IMG/VR virus record: IMGVR_UViG_3300033148_003991
Span: 1 to 52,577 of that record
Reading direction: 5' to 3' (one strand)
DNA: 52,577 nucleotides
Source of the DNA: a virus
A model generated the notes under the pieces. It was not told the DNA's origin and did not search any database. It saw only the letters and a program-made list of their open reading frames with translations. Shown here in pieces: positions 1 through 52,577 of the stretch. Both the position numbers and the translations under genes were made by a program. Numbering within the stretch: the stretch's first letter is position 1; every line of letters begins with the position of its first letter.

Positions 1-73
1 CTTGCTGTAGGCGTGTGTGGCGACGGTCCAGACGGAGCGGCGGTTGCGGCCGGAGGCGATCGCGCCATCCCCA
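1..73. repeat. Terminal direct repeat, left copy (circular overlap)
   Basis: The first 73 bases are identical to 52505-52577. An open reading frame continues in phase across the join, so the sequence is a closed circle of 52,504 bp or a genome with short or permuted redundancy, linearised inside a gene. The length resembles an assembler overlap more than a biological terminal repeat. Confidence 0.95.
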
Positions 74-720
74 TGTGTGTCTTTATCTGCCGGAGCGGCG
101 TTGTCGTAGCTCCTGCTGCCGGTATATACCCCGCCATCCCGGAAAGACTTGGCCCGCCGCGTCGGCTCGTCAGCGCACTCCCGCACCGCCTCCGCATCAT
201 AGTAATACTTCGCCCGCTTGGTCAGCAGGAAGATATACTCGTGGGCCTTCGTACAGCGGTCGGTGCAGCTCTCGGGCATGGGGTTCGGCTTGGCCCATAT
301 GATGTCCTGGCGTAGCCACCACCCGTCACTTTGCAGCGCCAACGCCAGCCGCCAGGGCATGCCGCAGAGGTCCTTCGGCTTGAGGCCGGGAGCGTTGCAG
401 CCCGAACGGCCGGGTGCATTCTCTGGCTTGCTCATCCCATGTTTGCCCCCAGCCCACCCGCCTTCCCTGCCAGCGTTGTACGTATCACCCATATTCAGCC
501 ACAGCGTCCCGTCATCCCGCATAACCCGCCAGACCGCGCGGAACACCTCGACCATCTTGGCGATGTACTCGTCGGGAGTCGGCTCCAGGCCGAGCTGTCC
601 TTCGACGCCGTAGTCGCGCAGGCCCCAGTACGGCGGGGAAGTCACCACGCACTGCACCGTTCCATCGGGGATGTCGGCTATACGGTCGAACACGTCGCCA
701 ACAAGTATCGTGTTACGCAC
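1..720 (-). CDS. DNA methyltransferase, N-terminal part (gene continues at 52504-51974)
   Basis: Read from GTG at 720 leftward through position 1 and on from 52504 to 51974, this is one 416-residue reading frame. Motif IV TSPPYW lies at about residues 27-32, and the SAM-binding FFGAGTTG motif lies near the C-terminus in the other segment. That order (catalytic motif first, SAM site last) is the beta-class arrangement of N4-cytosine or N6-adenine methyltransferases. A middle segment with two Cys-x2-Cys pairs probably belongs to target recognition. The start overlaps the stop of the upstream 63-residue gene, and its ribosome site (GGAGA) lies very close, so the exact start is uncertain. No cognate restriction enzyme was seen, so this is probably an orphan methylase protecting phage DNA or regulating expression. 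Confidence 0.9.
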   Translation of the reverse strand, partial: MRNTILVGDVFDRIADIPDGTVQCVVTSPPYWGLRDYGVEGQLGLEPTPDEYIAKMVEVFRAVWRVMRDDGTLWLNMGDTYNAGREGGWAGGKHGMSKPENAPGRSGCNAPGLKPKDLCGMPWRLALALQSDGWWLRQDIIWAKPNPMPESCTDRCTKAHEYIFLLTKRAKYYYDAEAVRECADEPTRRAKSFRDGGVYTGSRSYDNAAPADKDTHGDGAIASGRNRRSVWTVATHAYSK

Positions 721-904
721 TCTCCACCGCCGCCTTCCAGGCCAGCGCGTGCTTACGCCACGGCGTGCTGTCCAGTTTTTTGTCTAGTGCGTCATAGACC
801 TCACGGTAAACCCTCAACTGGTCCTCGGTCAGCCAGTCCTGCGCGCCCGGCCTCTTCGGGTCCAGCTTTGTCGTGGGGGCCTTGCCCCAGGGACGCCAGG
901 TCAT
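713..904 (-). CDS. Hypothetical protein, 63 aa
   Basis: A small protein beginning MTWRPWGK, with several Trp and Lys residues and a helical C-terminal half. It overlaps its upstream neighbour by 4 bases (ATGA type) and the downstream methyltransferase by 8, so it is translationally coupled inside the leftward early operon. No family was recognised. Confidence 0.7.
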   Translation of the reverse strand: MTWRPWGKAPTTKLDPKRPGAQDWLTEDQLRVYREVYDALDKKLDSTPWRKHALAWKAAVESA

Positions 905-1107
905 CGCTGTAACTCCATTGCGGCCTTCCAGGCAGCCTTCATCTTCGCGTCGTGGTCTTCCCAAGCCTTCAGCCTCGCCCGCAGCCGCTCTATCTCCTTG
1001 GCCGCGCGGTCACAGACGTTGACGCCGCCACGCTGGGGCGGGGGGACATAACCAAGCTCGTGGGATAGGCCCCGCAGTTCGTCAACGATGTCTTTGGGTT
1101 CGGTCAC
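901..1107 (-). CDS. Hypothetical protein, 68 aa (paralogue of the 1104-1376 gene)
   Basis: GTG start preceded by AGGAGAG five bases upstream. The sequence carries xEPxDIxxELR at the N-terminus and a later Cys-x-Arg-Ala-Ala-x-Glu-Ile-Glu-Arg-Leu-Arg stretch that begins a helix likely to form a coiled coil. Both blocks recur in the adjacent upstream gene, so the two are tandem duplicates. Function unknown. It overlaps both neighbours by 4 bases. Confidence 0.75.
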   Translation of the reverse strand: MTEPKDIVDELRGLSHELGYVPPPQRGGVNVCDRAAKEIERLRARLKAWEDHDAKMKAAWKAAMELQR

Positions 1108-1376
1108 GGCTTCTCTCCTGTCCACTTTATCCAGCCCGTCTCTGCCTTTGCTGTCCGTAGCTGAATGTCAAGGTCAGTCACCTCACGCTTTAGGCTCGCC
1201 ACCACGTCACAGTGCTTTTCGCACACGCCCAGTTCGCTGTCGTGGCAGGCCCGGAGCCGCTCTATCTCGTCGGCGGCGCGTTCGCACACCGAGCGGATTT
1301 CCATGCAGCGCACGCCATCGACGGCCAAGGGCCCCAGGAAGCGCAGTTCTTCAATGATGTCTTCAGGTTCGCTCAT
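1104..1376 (-). CDS. Hypothetical protein, 90 aa (paralogue of the 901-1107 gene)
   Basis: It starts MSEPEDIIEELR and continues into VCERAADEIERLRA, matching the downstream neighbour at the same spacing. The C-terminal half is a longer predicted coiled-coil helix. The ATG overlaps the stop of the upstream zinc-finger gene by 3 bases. Small phage proteins with this N-terminal DI-x-x-ELR block plus helix are common, but I cannot name a function. Confidence 0.75.
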   Translation of the reverse strand: MSEPEDIIEELRFLGPLAVDGVRCMEIRSVCERAADEIERLRACHDSELGVCEKHCDVVASLKREVTDLDIQLRTAKAETGWIKWTGEKP

Positions 1377-1531
1377 GCCTTCTTCTCCTTGCCCGACACG
1401 ACCCGCTCACAGACCGTGCATCGCCACTGTTCCGGCACGGGCGGTTTCGGGGGGATTCGGTTGAAGACCCGCATCTGAGCGCCGTGTTGCTCGTCCTGAA
1501 ACTTGTGGTCGCAGGTGCATTTAAGGATCAT
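1373..1531 (-). CDS. Small zinc-binding protein, 52 aa
   Basis: The sequence begins MILKCTCDHKFQD and later has WRCTVCE, giving two Cys-x-Cys or Cys-x2-Cys pairs about 33 residues apart, as in a zinc ribbon. AAGGAG lies eight bases before the ATG. The start overlaps the end of the helicase-loader gene and the stop overlaps the next start (ATGA). One of about twenty tiny Cys-pair proteins in this genome. The partner is unknown. Confidence 0.8.
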   Translation of the reverse strand: MILKCTCDHKFQDEQHGAQMRVFNRIPPKPPVPEQWRCTVCERVVSGKEKKA

Positions 1532-2130
1532 GGGTTGGTCTCCTTGCGTCTCATGTCTTTCTCGCCTGTATATAAAATCACGCCGTCCTGGAGCCGAGAG
1601 GCGACCCGGGGGTCAAGTTCCTTGGCTAACTGGTCCGGGGATAGATTCGAGGTGATGATGGTCTTGTTGTCCGCTTCGTAGCGGCTTATGAGTAATTTCG
1701 CCATCCGAAGACGAACATAGTCTGTGTTTGGCTGAAAGCCCAAATCGTCAATCACAAGATACGGATATCGCTCAAACCGCTTCGCGGCCACCTGCCAATC
1801 CTCCCACCGCTGCATCAGCCCCCCAAGGTTATCAGCAGCAATCCAGCAGCCGCCGAGATTGCCGGGGAGCATCTCAAGCTCGCTCATACGCGCAATCTCT
1901 AGCCGCTTGCGGTAGCCCATCAGCAACGCAGCTGCGAAGCAACTCTTTCCGGTCCCGACGCCGCCGTGAAGATATAGGCTCCAGGGTGCGGGCTTAGAAC
2001 GTAGCGTCTCCCGCCACGCCGGGGGAAACTCCGTCGTCACCCACTGGCAGAACTTCCCCGGCGGGTCGCCCGGTCGCGTCGCCGACGTCGATCCCGTGGT
2101 CGAATTGTCCCGTGGTTCCATGTCCTTCAT
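1528..2130 (-). CDS. DnaC/IstB-like replicative helicase loader (AAA+ ATPase)
   Basis: About 200 residues. The Walker A motif HGGVGTGKS lies at about residues 55-63, Walker B YLVIDDLGF follows, then a sensor-like TIITSNLS and an Arg-containing RVASRLQDG near the C-terminus. That is the order in DnaC-type loaders, which bind the host hexameric helicase and open it onto origin DNA. The gene overlaps the replication initiator upstream by about 137 bases in another frame, unusually long, with the conserved part of the loader starting inside the overlap. Start chosen at MKDMEPR because of an upstream AAGG; MEPR three codons later is possible. Confidence 0.88.
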   Translation of the reverse strand: MKDMEPRDNSTTGSTSATRPGDPPGKFCQWVTTEFPPAWRETLRSKPAPWSLYLHGGVGTGKSCFAAALLMGYRKRLEIARMSELEMLPGNLGGCWIAADNLGGLMQRWEDWQVAAKRFERYPYLVIDDLGFQPNTDYVRLRMAKLLISRYEADNKTIITSNLSPDQLAKELDPRVASRLQDGVILYTGEKDMRRKETNP

Positions 2131-3013
2131 CCTTAGCCTTGTACTGCCCTTCGAGGACCTTGATGTAATTCTCTTCACGCTCTATCAGCCAGCCGAATGA
2201 ACACGCCCAGCCACGCTCGCTCGTCTCTCCGCGCAGAAACGGACTCTTCACGACGCGCATGAATATCTGACCGTAGCGCTCCCTGAATAACGGCTCTTTC
2301 CATCGAGCACCGAGATGGACTTTCCGGGGCTTGGTCATCCGAAGAACAGGCGACAACCTCGGCCAAGCCTCCGTTGTAATGTTCCAAGCGTCTGCGATTT
2401 CTTTGAACGGCACGCTTATTTCAGCGGGTGTTGTCTTATCTTCTTGTTGTTCTTTACTTCTTGTATGTGGGGGAGTGGTGGGGCTGTCGTGGGGGAGTGG
2501 TGGGGCTGTCGTGGGGTTCTCGCTGCGCTCTTTGGGAATGTCAGGGCCGTAAGGTGTGGAATTGTCTGCGCTTCCGGGATGGGGCGGGCGTGTGGCGAAA
2601 AGGCTGTTTCCTTGCGCGCCGGGCGCGACGGAAGGGTCGTTTGGTTCCGATCTCGCGGGGCCAGCGTGGCGCTCTTTGGAAGTGTCAGCCTGATAACGCT
2701 CCCAATTAACTACGGTTATGATGCTGCATCGGCGTGTGGCGTCAAGTACCTTTGTGATGCATCCCAGCGCGACGAGTAGGTCTATTCCCTTCCGTATGGT
2801 CCATTCACTCCATGTGGTGTCTTCCTGGGCCTTGACGCGCCCGAAGACGAACTGCCCGGGCTTGAGGTCACGCACCACGCAGCCTATGACGGCCTGAGTA
2901 GGGTTGTGCGCGGCTTTCAGTAAGCAATACGCCCACATGGCAACCGCCTCGTGGGAGACCCACATCGGATGCTCCAGGAGTTGCCTGTGCAGTTTGACCC
3001 ACCCGCCCGCCAT
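1994..3013 (-). CDS. Phage replication initiator (lambda O / DnaD-like N-terminal winged helix)
   Basis: About 339 residues. The N-terminal ~110 residues (GGWVKLHRQLLEHPMW, then a PGQFVFGR segment, then WTIRKGIDLLVALGCIT) match the winged-helix fold of phage replisome organisers. A Pro/Thr/Ser-rich linker follows at about residues 130-195, then a C-terminal helical region that in this family contacts the helicase loader encoded immediately downstream. The ATG overlaps the upstream stop (TGATG) behind a GGAGG site. The linker DNA carries a 22-bp tandem repeat, recalling the lambda origin inside gene O. The last 45 residues overlap the loader gene and look poorly conserved. Confidence 0.8.
   Translation of the reverse strand: MAGGWVKLHRQLLEHPMWVSHEAVAMWAYCLLKAAHNPTQAVIGCVVRDLKPGQFVFGRVKAQEDTTWSEWTIRKGIDLLVALGCITKVLDATRRCSIITVVNWERYQADTSKERHAGPARSEPNDPSVAPGAQGNSLFATRPPHPGSADNSTPYGPDIPKERSENPTTAPPLPHDSPTTPPHTRSKEQQEDKTTPAEISVPFKEIADAWNITTEAWPRLSPVLRMTKPRKVHLGARWKEPLFRERYGQIFMRVVKSPFLRGETSERGWACSFGWLIEREENYIKVLEGQYKAKDEGHGTTGQFDHGIDVGDATGRPAGEVLPVGDDGVSPGVAGDATF
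2467..2516. repeat. 22-bp tandem repeat in the initiator gene (candidate origin iterons)
   Basis: Two exact 22-bp copies (2467-2488 and 2489-2510) are followed by a GTGGGG remnant. The unit is not a multiple of three, so the copies are read in different frames in the protein linker. G-rich direct repeats inside an initiator gene linker are where lambda-type phages keep their origin. Origin function is inferred. Confidence 0.5.
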
Positions 3014-3273
3014 CACCCCTCCTCATCGAGCAGCATCGGCTTCGTCCGTAGGTAGGCGTCGCGGCTTTCCAAGGCCGCCTGGTCGAGAACTTCAACGGGA
3101 GTCTTCAATAAGTCTCGTGTGTAAACGTACTCCCAGGCCGCCCTGGCGTCTTCTGGTGTCTCGCAGAACTTGATTGAGGTCGCGTGGGGGTACCAGGGGG
3201 CCTCTGAGTCGTCCCACAGTATCCAATCCCATCGACCCTTGCGTATCTCGCGGATTTGGACTATCATGCTCAC
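3013..3273 (-). CDS. Hypothetical protein, 86 aa
   Basis: GTG start overlapping the upstream stop (GTGA). The protein is Trp-rich at the N-terminus (KGRWDWILWDD) and contains a TPEDARAAWEY segment that loosely resembles the Arg/Lys-rich ARQ-AREH segment of the three upstream neighbours. It may be a diverged member of that family. Function unknown. Confidence 0.7.
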   Translation of the reverse strand: MSMIVQIREIRKGRWDWILWDDSEAPWYPHATSIKFCETPEDARAAWEYVYTRDLLKTPVEVLDQAALESRDAYLRTKPMLLDEEG

Positions 3274-3650
3274 ACCACCTTGGTTATAACCTTATATGGG
3301 GGTACCTTTTCTGGGATTATCCGCGGATTGTGTATCCGATACCACCAATGCCGGGCCGTCTCGCGGGCTTGCTGCCGGGTCGCGCGCTTGGCCAGCGTCT
3401 CGTACTCACCACACTCAAACTCCTGTAAAAGCCACAGCGTTGTTCGCTCCTTTACGCAGACTTTTTTGATGCTGGTTACCAGCGACGCGTACTTGAACTT
3501 GAAGTGTTTCCTGGCCTCGCGGGCCGCTTGACGGGCTTCTCGCCGGGTCTTGTGGAATCCCTGCCCGAGTTCGCGCTGGAATGGCAGTAGCCACCAATGC
3601 CCGCCGCCGTACCCGCCGAAGACGATCCACCAATGCTCTCGCTGTTTCAT
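3270..3650 (-). CDS. Hypothetical protein, 126 aa, member of a three-gene paralogous array
   Basis: The N-terminal half has Trp-rich beta-type sequence, then TRREARQAAREARKHFKFKY and SIKKV, the same order as in the 3647-3829 and 3826-4014 genes. A second, weaker copy follows (TRQQARETARHWW), so this member looks internally duplicated. Start chosen at MKQREHWW behind AAAGGT. It overlaps both neighbours by 4 bases. A basic, aromatic-rich protein, possibly nucleic-acid binding, but that is only inference. Confidence 0.75.
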   Translation of the reverse strand: MKQREHWWIVFGGYGGGHWWLLPFQRELGQGFHKTRREARQAAREARKHFKFKYASLVTSIKKVCVKERTTLWLLQEFECGEYETLAKRATRQQARETARHWWYRIHNPRIIPEKVPPYKVITKVV

Positions 3651-3829
3651 ATCGCACCGACCTTTACCGGGCGAAAGTGCCCTTGGGAGTATTTCTGCTT
3701 GTACCACTTCGCGTCCATCCGGGCCTTCTTGCGGGTTCGGTGAATACGGGGGCGATATCTTATCAGCCGCCACCGTCGCTCTTGGTTGTCCCACCCTTCG
3801 ATCATCCACCACCATTCTTGCTCTTTCAT
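3647..3829 (-). CDS. Hypothetical protein, 60 aa, member of the paralogous array
   Basis: It begins MKEQEWWWMIEGW and contains TRKKARMDAKWYKQKY, aligning with both neighbours. It lacks the C-terminal KTRIKKV element of the 3826-4014 copy. Strongly basic. Overlaps the adjacent genes by 4 bases on each side, implying coupled translation. Confidence 0.72.
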   Translation of the reverse strand: MKEQEWWWMIEGWDNQERRWRLIRYRPRIHRTRKKARMDAKWYKQKYSQGHFRPVKVGAI

Positions 3830-4014
3830 TCCAGCACCACCTTCTTGATGCGGGTTTTCATGTAGGTATATTTCTGCTTGTGCTCGCGGGCGCATTGGCG
3901 GGCTTGTTTCCGGGTGAACCACAGGCGCGGTTCGCCGATGGGCAGAATCCACCCAATCTCGCCCCAAGACGGCCTGTACCAGCCGTACGCTGTCCAATAC
4001 GTGTTCGGTTTCAT
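3826..4014 (-). CDS. Hypothetical protein, 62 aa, first member of the paralogous array
   Basis: A Trp/Tyr-rich N-terminus (WTAYGWYRPSWGEIGW) is followed by TRKQARQCAREHKQKY and KTRIKKVV, the clearest version of the block shared with the next two genes. Preceded by GGAGAAG and overlapping the upstream coiled-coil gene at ATGA. No known domain recognised. Confidence 0.74.
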   Translation of the reverse strand: MKPNTYWTAYGWYRPSWGEIGWILPIGEPRLWFTRKQARQCAREHKQKYTYMKTRIKKVVLE

Positions 4015-4166
4015 CTCTTCTCCTCTAGGGCCTTCAGGCGGGCCTCTACCCTTTGGAACTTGGTAACAATGGCGTCAAAGACGGTTTCCGCTACTTGGTG
4101 TGTGCGATGCAGGGCATCTAGCTTTGCCTCTATGTCGTCGAGGCGCCGGTCAGGCTTAGCTACCAT
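4011..4166 (-). CDS. Small coiled-coil protein, 51 aa
   Basis: It starts MVAKPDRRLDDIEAKLD behind an excellent GAAGGAGAT site and is almost entirely a heptad-like helix ending in RLKALEEKR. The start lies inside the 3-prime end of the resolvase gene and the stop overlaps the next start. Probably a small oligomeric helix; function unknown. Confidence 0.75.
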   Translation of the reverse strand: MVAKPDRRLDDIEAKLDALHRTHQVAETVFDAIVTKFQRVEARLKALEEKR

Positions 4167-4698
4167 CTTCTATCTCCTTCGGGTAATGGTCCGCGAACGT
4201 CACGGCCACGGCCAAGGCGCTCCATAGGTGCTTCGACACGCCGTACAGGGGGCCTGGCTGCTTCTTTGTCCCTACGGAAGGGGTTTTGCCCCCACCTGTC
4301 TGCGGAAAGCGGTCTCGGAGGGCCTGGGAGATGTTGGAGTCCTTGGCCGTGTTGTTCTTGCAGAGATGCATGCAGATGGACGGCACCACAACTGGCCGGC
4401 CCCGAAGCGGTAGAATGGTCTTTCGCTTGCGGTATATCTGGTAGGCCAAGCCCGGCCAGGCCTGCATGAACCGCCCGATCCAAACGCACGTCTCGAAAGT
4501 GCTTGCGCCCACAGACATCCCGTAGGAGGCAACCATCTCTACCACCATTGGATAGTTGACATAACCCTCCCTGGCAAGCTCCTTGCACACCTCGGCGTTG
4601 GGAGTCCCGTCGTATTTGCCGACGATCCGCTGGTCGGCAGCATTATAGAGGAGCCACGCACTCTTCTCCGGCCCGGGGTCAATCGCGAATACTAACAT
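4156..4698 (-). CDS. RuvC-like Holliday junction resolvase
   Basis: 180 residues with the RNase H-like nuclease pattern: first acidic residue in LVFAIDPGPEKSAW (residues 2-15), second in MVVEMVASYGM near residue 52, and a C-terminal SALAVAVTFADHYP helix supplying the last acidic residue. This spacing fits phage RuvC-type resolvases, which cut four-way junctions or branched DNA before packaging. It sits beside an HNH gene and the replication genes. Length and motif order match the family well. The alternative is another RNase H-fold nuclease. Confidence 0.8.
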   Translation of the reverse strand: MLVFAIDPGPEKSAWLLYNAADQRIVGKYDGTPNAEVCKELAREGYVNYPMVVEMVASYGMSVGASTFETCVWIGRFMQAWPGLAYQIYRKRKTILPLRGRPVVVPSICMHLCKNNTAKDSNISQALRDRFPQTGGGKTPSVGTKKQPGPLYGVSKHLWSALAVAVTFADHYPKEIEDGS

Positions 4699-5011
4699 CG
4701 TGCATTCCTTTCCTTGCTCGCATGATCCAGTCGAATTGCTCGTCCGGGAGCGCCCCTTCCATCCACTTGATGGCTCTCAGGGGGTAGGCGTGGACGAACT
4801 TATGACATGCACGACATAACCAAATCCCGTTATGCTCATGCCACCGCACCGCTTCCGTTCGACCTGCCGGGTGGTGATGATCTATCCCCCGCCCCAAACA
4901 TCGCTGACAATTCCCGTTAGCTCGCCCCCAGCATTGCCGGCGCGCCTCGGCGTCCTTCTCATTCAGCCGCTCATACCGTCGGCCGCGTGGTTTAAGTCTG
5001 CTCCGCTTCAT
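4679..5011 (-). CDS. HNH endonuclease-like protein
   Basis: About 110 residues beginning MKRSRLKPRGRR, an Arg-rich DNA-binding start. The core has NCQRCLGRG, then DHHHPAGR, then WLCRACHKFVH, that is two Cys-x2-Cys pairs around the His-His metal site of HNH nucleases. Phage proteins of this type (NinG or recombination-associated HNH) process branched DNA; it lies next to the RuvC-like gene. The start could also be three codons upstream. Confidence 0.78.
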   Translation of the reverse strand: MKRSRLKPRGRRYERLNEKDAEARRQCWGRANGNCQRCLGRGIDHHHPAGRTEAVRWHEHNGIWLCRACHKFVHAYPLRAIKWMEGALPDEQFDWIMRARKGMHDVSIRD

Positions 5012-5402
5012 CCTCGGCATCCTTGCCTGCCGCCTCGGCGGCTTCCTTGGTAGAGTAACATCGGGCCGCAAGCACCCAGGGTACCAGCGCGTTCTGGGCA
5101 AACATGATCCGGGCGTGCTCGCCCCAGCAATGAATCCCAATTACGGTATCCCCCAGGAGCACAGGGTGCCCGTGTGCGCCTCGACGGGCCATGGGGACCG
5201 ACCCAGGCAACTTCCTGAACCACACCACCATGCCCGGCACAATCGGCGCGCCAGTGTCGGCATACTTCGGCAGCTTGTCCACGATCGCCTCCAGCCGGGC
5301 GTTCTCGGCCTCAAGCTCTTCAACCTCGTGCTGTCTGTCGTTGCGGCCAGCGTCGCGCCCGGCGAGCATTTCCGCCGAGGGGGTCATCCAGTCGATTGTC
5401 AT
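4992..5402 (-). CDS. Hypothetical phage protein, 136 aa, coiled coil plus compact domain
   Basis: A leucine-zipper-like helix (VEELEAENARLEAIVDKLP, about residues 27-45) leads into a domain starting DTGAPIVPGMVVWF, a pattern seen in many small phage proteins of unknown role. The C-terminus is Ala/Glu-rich (STKEAAEAAGKDAEDEAE). Overlaps its upstream neighbour by 4 bases and the HNH gene by 20. Confidence 0.75.
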   Translation of the reverse strand: MTIDWMTPSAEMLAGRDAGRNDRQHEVEELEAENARLEAIVDKLPKYADTGAPIVPGMVVWFRKLPGSVPMARRGAHGHPVLLGDTVIGIHCWGEHARIMFAQNALVPWVLAARCYSTKEAAEAAGKDAEDEAEQT

Positions 5403-5650
5403 TTCTTCTCCCTTGCCGCCTCGGCGGCTTCCTGGAGCAGCGTCTTAAGGTCTGCCATGTAATTGCCCCAATTTAACCAATAGCCTTTACTCGACCATAC
5501 GGCCCCACTCGCAACTGTCTCCGCCTTGTTCGCGATAGTCTTCAATCGCTTGTACTCTCCGAGCAGCCAGCGCACGCATTTATTGTCCGTCATCAGGTTT
5601 CGGGCAAGGTTGTCTTCGATTTCTTCGATGCTGGGGGTCAGGTCATTCAT
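5399..5650 (-). CDS. Hypothetical protein, 83 aa
   Basis: It starts MNDLTPSIEEIEDNLAR after GGAGAAGAA and overlaps the lysozyme gene by 4 bases. The sequence is mainly helical and ends in an Ala/Glu/Lys helix. No family recognised. Confidence 0.7.
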   Translation of the reverse strand: MNDLTPSIEEIEDNLARNLMTDNKCVRWLLGEYKRLKTIANKAETVASGAVWSSKGYWLNWGNYMADLKTLLQEAAEAAREKK

Positions 5651-6186
5651 TTCTTCTCCATCACGCGCTTCACCTTCCACCAGTAATTCAGGGTTGACTG
5701 CTTACGATGACCTCTGGGACCGCCGTTGTGCATCCGTGCCCTAGCCTCTCCCGTCCCTGCCTTCCAGCGATCCCAGTAGGCCACCATTACGTCCTCACAG
5801 CGCCCACGATTCCAAACAAATGTCTCGTAATCCCAATCCACGCCAAGATGCTCGCAAGCCTCTTGCCAATAGGGCTTTGTTATTTGGTAGGGCCCGAGCG
5901 AAAGCCCCCCGTCTCCCACGGCGTTATCGTTCCCGCCCGATTCGACCTGTCTGATTGCCGCGAACAACTGCCTGGTAGTAAATCGCGGGGCGGGTGCAGG
6001 CGGAGGGAGTTCCTGCACCACGCCACCGCGAGAGGCCGGAAAGGAGGGAAACGGCCTCGTTGTGGCCACCTCGGGTAGGGGGGGACCCGGAGCGGCCGGG
6101 CCTGGGTACACGAGACCCCAAGCCAGCGCAACGGACAATGCCAAAAGGGGTAAAAAGAGCGTCAGAAAGTCGTGTAACTGTTTCAT
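5647..6186 (-). CDS. Endolysin: i-type (destabilase-like) lysozyme with N-terminal signal anchor
   Basis: 179 residues. Residues 7-27 form a hydrophobic segment that could act as a signal-anchor, followed by a Pro/Ala-rich linker to about residue 67. The catalytic domain shows QVESGGND (Glu at about 82), GGLSLGPYQI with a following YW, a Cys pair, and RMHNGGPRG, the hallmark set of invertebrate-type lysozymes that cleave the peptidoglycan glycan strand. A signal-anchor release mechanism would let it reach the periplasm without a large holin hole. The gene lies in the replication block, about 7 kb from the holin/lipoprotein cassette, which is unusual. Confidence 0.82.
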   Translation of the reverse strand: MKQLHDFLTLFLPLLALSVALAWGLVYPGPAAPGPPLPEVATTRPFPSFPASRGGVVQELPPPAPAPRFTTRQLFAAIRQVESGGNDNAVGDGGLSLGPYQITKPYWQEACEHLGVDWDYETFVWNRGRCEDVMVAYWDRWKAGTGEARARMHNGGPRGHRKQSTLNYWWKVKRVMEKK

Positions 6187-6590
6187 GCCATGGCCTTCCG
6201 GTAGGCGCGCTTGGTGAGTTCGACCTGCGTAAAAACCGCAGTGGTTTTACACGTGCCTGCTTCCGTCCCGGCGCCAACAAGATGCTTCAGGCGACATTTG
6301 GTGGGCACTACATGCTCATCGTATCGAGGGTTCGCGCAAGCCTCTGCGTCAGCCCGGTGGAGGTAGACATGGTACCCGTGGAATATCTTGCCCGAATCCT
6401 GCTCGTGTGGCGCCAGGGCTTTGCCGTCACGGCCGGAAACTTGGACGCCAGGCCTCCAACTGTGATAATGACAGATGCTAGTGAGCCAACTAATCCGCCG
6501 TTTCAGCACCTTCCACGCGGTAATCCACCCGCGTTTCTTCAGTCTCTTCCGCAGTTCCTTCGTTGCTTTCGGGTCATGTACTTGGCACAC
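6183..6590 (-). CDS. Hypothetical protein, 135 aa
   Basis: I chose the GTG at 6590 because AAGGAG lies exactly six bases before it; an ATG at 6605 has no room for a ribosome site as it abuts the tRNA-like gene. The protein is basic, with a Lys/Arg-rich N-terminal helix and several His and Cys residues in the middle. It overlaps the lysozyme start by 4 bases. Function unknown. Confidence 0.68.
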   Translation of the reverse strand: MCQVHDPKATKELRKRLKKRGWITAWKVLKRRISWLTSICHYHSWRPGVQVSGRDGKALAPHEQDSGKIFHGYHVYLHRADAEACANPRYDEHVVPTKCRLKHLVGAGTEAGTCKTTAVFTQVELTKRAYRKAMA

Positions 6591-6606
6591 GCTAGGCTCC
6601 TTCATA

Positions 6607-6685
6607 GGCCCCGGCGGGGTTCGAACCCGCGACCTTTTGGTAGTTTACACCTTTGCTCTTCCAACGATCTCTGAGCTACGGGGCC
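6607..6685 (-). tRNA. tRNA-like gene, degenerate (anticodon position reads AAA)
   Basis: Perfect 7-bp acceptor stem (GGCCCCG/CGGGGCC), 4-bp D stem (GCTC/GAGC) and a perfect T arm (GCGGG-TTCGAAC-CCCGC) support a tRNA. The D loop is 14 bases, and the anticodon stem has only three pairs (GGT/ACC) with two A-A oppositions at its base. In that fold the loop GTAAACT places AAA at the anticodon, an unusual choice. No CCA is encoded. It may be a decaying tRNA or one with a noncanonical role. Confidence 0.65.
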
Positions 6686-6744
6686 ATCCCCCCGGGTACG
6701 CCCCGGGAGGGTTTATCGCGGCCTGTGTGCGAGCCGCGACAGGG

Positions 6745-7146
6745 TCAGAACGGGATGTCGTCCGGGTGGTCAGGGTCGTACTCCTCGACCGGGACACCGT
6801 CAACCACCTCTAGGGGGCCGGAAGCAGGTTGTGGCACAGGCCCGCCCGGCCGGATGCGGATGCAGTCCACGATCTTGCCCTGGAAGTCCGTCTGCGTGGG
6901 GAAGAGCGTGATCGGCTTGCCGGTCCAGGCGTCGGTGTTCGCCCCGCCCATGATCCCGATGATGGTATTGGCGTTCGTCTTGTTGAGCACCAAGCCCTTC
7001 TCTTTGCCCTTAAAGTAGACGACGGGCAGTTCGTCGCCGTTCTGCATCTTCTCCTTCTGGACCAAGTTGACAATTGCGGTAACGTCCTTACCCTGAAGGT
7101 CTGCTGCCTTCACATACTTACTTGGAAATGCTGCGTTCATGTCCAT
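6745..7146 (-). CDS. Putative single-stranded DNA-binding protein (phage recombination family)
   Basis: 133 residues, beginning MDMNAAFPSKYVKAADL behind AAGGAA. The middle has beta-rich segments (LPVVYFKGKEKGLVLNKTNA; DAWTGKPITLF), and the C-terminus is an acidic tail ending DDIPF. An acidic tail with terminal Phe is the partner-docking tip of bacterial SSB proteins. The body is not a classic SSB sequence, so the call rests on the tail, size and position beside Gam. It would coat ssDNA during replication or annealing. Confidence 0.6.
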   Translation of the reverse strand: MDMNAAFPSKYVKAADLQGKDVTAIVNLVQKEKMQNGDELPVVYFKGKEKGLVLNKTNANTIIGIMGGANTDAWTGKPITLFPTQTDFQGKIVDCIRIRPGGPVPQPASGPLEVVDGVPVEEYDPDHPDDIPF

Positions 7147-7182
7147 GATTCGTTCCTTGTTGAGTGTTAGAGGATAGTAAGT

Positions 7183-7365
7183 CTACGCTGGGTTTGGTTC
7201 AGTGGCATTCTCCTTTACAGCCAACTCTATAATGTCGGTGGCGTCTAGTTCAGGAAGCCGACAATGATCGGATGCGTAGGCAATAGTACTGGTGATGCGA
7301 CAACGCGAATTCGGACCGGGGTGCCAAAACGGACAAACGCGACAAGCAGAGATAACTTTACTCAT
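7183..7365 (-). CDS. Small Cys-rich protein, 60 aa
   Basis: It begins MSKVISACRVCPFW and has further Cys and His residues (SRC, DHC), enough for one zinc site. The start overlaps the end of the gam-like gene. Function unknown. Confidence 0.7.
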   Translation of the reverse strand: MSKVISACRVCPFWHPGPNSRCRITSTIAYASDHCRLPELDATDIIELAVKENATEPNPA

Positions 7366-7909
7366 CATCCTTCTCCTTCGGCCCCCTGTAGTAGAACTCG
7401 TCACCGGCGGTTCGCCAGAGCGTTCGCGGCACCAATTCACCCTTGACCCGCATGGCGATCAGAGGCTCCTTCAGCAACGAATCTTTCGGGGCCGGGGTCG
7501 AAGTCACTACCGCTGCGGGGCAATGTCGCCGTGCCCAACCCAGAAGTTCCGCCTCGTCCTCCTTCGCCCAACTGATACTGTCGGCCTTGTGTCTAAAGCC
7601 CACTGTCCCGTAGGGCGTGTTGACCGACTTTTTCTTCTTCCCCTTCAGGTAGTTCTCCAGAACGTTCGCGGCGTCACCGTCGCGCCACTTGTGCAGGCCC
7701 GCCAACTGCTTCTCAAGCTGCTCGATGCGCTTCGCGGCGAACTGCTTCACTGTTGCGATTTCGTGCTCGACCCTCGACAGCATCCGGGCGTAGGCCGAGA
7801 GATATACCATCTCCGCGTCCATCCCGCATGCCTTCAGGTCTACTCCGATACTCTCGAAGTCCCTCTCCATCGCCGCGATGAAGGGGTCAACTGTTTCTAC
7901 GGTTGTCAT
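7358..7909 (-). CDS. gam: Mu Gam-like host nuclease inhibitor
   Basis: 183 residues. The N-terminal two-thirds is a long helix (about residues 40-80) typical of the Gam coiled-coil dimer, followed by KKKKSVNTPYGTVGFR, the most recognisable Gam-family signature, and a DEAELLGWARRHCP helix. Mu-type Gam dimers encircle linear DNA ends and block RecBCD-type exonucleases, protecting phage DNA. Adjacent to the SSB-like and resolvase genes, it fits a recombination or DNA-protection module. Confidence 0.75.
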   Translation of the reverse strand: MTTVETVDPFIAAMERDFESIGVDLKACGMDAEMVYLSAYARMLSRVEHEIATVKQFAAKRIEQLEKQLAGLHKWRDGDAANVLENYLKGKKKKSVNTPYGTVGFRHKADSISWAKEDEAELLGWARRHCPAAVVTSTPAPKDSLLKEPLIAMRVKGELVPRTLWRTAGDEFYYRGPKEKDDE

Positions 7910-8036
7910 CTTTCATCCTTTCCGGGTTGGCGGCCAGCCAGTCCTCGAATACCAGGTCCGACTGCTCCGCCGCCCACTGCTGTAGGTCACGCTTCTCGTC
8001 GTCGCGTAGCTTGTCTTCTTGTTGTGAGTCAGTCAT
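7887..8036 (-). CDS. Small acidic protein, 49 aa
   Basis: It starts MTDSQQEDKLRDD inside the end of the upstream gene and overlaps the gam-like start by 23 bases. Composition is highly charged (DDEKRDLQQWAAEQ, then ANPERMKDDNRR). No domain recognised. The gene is supported mainly by tight packing and phase. Confidence 0.6.
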   Translation of the reverse strand: MTDSQQEDKLRDDEKRDLQQWAAEQSDLVFEDWLAANPERMKDDNRRNS

Positions 8037-8220
8037 CATTCTTGTCCTTCCAGTAGCCACAGCGGCCATACTCCGAGATGTCTGTGTCAGTCTTGAGGTT
8101 TGTCGCCAAAGGTTTGTGGTAGCACTTGCTGTAGCCAAAGCCCAAATTGTATCTGTACCACTTGCAATCAAGGCAGCGCTCGTCGGGCTCTGGGTCATAG
8201 AGGACTTCGTGCTTACTCAC
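8029..8220 (-). CDS. Small Cys-rich protein, 63 aa
   Basis: GTG start overlapping the upstream stop. The sequence has RCLDCKWYRY, then SKCYHKP and RCGYW, giving four Cys and a His compatible with one zinc site. Similar Cys-x2-Cys-x-W/Y proteins occur several times in this phage. Function unknown. Confidence 0.72.
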   Translation of the reverse strand: MSKHEVLYDPEPDERCLDCKWYRYNLGFGYSKCYHKPLATNLKTDTDISEYGRCGYWKDKNDD

Positions 8221-8506
8221 CGTAAAGCTCCTGTCTGGCCTTGTTGGCGGCCGCCTTGAGGCCGCAATGCACATCACCATTGATCCAGCCACCGTGCTCC
8301 CCGTCATAAATGGCCCGCTCGGTTACATACAACAGGTCTGCCAGCTGGCCCGGCAGCCGTTCCGCCGTCTTGCGCCGTTCAGTGGCCTCGATCATCATAA
8401 ATCCCAGGTGGGCAAGGGCATTGTCAATAGTACCGGTGAATGTGAAGTCGCCGCCCGCGACGGTAACATGGTTGCCCACAACTGTTACGGTAGCTCTGTT
8501 ACTCAC
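8213..8506 (-). CDS. Hypothetical protein, 97 aa
   Basis: GTG start in a GTGAGTAA overlap with the upstream gene. The N-terminal half is beta-rich (ATVTVVGNHVTVAGGDFTF) and the rest is helical, ending AANKARQELYGE. The 8665-8892 protein has a closely similar end (AAARKELYGE), so the two may share a C-terminal helix by duplication. Confidence 0.7.
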   Translation of the reverse strand: MSNRATVTVVGNHVTVAGGDFTFTGTIDNALAHLGFMMIEATERRKTAERLPGQLADLLYVTERAIYDGEHGGWINGDVHCGLKAAANKARQELYGE

Positions 8507-8672
8507 CGGAGTTCTCCTTCTTCAGGTAACACCACAAGTTCCACAGTAATGCGCGGACTTCGTGTCTCTTGAAATTAAGCTGGCCCATCTCGGCCGCAGG
8601 CTCATCTTTGCCTGGTGGCATAAAACCAGTCGTCGCCAAGAAAGCATCACAGTCGTTCTCAATATCACTCAC
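8499..8672 (-). CDS. Hypothetical protein, 57 aa
   Basis: A short frame from GTG (VSDIENDCDAFLATTG) to TAA, placed exactly in the gap between two coupled genes with GTGAGTGA and GTGAGTAA overlaps at its two ends. The C-terminus (HEVRALLWNLWCYLKKE) is an amphipathic helix. Phase and overlap are the evidence; function unknown. Confidence 0.65.
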   Translation of the reverse strand: MSDIENDCDAFLATTGFMPPGKDEPAAEMGQLNFKRHEVRALLWNLWCYLKKENSGE

Positions 8673-8892
8673 CGTACAACTCCTTCCGCGCGGCGGCGAT
8701 GGAGTTGCCGAGAAGGGAAAGGACGGCGTTCATGCGGTCCCGGTTAAGGTCAGGCAGGTGCCACATGCGCACTACCCGCTCGGCATCGCCCATCAGGTCC
8801 GCCAACAGCTTCTTCAGCCGTTCGGTCTCGATGTACTTGTCGCACACCCTGTTCGCCCGCTCGACGATGCGGTTGACTGTTTCCATGTTCAT
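8665..8892 (-). CDS. Hypothetical helical protein, 75 aa
   Basis: It starts MNMETVNRIVERANRV and is predicted helical throughout, ending AAARKELYGE like the 8213-8506 gene. Overlaps both neighbours. Function unknown. Confidence 0.7.
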   Translation of the reverse strand: MNMETVNRIVERANRVCDKYIETERLKKLLADLMGDAERVVRMWHLPDLNRDRMNAVLSLLGNSIAAARKELYGE

Positions 8893-9137
8893 GCTTTGCT
8901 CGCTTGAAGTTCAACTGGCCCATCTGTGGGCACAATCCGACCATGGCCCAACAGAATACAAATGGTGTTTTCGGCCATCACATTGCATCCGCCCTGTGAG
9001 CGCAAGAACGCCAGTAGCGATGCAGGCTCCAACTCGGCAATGTCATACGTATCCCTCTTGCCACCAGGAAGAGCAGCGAAAACGTAAATGCCGGTTGTGC
9101 CGTGGTAAACTGCCCTGTCAGGGTCCGCGACTTTCAT
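8889..9137 (-). CDS. Hypothetical protein, 82 aa
   Basis: It begins MKVADPDRAVYHGTTGIYVF behind AAGGAGACTGAG. Short beta-type segments at the start, a helix (PASLLAFLRSQGG) in the middle, and Cys residues in NTICILLGHG. It overlaps the next gene by 4 bases. No family recognised. Confidence 0.7.
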   Translation of the reverse strand: MKVADPDRAVYHGTTGIYVFAALPGGKRDTYDIAELEPASLLAFLRSQGGCNVMAENTICILLGHGRIVPTDGPVELQASKA

Positions 9138-9149
9138 CTCAGTCTCCTT

Positions 9150-9353
9150 TCAATCGCAGTAGCTTCGATGACACTTGGGGCATCCTGTTACCAATATCTC
9201 GTCCATTGTCGCCTTGAGATGGGTTGCTAGGTCGTAGCCACAGCTCCCGCAGTAGCCATCGCGCGGCATGAACATGGGCCAATCATGGCTTCGACATAGC
9301 TCAGCCTGCATCTGTAGTGCCTCATCCCGTGAGATTGTCGTCTGTTCACTCAT
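9150..9353 (-). CDS. Small zinc-ribbon protein, 67 aa
   Basis: It starts MSEQTTISRDEALQMQ after GGAAAGGAG. The C-terminal half has YCGSCGYD and GCPKCHRSYCD, two Cys-x2-Cys pairs about 25 residues apart, a classical zinc ribbon. First gene downstream of the large structured noncoding region, which may therefore form part of its transcript. Confidence 0.75.
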   Translation of the reverse strand: MSEQTTISRDEALQMQAELCRSHDWPMFMPRDGYCGSCGYDLATHLKATMDEILVTGCPKCHRSYCD

Positions 9354-9966
9354 GTCGATGCTCCTTTCCGTATTGCCCCGCCAGGCCGGCAAGCCCGACG
9401 GGACGGCACTTTTCCGTCTGACAATCGAATTAGGCTAGACCTCTATAGGCGGCTCCGCTCAGTTCTTTGGGGCCACAGGCTGCGTCTCTCTGGGGCCGGT
9501 TATGGAGAAACATTGCGAGAGGAGGGGGTCGAACCCGCCCACGTACGTTTCTTCAGGCATGAATGCCTGCGGCTCCGCAGAGCCATCATTTCGCCGTGTG
9601 GCACCGTCCAGATAACAGCCATCTCGCATAACCCCGTCCGAGACTCCATGGAGCGTGTCAGACGGGGGGCAAATCCACAGGCCCCGGGCCGTTGTTTGTA
9701 CCGCTGGGTCCAGCAGCCAACGGGTATTCCCACGCATGCCTGCGTACTACCGGCGAGCCCGCGGCATGAAGCTTTGGGCCACCGACCCGACGATACTATC
9801 GCCGGGGTGGTTCGGCGCAGAGCCGCCCCGCGTCACCAGGACGGTTTATGGACATCTCCACGCCGGAGAATGTTGCTCTGCTGCGCTCGACGGCAATACG
9901 GGTTTCTCGGCATCGGTATACCGGCCTTAGGTCCGCCTAGAGCCGCCGACAAGGTGTATACCCCGA

Positions 9967-9997
9967 CACAGCAGAGCAATATTGTTGCTCTGCTGTG
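9967..9997. repeat. Perfect 13-bp hairpin, also present as long-range copies
   Basis: CACAGCAGAGCAA and its reverse complement are separated by TATTG. The 11-base core recurs at 9873-9883 (inverted) and 10219-10229 (direct), giving four alternating copies that could pair locally or at long range. Confidence 0.9.
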
Positions 9998-10407
9998 GCC
10001 GGATTCTCACCGACAGGTACATCTCACAATGGCCTTGTTTATTCAACCAACACGGGCGTTATCGGAGAGTTTCCATTCACACCGGTGCACCAGCATTTAC
10101 AGACTTTCCCGAAGCACGTTCATTCCCGCAGTTACAGGCTATAGCCCAATTCGGGCCACCCCAGCCGCAAGGGTGCGTGCCAGCCGTCTCGTCACGCAGG
10201 CACATTCCCTGTGCCGCACAGCAGAGCAATATCAAGAACGGCGGGCAGGATATATCTCCCTGCAACCGAACCCGGACTGGGAGAGGTCAGTTTGTCCGGC
10301 AAGACCTTTGACTTGGCCAGCCCATTGTAGTGCCGACGTGCCTTTCGCCGCGCGTGTCTTATTCCACGCCGCCGCCATTCGTTTCGTTCGCTATTCACTT
10401 GTTCCGT

Positions 10408-10460
10408 CGCCCGGCCGGCAAACCCTACAGGACCAGGACGTTCCACTGTCCGGCCGGGCG
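10408..10460. repeat. 11-bp GC-rich inverted repeat closing the noncoding region
   Basis: CGCCCGGCCGG at 10408-10418 is perfectly complementary to 10450-10460, with a 31-base insert. It lies eight bases past the stop of the DUF551 gene, so it could be the first stem of the structured RNA or a processing/termination hairpin. Confidence 0.85.
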
Positions 10461-10468
10461 AAATGCTG

Positions 10469-11218
10469 TCAGTACTCGATTTTGAGGTCAGCGATGCTGA
10501 TAACGGCCAGAGACAAGGAAGTCGAGAGCTTGTCCATGGCAATAATTGCCTCTGGGCGAGTCTTGTGCTTTGTCATTACTTGGTAGCCATGGTTCTTGAT
10601 TTCAACGATCCAATACGGAAACAGGGGCACCGCCGTCCGCCGCTCCACCTTCGCCTCCCCCGTCACCTTCGGGGCGGGCCGGGGGCCAAAGGGAATTTCG
10701 CACCAGTGGGTGACGGCACGCCATGTTTTGTTCGGGCCGTACCAGGCGCCGATGGCTGCCGAGAAATGCCCCATCTGAACACCGTCGGCACACATTATGT
10801 TGACATTCCGCCCATCGTCCGGCAACCTGTCGTCCACACTAATCCAGTCGTCTTCCATCTCGGGCTCCTTCGGGGCTTCCTTCGCGGGCATCGCGGCTGC
10901 CTGGAGGAGGTTGGGGAGGATGTTGTGGGTGAAGTCGCAGGCCTTCGACGCTGTGGCGAAGATTCCTTCTGCCGTTTCGTGGTCGTAGTCACGATTGTGA
11001 CCGCGCAAGTAGACCGTTTGTGCGGCCCGGTGCAGTGACGGCAGGCCAACTGATCGCAGGTCCCAGTCGCCGAACTTAGCAAGCAGCAAATCTGGCCCAC
11101 CCAAAATGTGTCGCATCTCTTCCGGTTGCGCCAGCACCTGCATCGTCACCTTTGCCAAGTCCCGCCGGACGTACAGTTCAATCCCGTTGCCCCAGATGAT
11201 CCTGCGTTCGGGTTCCAT
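10469..11218 (-). CDS. DUF551-containing protein
   Basis: 249 residues. The middle (about residues 124-178) reads DDWISVDDRLPDDGRNV, then GHFSAAIGAWY and a THWCEIP end, the pattern of DUF551, a short domain common in phage early proteins with no established biochemical role. The N-terminal ~110 residues are helical and unassigned. The C-terminal ~60 residues (after a WIVEIKNHGYQV segment) look like a separate small domain. The second-last gene before the structured noncoding region. Confidence 0.8.
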   Translation of the reverse strand: MEPERRIIWGNGIELYVRRDLAKVTMQVLAQPEEMRHILGGPDLLLAKFGDWDLRSVGLPSLHRAAQTVYLRGHNRDYDHETAEGIFATASKACDFTHNILPNLLQAAAMPAKEAPKEPEMEDDWISVDDRLPDDGRNVNIMCADGVQMGHFSAAIGAWYGPNKTWRAVTHWCEIPFGPRPAPKVTGEAKVERRTAVPLFPYWIVEIKNHGYQVMTKHKTRPEAIIAMDKLSTSLSLAVISIADLKIEY

Positions 11219-11220
11219 GC

Positions 11221-11745
11221 TCAGCCTCCTACTTCCAGGGCGATTTTGGCAACATCAGCAAGTTGTTCTGCGAGGTTGTTTGTCTCAGCCTTGACGTACT
11301 CGAAGTCTCGGTACTTGCCTTCTCGGAACGTATCGTAAGGCGCGTAATCACCAAGATGGTTGCAGTCAAAGCCGAACCACCAGAGCCCATCGTGGTCTAT
11401 CGGATAGCCTTTGTGGCCAGCGGCGAAAGTGATTCCGCCATGGGCTCTCAAAATCAGGCAAATTGCGACAAGGTCATGCTCAAGGTCGGCCTTTCCACCT
11501 GCGCCCAAGAGATTCAAGATGCCAATGTTGTCTACATCGCATGGTAGGTCTTTCGCATTGGGCCAAGGCACGTTCTCGTTGTCCTTCTTGCCATGCCATG
11601 GATGGTCGGGGCCAATACCCACATATCCGCACAGATGCCCGCTGTGCGTCACGCGCAGAATCGCACACTGAAGTCCATTGTGTTCCCATTGCTCCTGGTC
11701 GGGCTCGTTATCCCACGGTCCGGGTACGTGTGTTGTGTCGCTCAT
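11221..11745 (-). CDS. Conserved phage protein of unknown function, 174 aa
   Basis: It starts MSDTTHVPGPWDNEP behind GGAAAGGAG. The segments GYVGIGPDHPWHGK, AHGGITFAAG and GLWWFGFDCNHLGDYAP, then TFREGKYRDFEYVKAE, form the signature of a widespread phage family annotated only as hypothetical; conserved His, Asp and Cys residues suggest metal binding, but that is inference. Ends with a short helix (LAEQLADVAKIALE). Confidence 0.8.
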   Translation of the reverse strand: MSDTTHVPGPWDNEPDQEQWEHNGLQCAILRVTHSGHLCGYVGIGPDHPWHGKKDNENVPWPNAKDLPCDVDNIGILNLLGAGGKADLEHDLVAICLILRAHGGITFAAGHKGYPIDHDGLWWFGFDCNHLGDYAPYDTFREGKYRDFEYVKAETNNLAEQLADVAKIALEVGG

Positions 11746-11746
11746 C

Positions 11747-12163
11747 TCACAGTCTCCTTTCCTGATGCAGATACCGATGGCACGACCGACAAAGCCAGAC
11801 CACGTCCAGCGGCCGGGAATAGTCCTCGTGGTGGGCGATGGACTTGCTCTTCCCGCAGTGCTCACACGGTAGGGGGGTCAGATCGCCGGTGCGGATCGCG
11901 CGCCTGACGATCGAGCGGGCCATGCCAGCCTTGGGATGCGCTTGGCGCCACTCGCGGAACTTGCGAAGGAAGTATTCTCGGTGTTGCTGATAATTATAAC
12001 GAGTGTATGCCTTGCCTTGTTTTCGCAACCATGCCCGCGCGTTGGCAGCCTGACAGATTCGGCACCAGGAATGTAAACGATCCCGATTGCGTTTGTCGGC
12101 GGCGAAGAGTTTCTTGTCCCGGACTATCCCGCACTTCGAGCAGCGCTTCTCACGGGCTCCCAC
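11747..12163 (-). CDS. HNH endonuclease-like zinc protein, ~138 aa
   Basis: The conserved part begins REKRCSKCGIVRDKKLF, a first Cys pair followed by HSWCRICQ, then a basic helical segment with RKFREWRQAHP. It ends PCEHCGKSKSIAHHEDYSRP and LCRSCHRYLH, an HNH-type Cys4/His site. The frame is open upstream to 12670, but there it overlaps a promoter, a structured RNA and a zinc-ribbon gene and has weaker codon bias, so I chose the GTG at 12163. Probably a DNA-nicking homing-type or recombination HNH protein. The start is uncertain. Confidence 0.7.
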   Translation of the reverse strand: MGAREKRCSKCGIVRDKKLFAADKRNRDRLHSWCRICQAANARAWLRKQGKAYTRYNYQQHREYFLRKFREWRQAHPKAGMARSIVRRAIRTGDLTPLPCEHCGKSKSIAHHEDYSRPLDVVWLCRSCHRYLHQERRL

Positions 12164-12324
12164 AACAGGTCCAAAGAGCCCACCCGGTAGCTGCTGTACT
12201 TCGGGTACTTCTGGTCCCGGCTGAGATACCCCCGGCAGCGTGGACACCTGGCTATCGTCAGCTTCAGAGGGAATAACCAGACGAATCGCATCCGGCACGG
12301 GTGACACTGGGCGGAGGTGCTCAT
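12124..12324 (-). CDS. Small zinc-ribbon protein, 66 aa
   Basis: It begins MSTSAQCHPCRMRF and has ARCPRCRGYLSRD, two Cys-x2-Cys pairs 12 residues apart. Third codon positions are strongly G/C through most of the frame, and AAGGA precedes the ATG, whereas the overlapping frame is Pro/Ser-rich and unremarkable. First gene after the TTGACA promoter, so probably the first product of the leftward early operon. The last 14 codons overlap the HNH gene. Confidence 0.6.
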   Translation of the reverse strand: MSTSAQCHPCRMRFVWLFPLKLTIARCPRCRGYLSRDQKYPKYSSYRVGSLDLLWEPVRSAARSAG

Positions 12325-12352
12325 AGGGACGTTCCTTAAATGGATCGTCCCT
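12325..12352 (-). promoter_or_regulatory. Hairpin over the ribosome site of the first early gene
   Basis: AGGGACG/CGTCCCT (7 bp) encloses a 14-base loop that holds the AAGGA site of the gene starting at 12324. It could modulate translation of the first early gene. Confidence 0.5.
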
Positions 12353-12380
12353 GACAACCCCGATAGCTCCATCACGAGCT

Positions 12381-12408
12381 ACAATAGTCTCGCGCCCCCG
12401 CTTGTCAA
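12381..12408 (-). promoter_or_regulatory. Sigma70-type promoter for the leftward early operon
   Basis: On the minus strand a perfect TTGACA (12408-12403) is followed after 16 bases by TATTGT (12386-12381, 4 of 6 matches). Transcription would start near 12374, giving a leader of about 50 bases before the zinc-ribbon gene. Confidence 0.65.
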
Positions 12409-12514
12409 ATGTTTTCTCCAAATCAAACGCCTCATAACCCGGTAAAGCCGGACGGTGCCCGACAGAAGTCTCCCGTGTGCCTGTAGATATGTCTTCCCGA
12501 CTTGGGGTTGAATG

Positions 12515-12634
12515 CAAAACAGCCAGCCCCTTGTGAGGGCTGGCTTGACGATCGACAGGGACCAACACTCCTGCCAAGGAAGCGGCCCCTGTCGTTTCTT
12601 CCGGGTGCTTCGAGTTGGCAGGAGTGTTCTTCAT
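12515..12634 (-). ncRNA. Candidate small RNA: pseudoknot plus intrinsic terminator
   Basis: Minus strand, 5-prime to 3-prime: a 14-base arm (12628-12615), an 8-base arm (12594-12587), the complement of the first (12577-12564), then the complement of the second (12560-12553). These interleaved perfect pairs form an H-type pseudoknot. Seven bases later comes a 9-bp GC-rich hairpin (12545-12537/12529-12521) followed by GTTTTG. A TATAAT at 12646-12641 would start transcription near 12634. A free-standing RNA of about 120 nt is inferred. Confidence 0.6.
12519..12545 (-). terminator. Intrinsic terminator hairpin of the small RNA
   Basis: AGCCAGCCC and GGGCTGGCT pair perfectly around a 7-base loop and are followed on the minus strand by GTTTTG. 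The T tract is short (four), so efficiency is uncertain. Confidence 0.55.
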
Positions 12635-12640
12635 GCCTTC

Positions 12641-12646
12641 ATTATA
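12641..12646 (-). promoter_or_regulatory. Consensus -10 (TATAAT) before the small RNA
   Basis: A perfect TATAAT in the context CCGCTATAAT, the same ten bases as the promoter at 21002. The -35 is weak (TGGTCG at 17 bases, or TTGTGG at 20). Confidence 0.5.
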
Positions 12647-12708
12647 GCGGCCTGGGCGCACCCCGACCACAAGAATCTGAGATTTTTTTGAGAAAAGTTT
12701 CCCCGCCT

Positions 12709-12936
12709 TCAGCGTTTCTTCGTCTGGCCGCGCGGCAGGTCCACCAGGGTCTTCCGGCCCTTCAGGCTGCTGTAGATCGAGATACCCGCCAGAACCAATG
12801 CCCCGACCGCGTTGGCGATCATCGAGGCATTCGACTCAGCCTGCACGGTCTCCATGCCCAGCTTCACGGCAAAAAACCACGCCACGCCGCGAGCCACAAT
12901 GCCGGTCAACCACGTAATGAGCGTCTTATTGTCCAT
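12709..12936 (-). CDS. Putative holin, 75 aa, two membrane segments
   Basis: Two hydrophobic segments (LITWLTGIVARGVAWFFAV and MIANAVGALVLAGISIY) are separated by a short acidic loop and followed by a basic tail (SLKGRKTL...GQTKKR). That is the layout of small class II phage holins. Start set at MDNKTL because GGAAGG lies nine bases before it; an ATG three codons earlier is too close to that site. Last gene of the late operon, next to the lipoprotein and XhlA-like genes. Confidence 0.65.
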   Translation of the reverse strand: MDNKTLITWLTGIVARGVAWFFAVKLGMETVQAESNASMIANAVGALVLAGISIYSSLKGRKTLVDLPRGQTKKR

Positions 12937-12976
12937 CAGCCACATCCTTCCTAGTAACTTGAGCGCTGCCCACGAG

Positions 12977-13300
12977 TTAAAGGCCCACGAGAGCCAATGA
13001 GGCCCCCAGGAGGACTTGCATAATCGCCATGGCTGCTGCCCTCTGCGTCTTCATGTTCGCCGCGTTCTTCTTGTTCAAGGCGTCCCAGGCGTCCAAGATA
13101 TCCCCGCCCTCAGCAATGAGGTCTGTCGGGGTCATGTCGCCCAGAAGTTTTCGCCATGCCTCGTCCGTTCGATGGTTCGCCAAGTCGCTGATGAAAGCCC
13201 ATGCCTCAGCCTGCGTCCATCCCAGCAAAAGTGGTGCATATTCTCTGACAATGGGCTTCCAGTCGTCGGGGGTCTTGGCTATCAGTTCTTCGAGGGTCAT
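12977..13300 (-). CDS. Hypothetical phage protein, 107 aa, C-terminal membrane segment
   Basis: It starts MTLEELIAKTPDDWKP and is mostly helical, with a final hydrophobic stretch (AMAIMQVLLGASLALVGL). It resembles small proteins often found in phage lysis cassettes, whose role is not established. The start overlaps the lipoprotein stop by 4 bases. Confidence 0.7.
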   Translation of the reverse strand: MTLEELIAKTPDDWKPIVREYAPLLLGWTQAEAWAFISDLANHRTDEAWRKLLGDMTPTDLIAEGGDILDAWDALNKKNAANMKTQRAAAMAIMQVLLGASLALVGL

Positions 13301-13545
13301 TCTGACTCCTTCCCGTCACGCGCGTCTCTGAATCTCCGCCACTGGTCACGGCTTATAGTCAGGGCGAGATTCTTTTCGAGCTCCGTCAGACCGCCGGCGT
13401 TCGGGTCCATGTTCGCCCGTCGCGCAACTTCGTCGGCCCACGCCACCTGCCGGTCGAGCATCTGGGAGTACTCGCGGTTCATAATGACCCCGCTGCACCC
13501 GCTGACCACAAAGACCAGCATTACAATCAGTACGAGTTTTCGCAT
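13297..13545 (-). CDS. Small lipoprotein in the lysis cassette (possible outer spanin)
   Basis: Residues 1-17 form a lipoprotein signal ending in the lipobox VVSGC, so the mature protein would be lipid-anchored at Cys17. The rest is a charged helix. Outer spanins (Rz1 type) are short lipoproteins that disrupt the outer membrane, but they are usually Pro-rich and this one is not. The spanin role is therefore inferred from location only. It supports a Gram-negative host. Confidence 0.65.
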   Translation of the reverse strand: MRKLVLIVMLVFVVSGCSGVIMNREYSQMLDRQVAWADEVARRANMDPNAGGLTELEKNLALTISRDQWRRFRDARDGKESE

Positions 13546-13555
13546 TTCACTTCTC

Positions 13556-13774
13556 CTATTTGATCGCCGTCAGCACCACGCCCGCCACGGACGCGGTTGC
13601 CACGACGAGAGTTATCATCAGATACAAGAACCGCTTATCCGCACTCCGAGAGTCCTCCAGGGCCTGTAAACGGCCGGCTATGCTCTCTCGCGGGTCAGCC
13701 CCGTTGCCGAATAATACCTTGTAAATGTTGTTTACCTTGACTTGAATGTCAAGTAAGACGTCGTGGTCACTCAT
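13556..13774 (-). CDS. XhlA-like membrane protein, 72 aa
   Basis: It starts MSDHDVLLDIQVKVNNIYKV and carries an amphipathic helix that could form a coiled coil, then a charged stretch (EDSRSADKRF) and a single C-terminal membrane segment (YLMITLVVATASVAGVVLT). Haemolysin XhlA-type proteins have exactly this layout and assist holins. It directly follows the large ejection protein gene and starts the lysis cassette. Confidence 0.68.
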   Translation of the reverse strand: MSDHDVLLDIQVKVNNIYKVLFGNGADPRESIAGRLQALEDSRSADKRFLYLMITLVVATASVAGVVLTAIK

Positions 13775-13776
13775 AT

Positions 13777-16700
13777 CTACTCCACTGGCTTGAGTCTCGT
13801 TGGTCTGACCGGCTTGGACCTCTTGAATCGTGGCTTGTGTGTCGCTGTGCGATACCAACCCTCGAAGAGCCGCACGGGGAACTCCGGGATGCCAAAGACT
13901 GTAAATGCCACGGTTCGTGCGGGCTTGGCTGAGCGGGCAAGAGATCGCTTCCACTTCAGATCGCCCTTGCGGTCGAGTCGCGTGTCTCGCTGGTATCGCT
14001 CGCTGTTGACAAGCTGGTTGATGGCCAGGGTGAGCTTGCCGAGGAAACGCCCTAGATTCCGGTAGGATTGCTCGACGGGGTCGGTCTTTTCCCAAGCTTG
14101 GTCGCCCTTGGCCATGTCCACGGCTACTTCAATGGTATTCGCCGCAAGGTCGGCGCCGTAGAACATCCGGGCGATATTGCCGACAAACTCCACGGCGTAA
14201 TCGAGAAGGTCCCTGTCCTCTTCTTTCCTGCGCAGTCGGAAGCCACGCATGATGAACGCGAAGATTTCGTTGATGGCACTCATTGCGAGGGCGTTCATTA
14301 TTATGACGTTCGCCCATGTGGCGAAGACCTTGCCCTTACTAGCCTTGCCGTTCTTGAACCGCCAGTTCGCCCGGCGGACTATGTTCCAGTTCTGATTCGT
14401 CTGGGAACTGTACAAGGTCCTGAGTGCAGCCGACCAATCGGTGTGGGCGCGTCGTGCAAGTCCGGATTGATGGACCGGGTCCCAGACGGGCTGGGTCTTG
14501 GAGATAATGTGTTCTGCCCGTTCGCGCGTATAATCCAACAACGCTTGACCCGACAACCCCTTATCTTGCCCTTCGAGCTTGACCGCCCGCCAGATACCCA
14601 CAATGGCCGCTTGGTCGCCCTTGTGTAGCGGCCACATGGTCTTCTCTAAGATGCCCGAAGTTTTCCCGGTGACAAAGCGCTCGAGAGAGTGCGTGTCCAC
14701 TGTCGGGCCGACAAGCCCGACTCGTGACCCCCGGAAGCGCATCCGCAGCCACGATGACTCCCACTCAATCTCCCGGATAATCTCAGGATCCCAAGGATTC
14801 CCGACAGCGCCTTTACGAAGATACTTCACGTCTATCTCGGCCTGGGCCAACCAAAAACTAGGCACTTGCTTGAATGATGTCTTGATGTTCAGGCCCAGAT
14901 TCTTGACGTATTGCTTGCGGCGAAGCCAGTTCATTATCTTCCGGTATTCACCAACGTCACTCCGCCCGAGAGCTTCGACATCGTCCAGCCACGTCATTAA
15001 GTACTGAGTCTCGGTCTGCTTCTTCCCCTGGACAAGAGCCTGTGAAAGGGTCGGGTGCCCCAAGAGCGCCCGCATCTGACGAATGCGCAGAGAGAGAGCC
15101 GCATACGAGGAGACCTTGTTCACATGCGCGTAGTACGCATCGAAGAATCCCCGCATGAGTAACGGCTGAAGTCCGCCAACCCTGTCCTTGAAAATGCCCA
15201 TGTCTTTCAAGGCCATCTTCGTGACGTACTGAATACCCGACGGTTGTTCCTTCTCGAAATACAACGTATTGCGCACGCGCATCCAGTAATTCTTCCGCGT
15301 GGCAACCTCGGTCCCGTGCTCCTGAAGCCACGCGGGGTTCAGGTGAATGTCTCGCAAAGCGCCGTTGATGTACTTGAACCCCGCCATCGCAATGGCTTTC
15401 CCGTCGGCTTCGATGGTGTCCTCGAACGCTCGTATATCTGCGTGAGTCATCGTGACAGGTAACGCCCCGGGATGGCGGTCGAAGGTAATAGGTACGCCTC
15501 GGATAATCAGCCGGCGGTTGTCAGGGTCTTGGAGCGAAGCATACAGAAACATCTGTTCGTCGCGGGTTATCCGAAGAACCTTCAGCCGTTTACCACCTGA
15601 GTAAGCTTCCGGCAGCGGAATACCGATAAGCTCCTCCTGCCACTTCTTGAGCACATCGGGATGCCCGTCGAGCACACCACCTTTGATGGCAGCCTGAAGC
15701 GCGTCCTCGCCCTCGCGCATGATCTCCAGTTTCTTGCCCCGGTAAGCCTTTTCAATCTCTTGTTGGGCAAGATAGATGGGATTATCCTCTGTCGTCCCCA
15801 ATCGGATAGCTACCGTGTCGGGCTTGTCGTTCTCAGTCACCAGACCCTTAACGCGCCCAGGCTTTGGCTTCTCCAACTTCTCGCTGTATCGTGCCTCCGG
15901 CGGGCCGATCTCGTCGGCAGCTTGTTGAGCAGCCTTGTCGAGATCACGATATGCCTTGCGAAGGAGAACGGTGTTCTTGATCCTGCTCTGCGCAGTTATC
16001 TCCCGAATCACGGCCGCAACGGCCTTGATGCTTTCGGGCGGGAGCTTCCGCAAGGGGACCTGCTGGTATCGCTCTAACCTCTTGGTGGCCTTCTCCATCA
16101 ACAGCGTTACAATCGGATCGTCCCTGGCCAACTCGGCCCACTTGATCGTTTCCTTAAGACGCCGCAGAGTCCTCTCGGAAGGCTCCTTCTCAGTAAAGCT
16201 ATCCATCAGGCGGTCGATCTTCTTCTGGTGTTCCGGGCGAAGCTGGGCTTTCTTGAGTGCCTTCTTGGCCTTCTTGAAATCGCCCCACGCCTCCTCGTGT
16301 CTCTGAAGATGGGTCAGCCGGAGGATAGACTTGCTCACAACGCGTATCTCCGCTGGAGTACGAGCCTTCGCGATGACCTTCATAATCCTGGCCTGGAGCT
16401 TTTCGTTCAACACGCTCTTCGCCTGTTTCACGAGGTCCGCGTGCGTTTTGGCAAGGTCCTTCTGTCCCGCGCGGTAGGCTTGTCTCCCAGCCTTCGCCAT
16501 GGCCTTGAGGGTGTATCGAAGTAACTGGGCAGGTGTTTCTGCCACGGGCTCGCCTTGCGGCCATTTCTTCTGGGCTCGGAGTCGGGCCTTGAGCGCCTTG
16601 GCCTCGGCAGAACGTTCCGCCTTGAGCGTTCGGGCCTGCTTTCGCTTGGCCTTCGCGGCGGCTCGTTCTTGTACTGTGAGCTTCTTCTCCGCAGGCTCCG

Positions 16701-18852
16701 CCTTCGCCTCTACGGGAGGGGCGGCTAACTTCTTGGGTTTGGCGAGTAATTGTTTCTCTACAGCATTTGCCAGTCGCTCATACTGGGCCGCCATCTTTGG
16801 TTCCCAGCCCTCTTCGGTTCGGTGCCACGCGGCGGCATCTCGCGCATAACGCGCAGTCTCGCTGGGATTGCGAGTTGTCGCCTTTGCCAAGGCTTCCTTT
16901 AGTGATTGCTCGCCCAGCGCATAGGCGTTGGCGTTACGCATTGCGGCATCGTTGCTGGAGGTCGGCCGCTTGACAATGGTAGGCTTCTCTCCCGCCTTCG
17001 CTTCTCGCTTCTGCTGTACGAGGGGCTTCGCGGGGGCCACGGCCGTATCTTGTTCCCAATACTGCTCATAATCGCTATACGGAGCAGCAGCAGTCCCGGA
17101 CGTTTCGGGCTGTCCTAGCTGTCGCCTGTGTCGGCGCATTATGTCAACCCACTGGCCTTTAGTCACATCCGCTGGCCTGTGACCCGCCGCCTCAAACTCC
17201 TCAAGTGTCATCTCATGCGGCTGCTTACCCTTCGCTTCCTTCGCCCGTATCTTCTCCTTCAGCCGGCGGGCCTCGGAGGGCTTTTTGGGCGCGGCTTTCG
17301 CGGCCACCTTCTCTTTGATTGTCGTGGGGGGGGCAGCGGGCGCCTCTTGTGTGAGGACCTCTGGGGCTTGTGTGAGGAGTTCAGCCTCTTGTGTGCGCAG
17401 TTCTGGGCTAACTGGGGGGGTTGCAGCAGCAGGTGCAGGCTCTACGGAGGGGGGGGTGGGGGGGGGTGTTATCAGAGGCGCCTTGGGGGCACCCGGTTGG
17501 CCTCGACGAGCAAGGGCCGTGCCAGGCGTTGCCGGCGGTGCTGCCGTAGGAGGCGGCGGAGTCACAGGTCCGCGCGGAGGAGTGCCCGGCGCAGGATACA
17601 CGGGGCTCTTGCCACTCAGGAAGTCATACGCCTCTTGAACAGCCTGGGTCGCCCTGGCATCTGCTTCAGCACCACCAGTATCGGGGTGGTACTGCATGAT
17701 CTTCGCCCGAAAGGCACGTCTAACCTCTGCACGTGTAGCACCTGGTGTAAGGCCCAACTCCTGCAATGCAGTTTCCCGCATCTCCGGTATCTTCGCCCGA
17801 AGCTCAGCCGCAGACCTCGCGTTCCGAACGTAACCGCGAACTTTCTGGCCCAAGATACGAAGCCCACGCAGCGCAGGAGGTATCATCGCGGCTATGACAA
17901 TATCTTCGAGTTCGGCACCGCTAAGAGCGGCGATTCCCGCAAGTGTAGCCGACTGTGCGCCAAGTTTTCCGGCTTTACCGGCCAGCGAGGTCGCTTTGAG
18001 GCTACCAATCGCGTTCAGGGTCAGGGACATGACAGCGCCCTGACCTGGTAGACCCTCGAAGTTCAGCATCTCCCAAGCAAGCATGTCAGCCAAGCGAGGG
18101 TTGGCCTTGGCGAAGCTGGGACCGATGAGTTTCTTGGTCAGGGCCAAATGGGCCACAAACCCCGCGACACCCGCAGCAACATCGACGCCCTTTTCGGCTA
18201 ACGTTGTGGGAGGAGGAACACCGAACTCCAAGGGATCAGCACCGAGCAGGTTCCCTGCGATACCAAGTTGTCGAGCTTTTTGGCCGATTGCGCGGCCCAT
18301 TTCACGAGTCAACACTATATCCGGTTCGGCGGGCACAAGTCCCTTATCAGGAAACCCAGGAAACAATTTCAGGGCCCGCTCTAGATCTTGTGCTTCCTCT
18401 GGCGTAGGCTCAGGCTCATCTCCAAAACCCAGCCACGCATCAGGGAACGCCTTTAGAAGCGCCCACGCCTCCGCCCATCGTCCCCGCTCTCTCGCAGCGT
18501 TCAGTTCCTCACTTATTCGCTGAAAGCGCGGGTCCGTGAATACCTCGCCCATCCTGCCAACCGTCTCGCCAACAAACGTCGCCGGGCGCAATGATTCGGC
18601 GGGACTCAGAAGCATTTCATTCAGCAACTGCTTCCCCGCACGCTCCGGCAGGCCCATCTGTGTTTGCTGGACTGTGTCGGAGGGCGTCAAAAGATCGCGC
18701 AATCGCTCTTGTGCGCTCGTTACGGGCTCGGAGACATTCATAATGTCATCGACGAGGCTCGGTTGCGTGGTGGGCTTGCGGGCGGACATAATGTCCCCCG
18801 CTAATGACTTCGGGCGAGTAGCAGCAATAATGTCATCAAAAAGACTAGGCAT
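13777..18852 (-). CDS. Giant virion/ejection protein with a DnaJ-type J domain, 1691 aa
   Basis: The longest gene here. The first 40 residues repeat a Ser-Leu-x-x-Asp-Ile motif three times (SLFDDII, SLAGDIM, SLVDDIM). Residues 360-413 are a J domain: LGLTPGATRAEVRRAF, then the invariant HPD in YHPDTGG (H389-D391) and a final AVQEAYDFL helix. A Pro/Thr-rich linker (about 415-520) and long Lys/Ala-rich helices (about 530-960) follow. The C-terminal ~600 residues look globular, with hydrophobic stretches around the VIIMNALAMSAINEIFAF segment. Position between tail and lysis genes, size and helices fit a T7 gp16-type internal ejection protein, but no lysozyme domain was seen. Two G runs (17449-17456, 17458-17466) lie in the linker. 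Confidence 0.75.
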   Translation of the reverse strand: MPSLFDDIIAATRPKSLAGDIMSARKPTTQPSLVDDIMNVSEPVTSAQERLRDLLTPSDTVQQTQMGLPERAGKQLLNEMLLSPAESLRPATFVGETVGRMGEVFTDPRFQRISEELNAARERGRWAEAWALLKAFPDAWLGFGDEPEPTPEEAQDLERALKLFPGFPDKGLVPAEPDIVLTREMGRAIGQKARQLGIAGNLLGADPLEFGVPPPTTLAEKGVDVAAGVAGFVAHLALTKKLIGPSFAKANPRLADMLAWEMLNFEGLPGQGAVMSLTLNAIGSLKATSLAGKAGKLGAQSATLAGIAALSGAELEDIVIAAMIPPALRGLRILGQKVRGYVRNARSAAELRAKIPEMRETALQELGLTPGATRAEVRRAFRAKIMQYHPDTGGAEADARATQAVQEAYDFLSGKSPVYPAPGTPPRGPVTPPPPTAAPPATPGTALARRGQPGAPKAPLITPPPTPPSVEPAPAAATPPVSPELRTQEAELLTQAPEVLTQEAPAAPPTTIKEKVAAKAAPKKPSEARRLKEKIRAKEAKGKQPHEMTLEEFEAAGHRPADVTKGQWVDIMRRHRRQLGQPETSGTAAAPYSDYEQYWEQDTAVAPAKPLVQQKREAKAGEKPTIVKRPTSSNDAAMRNANAYALGEQSLKEALAKATTRNPSETARYARDAAAWHRTEEGWEPKMAAQYERLANAVEKQLLAKPKKLAAPPVEAKAEPAEKKLTVQERAAAKAKRKQARTLKAERSAEAKALKARLRAQKKWPQGEPVAETPAQLLRYTLKAMAKAGRQAYRAGQKDLAKTHADLVKQAKSVLNEKLQARIMKVIAKARTPAEIRVVSKSILRLTHLQRHEEAWGDFKKAKKALKKAQLRPEHQKKIDRLMDSFTEKEPSERTLRRLKETIKWAELARDDPIVTLLMEKATKRLERYQQVPLRKLPPESIKAVAAVIREITAQSRIKNTVLLRKAYRDLDKAAQQAADEIGPPEARYSEKLEKPKPGRVKGLVTENDKPDTVAIRLGTTEDNPIYLAQQEIEKAYRGKKLEIMREGEDALQAAIKGGVLDGHPDVLKKWQEELIGIPLPEAYSGGKRLKVLRITRDEQMFLYASLQDPDNRRLIIRGVPITFDRHPGALPVTMTHADIRAFEDTIEADGKAIAMAGFKYINGALRDIHLNPAWLQEHGTEVATRKNYWMRVRNTLYFEKEQPSGIQYVTKMALKDMGIFKDRVGGLQPLLMRGFFDAYYAHVNKVSSYAALSLRIRQMRALLGHPTLSQALVQGKKQTETQYLMTWLDDVEALGRSDVGEYRKIMNWLRRKQYVKNLGLNIKTSFKQVPSFWLAQAEIDVKYLRKGAVGNPWDPEIIREIEWESSWLRMRFRGSRVGLVGPTVDTHSLERFVTGKTSGILEKTMWPLHKGDQAAIVGIWRAVKLEGQDKGLSGQALLDYTRERAEHIISKTQPVWDPVHQSGLARRAHTDWSAALRTLYSSQTNQNWNIVRRANWRFKNGKASKGKVFATWANVIIMNALAMSAINEIFAFIMRGFRLRRKEEDRDLLDYAVEFVGNIARMFYGADLAANTIEVAVDMAKGDQAWEKTDPVEQSYRNLGRFLGKLTLAINQLVNSERYQRDTRLDRKGDLKWKRSLARSAKPARTVAFTVFGIPEFPVRLFEGWYRTATHKPRFKRSKPVRPTRLKPVE

Positions 18853-20372
18853 TATTGCTGCTCTTCAAGCGGGCCGAACTTCTTTTCAAGAGCCTCGCGG
18901 AGACGCCAGGCTGTTGCCGGGTCAGCGCCCTGCTTAAACTGCCGCGCATAGGCAATTGCCTCTGCCAACGTCGGCTTGGATATGAGTTCGGCAATCAGAT
19001 CATCGACAGAGATTGATTCTCCCACTGGTTGCGAAGTTGGCTGCACGGGCTGGGTTGTCCCCGTACTGGGTTGTGTAGTGGCCTGCGTGGTTGGGCTTGT
19101 GGGCTTCTTGGCCATCTTTGGCCTTGCCTTCTTGTGAGCACGCAACGCCCGCTCGTATTCTCTGACAAGGAGACTCGGGTTGTCCTGGATTTTCTTGACG
19201 TCCAGGTCGAGTTCTGTGGCAAGTTCGGCAATGTCTGCCCGCGTACGCTGATGCCGGGTCTCGTTCATCTCCCGCTTGCGCTCCTCAGCGTTTATCTGGC
19301 TGAGGATTCCAGAAGTGTCACGCTCTTGCTCCGTGTACTCGCTAAGTTCCCGCTTGAGCTTGGCGAGAGTTGCCTCGATGTCATTGTAATTGTCCTCAGC
19401 AGCCCGGCTGGCCTTCTTGAGTACCCCCGCCTTCTTAACCCGGCCTTCAAGGCGCTTGCCTTCCGCCGTCCAATCGGCAAGTCCCTGCACGTACGCCTCT
19501 TTGCGGTCTTGCTCCTCGTCCTCCTCAGCCTTTAGTCGTGCCGTTTCGGCCTTCTCCGCCGCCGCCGCGGTCTTTTCGGCGCGCTTTGCCACGATGTCTT
19601 CCTGCCGCTCGCGGACACGCGTGGCTTCCTTCTCCCGAGCTTCGCGTACCCGGGTCTCTTCCTTCCGCGTGGCCTCAGCCCTCTTCTGCTCAGCTTCCGC
19701 TTGCTTGTCCTGTCGCTCCTGTTGATATCGAGCCTCTTCCCGCTCGATAGCCTCTTGTTCCTTGGCCGCCTGCTGAGCCATCTTCTGGGCCATCGAGGGG
19801 GCGCCTGTTGCGTAGTCCTCCAGGAGCTTCATAATGATGGGCCAGGCGTCCATCGGATACAGCGCGCCCTTCTGCACCGCCTGCTGAAGCGTTCGGATTC
19901 GGCCCCGGGCAAACCCCTGCGGGTCCGTCTCGTCGTTTATCCCCCAGTCATTGTCCAATATCAGCGGGCCGAGCCGCATGATCTTCTGCCGGGCCAGCCT
20001 GTTCTGCTGTTTGCGGTTCTCTCGCTTGAGAGCCACGTCCATCCGCTGACGGTCCATCTGACGCTGACGCCACCGGGCCTCTTCTTGCGCAGCTTCCATC
20101 TGCGGGTCGGGGCGGGCCTCCGGCGCCCGACTCCGCTCCTGTGCCCGAGCAGCCCAAGCCCCCGGCCCCCATTTTGCCCTTTGCTCCGGAGTTGCGTAGA
20201 CCGTCCTCTGAGGAGGAAGAGCGGCTATCGTCTGTTCGGTGCGTTGCTGTGCCGCCTGCTCGATCGGTGCGAGAACTGTCGAGCTACCAAGACCCTGGCT
20301 AATGAGCTTCTGGTGGGCGACCGCAATGCTGATCTGGCTGCGTTTGCGTATCTCGCGCTCTCGGTGTGCCAT
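18852..20372 (-). CDS. Putative internal virion protein, long coiled coil, 506 aa
   Basis: Dominated by charged Ala/Glu/Arg/Lys helix (about residues 80-130 and 195-400), strongly predicted coiled coil. A Thr/Pro/Gln-rich linker lies at about 425-450 and a small C-terminal domain follows (about 455-506). It ends in a TAATG overlap with the giant J-domain gene. In podoviruses, genes between the tail and lysis genes with this composition encode core or ejection proteins; that role is inferred from position and shape. Confidence 0.65.
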   Translation of the reverse strand: MAHREREIRKRSQISIAVAHQKLISQGLGSSTVLAPIEQAAQQRTEQTIAALPPQRTVYATPEQRAKWGPGAWAARAQERSRAPEARPDPQMEAAQEEARWRQRQMDRQRMDVALKRENRKQQNRLARQKIMRLGPLILDNDWGINDETDPQGFARGRIRTLQQAVQKGALYPMDAWPIIMKLLEDYATGAPSMAQKMAQQAAKEQEAIEREEARYQQERQDKQAEAEQKRAEATRKEETRVREAREKEATRVRERQEDIVAKRAEKTAAAAEKAETARLKAEEDEEQDRKEAYVQGLADWTAEGKRLEGRVKKAGVLKKASRAAEDNYNDIEATLAKLKRELSEYTEQERDTSGILSQINAEERKREMNETRHQRTRADIAELATELDLDVKKIQDNPSLLVREYERALRAHKKARPKMAKKPTSPTTQATTQPSTGTTQPVQPTSQPVGESISVDDLIAELISKPTLAEAIAYARQFKQGADPATAWRLREALEKKFGPLEEQQ

Positions 20373-20373
20373 A

Positions 20374-20985
20374 TCATCTCCCCAACATCTGCTGAATCTG
20401 GGCTTGGGCGTACTGGGCTATCTGGTCAGGCGACAGCCAGGGATACCTTCGAGTGAACTCCTGTATCAGTGAGAAAAAGGTGTCCTGAGCACTCTGGCCC
20501 CCCGGAAGTCTTACATCCGCTCCCGGAGCCGGCTGAAGAGGCTTGCCAGCTTGAGGGTCGCCGTAGGCCCCTGTGAAGGCTTGCTGGGGCATTCCGTGCG
20601 CCCCCATCCTTTCCCTTGGCAAACCACGTTGAATCGTCTGTGGGGGCGTTCCGTAGGCCCTCTGGGCCTCTAGATTGCCGCCAAGCATTAGCGGCTGCTC
20701 CAAAGGTCCAAACAGGGCCTCGTCGCCCATGTCCTGCGTCTTCACGGGTGCCCCGTAAACTCCACTACGCTGTTGGGCGAGCTTTTTTCCTGCCCGAATG
20801 GCCCACGGATTATAGCCCTGGGTACGTTGTGTACGTTGTGTACGCCGACTGCCGTAAACGCCTCTAGCCCTAGCAGGTTGCGCACGCGCAGCGCGCGGCC
20901 GGGGCTTGTTAATCCCGTACAGGTAGCGCCGCTTGAAGCGGCTGGCCGCCCTTCCAACGGCACGCGGTCCAAAAAAGTTTGCCAT
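20374..20985 (-). CDS. Putative minor virion protein, 203 aa, basic N-terminus
   Basis: It begins MANFFGPRAVGRAASRFKRR and is rich in Arg, Ala, Pro, Gly and Gln with little predicted structure. A GTACGTTGT-type DNA repeat gives RTQ three times near residue 49. The C-terminal 35 residues (FFSLIQEFTRRYPWLSPDQI) form a helical tail. Its start codon overlaps the -35 of the opposing promoter at 20979. Probably an ejection- or core-associated protein. Confidence 0.6.
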   Translation of the reverse strand: MANFFGPRAVGRAASRFKRRYLYGINKPRPRAARAQPARARGVYGSRRTQRTQRTQGYNPWAIRAGKKLAQQRSGVYGAPVKTQDMGDEALFGPLEQPLMLGGNLEAQRAYGTPPQTIQRGLPRERMGAHGMPQQAFTGAYGDPQAGKPLQPAPGADVRLPGGQSAQDTFFSLIQEFTRRYPWLSPDQIAQYAQAQIQQMLGR

Positions 20986-21007
20986 ATCTGAAAACCTCCG
21001 CTATAAT
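20979..21007 (+). promoter_or_regulatory. Sigma70-type promoter of the rightward three-gene cassette
   Basis: TTGCCA (20979-20984), 17-base spacer, perfect TATAAT (21002-21007). It lies 20 bases before the first gene, over the start codon of the opposing late gene. Confidence 0.75.
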
Positions 21008-21027
21008 ACGTGTAAGGAGCAATACAG

Positions 21028-21291
21028 ATGCAGATTGAGTTTGCAACATGCGAACGGAATAAGGCGCTGGACTGGATACGTCAGGTTTATCCCAGCGCTA
21101 CCATCGAGGACGCGCCCGAAAGCGCTGGCCCGCTTTTGGACTTTATCGAGCAGGACCGCATTCGCATTCAGGACCCGATGATGTACGGTCACCGCATCAA
21201 TGTCGTGCCTGGCCGCAAGTGGGTCGAAACCGTCGCCGGCCGGAAGGCAGTGCTTGCTGCGGTTCGGGTACTACGCGATTCGTTGCCGTGA
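21028..21291 (+). CDS. Hypothetical protein, 87 aa
   Basis: First of three rightward genes, preceded by AAGGAG eight bases upstream. The sequence MQIEFATCERNKALDWIRQ and a VETVAGRKAVLAAVRVLR tail suggest a small alpha/beta protein. No family recognised. Opposite orientation and its own promoter suggest a moron-like insertion among the late genes. Confidence 0.75.
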   Translation: MQIEFATCERNKALDWIRQVYPSATIEDAPESAGPLLDFIEQDRIRIQDPMMYGHRINVVPGRKWVETVAGRKAVLAAVRVLRDSLP

Positions 21292-21304
21292 AGGAGCAAT
21301 ACGA

Positions 21305-21721
21305 ATGAACAAGAAGCCCGTTTGGGGCGAAGAAGTACGTGAAGGCGACGATGCCCTCTCTACGCTTTGCGGTCTTGATGCTGAAATGGTCGCCCTCAAG
21401 GCCGAGAACGCCAAGCTAGCCGATATTGTCAAGGACCGCGACGAGGCAATCCACTACCTCCAGGACGCGCTTGAACACCGCGCGGCCGAGAACGCCAAGC
21501 TGCGTGCTCGCTTCTGTGAGGCGCATCTTGAGGAGTGCCCTTCATCGCCTGTCTGTCCTTGTTGTGAAGCGGCACGCGAACAAGACATGCGGCTGGCCAG
21601 AGAGGCCGAGAACGCCAAGCTGACGGCCGAACTAGACGATATCAAAACGGCAATCGAGGCCCAGGATGAGAACTTTGCTTTTGTCTGGAAAGACGCCACC
21701 GGTAAGGATTGGGAACCGTGA
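21305..21721 (+). CDS. Coiled-coil protein with AENAKL repeats, 138 aa
   Basis: AAGGAG precedes MNKKPVWGEEV. The motif AENAKL occurs three times in long heptad-type helices (about residues 31, 60 and 100), with a Cys-rich turn (FCEAHLEECPSSPVCPCCEAA) between helices that could bind zinc. Predicted elongated dimer. Stop overlaps the next start (GTGA). Confidence 0.75.
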   Translation: MNKKPVWGEEVREGDDALSTLCGLDAEMVALKAENAKLADIVKDRDEAIHYLQDALEHRAAENAKLRARFCEAHLEECPSSPVCPCCEAAREQDMRLAREAENAKLTAELDDIKTAIEAQDENFAFVWKDATGKDWEP

Positions 21722-22017
21722 AACGCCTCTGGCCGCTGATCCTCGTCACCATCCTGATCGCCCTGCCGGTCACATGCTATTTCCATGACGATCTCTTCGG
21801 GCCAGACTCGCAGTTTCGTGTTGGCGATGCCGTCAAAGTAATCGCTGAAGACCGCGTTGGCATCGTCCAAAAGGTCAAAATGATCCCTGTCGCCTGGAAA
21901 TCAAGAGAGACGGTCCCGACCTATCTCGTCTGGTGGGTGAACGGCAGCAAGGTCGAGATGGGGGGCAAGTGGTGTTCGGACGAAGAGCTTGCCGCCGTAC
22001 CTCATCCCTTCCATTAG
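21718..22017 (+). CDS. Signal-anchored hypothetical protein, 99 aa
   Basis: GTG start in a GTGA overlap, with TAAGGA suitably placed. Residues 2-19 (KRLWPLILVTILIALPVT) form an uncleaved-type membrane anchor or signal sequence. The rest has FRVGDAVKVIAEDRVGIV, an SH3-like beta pattern, so the domain would face the periplasm. Its TAG stop overlaps the stop of the convergent fibre gene. Confidence 0.72.
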   Translation: MKRLWPLILVTILIALPVTCYFHDDLFGPDSQFRVGDAVKVIAEDRVGIVQKVKMIPVAWKSRETVPTYLVWWVNGSKVEMGGKWCSDEELAAVPHPFH

Positions 22018-23330
22018 TGCCCGTCGCCGATATCTTGGTAGGTCCCCGTAACGTCCACATCGCCGAAGTACAGGATTTTGATGCAGTACACCGCCTCTGC
22101 CTCAATCTGCCCTGGGTTAGCACACACCACATTCAAGTGCCCATCAGCGTCGTTAATCGTCATGTAGAATGAGCCAACCCCCGTGATTTCGCAGGTGCCG
22201 AAAAGGTCGTCCTGGTCAGCCTCCCCGTAAGTGAACATCCCCGCCGACCCATTATCAGCATCGGTATCCAAATACTGCGGGTCGCCGCCGGAATCTTCTT
22301 TCGCCCACCACATCAAATGCCGCGCTCGCCAGTCGGCACTCGACACTTCCGTCGTAATCGTTGCATCGACCCCAACAAGCGATTTGTAGTGAACCTTCAC
22401 CCAGGTTATCGATTCAGCCACCGAGCCTGCACCAGCGCCATCACCTGTATTCACCACCGTCACGGTCGCCACGTCGTCCGTTTCCGACACCGTTGTGGAT
22501 ATGCCCGTCCCGCCCTCGATCTTCAACGTGTGTATCAGCGTTCCCGGGCCGCCGCTATCCGCATGGACCTCGTGAATCCGTGGTGCCGCCCACGCCACGC
22601 CGGGCGAGGCCGTGCGGTTAGTCAGCACGGTGCCCGAAGAGCCGGTCTTATTGAACTCCTTCCACTTCGTCGGGGTGTCCTGCCCCACCACCAGCGAGCC
22701 GATGGACGGGCCGGAGGCCGTGGTGTCCGGGTGCACATCCCCATCCAGCAGGTTGTGGTCGGTCGCCGTCCAGGTGCTCGGCAAGACCACCGTGTGGTCG
22801 GCCAAGGTCGTCGAACCTGAGATCGCATGCCCAGCCTGGTCGCGCGAAAGGTTCCGGCCCGTCACGCCGACGCTCAACGTCCTGGTGCCCACATCGTAGG
22901 CCAAGCCGGTGACTTTGTCGGAATACGGCTCGACCGTCAACCCACTGAAGCTGCTCCCCGTCTCCACAAGCTCGTGGTTGTGGATATGGTCGCCTCGCGA
23001 GAACCTTGTCGAGCTTCCGACGTTTGCAGCTACCTGAGACGAGACGACCACCGGAAGGTTGTTCGACCCCATCCCGCGCATGCGGATGCCCCAGGTGGGG
23101 TCTTGCGTGTTCAGTACGATCCCCTCGTCCGTGACTTCCAGAGGAGGCTGGACCCGGACCGTGTAGGTCCCGTTGATCCCCTCGATAGCCCTTCCGTCAG
23201 CCAGGTTGCCGTTGTGGATCAACTGGAGAACGTGCTGAATGCCCTCCTGGATCGGCGCATCTCCCGCATGGGGGAATGTGCGCGGGGGGACGAGCACGCC
23301 GGCACGTGGATGCCGCTGAACGAACCTCAC
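22014..23330 (-). CDS. Tail fibre-like protein, 438 aa
   Basis: The segments STRFSRGDHIHNHE and DHNLLDGDVHPDTTA followed by SIGSLVVGQDTPTKWKEF are the repeats seen in trimeric phage fibres, where His-rich DHxHNH turns bind metal. The C-terminal ~130 residues form a compact beta-rich domain that is probably the receptor-binding tip. GTG start overlapping the nozzle stop. It shares a TTAG stop overlap with the opposing gene. Confidence 0.75.
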   Translation of the reverse strand: MRFVQRHPRAGVLVPPRTFPHAGDAPIQEGIQHVLQLIHNGNLADGRAIEGINGTYTVRVQPPLEVTDEGIVLNTQDPTWGIRMRGMGSNNLPVVVSSQVAANVGSSTRFSRGDHIHNHELVETGSSFSGLTVEPYSDKVTGLAYDVGTRTLSVGVTGRNLSRDQAGHAISGSTTLADHTVVLPSTWTATDHNLLDGDVHPDTTASGPSIGSLVVGQDTPTKWKEFNKTGSSGTVLTNRTASPGVAWAAPRIHEVHADSGGPGTLIHTLKIEGGTGISTTVSETDDVATVTVVNTGDGAGAGSVAESITWVKVHYKSLVGVDATITTEVSSADWRARHLMWWAKEDSGGDPQYLDTDADNGSAGMFTYGEADQDDLFGTCEITGVGSFYMTINDADGHLNVVCANPGQIEAEAVYCIKILYFGDVDVTGTYQDIGDGH

Positions 23331-25492
23331 CTCTGCGGGCCTCCGTCATTGACCTCCACGGCTATGTTCTCAATCCCCCACCGTCTCCCGACAGTCTTGC
23401 CCGAGACCTTCACCGCATGCGCTCCTCCTCGCACTCTCGTCCTGTTGGGTATATTCCTGCCCGGCCCCCAGACACCGGAGCAAATGCTCGTCCCCCCCGT
23501 CACCCCTTCGACGTTGTCCGCTGTGTATATATCGTAATTGACCGTGTCACCCGTTGCCGAGGTGGTACCTTGGATAAGAGCGATGACGGCGTCTCGGCGG
23601 AGGGAGTTGGAGAGTCTTTGAGGTCGAGTCCAAACGTAAGAGTCGATCGCCGCTGTAGCACCCGTAACGTCTCCCTTAACATCCTCATCGAACTCGTAGA
23701 CATACCCGTCGTGCCCTCCCAAGAGGAGCTTCCGGTACGAAGCCCCGCTCGCGTTGTAGTAGGCCACTGTCGTAGGTCCGAGGGCCTTGGGATACTTCTC
23801 GGGCCAGAATGAGTTCGTCCTGAGATCATAAAAATAGTGCGTACCAGCAGTGGCCGCACCGTAAGGAGTCAGGAATAACAGCACTCCGTGTCTATCCGCA
23901 TCATAAGACATGGAGATATAATGCTCCCCCGCGGTCCCACCTGTACCGGGCTTGACGTGCTTGTAGCCCGACAGAGAAGGCAGGCGGGAAGATGTGAGGT
24001 TCACGGGGGCTGAATGCGCGGACATCTTGAACAGACCCTCTTCGCCGAAGAAGTACAGGTTGCCTTGCAGGTCTGTAGTCCAGGCGTTCTGGCCCAAGAT
24101 GCCCGTCTGGTCTGTGAGGCGGATTGCCCGGCCGCCGGCCTTCGGGTCGCCGTGCATCACCCAGATACTCCGGGAACAGCCGAAGACAAGCACGTCGTCA
24201 CTCAAGGGACATGCGGCCTGGATCGGGTCGCCGATCCTGCCTGCAACGGAGAGATTCCCCGCCACGGCAGCTTCAGCGTCTTCCTGTCCATAGTCGAAGT
24301 CGAACGGGTCGCCTACCCTCGACATGTAATAGTTCTGCGGGTCAACCTTCGCGCCGAAGAGAACGACTCGATTCCGCCAGTTCACTATCCCGGTACACGT
24401 CGAGACAATCGCGCCTTTCCGAGCCGTCCACGGAAGAACCTTCGAGGGATCGCTTTCCATCGGCCGGTAGACTTTCGGGGTCGTACCACCCACGATGAAT
24501 AGGTTCCCGTCAAGGTGCGCGGCGGAGTACAGGGCGACATCCGCAAGCTGGTCGGAGTCTTTCACCGTGGGGCCGGTGCCTTCCGCTATTTCTCCATAAA
24601 CCAGCCTGTTCCCGATCATCACGAGCTCGCGCGCCGTGGCAACCGGAGTGGTCATAGTGGTCAGGTGCCAGTCGTGGACCTGTATGTCCATGTGGCTCAT
24701 CGGGTACCAGGATATACTGGGATCGGTGAGGGTCATAGCAAAGCCTGCTGCGTCACAAGCGTCCGTCTGCGTGCGCGTGGCGCTACCTCTTTCAATGCCG
24801 TTCCAGAACAGCTTTACCGTCGGCCCCCGAGCTTCGACGTGCAGATCGCCGCCGGTTACGCCGAACATCATACCATAGTGCGCGGTGTAGACGGCCCCGC
24901 CGTTAAGCGAGAGTTGAAGCTTCGTCTGGAAACCCGAACCTGGAGATGCTATCTCCGTCCCCGTCACGGCAACGGTGGCGATCGCACCGTGCGTGCCGAT
25001 CTTATCGTTGTAGGAGACATGAAACCCCACCGCGCCCGTGGTCCCGTACTTCCATTTCAACGTAGCATACAGGTCGAAGTCATTCCATGTATCCCCAGCG
25101 AAGCCAGCATAATCCGCCGCTTGGCTGGTGGTCGCGCCGGCCAGATGGACATAGCCATTGGTTCGGCGCACAGGCCCGTCACTTGTCCAGTTCGTCTCGT
25201 CGTCAAGACAGGCTTCGCCGGAGTAGGAGTCGAAGTTGTCCGTGTACAACACGGTGTCTCCGAACCCCCAGTCCAACCAGCCCATCCACTGGATAGGAGA
25301 CGTGGTGCCGCCTACTTGAGCGGTGTACGCCCTCTTCAGACCTGGACGGATACCACCTCTGGCTCGTTCCTGGTCGGCGGAGTATGGGCGCACGTTTTGC
25401 GCAGACGGTGTGGTCTGGAGCGGTTGTTTACTGTGTGCCCAATTCGCATCCTGACCACCGAGCGGAAAGAATATCTCTCGCTCTTTAGCCAT
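23327..25492 (-). CDS. Tail nozzle/stabilisation protein (P22 gp10 / T7 gp12-like) with inserted LamG-like domain
   Basis: 721 residues. The N-terminal 70 residues and the part after about residue 280 have propeller-like repeats (LFIVGGTTPKVYRP, NRVVLFGAK, then QNYYMSRVGDPFDFDYG), a signature of podovirus nozzle proteins. Residues about 82-275 (starting DNFDSYSG, with LYATLKWKYG and DLHVEARG) resemble a jelly-roll concanavalin/LamG fold inserted into the first part, perhaps binding glycans. It sits just downstream of the adaptor gene, as expected for the distal tail. Confidence 0.75.
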   Translation of the reverse strand: MAKEREIFFPLGGQDANWAHSKQPLQTTPSAQNVRPYSADQERARGGIRPGLKRAYTAQVGGTTSPIQWMGWLDWGFGDTVLYTDNFDSYSGEACLDDETNWTSDGPVRRTNGYVHLAGATTSQAADYAGFAGDTWNDFDLYATLKWKYGTTGAVGFHVSYNDKIGTHGAIATVAVTGTEIASPGSGFQTKLQLSLNGGAVYTAHYGMMFGVTGGDLHVEARGPTVKLFWNGIERGSATRTQTDACDAAGFAMTLTDPSISWYPMSHMDIQVHDWHLTTMTTPVATARELVMIGNRLVYGEIAEGTGPTVKDSDQLADVALYSAAHLDGNLFIVGGTTPKVYRPMESDPSKVLPWTARKGAIVSTCTGIVNWRNRVVLFGAKVDPQNYYMSRVGDPFDFDYGQEDAEAAVAGNLSVAGRIGDPIQAACPLSDDVLVFGCSRSIWVMHGDPKAGGRAIRLTDQTGILGQNAWTTDLQGNLYFFGEEGLFKMSAHSAPVNLTSSRLPSLSGYKHVKPGTGGTAGEHYISMSYDADRHGVLLFLTPYGAATAGTHYFYDLRTNSFWPEKYPKALGPTTVAYYNASGASYRKLLLGGHDGYVYEFDEDVKGDVTGATAAIDSYVWTRPQRLSNSLRRDAVIALIQGTTSATGDTVNYDIYTADNVEGVTGGTSICSGVWGPGRNIPNRTRVRGGAHAVKVSGKTVGRRWGIENIAVEVNDGGPQR

Positions 25493-25896
25493 TACGAGGC
25501 TGCCGTGGCAGTCACCCCGGCGCTATTCTGAGCATACCATGCCGCTGTCCCGCCGATCAACTCAATGGCAAAGTCGCCAAACTCGCCGGGCAAAACATAG
25601 GCATGGTCATAATTCGCGCCGGCATTGCCAAATCCGGCGGCGGCTTTAACATTGTAAGTCTTAGCGTCAGTCGTGCCGCCTGTTCCATTGAAGACCCGGA
25701 AGTTGCACCCTTGGAGTTTCGCTTCGGCCTGGGGCAACGTTCCTGTCCCCACACCACCCGCTCCATCCGTGCCGCCGTTCCAAACGTAACTCCCGCGCTT
25801 GATGTCCCCTACATTGAAGGTCTTAGTGGTCGTTGAGCCTGTCATTCTATTGTACGACTCATATTCGCCTGTCTGCCAATTCGCTTTGTTAGCCAT
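25492..25896 (-). CDS. Hypothetical virion protein, 134 aa
   Basis: It starts MANKANWQTGEYESYNRMTG and is Gly/Thr/Ala-rich with beta-type segments (KTFNVGDIKRGSYVW). Flanked by adaptor and nozzle genes, with a TAATG overlap, so it is probably a small tail or neck component. No homologue recognised. Confidence 0.65.
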   Translation of the reverse strand: MANKANWQTGEYESYNRMTGSTTTKTFNVGDIKRGSYVWNGGTDGAGGVGTGTLPQAEAKLQGCNFRVFNGTGGTTDAKTYNVKAAAGFGNAGANYDHAYVLPGEFGDFAIELIGGTAAWYAQNSAGVTATAAS

Positions 25897-25908
25897 GATG
25901 GCCCTCCG

Positions 25909-26853
25909 TTACGGATAAGTTACTGTCCCTCGCCGGTTCCACCCTGTTACGGCGGTCCCGTCCAGATTCTGCCCGAGATTCCTCGGGTTGTTCCTCGCGT
26001 CCATATCAATACTTGCGGCCATATACTGATCCGCCAACTCCCTGTGATATCGCTCCCCGTCCTGCTTCCTCGATTCCGCCAGGGCCAGACAACACTCCAA
26101 TAGAGTCTGGGTGTGCATCGCGCCTCCGATAGGATACTCCGTATCGCTGATCATTTTGCCCGGCACGACCCTGTACCTGTAGTACATCGTGTAATTCCCG
26201 CCGGAAGTCGGATACGTCAGCACCTCCCATCTCTGCCCGATCGTTGTGCTGTATGCCACAGGTTGGACCGCGTAGTAGATGGGATGGCCCGTACCACTAC
26301 CCGCCCCCGCCCTCTGCTGGCGGATATACTGGGGACTGCGCGGGTGGACGATGTGTCCACCCTGGTTTACATCGGAGCGGAAATCGTCCACCAAATGCCC
26401 GAAATCATCCGGCAGGGTATAAGTGCCGTCTGAAGTGATCTTGAAACTCGAACCCGTCTTACCGCTGGCGTCTTGTGATACCGTCGCGGTCGTTCCACCT
26501 GTGGAAACAGAGACAATCGGGTAGTTCGTACTGGATATGACGATGTTGTGCCCGACCATGCTATCGTAGAACGTATTCGCTGTCGGGCCGGTGATGGTGC
26601 TCACGCCACAGTCTGCTACACTTGTCCCTACGGACGCCCAGAACGTTATCGTCTTCTCGGGCGCTAGAAAGGACCAGGGATAAGCATGACCTGTACGGGG
26701 ATCGATGCCCATGAGAAACTTCTGGTAGCCGTCGTTGACGTACCGCTTGACTTCCGCGCTGTTGCCGGAGTTGAGGGTCCTTCCATATCCGAGATAATCC
26801 GCCACCTCAGCGTAATAATCCGAGAAGGCCCAAATGAGTGTCGGTTGTGTCAT
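25909..26853 (-). CDS. Head-tail adaptor-like protein, 314 aa
   Basis: A helical N-terminus (FSDYYAEVADYLGYGR, then AEVKRYVNDGYQKFLMG) and the YPWSFLAPEKTITF segment match the phage adaptor/connector family (P22 gp4 and T7 gp11 group). A beta-rich insert (about residues 80-140) and a C-terminal helix (HTQTLLECCLALAESRKQDGE) follow. These proteins form a dodecameric ring below the portal. The neighbouring nozzle gene supports the call. Confidence 0.7.
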   Translation of the reverse strand: MTQPTLIWAFSDYYAEVADYLGYGRTLNSGNSAEVKRYVNDGYQKFLMGIDPRTGHAYPWSFLAPEKTITFWASVGTSVADCGVSTITGPTANTFYDSMVGHNIVISSTNYPIVSVSTGGTTATVSQDASGKTGSSFKITSDGTYTLPDDFGHLVDDFRSDVNQGGHIVHPRSPQYIRQQRAGAGSGTGHPIYYAVQPVAYSTTIGQRWEVLTYPTSGGNYTMYYRYRVVPGKMISDTEYPIGGAMHTQTLLECCLALAESRKQDGERYHRELADQYMAASIDMDARNNPRNLGQNLDGTAVTGWNRRGTVTYP

Positions 26854-26862
26854 AAGAGTCCT

Positions 26863-29543
26863 TCATCGCCCCCAGGAAGATGTTGAAGTAGAAGTTGAAG
26901 ATGCGCCCGTACGCGGGGTAAAGCGCCAGTTGGCGTGGTTGTGCCCGCCGTCTTTCATTGTTCGGCAGTCCATTACAATGCCCGGATCGCCGCAGTTCTG
27001 GATTGTGCCGCCCCCGGTGATCGTCGCCCCGGCACTTGCCGTGATCGTGCCGATGTTCGTGCCGTCGAACGTGCCGGTGAGTACAAGGGTCCCCGTGCCG
27101 AAGTTGAACTTGTTGCCGGCTTTATTGCCCGCATCGCCGCCCTGGATGGCGCCGGTCACTGTCGTGGTGCCGGCTCCCATCTTGTACTCGCCGAACCGGG
27201 TATCATTGGCGACATTGCCGACTGTGATGTTGTGGGCAAGCGCGTCCTGGTCATTGGCGTCCAGGGTCCCCGTATCGCCGTTGGAGATCCCCGAAATCCT
27301 GATGTCGCTGCCGGCGGCGTTGAGTGTGCCGGTTATCTTGATGCCGAAGTCGTTACCGAAGATCGTGAGCGTTGCCCCGCCCGTCGTATCCAGCGCCCCG
27401 ATCTCATACGTCGCCGCCGAAGCCCAGATGCGCAGACCCACTGCATTGCTGAGACTGAGGACGTTGTCCGCGTGCTGAATGAGTTTGTCGTTGGCCACGA
27501 GTTTCAGGTCAACTCGGTCTGTCCCGGTGAACTCCCCAGCTCCCAACGTGAGTTCCTCACAAACAACCACGCCCGACGTGGTCGTCGTCTCTCCGGCGGC
27601 CGCCAACGTCAGGTGGTGGAACGTCCCGCCCGCGATGTCCCCAGTCCCCGTCATCGTCCATTCGCCGGTCGAGGTCAGCGTGCCGCCTTCGTCGAGGATG
27701 TCCCCGGCGATGGTGTGGTCGAGGCCCCCGTCGTTATAAGACCCCGCCGTCATCTTCCAGGACCCGCAGCGGAGACAGCAGACGCGAGTCATTGTGGCAG
27801 CTTGTATCTCGACATCGAGATTATCGAGCGCGGCTGCGTCGGAACCCAGATCAAGGTAACCGATAATGTCGCAGGTGAGGGAGTTGCCGGTCGCCATGTT
27901 CGTGTGGTTGACTGAGTTGCCGTTGGCGTCGAAGGAGCCGATAATGTCCAGGGCGCCGTCCGCCCAGTCAACGGAGCCATCCCCGCCGCCGACCGTCAGG
28001 ATGCCATCGAGGGCCGGAGCACCGCCGAGGCCCTGGAGGAACCCGCCGTCCAGATCGACGCCCTTGCCGTCGGCCATCGACAAGGTGGCGTTGGAGAGAG
28101 TCAAGGTTCCAACTGCCGCCGAGATGTTCTGACTGCTGGTGTAGGCTCCATCGATGTGAAGGTAACCGTCCGTGATGGTAGCGCCGGCGAAGTGCGCGCC
28201 GGCAGCGATGTTGGCTAGGCCGTCATTGACCGTGACGAGGCCGATCGAGGCCCCGTTTAGCATGTCCTCGACGGTCACGACCGTGGCATACGCCCCCGTA
28301 AAAGTAAACCCAATCGTCCCTGCGCCGGGGAGGTTGGCGTTGGGGAGAGCGGGGAAGCCCACTTCGCCGCCGTCGGCTGTGAAGGTGTCCCCGTCAACCG
28401 GATGCCGGTTTTCGAGGTAGTTCCCGTCCTCGATCCAGCTTGTGTCTATCGTGGCCCGCCATGTTGCACTGCCTGTTGCCATTGCTCCAACACCTCCCAC
28501 CGATGCGACCAGGGATACCGGGGAGGGCACGATGGTCATTGTTATATTCTTGAGGGCGGGCACCGCTGCGGCCGCCGTAGTCTGGTTGTTCTTCAATTCG
28601 ATGCCGTAGATCAAACTCGCGGGCGCCGGAACCGCGGCCGCGCCCGTGACGGGGTTCGGTAGAATCTCAAAGTTCTCCGCGCCCGCATCCAACTGGCTCG
28701 CCCCGATGTCCCATGCTCCGGCTATCGTGTCCCGCGACGCGCCCTTGTCAATCGACACGTCTATCTCGGGGTAGGTGCCGACATCGCCCGACAGGTCGAG
28801 GCCCTCGCCTATCAGGTCCGACCCCGCCTTCAGGAGCAGATCGGTATCCGCCCATGTGTCCGTCGGGTCCACGAACTGGTCAGCGGTAACGAGGTTAGCT
28901 ATGCCGTTTGTGCCCTCGTCGTCGCCGCTTCCGTCAGATGTGCCATTGTAATCAAGTACACCTGTCGTATCAATAATGTCGGCTCCCGGACTGCCGCCCG
29001 CCGGGACAACAAACGCCGCGTTATTTTGAATAAGAGCTGTTGCAGACGTACATTCCAGGTTGCCGTCGGCATTTTCTCCCCCATTATAATAACACGTGTT
29101 GCATAATACTGCTGACCCTGCTGCCCCATTGGCAAACCATAACCCATTCGTATATCCATAGACAATGTTCCTGTAAATATATCCAGTAGCATCCGAATCG
29201 TCAAGTCTCAGACCTATTGTATTGGCCAATACTCTCGCATAATTATTATGAATGATACAATGATGGATATGAATAGTACATGGGCTCAGGGAGTAGTAGA
29301 TGACGGCAGTGTCTTGGTTGTCGCGCTTACTTCATGCGCCCGCCCGTCATGCTCCGCGCCTGATTGTGCCGTTAAATGTGGGTACTCAGTGGCGGTGTAT
29401 ACGACACTACCGAATGTCACACTCGCAAACACCTCCGCCTTGCACTCCCCCGTGTATTGGTCGTTGGCATCCAGCGCATCCTCCCACGCCTGAATCGTGG
29501 TGTAGGTCTCGCCAGTACCAAGTGTCTCTGTGGCGTTAGGCAT
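26863..29543 (-). pseudogene. Beta-helix spike/adhesin protein, frame broken near 29325
   Basis: It begins MPNATETLGTGETYTTIQAW in one frame, which stops at 29286. From about 29325 the continuation is in another frame (KRDNQDTAVIYYSLSP, then IHHCIIHNNYARVLAN) and joins in phase to 788 residues ending at 26863. Together they give about 893 residues of right-handed beta-helix sequence, with typical GAWDIGAS and repeated turn motifs, i.e. a tailspike-like virion protein. The break is a one-base or equivalent indel around GTAAGCGCGACAACC. It could be a sequencing error, a recent mutation or recoding. Start chosen at 29543 behind CAGAGG, overlapping the upstream gene. Confidence 0.75.
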
Positions 29544-30258
29544 GGATTGCCTCTGCCATGTCAGGGCGAACGACCTTCGCGGACGCCACGGGCTTGTCAA
29601 ATCGCGGATGCACTACCCTGTCGATGTTTGCTATGTCGTCCAACGTATCCCCCGAGAGCCCAATGTCCGTCGCGTAGCGAATCTGCTTGCGCCACACATG
29701 CGCCACGTTGATCTGCGAGTCGCGTATCTCCTCCGGGTCCAACTCCGGCAGAACGGCCCCGGTGTCAGCATCTCGCTCCTCGGTGCCTTGCCAGGACTGT
29801 ACGGTGGCGTCGTCCGCGTCCTCGTTCGTCACGATGAAGTAGGCCCTGCGCTCGTACTCAGACCACAGCCACGTGTCATGCACCTTGACGTCGGAGTCGG
29901 GCGCGAGGGGGAGATCGGATAATACACCGATGGGCTCGATGATGTCCTTCCAGACAGTCAGCGGATAAGCGGTATCCATCAGCAATCGACCCAGCTTGTG
30001 CTGCTCGGTCGGCCGGTCGTGGGCGAGCCACGCTTCGCGGAGTTGCGGCGTCCAGGCATCGCAAAGGTATCGCCAACCAGGGATGTTGCGGAAGTTCTCC
30101 CGCTTTGTGGGGGAGACCAGGTCGCAACATATCTCTAGCCATTTGCGCCGGATGAGCGAATCGCTACAACAAACGATTGTCGAACCCACCGGCCGCCAGG
30201 CGAGATGGCTAGACTTTTGCAGCTTGCGTTCAGTTGTTCGCAGGGCAATCTCAGCCAT
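29536..30258 (-). CDS. Hypothetical protein, 240 aa
   Basis: It starts MAEIALRTTERKLQKSSHLAW and is a soluble-looking, charged protein with Trp-rich segments (TWLWSEYERRAYFIV) and DPEEIRDSQINVAHVW near the C-terminus. Location among neck and spike genes suggests a virion component. No domain recognised. Confidence 0.65.
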   Translation of the reverse strand: MAEIALRTTERKLQKSSHLAWRPVGSTIVCCSDSLIRRKWLEICCDLVSPTKRENFRNIPGWRYLCDAWTPQLREAWLAHDRPTEQHKLGRLLMDTAYPLTVWKDIIEPIGVLSDLPLAPDSDVKVHDTWLWSEYERRAYFIVTNEDADDATVQSWQGTEERDADTGAVLPELDPEEIRDSQINVAHVWRKQIRYATDIGLSGDTLDDIANIDRVVHPRFDKPVASAKVVRPDMAEAIHA

Positions 30259-30265
30259 GACCGTC

Positions 30266-30697
30266 CTATGTGATCTGGAGAATGCCGTCGGCGTTCCAGG
30301 TTATCGTCACGTCGCCGCCGCCGGGGGTGATCGGGAAGTCGTCGTCGATCCAGGCAATGGGGATAGAGTCGCTATCGTCGGATACGAACTTATAGAGCAA
30401 GAGCCCCGCCGCCTGTCGAGTGCCCGCACCCAGTGCCGTCCAGGTCACATCATCGGCGTCGAACTCGCCTCGGTCGTTGCCCTCGTCCGCGCTGACCGCC
30501 TCGGTCGTAAGTGCCTTGCGCGCGTTGTTGGCCCCGTCGAACTCGTCCAATGTCGTGAACTGGTCGATGAAGGCCTTGTCTTCTTCCGTATCACAGGTGG
30601 TATTGGTCATCACCATCAAGACGCGGATGTCGTCGGTGGCGAAGTTGATGCCTCCGAGTGTCCCGGCCTTGCCGTGCGTGTACCAGAAGTTTGCCAT
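30266..30697 (-). CDS. Conserved phage virion-associated protein, 143 aa
   Basis: The pattern MANFWYTHGKAGTLGG, IRVLMVMTNTTCDTEEDKAF, GANNARKALTTEAV, DVTWTALGAG and a WNADGILQI end is shared by a common phage family found near capsid and tail genes and annotated as hypothetical. Probably a beta-rich small structural protein. Confidence 0.72.
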   Translation of the reverse strand: MANFWYTHGKAGTLGGINFATDDIRVLMVMTNTTCDTEEDKAFIDQFTTLDEFDGANNARKALTTEAVSADEGNDRGEFDADDVTWTALGAGTRQAAGLLLYKFVSDDSDSIPIAWIDDDFPITPGGGDVTITWNADGILQIT

Positions 30698-30700
30698 TGC

Positions 30701-30997
30701 CTATGCTCCTAGATTACCAGTGTCAAGCGTACCAACATTCCTCAAGACCGAGACGCGGATGGGTATCGTGACGATCTCATTGGGTTGGGGAGGTAGGACA
30801 TCCACTTCGCGCATGAGCCGCTCGTGGCCGTTGGGGAATCGCAGGATCACCTGATAGCGACCGGCGTTCTTCGTGCGGGCGTAGCTCCACTCCTTGTCTC
30901 GCATGGGCTCGCCCTCGTGGAGGGTATCGCTGCGGAGGACGCGGGGGTCGCTGATGATGACCCGGTCGTTCTTATCCATCGGTGTCAGTTCTGGCAT
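30701..30997 (-). CDS. Hypothetical protein, 98 aa
   Basis: It begins MPELTPMDKNDRVIISDP. The middle (RYQVILRFPNGHERLMREV) has a beta-hairpin pattern and the end is Pro/Ile-rich. The gap to each neighbour is only 3 bases, so it belongs to the structural operon. Function unknown. Confidence 0.65.
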   Translation of the reverse strand: MPELTPMDKNDRVIISDPRVLRSDTLHEGEPMRDKEWSYARTKNAGRYQVILRFPNGHERLMREVDVLPPQPNEIVTIPIRVSVLRNVGTLDTGNLGA

Positions 30998-31000
30998 GTC

Positions 31001-31450
31001 TTACCTCCCGAATACCGTGGCGGAGACGTTTGCGGTCTGGCCTGAAGTCTTGGCCCGCACATGCAGATAGGTCATGCCTCGCACCGGAATGCGGTCGGTC
31101 TGGTCCTTCACGTAAAAGGCCGGTGTACTACCACTGTAGGTCGAACCCGCAGTCGAGCCGATCGCGTAAACCGAAGCGTCCGCCACGGCGAGATGGACCT
31201 CCTGTGGTACGCTCACGGCACCCGTAACCAAGAGCAGTGCGGACCCACCGGCTGTCCAATGGGCGGTGGAGCCACCCCAAGTGCCCAAGGCTTGCGGTAT
31301 GCCCGGCTGCAAGAGGTTCGCCGCCGACGCCTCGGTCAAATGGTTGACGGAGGCCCCGGACCGAGAGCAGACGTTCACTCGCATGAGCGTGCTGGCGCCG
31401 GTCGCCGAGTTCACTCGGAGATGATCGCCCGCGAGATATGTTTTTGCCAT
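31001..31450 (-). CDS. Hypothetical virion protein, 149 aa
   Basis: A Ser/Thr/Gly/Ala-rich beta-type sequence starting MAKTYLAGDHLRVNSATG, without helices. It could be a head-decoration or fibre-like protein. It lies downstream of a hairpin that separates it from the coat cluster. No family recognised. Confidence 0.65.
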   Translation of the reverse strand: MAKTYLAGDHLRVNSATGASTLMRVNVCSRSGASVNHLTEASAANLLQPGIPQALGTWGGSTAHWTAGGSALLLVTGAVSVPQEVHLAVADASVYAIGSTAGSTYSGSTPAFYVKDQTDRIPVRGMTYLHVRAKTSGQTANVSATVFGR

Positions 31451-31477
31451 TAGTAACCCTCCAAAGGTAAGCCACCC

Positions 31478-31495
31478 GGGGGCCGCTAAGCCCCC
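31478..31495 (-). terminator. GC-rich hairpin after the coat-protein cluster
   Basis: On the minus strand GGGGGC-TTAGCG-GCCCCC forms a 6-bp GC-only stem. No T tract follows, so it is more likely an mRNA-stabilising or attenuating hairpin that sets expression of coat and next gene above the distal genes. Confidence 0.45.
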
Positions 31496-31526
31496 AGGCA
31501 GCGGGCGGGAAAGGAGAAGCCTTCCC

Positions 31527-32171
31527 TTAAGCTCGCTTCATGATCCCAGCCTTCTTCAAGGCGGTGATTATGGCGGCGATGTCCACGGTGTTTTTGGCCG
31601 CATAATCGGCAAGCCGCTTCAGGTCGGCCGCGAGCGTGGCGGTCGAGCCTGCAACGGCGACAGTACCACCAGTGGTCCCGCCTGTGAGAGTTGGAGCGCT
31701 AGGGGTGACCATATCCGCCATGCCGGCGGCCTTCAGCTCGCACAGAACCGCTTGAGGCGTGGCTACCGCGTTCACGGTCTCCATCGCAACGGCAATGTAG
31801 CGATTCGTGGAACTTGCCGCTCCCGCGGCGAACGTCCCACCAACAACGCCAAGCTGTGTCTCGGTGGCCGTGCAACTGACACCGGTCCAAACCTCGACCA
31901 TCTTCCCGGCACTCAAGGCTCGACCGGGCTCGATAATCTGAATCAGACCCGGGGTGACTTGACCGTCGGATTCGGGAGCCACGACACCAGCAAATGAATC
32001 CCTGTTGCTGTTGCCGCTTAGCGGCTTCTCAACCGTCCATGCACCGTCAAGCGACCCGCCCGACTTGAGGTTGCGGTTCCAGCACATCAACCACCCACCC
32101 TTGAGGGTGGTCGTGCCGGCATAATACACGGTTCTCTTGTCAACACTCTCGTTCTTGTAGGTAACAGCCAT
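31527..32171 (-). CDS. Putative head decoration/minor coat protein, 214 aa
   Basis: It begins MAVTYKNESVDKRTVYYAG behind a strong GGAGGG, 18 bases after the coat gene. The N-terminal ~150 residues are beta-rich, then a Gly/Thr linker (TLTGGTTGGTVAVAG) and a C-terminal helix (LKRLADYAAKNTVDIAAIIT). High-quality translation signal and position next to the coat gene suggest an abundant virion protein. Confidence 0.62.
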   Translation of the reverse strand: MAVTYKNESVDKRTVYYAGTTTLKGGWLMCWNRNLKSGGSLDGAWTVEKPLSGNSNRDSFAGVVAPESDGQVTPGLIQIIEPGRALSAGKMVEVWTGVSCTATETQLGVVGGTFAAGAASSTNRYIAVAMETVNAVATPQAVLCELKAAGMADMVTPSAPTLTGGTTGGTVAVAGSTATLAADLKRLADYAAKNTVDIAAIITALKKAGIMKRA

Positions 32172-32188
32172 TTCTGTTGACCCTCCTG

Positions 32189-33316
32189 TTACGCGACCAC
32201 CGCGCTGATGATGCCACCGGCGCGCTGTCTGTTGGTGCAAACGAAGTTGAATTGCAGGTCCACAAACGTAGTGAACACATCATGCTGCCGGCGGTCGTTC
32301 ATCGGACCCGTCTCGCGGAACCAGTCGCCCTCCATCACGAACGGCTTGAAGTACTTGTGATTGATCGCGTAGAACGGATAAGTCGTGTCCGTGCCGAGCG
32401 AGTAGTCCAACTGCTCAGCCCAAATCACCGGGAACCCCTTAACGAGCGTTCTCCCGGCGTACTTCGCGATGTCCGCACCGAGCTGGTCGTTGCCGGCCCT
32501 TGCCCGGTTCTCGAACGCTTCGATAAGCTCTTCACCCGCGTACAGACGGAGGTTCGCGAAGCCACCGCTGTTCAAGTCCTTTGCGAAGACCGGAGTGTGG
32601 AATCGGAGCCGTCGGAGCATCCGAGCGATCTTCGTGATGTCGTCCTCCGTTATGGTTCCGTCGAAGCTCGCGGCCGCACTCCACCTGTCGGCGTAGTTCT
32701 TCCACCGCGAGCAATCGGGATCGGTAACGGTCGGGTCAATACCCCCGCAATCCGCGGCGGCAGCACCACCGGAGTAATATGGCAGTGACCCGACATGCCC
32801 GTAGGTCAAGTTCGTAACGATGGGCGTAATCCACATCGGAATGCCGTGCGGGTTCAACTTGTCGCTCGAACTCGATGGGGACCGCCAAGCCCTTTCCTCC
32901 AACTTGATGGCGATGTTCTCCATCGCCGAAATGCGCTTGGTCTTGATGAGCTTGATGAGCGCCGGCCGGTTGCGGTTCCTGGACATCTCCTGTCGGGAGA
33001 TCGACCAGTGATCGGTCAACTGCGTCCATTCGACCGCAATCCTCGCCTGGAGGTCGGGAACGGTCGGCTCTTCGGTAGCGTAAGCGCTGGTGAAGTGGGC
33101 GGTCCCGCTCTCAGTCACCTGAACGGCCTTCTCGATGCGCGTGCCGCCATCGAACTCGACCTTGTCCTTGGTGAACCATTGATTGGCAACCGGCCACTCG
33201 TGAAACTTCTGAAGGGTCTCGAACTTGCCGTCCCACGGCTTGTTCGCCAACGTCACCTTCAGAAGGTCCCTCAAAGTATCATTTTCGAGGTCTCTTGAAT
33301 CAGTGAAATCAACCAT
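32189..33316 (-). CDS. Major capsid protein, 375 aa
   Basis: It begins MVDFTDSRDLENDTLRDLL. Recognisable coat elements include HWSISRQEMSRNRNRPALI, a long helix over the spine position, an extended insertion region with Gly/Ala/Cys residues (about 175-200) and a beta-rich C-terminus (FPVIWAEQLDYSLG, KPFVMEGDWFRE). It lies directly after a scaffold-like gene and before a decoration-type gene. Closest in character to HK97-fold coats of podoviruses. Confidence 0.8.
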   Translation of the reverse strand: MVDFTDSRDLENDTLRDLLKVTLANKPWDGKFETLQKFHEWPVANQWFTKDKVEFDGGTRIEKAVQVTESGTAHFTSAYATEEPTVPDLQARIAVEWTQLTDHWSISRQEMSRNRNRPALIKLIKTKRISAMENIAIKLEERAWRSPSSSSDKLNPHGIPMWITPIVTNLTYGHVGSLPYYSGGAAAADCGGIDPTVTDPDCSRWKNYADRWSAAASFDGTITEDDITKIARMLRRLRFHTPVFAKDLNSGGFANLRLYAGEELIEAFENRARAGNDQLGADIAKYAGRTLVKGFPVIWAEQLDYSLGTDTTYPFYAINHKYFKPFVMEGDWFRETGPMNDRRQHDVFTTFVDLQFNFVCTNRQRAGGIISAVVA

Positions 33317-33342
33317 TATCGTCTCCTATGCGGAGACGCCCC

Positions 33343-34299
33343 TCAGACATCCTGGAAAAAGCGCACTCCCAACCTTTGTTGTTCCTTGGCCATCGCATCC
33401 ATCGCCTTCTCGTCTCCGGTCGGTGCCGTTCGAGTCGAGCGATTTTTGTTCGGGCGCGGAACCTGGTGTTTGCGCCTATCCTCAGCGTTCCTCCGAGCAG
33501 TCTCCACCTGTGCGTCCGGGGCTTCGATTAGAAGCGCCCGTTGCAATGCTTCCTCAAAATCCATAGGGGTACCGGACGCAAGCTGCCGGCCCAGGGCAAT
33601 CTCGTTAGCCGTGTCCCAGACCTTGTTTCTTGCCATCATCTCCGGGCCGTTACGGTCCAGACCGGTGCCCCTACCCTCACCAAACTGCGGATAGGCCTTA
33701 GCGTCCAAGGACGCAAAAAACGCATCCGCGGTACGTTCCGATTCCGCCAACTGGGCGGCTTGGGAACTCTTCTGGAACCCCGCCATCATCTCTCGCATCA
33801 CGTTCACTTCGTTGACTAGCGAGCCCAGGAACTCCGCATCCTTGGCTGGATAGACCTCCGGGTCGAACGTGTGCTCAAGCTTCTTCGGGGGTTCCGGCGG
33901 CGTGGCTTCCGGCACAGTTCTTGCCGCCTTCTCGCCTCGCCCCAACTCGCTGTATCGTCGTCCGATATCCGAGCTGGTCTTGACCAGACGTGCGGCAAAG
34001 TCCTTGCCCTTCTCCCCGAGGGCGTTCAAGTCGTCCTCGGACATGCCAAACTGCTTCGCGGCGTTCACTTCCTGTGTGGTCCAGGTGGACTCGGTACTGT
34101 CGGCGGTAGACTCAGACTCCGCTTCTTCGGGGGTGTCCCCTTCTTCAGGGGCCGCTCCCTCCTGGGAGTCGTCTTTGTCATCCGGCGCAGGCGCGTCGTC
34201 GTCCTTCGTTTCAGGTCCTGACTCCGTCAAATCGAAACCAGCATTTTCCAACTGGTCCTGCTGCATGGGGGTCAACATCCCCAAATCCTCTTCACTCAT
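33343..34299 (-). CDS. Scaffold-like head assembly protein, 318 aa
   Basis: Start at MSEEDLGMLT behind GGAGAG. Residues about 20-90 are extremely acidic and disordered (Asp/Glu/Ser/Pro), the centre is helical (YSELGRGEKAARTV; LVNEVNVMREMMAGFQ) and the C-terminus is basic with KEQQRLGVRFF. This acidic-helix-basic layout directly before the coat gene is typical of scaffolds, whose C-terminus binds coat. Confidence 0.72.
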   Translation of the reverse strand: MSEEDLGMLTPMQQDQLENAGFDLTESGPETKDDDAPAPDDKDDSQEGAAPEEGDTPEEAESESTADSTESTWTTQEVNAAKQFGMSEDDLNALGEKGKDFAARLVKTSSDIGRRYSELGRGEKAARTVPEATPPEPPKKLEHTFDPEVYPAKDAEFLGSLVNEVNVMREMMAGFQKSSQAAQLAESERTADAFFASLDAKAYPQFGEGRGTGLDRNGPEMMARNKVWDTANEIALGRQLASGTPMDFEEALQRALLIEAPDAQVETARRNAEDRRKHQVPRPNKNRSTRTAPTGDEKAMDAMAKEQQRLGVRFFQDV

Positions 34300-34321
34300 C
34301 TTGCTCTCCAATGACACTCCC

Positions 34322-36553
34322 TTAAGGGATAGTAGTTGTTTCCTCTCCGTCCAACACCGCCTTGAGCGGTTCATCGACCCGGACTCGATCATCGTTACAC
34401 AAACGATTCATCATCTTGATCTGGGGCTCCAGCTTATGCACAGGAGTATGATGTTCGCCGGTCTTGGGGTTCAGGCCGTCGAATACCCAGGACTTTACTT
34501 CCTTCTCGCCCTGGTCTCGATATTCCTTCAGATACCCGCCCTTGTAGAAGGTTATCCCCGTGATCTTCAGTTCCTTGATGTTATAGGACAGAAGATCGGC
34601 AACAGCAGCCAGGCCAGTATTCGGCCTGGATTGCAGTTCACGCTCCATCGCATCGTAGACGCCGGCGTCAATAACGTGCAGGGGAAGTTGCGCTGTCTGA
34701 TTGCGTTCGCGGAAGAGCGCCAGAAGCGGGCGTGACCAGTTGTAGGTATCGGGATACGGGCTGGCCACCCACGTAACTCCTTCGGCTTTCCACAGATCGG
34801 GTTCGACCCTGTTCGGCTGCGGCTCGATGACGGACTCGGAGAAGCAGTTGTAGAGAATGTCGGTTCTCGTCCCGATATCCACCTTGAGATTCGGCGGAAC
34901 GGGCAGCGCCCGGTTGAGCCGCACCACAACATCGTGGGAGTCGATCAACTGTTGTTGGTTGGACCCGCGTATTTGCGGGGCGGGACCGACGAGGATTACT
35001 GTTTTCCCTTCGAGATACGCGGCGAAAAGAGCATCCTTTGCCGGAGCACCAGGGCGAGGACCACGAGGGACATATTCATCTATCTCCTCCTTCAATTGCG
35101 CTATTTCAGCCTTGATATGAGCCTTGCCCAGGGGTCCGGTCCAGTGCTTGATAATCGTCTCGGGCGGGTCTTCACCGTGGTCCAACCTCAATCGCTGGTA
35201 ATGATTGGGCGCGATCACGAACTCGTCCGGCGTGATTGTCTGACCGAGAGCCTGACGTTCCGCGTGCATTTCATTCAGCATGACATTGAGAGGCGCGTCC
35301 GCCCCTCTCCATCGCGCCGGATCCGCGAACAGCTTTTTCGTCCAACGAGTAATTAACGCGTCGCCGTGTTTGTAAGCGATCGCGCCCGATGCGACAGCAG
35401 GTATGGCGGGTGTTTCGCCAATCTCTTTTTGTGTCCAAGGATTCCAAGGGTCCTCCGTTACCACAACAGCGTCCTTGAAGCCGAACCACGGTTCGAGACT
35501 CGCCCGAACCTCACAATCAAGATCTATCACCAAGGTATGTTGGAACGGTGTCTGATGCATCTGAACGGGTCGGCGGAAGAAAATCTTGTCGGGCTTGAGC
35601 AATTGGAACACCCGGCCGCGCTTACCGCACCATTCGACCATTTCCGGGCTCATGCCAAAGTCCGTGAAACAAATCGGAATATCCGGGTTGTGCTTCCGCA
35701 GATTGTAATACCACCACGGAAGCATCCATTCGTGACTGCTATTACAGCCGGTCAATACACCTTTCGGCGGGCCGTCCTTCGGAAGATCGTGCCAGCGGAA
35801 CAATTCGGAATCCGCGGCGTCCCAGACCTTCGTGTCGTATGTCTGAGGTATCCGCTTCTCACTGGCCTTAATAGCCTCTTCCAGCGGTATATAGGGCATG
35901 TACTTGCCGTTCATCGGACTGCCCGGCGAACACGAGATGAACTCGACCCCAAACTCCAGGCCGTTCGCCACGATCAGGCCGAGTTGGGCCAGGAGTTGCT
36001 CGTAGAGCATCGCGTTGCGCTTCTTCTGCTCGTCCCTCAATACCCGATCATCGCAGTAGTCCGCGCTACCGCCCCAATCACAACCCAATAGGTGAATCCG
36101 CTTGGCTCCCAACCCGAACAGGATAGACAAAGCAGCCGTGAAGCTATCTCCGTTCCAGATACTCATATCCGTATTGAGGTCGCGCTGGAACAACTCGCAT
36201 GTCTTGTCCTGGGTCTTGTCATCGCCGTCGGCGAACCACATCATCGGAAGGGTTTTCCGCGGCCTGCCCTCGACTATCTCGTTAAGGAACCTGGTCCCGC
36301 CGATCTTGTAGAATGGCTCGTACGCCAACCCTCGGTCGTATGAGTCCAAGGCATCGTACCCAATCCATAAATCCGGCCGTACCGTCGGATAGGCGGTATT
36401 CAACGCCACCACCAACCGGCCCGGACCTTGCAATATGGATGCGTCAATGTTTTTCAATGACGGCCCGGGACAACAAAAGTACACGTCCAAACCCATCATC
36501 TGGCGAGCGAGCAATACAGGCCGCATGTTCTTCCCGTCAAACTGTATCAGCAT
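34322..36553 (-). CDS. Three-domain glycosyltransferase: Maf/DUF115-like, GT-A and GT29 sialyltransferase-like
   Basis: 743 residues with three modules. About 20-240: VYFCCPGPSLKNI, later GDSFTAALSILFGLGAK and IHLLGCDWGG, as in DUF115/Maf-type flagellin glycosyltransferases. About 265-475: a GT-A-like domain with a DLD motif (LVIDLDCEV, residues 342-350) and a KHW end. About 515-720: ILVGPAPQIRG, DSHDVVVRLNRA and DIGTRTDILY, a close match to sialylmotif L of GT29 enzymes, with a later LKITGITFYKGGY motif-S-like part. GT29 and Maf enzymes use CMP-activated acidic sugars; a CMP-Kdo synthetase is encoded 5 kb upstream in the same operon. It lies between portal and scaffold genes, so the target may be a virion protein or host surface glycan. 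Confidence 0.8.
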   Translation of the reverse strand: MLIQFDGKNMRPVLLARQMMGLDVYFCCPGPSLKNIDASILQGPGRLVVALNTAYPTVRPDLWIGYDALDSYDRGLAYEPFYKIGGTRFLNEIVEGRPRKTLPMMWFADGDDKTQDKTCELFQRDLNTDMSIWNGDSFTAALSILFGLGAKRIHLLGCDWGGSADYCDDRVLRDEQKKRNAMLYEQLLAQLGLIVANGLEFGVEFISCSPGSPMNGKYMPYIPLEEAIKASEKRIPQTYDTKVWDAADSELFRWHDLPKDGPPKGVLTGCNSSHEWMLPWWYYNLRKHNPDIPICFTDFGMSPEMVEWCGKRGRVFQLLKPDKIFFRRPVQMHQTPFQHTLVIDLDCEVRASLEPWFGFKDAVVVTEDPWNPWTQKEIGETPAIPAVASGAIAYKHGDALITRWTKKLFADPARWRGADAPLNVMLNEMHAERQALGQTITPDEFVIAPNHYQRLRLDHGEDPPETIIKHWTGPLGKAHIKAEIAQLKEEIDEYVPRGPRPGAPAKDALFAAYLEGKTVILVGPAPQIRGSNQQQLIDSHDVVVRLNRALPVPPNLKVDIGTRTDILYNCFSESVIEPQPNRVEPDLWKAEGVTWVASPYPDTYNWSRPLLALFRERNQTAQLPLHVIDAGVYDAMERELQSRPNTGLAAVADLLSYNIKELKITGITFYKGGYLKEYRDQGEKEVKSWVFDGLNPKTGEHHTPVHKLEPQIKMMNRLCNDDRVRVDEPLKAVLDGEETTTIP

Positions 36554-37137
36554 CTCTTCTCCAGTAACACCGCGCCACAGATTGAACCAAACCTATCAAT
36601 GAGCACAAACCCATGCTCCAATAGATACGGGACAGCCGTCGCGCCTTTCCCGTGAAACTTCTCTTCCTTAATCCCGGTGTCGTCGATACAGACTAACCCG
36701 CCTTTGCAGACCTTACTGACCAACTCCTTAGCGCATGCCAGGTGCATCGCCTCGCAATTCTCTTGGGTGAACTTCAGACCAAAACCCGCGTAAACCGGCC
36801 GGTACTTCATGGTATGCGGAACGACAAGGTCAAATGCGTCCAGATAAACACCCGCGAGACTGTCATCTTCCAGAGTGGCCAGGAACACGGCACCATCGAG
36901 ACATACCGCGTCATGTCCCCGGCAATCGTCCGCCTTCACCAGGGCCGCCTTCGCGCGTCCGGGCAGGATATCGCAGGTCGTGAAGCAGAAGTCACAACGA
37001 TCCGCGAGCTTCACCAGCGCGGTAGTCGAGCCACCACCCCTCGTGGAGCCGATTTCCACTAAATGCCGGGCTTGACAGCGCGAGAGTCGTTCCTGATGCT
37101 CGACCAGCAGGTCGTGCCCGTGCTTCTTCTTTCCCAT
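36547..37137 (-). CDS. Class I SAM-dependent methyltransferase-like protein, 196 aa
   Basis: Motif I is VEIGSTRGGGST (about residues 27-38), followed by an acidic residue in FTTCDILPG, YLDAFD near residue 98 and VCIDDTG near residue 149, then a KGATAVPYLL helix, the order of Methyltransf_24-type Rossmann enzymes that often act on sugars. It overlaps the glycosyltransferase gene by 7 bases, so a glycan O-methyltransferase is plausible. The substrate is inferred. Confidence 0.7.
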   Translation of the reverse strand: MGKKKHGHDLLVEHQERLSRCQARHLVEIGSTRGGGSTTALVKLADRCDFCFTTCDILPGRAKAALVKADDCRGHDAVCLDGAVFLATLEDDSLAGVYLDAFDLVVPHTMKYRPVYAGFGLKFTQENCEAMHLACAKELVSKVCKGGLVCIDDTGIKEEKFHGKGATAVPYLLEHGFVLIDRFGSICGAVLLEKRC

Positions 37138-37158
37138 GTTACATCCTGACTAGACCAA

Positions 37159-37506
37159 TCACCCCCGCACCTCGTCCCGGTCGAAATACCCCAGCTTCTT
37201 GAGGCATTTCAGCTTCGCGTTGCGGTCCTTGAACACCACATCTCCATCTGGTGCATAGTGCATGTCATCTCCTAAACCCGCGTCCGTAATCTTCTTCGTT
37301 GCTTCGGGGACCTGAAAAGCCTGGACGCCGATTGACAGACTCCTGATGTTCTTCGAGTCACGCTTGCGCAGCGAATCCAGACCGCCCCGAGCGCGAACCA
37401 GTTTCCCGTCGCGTAGCACGAACGTTCCAGTTGCCCTCTTCCCCTCACCAAAGACCCTGCGATAACCCCTGTCAAAGTTGTGTCGGCTCTTCGTTCCCTT
37501 GCCCAC
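37159..37506 (-). CDS. Hypothetical protein, 115 aa
   Basis: A basic protein beginning MGKGTKSRHNFDRGYRR, with a short FVLRDGKLV hairpin and a C-terminal NAKLKCLKKLGYFDRDEV. Found between portal-linked and capsid genes, it is probably a head-assembly accessory. Overlaps the upstream gene by 35 bases. Confidence 0.65.
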   Translation of the reverse strand: MGKGTKSRHNFDRGYRRVFGEGKRATGTFVLRDGKLVRARGGLDSLRKRDSKNIRSLSIGVQAFQVPEATKKITDAGLGDDMHYAPDGDVVFKDRNAKLKCLKKLGYFDRDEVRG

Positions 37507-37822
37507 TTGCGTCCTTCCTCGGCCGTCCGGGCCCGCGCTTGACTGGAGCCTTGGCCTTCTCTTTCATCGCCAGAATCTGCTTGGTGAGCTTGGCGACGTG
37601 ATCCAATGCCGATCCTTCGCGTTGTTCGGCCTTCACAACCTGCGCTTCGAGCTTGGCGATCTGCTCTTTCTGCTTGGCATAACCCTCGACGGCCTTCATC
37701 ACCAGACCCGATTGAGATATGGGACCAAACTCCTGGCCCAGGGCGAATACCACCCTCCTCGCCGCCTCGTCGAGTTGGATCGGCTCGAATGTCGGCGCCT
37801 GTGTTTGCGTCTCTTCAGTCAT
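37472..37822 (-). CDS. Coiled-coil protein with AT-hook-like C-terminus, 116 aa
   Basis: Residues about 45-90 form a heptad helix (KEQIAKLEAQVVKAEQ), followed by KRGPGRPRK, a textbook AT-hook core that binds the minor groove. It lies between portal and capsid genes, so it might link DNA to the prohead or act as a small packaging factor; that is inference. Confidence 0.68.
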   Translation of the reverse strand: MTEETQTQAPTFEPIQLDEAARRVVFALGQEFGPISQSGLVMKAVEGYAKQKEQIAKLEAQVVKAEQREGSALDHVAKLTKQILAMKEKAKAPVKRGPGRPRKDASGQGNEEPTQL

Positions 37823-37831
37823 TGCTTTCTC

Positions 37832-37951
37832 CTAACGTTTACCCTTCTTGATCTTCGCCATTGTCCCGTAGACATAGCGATCTTTCCGCTTACCCTTGAA
37901 GCCCTTCTTTCTTGCCTGCCTGTTTAGTTTCTTATGGAGTGCTTTGGGCAT
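37832..37951 (-). CDS. Very small basic protein, 39 aa
   Basis: A frame from ATG at 37951 to TAA: MPKALHKKLNRQARKKG, ending in YVYGTMAKIKKGKR. Almost half the residues are Lys or Arg. Similar tiny basic proteins with a YVYGT motif occur beside portal genes in many phages. The start overlaps the portal end by 20 bases. Confidence 0.68.
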   Translation of the reverse strand: MPKALHKKLNRQARKKGFKGKRKDRYVYGTMAKIKKGKR

Positions 37952-39644
37952 TGGACTCCCTCGTAGGTGAAGGTTCAGGGCGCGTCCCTCCCGCGCGCCC
38001 CAAACTGATATTCGTGGTTTCCGCGCCCCCCGGAGCAGCCATCCCTCCCATCCCCGTCATGGGTTCCATCGACCGGAAGATCGTGTCCAGCTCCCGCATA
38101 TTCCTGTACCGACCCGCCTGTGCCACCAAACCGTGCACGTCCAGCATGTAACCCTGTGCCGCCGCGATGTCCTGGTTGGGCACAATTATGTGGTCAACAA
38201 TCTCCATCAAGTCCCGATATTTCCGCTCTGGCGAATCCGGCGACATCGAATAGGGGACGATGTCGAAGTTATAGTCGAGGAAGTCCCCCTCTCTCTGCTC
38301 GGGAGAAAATACCACCGGAACGGAAACGCCCTCGCTTTCGTAAGTCAAGGGCATTTTGCTTTGGGGGTCGGTCCAGAGATACCACGCGAGCTTCTTGCCG
38401 ACCTGCTTGAGAAAATCATACACCTGCACCCGCATATCATCTATACGAATCGAGGCGTTTCCCATCAGCATTTCGTCCTGGCCCAAGGTCTTGCTCTGGG
38501 CGGACATGCCGCCCATCAGGTCCGTGTTTCCTCCTAAGCGACTGACCTTGTCTTCCAGGAAGGCCTGATGCTCGTAGACCTTCTCGTTCGTACCTCCGTA
38601 AGAGACCGACTCGAACCGGCTGACATCCTGGACCCCGAGCATATCACCGTCCGCGGCGCCTTCTATCGTTTCGGCATCCTTTGCAGCCGTCAGATCGTAC
38701 AGCAGCACGTCCTTCTGCCGTTGAGCCTGGTTCGCGGCTTTGCGGGCGTTGATGTTGATGAGCAAGTGGAGGTCGAAGATAATCGAGGCAAGAGATAGTG
38801 GTATGGGGTTGTTGGGCACCCAATGGAACCCCAGCATCTCATACGGTCCTCTTTCAGGCCCTTGCCACTCCTGCTCTCTCAAGTACCCTGCTGTTGCTTC
38901 GGCATCGGCCGGGATTGTCAGGACCATACGTTCGGCGGGCAACCACAAATCCCAAAACTCGAAGTACTCGAATATATCCTCGTCCTCCGGGCCCGGCGAC
39001 GTGCTCATGTCCTCCGCCCGAGCCGGCCCCTTCAGCGCCTTGGAATGAACCATAAGCCGTTCGAGAATGGCCTTATCATAGAGGCCGGACCTGAAGGCAT
39101 AGTCCCTACTGACCCTGTAACGGTTCCCCTCGAAGTCGCAGGACTCTCGTGACCGAGTTTGCGAGTCGATGATATAGTCGTCAAAGTCCACCGGGTCGGC
39201 AAACGCCTGGCCCGCATCGTGGAGATAGCCCGCGTCCGTATCGCCATCTTCGTTTATGGCGGGCCCGAAGTCCAAACCCGTCTTGATGATGCCGGGTCCG
39301 AAATAAGCGTCGAGAACAACGTTGCGTAGGGTCCGCCGCAAGTCAATCTCTCGCGCCATGTGATCCCATCGCAACTCGAAGATGTTGGCCATCGGGCGCA
39401 ATTCGGGATTGGCGGTCGTAATCAATGCGCGAGGGTCGCGAAAGACCAGATGGGGGACATAGAGGGAGGCGTGGGAGAAGAGGGTGTTCATCGGCTCTTT
39501 ATGTTCGCCGACTTTCGCCCCGTAGTGATTCCCCTTGTACTCGTTCAGGAATGTGTACCGCTGCTCCTGGAAAGGCGCAAGTCTGGCCTTACCCAGTTTC
39601 ACCGCCTCCGCCAAACGTTTGGAACTGACTTTTCCCTCGCTCAT
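37932..39644 (-). CDS. Portal protein, about 570 aa
   Basis: Long soluble protein starting MSEGKVSSKRLAEAVK. Portal-type features are a core with VVLDAYFGPGIIKTGLDFGP, DPVDFDDYIIDSQT and YRVSRDYAFRSGLYDKA, a helical stem-like middle (LINIARKAANQAQR-type helix), and a crown region with LGGNTDLMGGMSA. The size is typical. It lies downstream of the terminase and upstream of scaffold and coat, as expected for the dodecameric DNA entry ring. The ATG with GGGA upstream is preferred to an in-frame start 10 codons earlier. Confidence 0.8.
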   Translation of the reverse strand: MSEGKVSSKRLAEAVKLGKARLAPFQEQRYTFLNEYKGNHYGAKVGEHKEPMNTLFSHASLYVPHLVFRDPRALITTANPELRPMANIFELRWDHMAREIDLRRTLRNVVLDAYFGPGIIKTGLDFGPAINEDGDTDAGYLHDAGQAFADPVDFDDYIIDSQTRSRESCDFEGNRYRVSRDYAFRSGLYDKAILERLMVHSKALKGPARAEDMSTSPGPEDEDIFEYFEFWDLWLPAERMVLTIPADAEATAGYLREQEWQGPERGPYEMLGFHWVPNNPIPLSLASIIFDLHLLININARKAANQAQRQKDVLLYDLTAAKDAETIEGAADGDMLGVQDVSRFESVSYGGTNEKVYEHQAFLEDKVSRLGGNTDLMGGMSAQSKTLGQDEMLMGNASIRIDDMRVQVYDFLKQVGKKLAWYLWTDPQSKMPLTYESEGVSVPVVFSPEQREGDFLDYNFDIVPYSMSPDSPERKYRDLMEIVDHIIVPNQDIAAAQGYMLDVHGLVAQAGRYRNMRELDTIFRSMEPMTGMGGMAAPGGAETTNISLGRAGGTRPEPSPTRESNAQSTP

Positions 39645-40206
39645 TGATATCCCTACTGTATCCGAACATCTCAAACTCGGCCCCTGCCCACATCTGGATG
39701 TTCCTCGCTATGTCCTCGTCGTAATACGTTTCCCATGGCTCGTGGGGAGTCTTGCCCTCGTGTCCTTCCGGCCCCGGCCCCTCCCACAACGGCAGCATCC
39801 TGCATTCGTCGCTGAGATATTCGAGATGCATAAACTGATTCACCAACACACCGCTGAACCATCTATGCTGAGGCCAGAGAATGGTGGGGCCTGGCGGGTG
39901 CTTGGACAGCCACTGAGCAAACCCCCCAAACGTCTTGTTCCATTCAGCCTGCTCTACCCACCTTTGACCACAAGCTCGAACGTTTTTCGTCGCGGCCCAC
40001 CATATCGAGACCGCCCTGGCATATGGATTCCGACATGTGGCAAACGTAAACCAACCGCGGCAGTCCTTCGGTATCACCCGTCCATGGTATCCATGGCCCT
40101 TATAGTGATACCCCCCAAACCGCTCTTTGAGCACCTTGAACATCGTGTGACTGCCGGTGCGCTCACAGGAGATGTAGACCGCTTTATGATTCGGAAGAAT
40201 TATCAT
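39589..40206 (-). CDS. P-loop sulfotransferase-family protein, about 205 aa
   Basis: The N-terminus has KAVYISCERTGSHTM, where the ERTGSHT turn is the 5-prime phosphate loop for the PAPS cofactor. FATCRNPYARAVSIWWA (about residues 57-73) is the 3-prime phosphate motif R-x-P-x-x-R-x-x-S. The rest is helical with conserved Trp and His. Sulfotransferases of this fold add sulfate to carbohydrates or Tyr; with glycosyltransferase and KdsB genes nearby, glycan sulfation is the best guess. Start uncertain (ATG at 40206 or GTG at 40212). Overlaps the portal gene start by 56 bases. Confidence 0.72.
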   Translation of the reverse strand: MIILPNHKAVYISCERTGSHTMFKVLKERFGGYHYKGHGYHGRVIPKDCRGWFTFATCRNPYARAVSIWWAATKNVRACGQRWVEQAEWNKTFGGFAQWLSKHPPGPTILWPQHRWFSGVLVNQFMHLEYLSDECRMLPLWEGPGPEGHEGKTPHEPWETYYDEDIARNIQMWAGAEFEMFGYSRDINERGKSQFQTFGGGGETG

Positions 40207-40573
40207 CAGCACTCAACTCATGTTCCCACCCGTCCGACTGCATCTCGGCCGTAAGGGCGTCTTCGCGTTCCTTCGCCTTCTTCCGTCGTATGCGTTCGCA
40301 CTCCTCACAACGACATAGCCGCGATTCCGCCAAGTCTTGTTCCCACTTAATCCGCTCTTGTTGCAACATTGCGCCAACAGTAAACATAACAGTCGATGCA
40401 AACACGTCCGGCTGCCCTGCCGCTTGCAACAGCTTGCGCAATGGTTCCTCCATTGGGAATTGACAATACTTCTGCAATTCTTTCGCTTTCCTGTCGCGCT
40501 CTTGCGCAACCGCCGCTTTCACCGCACGGTGAATCAGGGCTTGAATGTCGTCTTTCATCACAAGGCCCATCAT
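40184..40573 (-). CDS. Hypothetical protein, 129 aa
   Basis: It starts MMGLVMKDDIQALIHRAV (an internal start at MKDD is possible). A long helix with Lys/Arg/Gln is followed by RLCRCEECERIRRKKAKE, a Cys-x-Cys-x2-Cys site in a basic helix. Possibly a DNA- or RNA-binding accessory. Coupled to both neighbours by overlap. Confidence 0.65.
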   Translation of the reverse strand: MMGLVMKDDIQALIHRAVKAAVAQERDRKAKELQKYCQFPMEEPLRKLLQAAGQPDVFASTVMFTVGAMLQQERIKWEQDLAESRLCRCEECERIRRKKAKEREDALTAEMQSDGWEHELSADDNSSES

Positions 40574-40752
40574 TCCGGCGCAGTGTCACTCACCTGCTCG
40601 TGGTACAAGCATGTACCGTAGTCTTCAGCCGATCCGTTACAGCCAGTAGGCAAGGGTACATGACGGCACGTACCGCCGCGCTCATAGGGTTCGGCGTCAT
40701 ACCACCGGCACGCGGCACAAATATCATCTCGTAATTGATACTCGTCGTTCAT
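40570..40752 (-). CDS. Small Cys-rich protein, 60 aa
   Basis: MNDEYQLRDDICAACRWYD, then TCRHVP, GCNGS and TCLYHE: Cys-x2-Cys-x-W plus further Cys and His, a zinc site shared in style with several small proteins in this genome. Function unknown. Confidence 0.7.
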   Translation of the reverse strand: MNDEYQLRDDICAACRWYDAEPYERGGTCRHVPLPTGCNGSAEDYGTCLYHEQVSDTAPE

Positions 40753-41231
40753 GACTTTTCGACCCCGGCCAACTGTTCTTCAATCCATAGCCGCGTATCA
40801 GGATGTAGGCGCATCTTGCCTTTATTCACAGCATACCAATGGCGTACGTCAGGAGTGCCTTGAGCGCGCCCGGCGCCTCGCCAGTCGGCTAACATCTCAC
40901 GACGGGCGACACTGGACATAGCAAGAATCTTGTCTCCGCCATCATCTTCAGGCAGAATCCACCATTGCCAATGATGGTCATTGCGTTTTTGATGCAGGAA
41001 CCAAGCAAAGTCAAACGAGGCATCCCCCGTATCTGTGGGTTTGTAGTATCCAGTTTTGTCTCTCGGATTATGAGAATAGAAGAAATTCGCATACGGGAAC
41101 CACTCGCTGGGCCGGAACTTACTGGAATCATGTACGATTCCACGCCATAGTAATCCGAGCCGTAGACACTCGATGAAAACAAACCATTTGTGCCGTAAAA
41201 CATACCAACCGTATTTTAGATGTTGCCGCAT
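40749..41231 (-). CDS. DUF5662 family protein, 160 aa
   Basis: The pattern RQHLKYGWYVLRHKWFVF, HDSSKFRPSEWFPYANFF, FLHQKRNDHHWQWW and a C-terminal YAVNKGKMRLHPDTR matches DUF5662, a widespread phage family with conserved His and Asp residues suggesting a metal-dependent HD-like active site. Biochemical role unknown. Directly follows kdsB with a 16-base overlap. Confidence 0.8.
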   Translation of the reverse strand: MRQHLKYGWYVLRHKWFVFIECLRLGLLWRGIVHDSSKFRPSEWFPYANFFYSHNPRDKTGYYKPTDTGDASFDFAWFLHQKRNDHHWQWWILPEDDGGDKILAMSSVARREMLADWRGAGRAQGTPDVRHWYAVNKGKMRLHPDTRLWIEEQLAGVEKS

Positions 41232-41938
41232 GACTTTTCCTTGACCACGAATGCATCATAGTCTGCCCGCGTGTCTATCTTTATCCCATAATAAGGCACG
41301 GCTTCACAATGAACGTCGTACCCCGCCTCCAGCCATCGCAACTGTTCTAATTGCTCAACCTGTTCAAGTCGCGCCGGCTCCCATGAGGCATAAAGCCGTA
41401 ACAATTGTACAGAATACAGGTATACTCCATGATGTAACCACCACCATGCCCCACCGTTCGGAATATCCGACCGCGAGAAATACAGGGCTTTGTGGTCTGG
41501 GGTACATACAACCTTCACGACATGTAGGTTCGATCGCCAATCATAACCCACCTTGGACATCAATGTAGTAACGAACCTGAGATTGTTCTCGTGTTTACGA
41601 ACTGCGATATCAACAAGTGCCGACATCATGTAAGGCTCGTCGCACTGCACATTGACGACCGTTGTATTATCAGACAATCCGAGCTGTTTGGCGGCGTCCG
41701 CACAACGTTCCGTGCCGTTACGACACTTTTCCAATGACAGTATCGCCTCACCGCCAAATGCGCGGACAAGACCAACGATCTCCTCGGAATCCGTCGCGAC
41801 AATAATGCGGTCAATTCGCTTGCCGCCTTGCACCGCCTCGTAGGTATGTTGAATGAGTGGTTTACCTGTCAACGCCAAACAGGGCTTGCCCGGCAAGCGC
41901 GACGAATGATATCGCGCAGGAATTATTATAACCGCCAT
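41216..41938 (-). CDS. kdsB: 3-deoxy-manno-octulosonate cytidylyltransferase (CMP-Kdo synthetase)
   Basis: 240 residues. Every major KdsB block is present: IIIPARYHSSRLPGKP (4-19), DRIIVATDSEEI (43-54), NGTERCADA (74-82), NVQCDEPYM (96-104, metal-binding Asp100), HHGVYLYS, LEQVEQLEQLRWLEAGYD and IKIDTRADYD at the end. The enzyme activates Kdo with CTP for transfer. The usual Gly before the Asp in NVQGDEP is Cys here; otherwise catalytic residues look intact. AGGAG precedes the ATG, 10 bases after the terminase stop. A host-derived metabolic gene located inside the head operon with glycosyltransferase genes; likely feeds CMP-Kdo to one of them. Confidence 0.9.
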   Translation of the reverse strand: MAVIIIPARYHSSRLPGKPCLALTGKPLIQHTYEAVQGGKRIDRIIVATDSEEIVGLVRAFGGEAILSLEKCRNGTERCADAAKQLGLSDNTTVVNVQCDEPYMMSALVDIAVRKHENNLRFVTTLMSKVGYDWRSNLHVVKVVCTPDHKALYFSRSDIPNGGAWWWLHHGVYLYSVQLLRLYASWEPARLEQVEQLEQLRWLEAGYDVHCEAVPYYGIKIDTRADYDAFVVKEKSCGNI

Positions 41939-41948
41939 CTCGCTTCTC

Positions 41949-43730
41949 CTACCACCGCTTCGCCAACTGCTGTTTCCGCTCAAACGCCCTGCGGCGAGCC
42001 GCCCAACTCTTGTCAGGGGGTGTGCTCTGCTTTCTTTTGACCTTACCCTGTTCCCGTAGACATAGGACGATACCGGCAGTAGCAATCACCCGGTCGCCAT
42101 GTGTCGCCTTGGCGCCGCTTCCTTCCTCCGCAAACGATGCAGGCTCCGGTTTTCCAGACGAACCCCACTGGTAACTCTCCATCTCCACGATCGTCGCTTC
42201 GTCGTGGATAAACAGTTCTTGACGTTTGAGGAAGCCTTCCAGGTCTGATAGTACCGTCTCCCGCGTGTTGGTGGTGCTCCACCAGCCTACCTTGCTGTCT
42301 TTGGGGTACCATGGGATATCGGGATTCGGGTTTCCGAGACACCATCCGTAACCCAAACGCGAGACCTCGTGGCTAAATCCACCCGAGTTGTTTGCTTCCC
42401 ATCCGAGTAATACAGGCACTCCGCCCCCAAACCACTTACATACTGAAACACAATATTGGGCGAACTCATGGGGGGGCAGGTCTGGAGAGACCAGCAACGC
42501 ACATTGCTCTCGCGTCGTTGTCGAGACCACGGCCAGGACACTATTACTCGCCCCGGTTCCCTGCGAAATGTCGGCAAAAGCGACATAGTTCTGCTCCTGA
42601 GAGGGTCGAACCAACATGTTCAAGTCGGGGTCCAGGGGGCACCACACGCTTAACCTTCGTCGCCCTCCAGGTACCCACTGGACATCCCGAAGCCCGTACT
42701 TCCCCTCGACCTTTCCCACTTCGTACGTCAGTTCCCCGGTGAATATGGGGTCGTACAACTGATCGGATGCACGATATCGCTGCAACAACTGGAGATCGTA
42801 GAACGCCTGACCCGACGCCCGATACTCGATATCGAGCTCCTGGGCGATCTCCTGCCTGCTGGTCCGCCGAGCGCATTCGGCCTCATACCAAGGAGAGGTC
42901 CACTTTTCCTCACCGTCTATCGTGACCAGTCGCTTGCCCGCGCCCTTTTCGGGATGCTGCGACCAGTGCAGGGTGGTTATCGGCACCTTCCCGCTGAATC
43001 GGACGTTGGCAAAGGCGTTACCCATACCCATAGGGGTAGAGTTGAAGATTCTGCAAGGCGTGGCATCGGCGGTGGCCGCGAGAATCGCGGTGCCTTTTTC
43101 AACGGCCGCGAACTCGTCGAGCAGAATCGCGTTGCGGCGCCCGCCTTTGCCGATGTCCTGGTTCGTCGATTCGCCGTCGAGCACCGACTTGTTGTCCAAG
43201 TTCTTCAGGTGCATGTGCCGGCGGGAGAACTTCGGCCGCATCCACGTGGGCTGGTTCTCGATCAGATAGTCAAGCTTCCAGAATAAGCAGTCTGGGTTAC
43301 CCGCCGAATCGACATACTCCTCCTTACGCGACGCCACCAGGAACGTCATGTCCCCATGGAATTGCCAGAACCATAGCAAGACAGTCAGGCACAGCCAGGA
43401 AGCGCCCATGTCGCGGGATTTGTCAATAAGTCTGTCGTAACCTGTATTGACAGCATCCCACAGTTGGCGCGCCGCGTTATCCTGAAACTCCCAAGTGATA
43501 AAGGGCAAGTGCGGAGATTCGCCCGTTTTGATCTTGCGCGGGTCGAATGTCCAGGCAACCGCGTTCAGCCACCAGAGATATGCGTCTGCCGACCTATACC
43601 CCGCGATGAGCTTCCAGCTTCTCCTCCACTCACGAGGGCACCGCGCCAGGTGCCGCCGATACGCCAGGTTCCTCTCCAGGTCCTTCGGCACTTCCGCCAG
43701 ATAGTGTTTGGCTAACTCCGCTAACTCCAT
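41949..43730 (-). CDS. terL: Terminase large subunit, 593 aa
   Basis: ATPase: a deviant Walker A DKSRDMGASW (about residues 103-112), Walker B AILLDEF (201-207) and coupling motif NSTPMG (230-235). Nuclease: FADISQGTGAS, GWEANNSG and a C-terminal THGDRVIATAGI supply the acidic triad of the RNase H-like domain. It translocates DNA into the prohead through the portal encoded 4 kb downstream and cuts it. The start overlaps the preceding small gene by about 100 bases, so it could lie slightly downstream, though the first 80 residues look like normal N-terminal sequence. Confidence 0.92.
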   Translation of the reverse strand: MELAELAKHYLAEVPKDLERNLAYRRHLARCPREWRRSWKLIAGYRSADAYLWWLNAVAWTFDPRKIKTGESPHLPFITWEFQDNAARQLWDAVNTGYDRLIDKSRDMGASWLCLTVLLWFWQFHGDMTFLVASRKEEYVDSAGNPDCLFWKLDYLIENQPTWMRPKFSRRHMHLKNLDNKSVLDGESTNQDIGKGGRRNAILLDEFAAVEKGTAILAATADATPCRIFNSTPMGMGNAFANVRFSGKVPITTLHWSQHPEKGAGKRLVTIDGEEKWTSPWYEAECARRTSRQEIAQELDIEYRASGQAFYDLQLLQRYRASDQLYDPIFTGELTYEVGKVEGKYGLRDVQWVPGGRRRLSVWCPLDPDLNMLVRPSQEQNYVAFADISQGTGASNSVLAVVSTTTREQCALLVSPDLPPHEFAQYCVSVCKWFGGGVPVLLGWEANNSGGFSHEVSRLGYGWCLGNPNPDIPWYPKDSKVGWWSTTNTRETVLSDLEGFLKRQELFIHDEATIVEMESYQWGSSGKPEPASFAEEGSGAKATHGDRVIATAGIVLCLREQGKVKRKQSTPPDKSWAARRRAFERKQQLAKRW

Positions 43731-43947
43731 TATCCCTCTCGTGGCCCGCTTTACGGTCAGTCACGTACCAGTGCAAATGATCTTTAATCGCCATGAAGAG
43801 CGCGAATTCATTCGCTAAGCGGTTTTCCATCGCCTCGCTTCTCGCCTCCAATTGTTTCACCCGTCTATCCATCGCCCTCCAACCTGCCACCAGGTCGGCC
43901 ATGGTGAAGGGCTGCGGCTCTTCCGTGAAGGGCTTCTCGTCAGTCAT
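43630..43947 (-). CDS. Hypothetical coiled-coil protein, 105 aa
   Basis: It starts MTDEKPFTEEPQPFTMADLV after GGAGAAGCA. Residues 25-60 form a helix (RRVKQLEARSEAMENRLAN), and the last 35 residues are Gly/Ser/Pro-rich and encoded within the overlap with the terminase gene. It might be a small packaging accessory because of its position, but nothing diagnostic was seen. Confidence 0.62.
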   Translation of the reverse strand: MTDEKPFTEEPQPFTMADLVAGWRAMDRRVKQLEARSEAMENRLANEFALFMAIKDHLHWYVTDRKAGHERDNGVSGVSQTLSGGSAEGPGEEPGVSAAPGAVPS

Positions 43948-44249
43948 TGCTTCTCCATCCTGTCCAACTCCTCACCGATGTAGTTGTACAATTGTGTCAA
44001 TGCGCTGCGCCATCGTGTCTGCATCAACTTGTCCACATCTTCGTCAGACAACTTCTCGATCTCGCACACACTTACGGCAACATCCGCGCGACCATGACAA
44101 TATGTAATGCCAACATCGGGTTGTCCGGCATCGGTAAACATGCCAAACAGGTCAAACGAATTGGAATGCAGACTGCTCGCGCGAAACGCCGCGGCTACGC
44201 GATCCCACGACTCCTGGAGGCGCTTGTGTAAGACCTTCCAGTCAGTCAT
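43944..44249 (-). CDS. Hypothetical protein, 101 aa
   Basis: MTDWKVLHKRLQESWDRVAAAF behind GGAGAAGCA. Central beta-type sequence (GITYCHGRADVAVSVCEIE) is followed by a helical C-terminus. It overlaps its neighbours by 4 bases. No family recognised. Confidence 0.7.
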   Translation of the reverse strand: MTDWKVLHKRLQESWDRVAAAFRASSLHSNSFDLFGMFTDAGQPDVGITYCHGRADVAVSVCEIEKLSDEDVDKLMQTRWRSALTQLYNYIGEELDRMEKQ

Positions 44250-44572
44250 TGCTTCTCCTTCACCCATCGAACCATGATCTTGCGAAGTTGCTTGCGGCGT
44301 GCTTGCCCCCAATCTACCCACCAGTTATGCGCCTTCGCCCAAGTGCGATCGCATTGCCAATCATGGACGCGCTTATAGTCGTCCCACCATACCATCATGC
44401 CGGAGAACCAGGTCCAGGGCTTCCACCACACGCCCGCGGTCAGCCACCGGCCTTGCTTGCAGGTCCATTGGCCACCGCACCGAGGACATTGGCGGGGAGG
44501 GCCATGTAGTGGAACGCCGAGATATTCGTAATGGCCGCACTTACAGGTCGCGTACCAATGCCAGATTCTCAT
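44246..44572 (-). CDS. Zinc-finger protein with Trp-rich basic region, 108 aa
   Basis: MRIWHWYATCKCGHYEYLG and CPRCGGQWTCKQGRW give paired Cys motifs for a zinc ribbon. The C-terminal half is full of Trp and basic residues (WWDDYKRVHDWQCDR, then GQARRKQLRKIMVR), which suggests nucleic-acid contact. Preceded by the same GGAGAAGCA leader used by several neighbours. Confidence 0.7.
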   Translation of the reverse strand: MRIWHWYATCKCGHYEYLGVPLHGPPRQCPRCGGQWTCKQGRWLTAGVWWKPWTWFSGMMVWWDDYKRVHDWQCDRTWAKAHNWWVDWGQARRKQLRKIMVRWVKEKQ

Positions 44573-44690
44573 TGCTTCTCCGATCACGTATAAATCGTCT
44601 CGGCCGTAACCGCTCCGCTTCAGCCACGTCCGACAGGTAACGCCGCTTGCGAGCCTCGTCCATCGGTTTGCCGGTGAACTTAATCCCCAC
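44541..44690 (-). CDS. Small basic protein, 49 aa
   Basis: A frame from GTG (44690) beginning VGIKFTGKPMDEARKRRYL and very rich in Arg. It overlaps the DUF1508 gene by 11 bases and the next gene by 32. Supported by phase and overlaps; an internal ATG start is possible. Confidence 0.5.
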   Translation of the reverse strand: MGIKFTGKPMDEARKRRYLSDVAEAERLRPRRFIRDRRSNENLALVRDL

Positions 44691-44925
44691 TGCCGGGGAC
44701 CTCGACGATCACATCTCGCCAATCACGCGCCAACGACCCGGAAACGAGTAAGCGAACTCTCTGAATGGCCCTCAAGACATTCCGCTTCGAGGCATACCCC
44801 TCCGCCCCGTCCGCCACGATACGACCGTTGGCTGCACGGAGACGCCAGTACCACTGCTGACGCTGAAAGGGGCCGACCTTGTCGTAACAAACCTTGTCTT
44901 TGCCTTGGTAATACTCAAACTTCAT
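44680..44925 (-). CDS. DUF1508 (YegP-like) protein, 81 aa
   Basis: The segment WYWRLRAANGRIVADGAEGY followed by ASKRNVLRAI is the DUF1508 repeat, a small alpha/beta unit found singly or doubled in YegP proteins. No enzymatic activity is established. MKFEYYQGKDKV start overlaps the upstream gene by 11 bases. Confidence 0.8.
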   Translation of the reverse strand: MKFEYYQGKDKVCYDKVGPFQRQQWYWRLRAANGRIVADGAEGYASKRNVLRAIQRVRLLVSGSLARDWRDVIVEVPGSGD

Positions 44926-45172
44926 TGTCGCTCTCCCGCTCGTCAGGTGTGATCGGTGGAAAGTACGGGATGGGGGCGGGTGGGAAGTTCGCCCGGATCA
45001 CGGTAGGCGTCTTCGGGGCCTCCCGCTCGTCAGGTAGGGGGCACCAGTCGGGGATGTAGCCGTACAGCATACGATGACCACGAAAAGATTGCCCTTTATC
45101 GTGAACGCAATCACCTTGTTGGAAAAAAGGGCAATGCTTGCAGTCTTCCACCGTCATCTCGATGCGCTTCAT
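44915..45172 (-). CDS. Small Cys-rich protein, 85 aa
   Basis: MKRIEMTVEDCKHCPFFQQGDC followed by a Trp-Cys (PDWCPLP) gives four Cys for one zinc site. The C-terminal third is Pro-rich (PPAPIPYFPPITP) and probably extended. Start behind GGAGCAGCG. Confidence 0.7.
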   Translation of the reverse strand: MKRIEMTVEDCKHCPFFQQGDCVHDKGQSFRGHRMLYGYIPDWCPLPDEREAPKTPTVIRANFPPAPIPYFPPITPDERESDNEV

Positions 45173-45357
45173 CGCTGCTCCCGCGTCAGAATGAAAAGAA
45201 TGAGGGCGAATACATACAAAGCGGCGAGAATACCTCCAGGAAGCAACAACCACCACGCACTAATCTCACCGGCGCCCCATCCATAGAACAGGTATGCCTG
45301 CCCAGCTACAAATGGCGCAAGAAACATTATCACATCATCTCTTTCCATTTGGTCCAT
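45169..45357 (-). CDS. Small membrane protein, 62 aa
   Basis: MDQMERDDVIMFLAPFVAGQ, then GAGEISAWWLLLPGG and ILAALYVFALILFILT give two membrane segments with a short charged N-terminus. GGGAGCAGCG precedes the ATG. Could be a second holin-like or superinfection-type membrane protein; no motif decides. Confidence 0.65.
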   Translation of the reverse strand: MDQMERDDVIMFLAPFVAGQAYLFYGWGAGEISAWWLLLPGGILAALYVFALILFILTREQR

Positions 45358-45581
45358 CGCTGCTCCCATGCCCATATCGTGGCCTGCATTGCAAGGGCGC
45401 ACTCCGACTGTCCCGGCTCAGAATGCAGTTTGCAGTGTTTGCATTGGCCGGAATCATAGTCAAAACGAGGGAAACCACGCATCGGACGCTGTTGGCCGTC
45501 AATTGTCTCAATGGTGTAAACGGCAGGGGTCAAAGAATACAACGCCGGGCAATGTACCTCGTCTAATGCCTGTGGATTCAT
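45330..45581 (-). CDS. Small Cys-rich protein, 83 aa
   Basis: MNPQALDEVHCPALYSLTPAV, then GQCKHCKLHSEPGQSEC, a zinc-type Cys cluster, and a helical Trp-rich tail (IWAWEQRWTKWKEMM). The first gene after the tRNA-Met, with a gap of about 130 bases that contains only the tRNA and unassigned sequence. Confidence 0.68.
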   Translation of the reverse strand: MNPQALDEVHCPALYSLTPAVYTIETIDGQQRPMRGFPRFDYDSGQCKHCKLHSEPGQSECALAMQATIWAWEQRWTKWKEMM

Positions 45582-45712
45582 CTTCTTCTCTCCCGCTGTT
45601 GGGTGCAGGCGCTACCCCTGCCGGGAGTACTCGCGCCCTCCGGCGTGCCTGCGTAGCCGTTGATGGGGGCATCCGACAGGAGTAGCGGATTCAACCAAGT
45701 CCTACCAGAACA

Positions 45713-45783
45713 GGCGGGGACCGGGATCGAACCAGCCACGTTGGGCGTATGAGGCCCAATAGCCCACCAGGGCTCTCCCCGCT
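45713..45783 (-). tRNA. tRNA-Met (anticodon CAT)
   Basis: The anticodon arm is TGGGC-CTCATAC-GCCCA with T33 and CAT at 34-36, the T arm is GCTGG-TTCGATC-CCGGT, the D arm is AGCC/GGCT and the acceptor stem is GCGGGG/CCCCGC with an A-C first pair. The 5-prime AG overlaps the TAG stop of the upstream gene. No CCA is encoded. Confidence 0.75.
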
Positions 45784-46012
45784 ATGCCAGCGCCTCAATC
45801 TTGTCCGCGATAGCATAGCATTCTGCACGAAACAACTCGAATGCTGCTACCTGTGCAGCCGCCAACTTCATGGCCCGCAGCGGAACAGTAAAGGCCAACT
45901 CAGCACTCGCCCGGGTGGCGACCACTTCCCATGCCTCATCATCCGCCGTGTTGGGGAACGTCGTAAACTGCGCGTGCGTCCATTGCATGAGCCGGCGCGT
46001 CATCTCTGTCAT
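45782..46012 (-). CDS. Hypothetical helical protein, 76 aa
   Basis: MTEMTRRLMQWTHAQFTTFP, then WEVVATRASAELAFTVPLRAM and an Ala-rich C-terminal helix. Predicted all alpha. An in-frame GTG lies eight codons upstream without a ribosome site. Its stop codon provides the first two bases of the tRNA-Met. Function unknown. Confidence 0.65.
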   Translation of the reverse strand: MTEMTRRLMQWTHAQFTTFPNTADDEAWEVVATRASAELAFTVPLRAMKLAAAQVAAFELFRAECYAIADKIEALA

Positions 46013-46125
46013 GTCAGACTGTCTCTCTCGCACCACGCTTCGTGCGCCAAGGGCCTAACGCCCGTCAGGAGATAGTAAGGGTCGGCTTTCAGAAGAAAGT
46101 GGCTTAGAATCGCTCGCAGCCTCTC

Positions 46126-46452
46126 TCAAGGCGTTCTCGCCTTTACGTCGTCCTGGAATGGCTGCTTGTGGAAGGATTCCCAACTATCGGCATTGACGTC
46201 CTGCCCGCAGATGCGGCAGATGAAGACCTCTTGGCCGTTCCGGTGCATCACCCGTAGCTTCTGATGCGGGCAATGGGGTTCCAGCAGGGCCTCTATCCGG
46301 GCCAGAGCGGCTAGGATGCGGTCGATGTCGGATACCTTCTCGGCCGGGGCAATGTAATCCTTGCACATCCAGGCTGTCCCGGCCCTATTCCCGGACGTGC
46401 CGATGAAAACACAGCCTGACTGCTGACAAGCGTAGCAGGTCTTCTCACTCAT
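46126..46452 (-). CDS. Zinc-binding protein, 108 aa (paralogue of the 47486-47788 gene)
   Basis: The N-terminus MSEKTCYACQQSGC, then SDIDRILAALARIEALLEPHCPH and ICRICGQDVNAD. The order Cys pair, DRILAALAxIxAL helix, CPH and C-R-x-CGxDVNA also occurs in the 47486 gene, so the two arose by duplication. Probably zinc-binding; role unknown. Confidence 0.75.
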   Translation of the reverse strand: MSEKTCYACQQSGCVFIGTSGNRAGTAWMCKDYIAPAEKVSDIDRILAALARIEALLEPHCPHQKLRVMHRNGQEVFICRICGQDVNADSWESFHKQPFQDDVKARTP

Positions 46453-46600
46453 CCTTCACCTCTTCCCGCTCTGGCAAGCTCTTATACGCATAGAACGAAC
46501 AGGCCGCCTCGCCTTCATTGGGACACCAGCGCTGAAGGCAGCGGCCAGTCTCGGGATTGAAATCACAGCAATGCTCACAAGCTGGCGTTGGCTCATTCAT
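46445..46600 (-). CDS. Small Cys-rich protein, 51 aa
   Basis: MNEPTPACEHCCDFNPETGRC, then RWCPNEGEAACSF: six Cys in 35 residues, enough for one zinc site. Coupled by overlap on both sides. Function unknown. Confidence 0.72.
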   Translation of the reverse strand: MNEPTPACEHCCDFNPETGRCLQRWCPNEGEAACSFYAYKSLPEREEVKDE

Positions 46601-46880
46601 CGTTCTCTTCCCGCTCCCTCTGCCGCTTATCGTATTGGTCGAAACGCCAGTTCTCTCTGGCTTCCAGACCCTGAACGGCAAAGTCAAGCGCCCGAGCGAC
46701 CGCCAAGATATCATCTTCTTCAATGCGGTTCGCTAGATACGCTTCATCGCCGCACCCATCGCAGACGCGGCAGGTCATGTCGAACTCAATCCGCCGGCCG
46801 TTGATGTTGTGAGCAATACGGACTCTCTTCGGCCGGAAGTCCCGGTAATCGTTGCATGTCGGGCAGTTGCATCTACTCAT
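46593..46880 (-). CDS. YgiT/MqsA-like zinc-finger protein, 95 aa
   Basis: MSRCNCPTCNDYRDFRPK and MTCRVCDGCGDEAYLANR form the paired Cys arrangement of the YgiT-type zinc domain found in MqsA antitoxin N-termini. The HTH part of MqsA is missing; instead there is a charged helix. Paralogous in style to the 47024 gene. Regulatory role possible but not shown. Confidence 0.7.
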   Translation of the reverse strand: MSRCNCPTCNDYRDFRPKRVRIAHNINGRRIEFDMTCRVCDGCGDEAYLANRIEEDDILAVARALDFAVQGLEARENWRFDQYDKRQREREENDE

Positions 46881-47037
46881 TGTTCTCTTCCCGCTCTCGG
46901 TACAACTCTCGAATCTTGGCCGCGCTGGCGTCACTGCACGCCTGAGAGCGATACCAATGCCCACAATGGCACTCGCAGACAAACTCGACCATGCCCCGGC
47001 AATTCCACCGCCAGGCTGTACACTTACTCTTGCTCAT
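46873..47037 (-). CDS. Small Cys-rich protein, 54 aa
   Basis: MSKSKCTAWRWNCRG, then FVCECHCGHWYRSQACSD: Cys-x-Cys-x-Cys with a His. A basic-acidic helix ends the protein. Overlaps the genes on both sides. Confidence 0.7.
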   Translation of the reverse strand: MSKSKCTAWRWNCRGMVEFVCECHCGHWYRSQACSDASAAKIRELYREREENNE

Positions 47038-47257
47038 CCCGCTCTATCGCAGTCAAAGCCTTATCGAAAGCTTTCAGAGCCTCGATAAGGGCCTGGTCGG
47101 ACTTGTCAGAGCCAAGTTCTTCGCCACAGGAACGGCAACGCCAATGCCCGAGCATGACGATAATGCCGCGGCCTTCAATGACGTAGGACTCATAATCAGA
47201 GAGGTACCGGGCCTCGCGGTAGTCCTCGCAGGATGGGCAGAAAAGCTCAGGGATCAT
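47024..47257 (-). CDS. YgiT-type zinc-finger protein, 77 aa
   Basis: MIPELFCPSCEDYREAR and GHWRCRSCGEELGSD form the two Cys pairs of the YgiT/MqsA N-terminal zinc domain. A helix follows (QALIEALKAFDKALTAIE), but there is no DNA-binding HTH. Resembles the 46593 gene. Confidence 0.72.
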   Translation of the reverse strand: MIPELFCPSCEDYREARYLSDYESYVIEGRGIIVMLGHWRCRSCGEELGSDKSDQALIEALKAFDKALTAIERDEQE

Positions 47258-47493
47258 CCCCCGCCGCCCAAAGGAACATTCCCCGGCCCGCCCCAGAAGG
47301 CTATCTTCCGCAGACGGGCTAGTTCGGCTTTGATTGTGGCCAACTCTGCCAGGATACGAACATTCGGGTCATCTGCCCGCGGGGCGAAGCTCATGCAGTC
47401 CGGCCGGGGGATAAGGTTGAACGAACACTGATTGCAATCGTTTACAAGCCGATGCAGGCAGTAATCGCAGAGGGTTATGACATGCTCAGGCAT
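47254..47493 (-). CDS. Small zinc-binding protein, 79 aa
   Basis: MPEHVITLCDYCLHRLVNDC, then QCSFN and DCMSF, plus a C-terminal VRILAELATIKAELARL helix that resembles the helix in the 46126 and 47486 paralogues. Probably a diverged third member. The end is Gly-rich. Confidence 0.68.
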   Translation of the reverse strand: MPEHVITLCDYCLHRLVNDCNQCSFNLIPRPDCMSFAPRADDPNVRILAELATIKAELARLRKIAFWGGPGNVPLGGGG

Positions 47494-47788
47494 TGACATC
47501 CGCCCCGCAAAGACGACAAAGGGCCTTGCCCGTCGCGGTGTCGATGCCGGCATGGTGTGGGCAGGGATGGGCCTGTAATTGCAGGGCCTTGATCTCGGCC
47601 AGCGCGGCCAGGATGCGGTCGGTGTCGGTCTCTTTGAACGACTTCATCATGGGTATGCCAGGGGGCAACTTCTCCCGCCACTGCGAGCACCCGCCCTTCT
47701 TGAACTCCTCAAGCCCGAAAGCACAACGTGACGTAATAGCCTCATAGGCGCGGCACAACGAACAGTTAGCTTGGGCATGTTCACTCAT
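47486..47788 (-). CDS. Zinc-binding protein, 100 aa (paralogue of the 46126-46452 gene)
   Basis: MSEHAQANCSLCRAYEAITSRC, a DRILAALAEIKALQLQ helix, then HPCPHHAGID and LCRLCGADVNA, aligning with the downstream paralogue. Multiple Cys/His pairs suggest two zinc sites. Function unknown. Confidence 0.74.
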   Translation of the reverse strand: MSEHAQANCSLCRAYEAITSRCAFGLEEFKKGGCSQWREKLPPGIPMMKSFKETDTDRILAALAEIKALQLQAHPCPHHAGIDTATGKALCRLCGADVNA

Positions 47789-47927
47789 CGCCCCACCCCC
47801 GCCAGTAGGCCAAGATAATGAAGGGGCCCAGGATGACAGTCAACGGCACAGCGACAATGCCGATCAGAATCTTCGTCCATGCCCGAAACGCCCAGGTTAT
47901 CGCGTCGGTGAGTCTATCCCGGTCCAT
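47781..47927 (-). CDS. Small membrane peptide, 48 aa
   Basis: MDRDRLTDAITWAFRAW, then a single hydrophobic span (ILIGIVAVPLTVILGPFII) and a short basic/acidic tail. Coupled to the next gene. Could be a holin-like or regulatory membrane peptide. Confidence 0.62.
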   Translation of the reverse strand: MDRDRLTDAITWAFRAWTKILIGIVAVPLTVILGPFIILAYWRGWGDE

Positions 47928-47944
47928 CTGCTGCTACCTCGCCC

Positions 47945-48217
47945 TCACACGTTACCCGACATCGCCCGAGCACGCTCCAGATCGTGCGGGCCGGGGTCTA
48001 CCTCCCGAATGCCCGTCTCGGGGTTTCTCCGCCAGAACTGCCAGGACTCCATCCGCCCCTCGTGGTGGACGATCTGCCGAACAGGCTGACCATCCCCAGC
48101 AATAGGCCAGTACGACACCGCCTCGCAGGTACGGCACTTAGCCCGCCATCCCTCCGGCGCTTCATACCAGACCACGCTGGCGTCACAGTACGAGCACGGC
48201 ATGTTGATAGGTCTCAT
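47945..48217 (-). CDS. Zinc-finger protein, 90 aa
   Basis: MRPINMPCSYCDASVVWYEAP and WRAKCRTCEAVSYW form a two-pair zinc ribbon; the second half is charged (QFWRRNPETGIREVD). Start overlaps the upstream stop at ATGA. Function unknown. Confidence 0.72.
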   Translation of the reverse strand: MRPINMPCSYCDASVVWYEAPEGWRAKCRTCEAVSYWPIAGDGQPVRQIVHHEGRMESWQFWRRNPETGIREVDPGPHDLERARAMSGNV

Positions 48218-48387
48218 TGTACTACCTCGCCCCGCCTGGTATCGCCTCTTTCGGCCACCCACCCCCAGCAGTCCGAGCATATCCAATGCCCCTGAAAACC
48301 TAGAGCACCGATATCCTCGGGACGCATCGCTATCACCCGCCCACACCGCCAACATCGGGGCCTAAAGGCTGTACTGCTATCCGCCAT
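48214..48387 (-). CDS. Small zinc-finger protein, 57 aa
   Basis: MADSSTAFRPRCWRCGRVI and HWICSDCWGWVAE: two Cys-x2-Cys pairs about 24 residues apart in a short compact protein. Overlaps the next gene. Confidence 0.72.
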   Translation of the reverse strand: MADSSTAFRPRCWRCGRVIAMRPEDIGALGFQGHWICSDCWGWVAERGDTRRGEVVQ

Positions 48388-48388
48388 G

Positions 48389-48601
48389 CTATTGCCCTAC
48401 CTCGCTGCCGATAGTCGATCCTGGGGCATCGTGGGGCTTCTCAGGGGGCCGCAGGAGTGCTCGCTTGCGCTGCTCTTGGAGACCTTCACATAACGGCCCA
48501 CCCCAACCCGCCACGCATTGCCAGCAGGCGGGACGGTAGAAGTCCAGTCGCCGACGGGCTAATGCCCAGGCCTTACACTCAATGTCGGTCGTCTCGCTCA
48601 T
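48389..48601 (-). CDS. Small Cys-rich protein, 70 aa
   Basis: MSETTDIECKAWALARRRLDFY, then PACWQCVAGWGGPLCEG: Cys residues with Trp that could bind zinc, plus a disordered Pro-rich tail. Start lies inside the end of the DUF5681 gene. Confidence 0.68.
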   Translation of the reverse strand: MSETTDIECKAWALARRRLDFYRPACWQCVAGWGGPLCEGLQEQRKRALLRPPEKPHDAPGSTIGSEVGQ

Positions 48602-49010
48602 TCTCCACCTCGCCCAGCCTGTCTATCCGCTCACGCTGCTCTGCCGACAGCCCCGTCGTCTCCACCATCACACCCTCCAGCACCTCGCCCTCGGGGAGCA
48701 ACAACTGGCCACGCATGGCATCCAACAGCCTGACAAGCTCCGGCTGCTCCCGGTCGTCGTGGAGGTAGTGGTCGTGCTTCTCCTCCACCTGCCGGGGCAG
48801 GCACTGCTGAACCGCCTGGATGAAAGCCTTCGGGTTGTCCTGCGCGAACTGCTTCAGCCAGTCCTGGGACTCCACCGTGTCGTCCAGCGAGTACAACGTG
48901 TCCAGGAACCGCTGGATTACAGCCCTACTGGTGACGTTGGGGCAACCCTTGCGGCCAGGAGACTCGCTGTTGCCCGGCAGGAACTGGCCCTTGGCATTGC
49001 GGTCAGCCAT
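48579..49010 (-). CDS. DUF5681-containing protein, possible small terminase, 143 aa
   Basis: The N-terminus MADRNAKGQFLPGNSESPGRKG is the DUF5681 signature, common in small phage proteins often located at the start of packaging operons. The remainder is helical (SRAVIQRFLDTLYSLDD; PKAFIQAVQQCLP; EQRERIDRLGEVEN). Large terminase follows about 5 kb downstream, so a small-terminase role is plausible but not proven. Confidence 0.62.
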   Translation of the reverse strand: MADRNAKGQFLPGNSESPGRKGCPNVTSRAVIQRFLDTLYSLDDTVESQDWLKQFAQDNPKAFIQAVQQCLPRQVEEKHDHYLHDDREQPELVRLLDAMRGQLLLPEGEVLEGVMVETTGLSAEQRERIDRLGEVENERDDRH

Positions 49011-49119
49011 GAAACAGCCCCACAAACAGCCGGTACCCGAGCCACGCAGCACTCGCCATTAACCAGTACAGAGCCAGCACCGCCACGCTGTGCCACCATA
49101 GCGACGGTTTAGCAGCCAT
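49003..49119 (-). CDS. Single-pass membrane peptide, 38 aa, first gene of the leftward late operon
   Basis: A frame from ATG at 49119 with GAGG nine bases upstream: MAAKPSLWWHSVAVLALYW, then LMASAAWLGYRLFVGLF. The hydrophobic span covers most of the protein. Overlaps the DUF5681 start. Its 5-prime region contains the palindromes of the divergent control region. Confidence 0.6.
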   Translation of the reverse strand: MAAKPSLWWHSVAVLALYWLMASAAWLGYRLFVGLFHG

Positions 49120-49138
49120 TCCGATGCCTCGCCGTTAC

Positions 49139-49154
49139 AACGAAAACTTTCGTT
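49139..49154. promoter_or_regulatory. 16-bp palindrome, candidate operator
   Basis: AACGAAA-AC-TTTCGTT is perfectly palindromic and lies 20 bases upstream of the leftward late operon, in a divergent control region. A repressor or activator binding site is inferred. Confidence 0.55.
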
Positions 49155-49194
49155 ATCTCACTTCGCAATTCTTTTTGCACTTCTAACCTTAGTT

Positions 49195-49237
49195 TTGGCA
49201 TGCACTTGCCAAGTTAGCCTTGCCTAACACAACTTGG
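49195..49237. promoter_or_regulatory. Nested inverted repeats in the divergent control region
   Basis: TTGGCA-6-TGCCAA (49195-49212) overlaps CCAAGTT (49209-49215), which pairs with AACTTGG (49231-49237). Between the two diverging operons, these are candidate binding sites or RNA structures. Confidence 0.5.
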
Positions 49238-49249
49238 ACAGTTGGTTGG

Positions 49250-49258
49250 TGTTATAAT
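49250..49258 (+). promoter_or_regulatory. Extended -10 promoter of the rightward operon
   Basis: TGTTATAAT: a perfect TATAAT (49253-49258) with the TGn extension. No good -35 at 17 bases, as expected for an extended -10 promoter. Start would be near 49265, exactly where the leader hairpin begins. Confidence 0.65.
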
Positions 49259-49264
49259 GCTAAT

Positions 49265-49378
49265 GGTGCAGCGTGATACACTCACAATCACAGTTTGCCG
49301 TGTCTCGCTCGGTGGCATGCCTTGAATCATGCTGCACCAGCCGGGCGAGCGCGGCATTTTCTATCGAGGTGCAGCATG
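49265..49378 (+). promoter_or_regulatory. Leader with two mutually exclusive hairpins covering a start codon
   Basis: A (49265-49277) pairs with B (49326-49338) over 13 positions with one G-U; B also pairs perfectly over 11 bases (49328-49338) with C (49368-49378), which includes the ATG of the first gene and part of its GAGGT site. A-B pairing exposes the start, B-C pairing hides it. A translational switch is inferred. Confidence 0.6.
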
Positions 49379-49555
49379 TATGAGTATTCTAAGGGCCGCT
49401 GGGCTGTTATCCACCGCGCGCTCAGCGACGGCAGCCGCGTTTACTCCGTTCTTGACGTTGAGGACAGCCCACCCGATGAACCGTCTCTCATCGCGGCAAT
49501 CAGCTTGGACGCAGCAATCGAGCTTGTGGACTGCCTCGACAAGAACGCCATCTAG
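49376..49555 (+). CDS. Hypothetical protein, 59 aa, first rightward gene
   Basis: MYEYSKGRWAVIHRALSDG with GAGGT seven bases before the ATG. Small alpha/beta-type sequence with an IAAISLDAAIELVDCLD helix at the end. Expressed from the 49253 promoter through a leader that could sequester its start. Likely early-expressed. Function unknown. Confidence 0.7.
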   Translation: MYEYSKGRWAVIHRALSDGSRVYSVLDVEDSPPDEPSLIAAISLDAAIELVDCLDKNAI

Positions 49556-49581
49556 GCGACAACCCACAAGGAGCTAACAGC

Positions 49582-49848
49582 ATGGAACACACAGCAACGC
49601 CGTATAGACTCTCGGGCGCGGCCATCTATGACGATAACAACGCGATAGTCGCGCTGGTCACGTCTGAGGCCGCTGGCGAGTTCATCATCCGCGCCTGCAA
49701 CAGCCACCACAAGCTTGCAGACGCATGCAAAGAAGCCGCAGACACGTTCGCCACTTTCGCCGAGGCCGTCGGCTTTGCCGCAATGGGGCCTGAATGCCAC
49801 GCCGCGATTGAGGCGCTCCGAGAGGCCATCGCCGACGCTACCAGCTAA
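49582..49848 (+). CDS. Conserved small phage protein, 88 aa
   Basis: MEHTATPYRLSGAAIYDDNNA behind AAGGAG. The pattern TPYRLSG...IYDDNNAIVA...AAGEFIIRACNSHHKLADA is common in small early phage proteins of unknown role. Helical C-terminus. Confidence 0.75.
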   Translation: MEHTATPYRLSGAAIYDDNNAIVALVTSEAAGEFIIRACNSHHKLADACKEAADTFATFAEAVGFAAMGPECHAAIEALREAIADATS

Positions 49849-49850
49849 CC

Positions 49851-49862
49851 GCCCTACAGGGC
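49851..49862 (+). repeat. Intercistronic hairpin
   Basis: GCCCT-AC-AGGGC, a short palindrome right after the stop of the previous gene. One of three such GC hairpins in the gaps of this operon. Confidence 0.6.
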
Positions 49863-49883
49863 GAGAAAGACAAGGTGAACACT

Positions 49884-50039
49884 GTGGACAAAGAGAGTCG
49901 CAAAGAAATCAAACGCGCTCTGAGCTACTTAGCCAAGCACCAATGCCGCTGTGTCCGCAAGACGCCTGCCGGGAATCCGATCTGTGACACCTGCAACGCC
50001 GTCTTTGTTCTCAAGGGGCTGCTCCAATACTCGAAGTAG
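49884..50039 (+). CDS. Small Cys-rich protein, 51 aa
   Basis: Frame from GTG after AAGGTGA: MDKESRKEIKRALSYLAKH, then CRCVRKTPAG and ICDTCNAVFVL give Cys-x-Cys and Cys-x2-Cys, a zinc site. Its TAG stop supplies the first bases of the following tRNA-like element. Confidence 0.68.
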   Translation: MDKESRKEIKRALSYLAKHQCRCVRKTPAGNPICDTCNAVFVLKGLLQYSK

Positions 50040-50090
50040 CCCCCTGGCCGCCCTGGTGGGCAACGCGGCGGTTCGATTCCGCCGGGGCCT
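50038..50090 (+). ncRNA. tRNA-like element lacking an anticodon arm, 53 nt
   Basis: AGCCCCC pairs with GGGGCCT (6 of 7) as an acceptor stem; GCCC-TGGT-GGGC (50050-50061) resembles a D arm and is shared with the tRNA-Met gene; GGCGG-TTCGATT-CCGCC is a perfect T arm. Only five bases replace the anticodon arm. A deletion product, a tRNA mimic or a processing signal are all possible. Confidence 0.5.
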
Positions 50091-50100
50091 GTACTACAAC

Positions 50101-50113
50101 GCCCCCAAGGGGC
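50101..50113 (+). repeat. Intercistronic hairpin
   Basis: GCCCC-CAA-GGGGC directly upstream of the AAGGAG site of the next gene. Confidence 0.6.
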
Positions 50114-50127
50114 AGTAAGGAGCTATC

Positions 50128-50340
50128 GTGACGACAGAACCACGGAACAACTGCCAGGTCGAGCGGCAATTGCTCGATGAGATCGCCCAACTCCGTAAGG
50201 AGCGCGATGACCTGCTGGAAGCAGCCACACGGGCAGGTAACGCCTACGCTGATTCCGCGTGCCTTGGCGGATACGCCAGGATGGCAAAGGCCATGACATT
50301 GCTGTGGGAGCAAATCAACAAGGCCACCAAGACCGAATAG
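50128..50340 (+). CDS. Coiled-coil protein, 70 aa
   Basis: GTG start behind AAGGAG. VERQLLDEIAQLRKERDDLLE is a clear heptad helix; the rest is helical (YARMAKAMTLLWEQINKA). Function unknown. Confidence 0.72.
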   Translation: MTTEPRNNCQVERQLLDEIAQLRKERDDLLEAATRAGNAYADSACLGGYARMAKAMTLLWEQINKATKTE

Positions 50341-50350
50341 CCCACAAAGT

Positions 50351-50379
50351 GCCCCCGCAGCGTTGCAGCGCCCGGGGGC
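50351..50379 (+). repeat. Intercistronic GC hairpin
   Basis: GCCCCCG (50351-50357) pairs with CGGGGGC (50373-50379) around a 15-base loop. It could terminate or protect the upstream transcript; no T tract follows. Confidence 0.6.
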
Positions 50380-50408
50380 CGGGTCTCAGCTACGAAGGAG
50401 CTTCGACC

Positions 50409-50594
50409 ATGCAACAGCTTACGCCGTACCCGCCATTAGTGCAACTCGGAAAGCTGCCTCGTACGTTCCTGCCCATCGGCCACCCCGACCGTGACGAGCC
50501 CCAGGACCGCGTTGTTTATGCGTTCTCCTGGACGTTCCTTGACACCTGCGGGGCCACGCTGGTAGAATACTTGGATGCAAGGAGAACATCATGA
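50409..50594 (+). CDS. Hypothetical protein, 61 aa
   Basis: MQQLTPYPPLVQLGKLPRTF after GAAGGAG. A short beta-type sequence ending YLDARRTS. Stop overlaps the next start (ATGA). Function unknown. Confidence 0.65.
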   Translation: MQQLTPYPPLVQLGKLPRTFLPIGHPDRDEPQDRVVYAFSWTFLDTCGATLVEYLDARRTS

Positions 50595-50866
50595 GCAATG
50601 AGCAGCATGAAAAGCTACTTGACATCCTCGCCAGCTACTGCTGCGTTGAACACACGGCCGACGAGGCGATTGAGGCCGTCAAGAAGGCGATCGGCTGGTA
50701 TGAGCTACGAGATGCCTGCGTTCAATGCCACAAGGCTATCAATAGTTCTCTGAAAATGTACCTAGAGGACGATTGGATCAGCAACAATCCAGACACCTTT
50801 ACACGCCAACTCGACCAAGCAGCCGAACAGGCGCTCGCGGCCTTCAACAAAGCAATGGGAGCTTGA
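50591..50866 (+). CDS. Hypothetical helical protein, 91 aa
   Basis: MSNEQHEKLLDILASYCCVEH, then ADEAIEAVKKAIGWYELRD and a C-terminal QLDQAAEQALAAFNKAMG helix. Predicted all alpha with a Cys cluster. ATGA overlap with the preceding gene. Confidence 0.68.
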   Translation: MSNEQHEKLLDILASYCCVEHTADEAIEAVKKAIGWYELRDACVQCHKAINSSLKMYLEDDWISNNPDTFTRQLDQAAEQALAAFNKAMGA

Positions 50867-50869
50867 CAC

Positions 50870-51058
50870 ATGACCCTCGCACCACCTGGATCAGAACGTC
50901 ACGTCTGCTGCTGGTGTCACCGGCGAATCCATACCAGCACGTTCTACAGCGTGCGCCTCGACAACCGCCTGCGCGATCCCAAGCTCGGTGATCTGTGCCC
51001 TGAATGCTACCGCAAAATGGTCAAACCCAACGAGGCCAAGCATGAAACAGCCCATTAA
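50870..51058 (+). CDS. Zinc-finger protein, 62 aa
   Basis: MTLAPPGSERHVCCWCHRRIH and LGDLCPECYRKMVK, the two-pair arrangement of a small zinc finger similar to HNH-type knuckles. C-terminus is Lys/Glu-rich. Overlaps the next gene by 17 bases. Confidence 0.7.
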   Translation: MTLAPPGSERHVCCWCHRRIHTSTFYSVRLDNRLRDPKLGDLCPECYRKMVKPNEAKHETAH

Positions 51059-51194
51059 AATCGCCCTGACGCCCCGCCAGTGGCTTATCGAGCTCGCCCG
51101 AAGGGAATCCTACCTCCTCGACCGGACGATGCTTCAGGAGGCCCTGGAGCGGCTCCTGGAGGATATCTTCCCGGAGAGCAAGAGGGCAGGCTAA
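51042..51194 (+). CDS. Hypothetical protein, 50 aa, possible ribbon-helix-helix-like fold
   Basis: MKQPIKIALTPRQWLIELARR, then a helix with MLQEALERLLEDIFP. A short strand then two helices suits a ribbon-helix-helix DNA-binding protein, but no signature is clear. Last rightward gene; its TAA overlaps the stop of the convergent sigma-like gene. Confidence 0.55.
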   Translation: MKQPIKIALTPRQWLIELARRESYLLDRTMLQEALERLLEDIFPESKRAG

Positions 51195-51535
51195 TCGCGG
51201 CGCTCGCTCTTTGTTGGCTTTGTGGCATGCTCCTGCCATTTGCCCTGGAGGAACTTGGTGCTCTTGCGGCGCTGGCCGAAGGTCATGGCCGTTGAATCGT
51301 CGTGCCCCTCGCCCGCCCGTGGCTCCGCTATCTGATGACGCTCAATCTTGTACTCCCGCATCGCATAGGCTTTCATCCTGCGAAGCCCCGCCCTGCGCGC
51401 GTCCCCCTCGCTATCGTGGGCGCGCAACGCTTCGAGGTATCCTACCCAAGCCTCCTGAACCGCATCCTCCCGATATCGACGCGGGACCAGACCGAACGGC
51501 TTTGGGTCCATCCCTGGCGGTATGTCTAAGCACAT
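51191..51535 (-). CDS. Sigma-factor-like (region 2) protein, about 114 aa
   Basis: Start at MCLDIPPGMDPKPFG behind AGGG (an upstream ATG at 51628 would overlap the neighbour). The YREDAVQEAWVGYLEALRAH stretch resembles sigma70 region 2 (D-x-x-Q-E-x-x-x-x-x-L), followed by a basic helix, but no region 4 was seen. Small phage sigma-like proteins can redirect host RNA polymerase. Last gene of the leftward early operon. Confidence 0.6.
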   Translation of the reverse strand: MCLDIPPGMDPKPFGLVPRRYREDAVQEAWVGYLEALRAHDSEGDARRAGLRRMKAYAMREYKIERHQIAEPRAGEGHDDSTAMTFGQRRKSTKFLQGKWQEHATKPTKSERRD

Positions 51536-51570
51536 AAATTGCCCTATCCATGGGTAACTAGCGGAAAGGG

Positions 51571-51960
51571 CTAAAATCCGGCAATAATTCTCTGAAATGT
51601 TGTTGGATGCTTTCTTAACCAGGCCCAATAGTTGCGTATCGTCCGCGAGCAGACGTGTAGAATGTGTGCAACCTCATCCTGGCTATGGCCTTGCGACGTG
51701 AGCCACAAAGCAGCAGCAATCTTCTCCGGCCGACTGCGTTTCCCCGCGTGGCCTAGATATATCTCGGTCTTGACCTGAGACCATGCCTTGACCCAGCAGT
51801 CGTAGCAGATCCCGAGCGGGCAATGAACCGGCGGGCCGTGGAAGACTTCTCGCCAGGCGGGGACAGGCTCCTCCTCACACTTGCGGCACAGATTCTTCTG
51901 CAAAGCAAGGCGGCGCTTGGGCTTCGGGTTACGCTTCGCTCTTGTGTGCCTTCTCGTCAT
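51571..51960 (-). CDS. Zinc-ribbon plus helix-turn-helix regulator, 129 aa
   Basis: Starts MTRRHTRAKRNPKPKRRLA, very basic. NLCRKCEEEP and GICYDCWVK give a zinc ribbon; residues about 90-128 (RPEKIAAALWLTSQGHSQDE, then ILHVCSRTIRNYWAWLRK) are a typical helix-turn-helix of the transposase/sigma region 4 type. With the adjacent sigma-like gene it may form a two-part transcription switch for late genes. That is inferred. Confidence 0.65.
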   Translation of the reverse strand: MTRRHTRAKRNPKPKRRLALQKNLCRKCEEEPVPAWREVFHGPPVHCPLGICYDCWVKAWSQVKTEIYLGHAGKRSRPEKIAAALWLTSQGHSQDEVAHILHVCSRTIRNYWAWLRKHPTTFQRIIAGF

Positions 51961-51973
51961 CCTTGACTCCAAG

Positions 51974-52577
51974 TCATTTCGTCTCCACCGCCGCCTCTGA
52001 AAACAATGGGGCATCGCCGCGAATGCGGTCCAGAGCCATGGCGGCGTATTCGGGGCTCAATTCAATCCCGACCCAGTCCCGCCCCAGCCGCTGACAGACC
52101 AGCCCAGTCGTGCCCGCGCCGAAGAAGGGGTCGAGGACGATGCCAGGGACCTTCGCGGGCGGCCGATGCCATATCTTCTCGGTCCACGTGTGCCGCCCCT
52201 TTTCGCCGTCGGCCCGCTTCTCCCAATGCTTCTTTACCTCGTCGGGAGGTACGCAGTCGCAGGTTGGCTGCCAGCCGGTGGTCTCGACCTTGTAGCCGTG
52301 CCCGCCCTTGGCCGCCGCGACAGTTGCCCGCTGGCCCAGTTCGGCATCCTCCTCGTGATTGTGCCAGGACTGCCCTATCGCTCCGCCGCTTCGCTCCACC
52401 GCCCGTCTCCACGGCGCCCCGCATTTCGGACAGCACCCCTTCTCGCTCGTCCCGGCAAGGATGCACGGCTCGATGAGCTTCGGAGGGAAAGTGGCGAAGT
52501 GGGCCTTGCTGTAGGCGTGTGTGGCGACGGTCCAGACGGAGCGGCGGTTGCGGCCGGAGGCGATCGCGCCATCCCCA
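51974..52577 (-). CDS. DNA methyltransferase, C-terminal part (see 1-720)
   Basis: Continuation of the reading frame that runs from 720 through position 1. It contains the middle zinc-like Cys pairs (CCPKCGAPW and CDCVPP), the SAM-binding LDPFFGAGTTGLVCQRLG, then WVGIELSPEYAAMALDRI. It ends at 51974, 13 bases before the next gene start. Bases 52505-52577 duplicate 1-73. Confidence 0.9.
   Translation of the reverse strand, partial: GDGAIASGRNRRSVWTVATHAYSKAHFATFPPKLIEPCILAGTSEKGCCPKCGAPWRRAVERSGGAIGQSWHNHEEDAELGQRATVAAAKGGHGYKVETTGWQPTCDCVPPDEVKKHWEKRADGEKGRHTWTEKIWHRPPAKVPGIVLDPFFGAGTTGLVCQRLGRDWVGIELSPEYAAMALDRIRGDAPLFSEAAVETK
52505..52577. repeat. Terminal direct repeat, right copy
   Basis: Identical to 1-73. 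It lies inside the methyltransferase gene. Confidence 0.95.

Follow-up and report, generated by a model that had tools for sequence, protein, structure and literature searches.

In the 52,577-base virus record analysed here (the window, taken at its full length), the longest stretch without a convincing gene probably encodes a structured noncoding RNA, and a segment within it at 9671-9744 on the minus strand resembles the bacterial RNA family DUF3800-VII (RF02967), a likeness that is new in this follow-up and that marks the only recognisable module in the candidate RNA. The first-pass annotation had read the interval as a candidate giant phage RNA, either a new member of classes such as GOLLD and ROOL or a new class; of that reading, the lack of a gene and the excess of structure (which proves greater on the minus strand) are borne out, but membership in GOLLD or ROOL is not supported.

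The gene-free interval and its setting

The record carries an identical 73-bp direct repeat at both termini (1-73 and 52505-52577), as would be expected of a complete, circularly assembled phage genome, which it therefore probably is, and the minus strand carries most of its genes. The interval and its surroundings comprise the following features.

9393-10468, no strand: interval free of genes by codon scores and the ORF map, flanked by the DUF551 gene and a small zinc-ribbon-like gene
10469-11218, minus: upstream gene with a DUF551 domain (PF04448 in Pfam, 28.3 bits with the cut-off at 22)
9150-9353, minus: downstream small zinc-ribbon-like gene, phrog_20040, with ATG at 9353 and AAAGGAGC ahead of the ATG
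9379-9404, minus: first copy of a 26-nt direct repeat (the two copies 85% identical), lying in the leader of the phrog_20040 gene
10408-10433, minus: copy 2 of the 26-nt direct repeat, within the 5' hairpin
9423-10586, plus: frame that runs 387 codons without a stop, probably noncoding

Both flanking genes lie on the minus strand and look early, and the phrog_20040 gene has a good ribosome-binding site. The earlier statement that the interval holds no convincing gene stands, as codon scores are negative in all frames of both strands over 9451-10350 and the gap is the largest in the gene map that is not filled by an overlapping good ORF. Neither an AT-rich stretch nor a change in GC skew (at 2-kb resolution) was found at 9393-10468, and neither a sigma-70-like promoter nor a minus-strand terminator was found for the candidate RNA.

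Three further observations were made in the window. A Destabilase (invertebrate-type lysozyme) domain is encoded at 5647-6186 on the minus strand (Pfam, 27.3 bits against a cut-off of 26.2) and may belong to an endolysin; the minus-strand gene at 11747-12670 encodes an Endonuclease VII/HNH-like protein that resembles staphylococcal phage proteins annotated as homing endonucleases, for example I-KsaII; and direct repeats of 48 nt, 83-85% identical, lie at 46284-46331 and 47581-47628 and at 1073-1119 and 1342-1389.

Folding and repeats of the candidate RNA

Against a background of dinucleotide-preserving shuffles, the minus strand of the whole region folds at -463.7 kcal/mol with a z-score of -3.84 in one run of 40 shuffles and of -4.49 in another (0 of 40 as low in the latter), and the plus strand with z-scores of -2.65 and -3.09. 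The excess fold energy per nucleotide, -0.039, exceeds what any of the other 1-kb windows shows (25 on each strand, lowest value -0.027). Taken together with the absence of a gene, these statistics are best read as a minus-strand RNA that is large and structured, a model that they partly support and whose predicted parts are as follows.

9420-10465, minus: candidate structured RNA that would start near 10461 and end somewhere in 9474-9400; fold z -3.8 to -4.5, well-defined helices
10407-10461, minus: GC-rich 5'-terminal hairpin of the candidate RNA, 12 bp (10407-10418 with 10450-10461)
9809-10272, minus: 5' domain, closing helix 10272-10265/9816-9809, holding the 14-bp long-range helix 10229-10216/9886-9873; pair probabilities 0.82-0.99
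9967-9997, minus: 13-bp perfect hairpin formed by two copies of the CAGCAGAGCAA element (9967-9979 with 9985-9997, 5-nt loop)
10216-10229, no strand: third copy of the CAGCAGAGCAA element, long-range partner of 9873-9886
9873-9886, no strand: fourth copy of the CAGCAGAGCAA element
9474-9744, minus: 3' domain in its long-range fold, closing helix 9744-9732/9485-9474; pair probabilities 0.91-0.98, z -4.2 on the minus strand versus -1.8 on the plus
9514-9628, minus: sub-domain closed by TGCGAGA/TCTCGCA, with the T-loop-like hairpin GCGGGTTCGACCCCC; neither Rfam nor ARAGORN calls it a tRNA

Across the two domains the pair probabilities of the predicted RNA are mostly above 0.8. The 5' domain alone reaches a z-score of -7.1, its limits having been chosen after folding, and the sub-domains tend toward better folding on the minus than on the plus strand, with limits that came from the minus-strand fold.

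Much of the perfect pairing traces back to the 11-mer CAGCAGAGCAA, which stands in both orientations in four exact copies (9873, 9969, 9985 and 10219) and within the window occurs only in the gene-free region. The first-pass annotation had described a 13-bp hairpin and a long-range pairing that reuses its sequence, and both were recovered, the latter as a 14-bp helix with a pair probability of 0.99, since the presence of four copies allows 10216-10229 to pair with 9873-9886. The GC-rich stem that it had taken to close the region is likewise present, at 12 bp, but forms a local 5' hairpin of the minus-strand RNA and does not close the 1-kb region. Its mention of many perfect inverted repeats needs a similar correction: the region holds 5 stems of at least 11 bp where chance would give 0.08 (a count reached in 0 of 60 shuffles), but these come from only two independent repeat families, one being the GC hairpin and the other an 11- to 13-nt element whose copies combine into the remaining four stems.

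A DUF3800-VII-like module

9671-9744, minus: DUF3800-VII-like RNA module, 35.0 bits; local fold as in genuine members, with compensatory changes

The match to RF02967 scores 1.2 bits below the gathering cut-off of 36.2, with an E-value of 7e-7 for the one family against the phage genome and of 0.003 for all of Rfam against the whole window. When the phage module is aligned with three genuine members, pairing holds in 47 of the 48 cells (97.9%) of a 12-pair core, and 5 of the 12 core pairs have changed at both positions; no more than 1 of 500 shuffles scores as high on these two measures, in an alignment of four sequences only, one of which was picked by a structure-aware model. Taken in isolation, the phage segment shares its outer helices and 5-nt bulge with the genuine members L103 and L104, and the genuine member L106, alone, prefers a different fold. 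The family's model found only three distinct genomes above the cut-off over sets of 385 and 399 sampled bacterial genomes, and nothing at E <= 10 in 25 other related phage records.

A DUF3800 gene (PF12686) adjoins all of the genuine members (L101/L103, L104 and L106) and is absent from the phage genome. The phage module ends in GGAUUUGCCCC, lacking the terminator-like U-run (UUUU or longer) with which L103, L104 and L106 end. Within the full RNA the long-range fold is 28 kcal/mol better than one in which the DUF3800-VII outer helix is forced, and the module would thus need to form co-transcriptionally or to be processed out. We consider it likely that 9671-9744 is a genuine module of this type; because of the score below the cut-off, the lack of a DUF3800 gene, the missing second hairpin and U-run and the rival pairing, it is named DUF3800-VII-like and not a member of the family.

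Searches for known RNA classes and homologues

Rfam 15 includes GOLLD, ROOL and OLE (PMC12286853). The proposed membership in GOLLD or ROOL is not supported by the Rfam search of both strands of the region, which gave no match to GOLLD, ROOL or OLE at the gathering cut-offs or at E <= 5, and the search of the whole window gave none at E <= 3. The genome has two tRNA genes in all (6606-6685 and 45712-45783), the nearer about 2.7 kb from the gene-free region, and no tRNA island. ARAGORN and Rfam found no tRNA or tmRNA in the gene-free region (best, tRNA-Sec at 17.7 bits, E 2.1), and Rfam gave no group I or group II intron at E <= 5. Rfam matches to mir-1000 and MIR168 were dismissed as chance, lying on inverted repeats or coding sequence.

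A blastn search with the gene-free region returned chance matches only among phages, plasmids and 399 Pseudomonadota genomes. The terminase, used as bait, drew 49 loci with a full-length identity of at most about 40%, among which no DNA or covariance-model match to the region was found (46 viral records were searched by DNA); the best DNA match, in G022, falls inside the terminase gene and was discarded. Neighbour proteins used as bait in viral contigs yielded nothing for three genes and no close relative. The 26-nt repeat, the hairpin and the DUF3800-VII motif, scanned as DNA patterns in viral contigs, revealed no homologue: of the pattern matches, the two examined in place (L096 and L107) fall within coding sequence and were rejected, and BLAST shows no further similarity at L097-L100. 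The same kind of scan in genomes recovered one genuine DUF3800-VII, L101. Single-sequence covariance models of two sub-domains, run on the collected loci and in one case also on 349 genomes, found no homologue, and there is consequently no covariation for the kilobase as a whole.

Large gene-free structured gaps of related phages (L068, L071, L084 and L089) have no sequence match to 9393-10468. Those of L084 and L089 hold repeated intergenic elements around small ORFs, and a structured element of about 100 nt (GTCAGCTTAGGCCGTC..GTCACTCAGGCCGTACAGCAGCACC) is repeated between small genes at L084:12180-13000 and L089:1480-2760. The gap at L068:6957-8149 is gene-free, folds strongly (z -6.2) and carries TGTCATCAATATGA-type repeats.

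Competing explanations

The main alternative is one large ornate RNA belonging to a new class, with a GOLLD/ROOL-like role, which would be abundant in lysis and assemble into an RNA scaffold, the DUF3800-VII likeness then being a shared small motif or a coincidence. Its size of about 1 kb, two large domains, high-probability long-range helices, phage context and excess of structure are all in its favour, as is the greater stability of the long-range 3' domain over the DUF3800-VII fold; we nevertheless find it unlikely, given the lack of Rfam matches to GOLLD, ROOL or OLE, of homologues in the material searched and of a tRNA island, and given that the known classes recur across many phages whereas the candidate was not seen twice. 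The third explanation, which we rate as distinctly improbable, is a control region that acts as DNA (a site of replication or partition, or an array bound by proteins), in which the four CAGCAGAGCAA copies would serve as binding sites and the folding would simply follow from having inverted repeats in DNA that is rich in GC. It would account for perfect repeats that are restricted to the gene-free interval and fold on both strands, and for a 26-nt direct repeat at either end of the interval. However, the minus-strand z-score is still -2.9 to -3.8 after the repeat copies, or these and the GC hairpin, are excised (plus-strand values are weaker), and the compensatory pairs in the DUF3800-VII match, together with the absence of an AT-rich stretch and of a GC-skew change, also argue for something other than a DNA site.

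A protein gene of at least 357 codons on the plus strand, with unusual codon use and an antisense overlap with the DUF551 gene, draws on an open frame that went unmentioned in the first-pass annotation: the frame crosses the gene-free region with 0 stops in 358 codons, a length reached by 0 of 3000 shuffles (shuffle maximum 343 codons), and GGAG stands five or six bases ahead of a TTG at 9513. This reading was rejected and is, in our estimate, very improbable. The frame lies on the strand opposite to its neighbours, has a codon score of -0.096 per codon and shows no periodicity in GC by codon position (0.60/0.55/0.61), and its predicted product, with 13% Arg and 6% Asp+Glu, has the composition of antisense frames. 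That product has no PHROG, Pfam, PDB or tblastn match, and the mean AlphaFold pLDDT of 31 is weak evidence, as the model was run without an alignment. The frame is thus probably noncoding, although its openness remains unexplained.

A possible decoy of host DUF3800

The explanation that we prefer, tentatively, is a minus-strand structured noncoding RNA that carries a DUF3800-VII mimic and acts as a decoy for host DUF3800. Either a single RNA spanning about 1 kb or a few RNAs side by side would run in the same direction as the flanking genes, and the 3' half would mimic the bacterial DUF3800-VII RNA. The RNA would fold and act in trans during infection, where its DUF3800-VII-like module may bind or occupy the host DUF3800 protein, an RNase H-fold nuclease. 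We infer the transcription, the single transcript, the DUF3800 binding and the decoy effect, and the decoy role taken by itself is doubtful. Phages counter toxin-antitoxin and CRISPR systems with RNA mimics, and a phage that has the RNA but not the DUF3800 protein would, on that precedent, fit a decoy. DUF3800 has been described as an RNase H-fold nuclease that is found with noncoding RNAs and at some CRISPR loci (PMC10910872, PMC12669027).

For this decoy explanation we count the absence of a gene, the minus-biased excess of structure, the match to DUF3800-VII in both sequence and fold, and the lack of a DUF3800 gene in the phage. Against it we count the score under the cut-off, the missing second hairpin and U-run, the four-sequence alignment, the missing homologues and hence covariation for the 1-kb RNA, the open plus-strand frame, the long-range fold favoured over the module and the failure to find a sigma-70-like promoter or a minus-strand terminator. 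It would be a long shot to see here a large phage RNA of a new class, which incorporates a mimic of a host nuclease-associated RNA and disarms an RNA-linked DUF3800 defence by means of an RNA decoy and not a protein.

To our knowledge, the RNAs associated with DUF3800 are known from sequence alone. A DUF3800-VII-like RNA in a phage that has no DUF3800 gene would suggest that such RNAs belong to the conflict between phage and host, and, should the entire kilobase be a single RNA, the known large phage RNAs would gain another.

Relation to known systems

GOLLD, like the phage region, is a large structured RNA of about 0.8-1 kb that is found in phage genomes; the phage region differs in having no Rfam match to GOLLD, no tRNA island and no homologues. 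ROOL is similar in being a large, multi-domain structured RNA of phages, and differs in that the phage region has no Rfam match to it. From DUF3800-VII the phage module differs in having one internal hairpin as opposed to two in the genuine members, in scoring 1.2 bits under the cut-off, in ending without a U-run and in being embedded, with no adjoining DUF3800 gene, in a 1-kb structured phage region. It shares with DUF3800-VII the outer 7-bp helix, the GGCAUGCG..GGAAUA motif, the second helix with its 5-nt bulge and the 3' strand GGCC.GGGGCCU, with pairs that are kept by compensatory changes.
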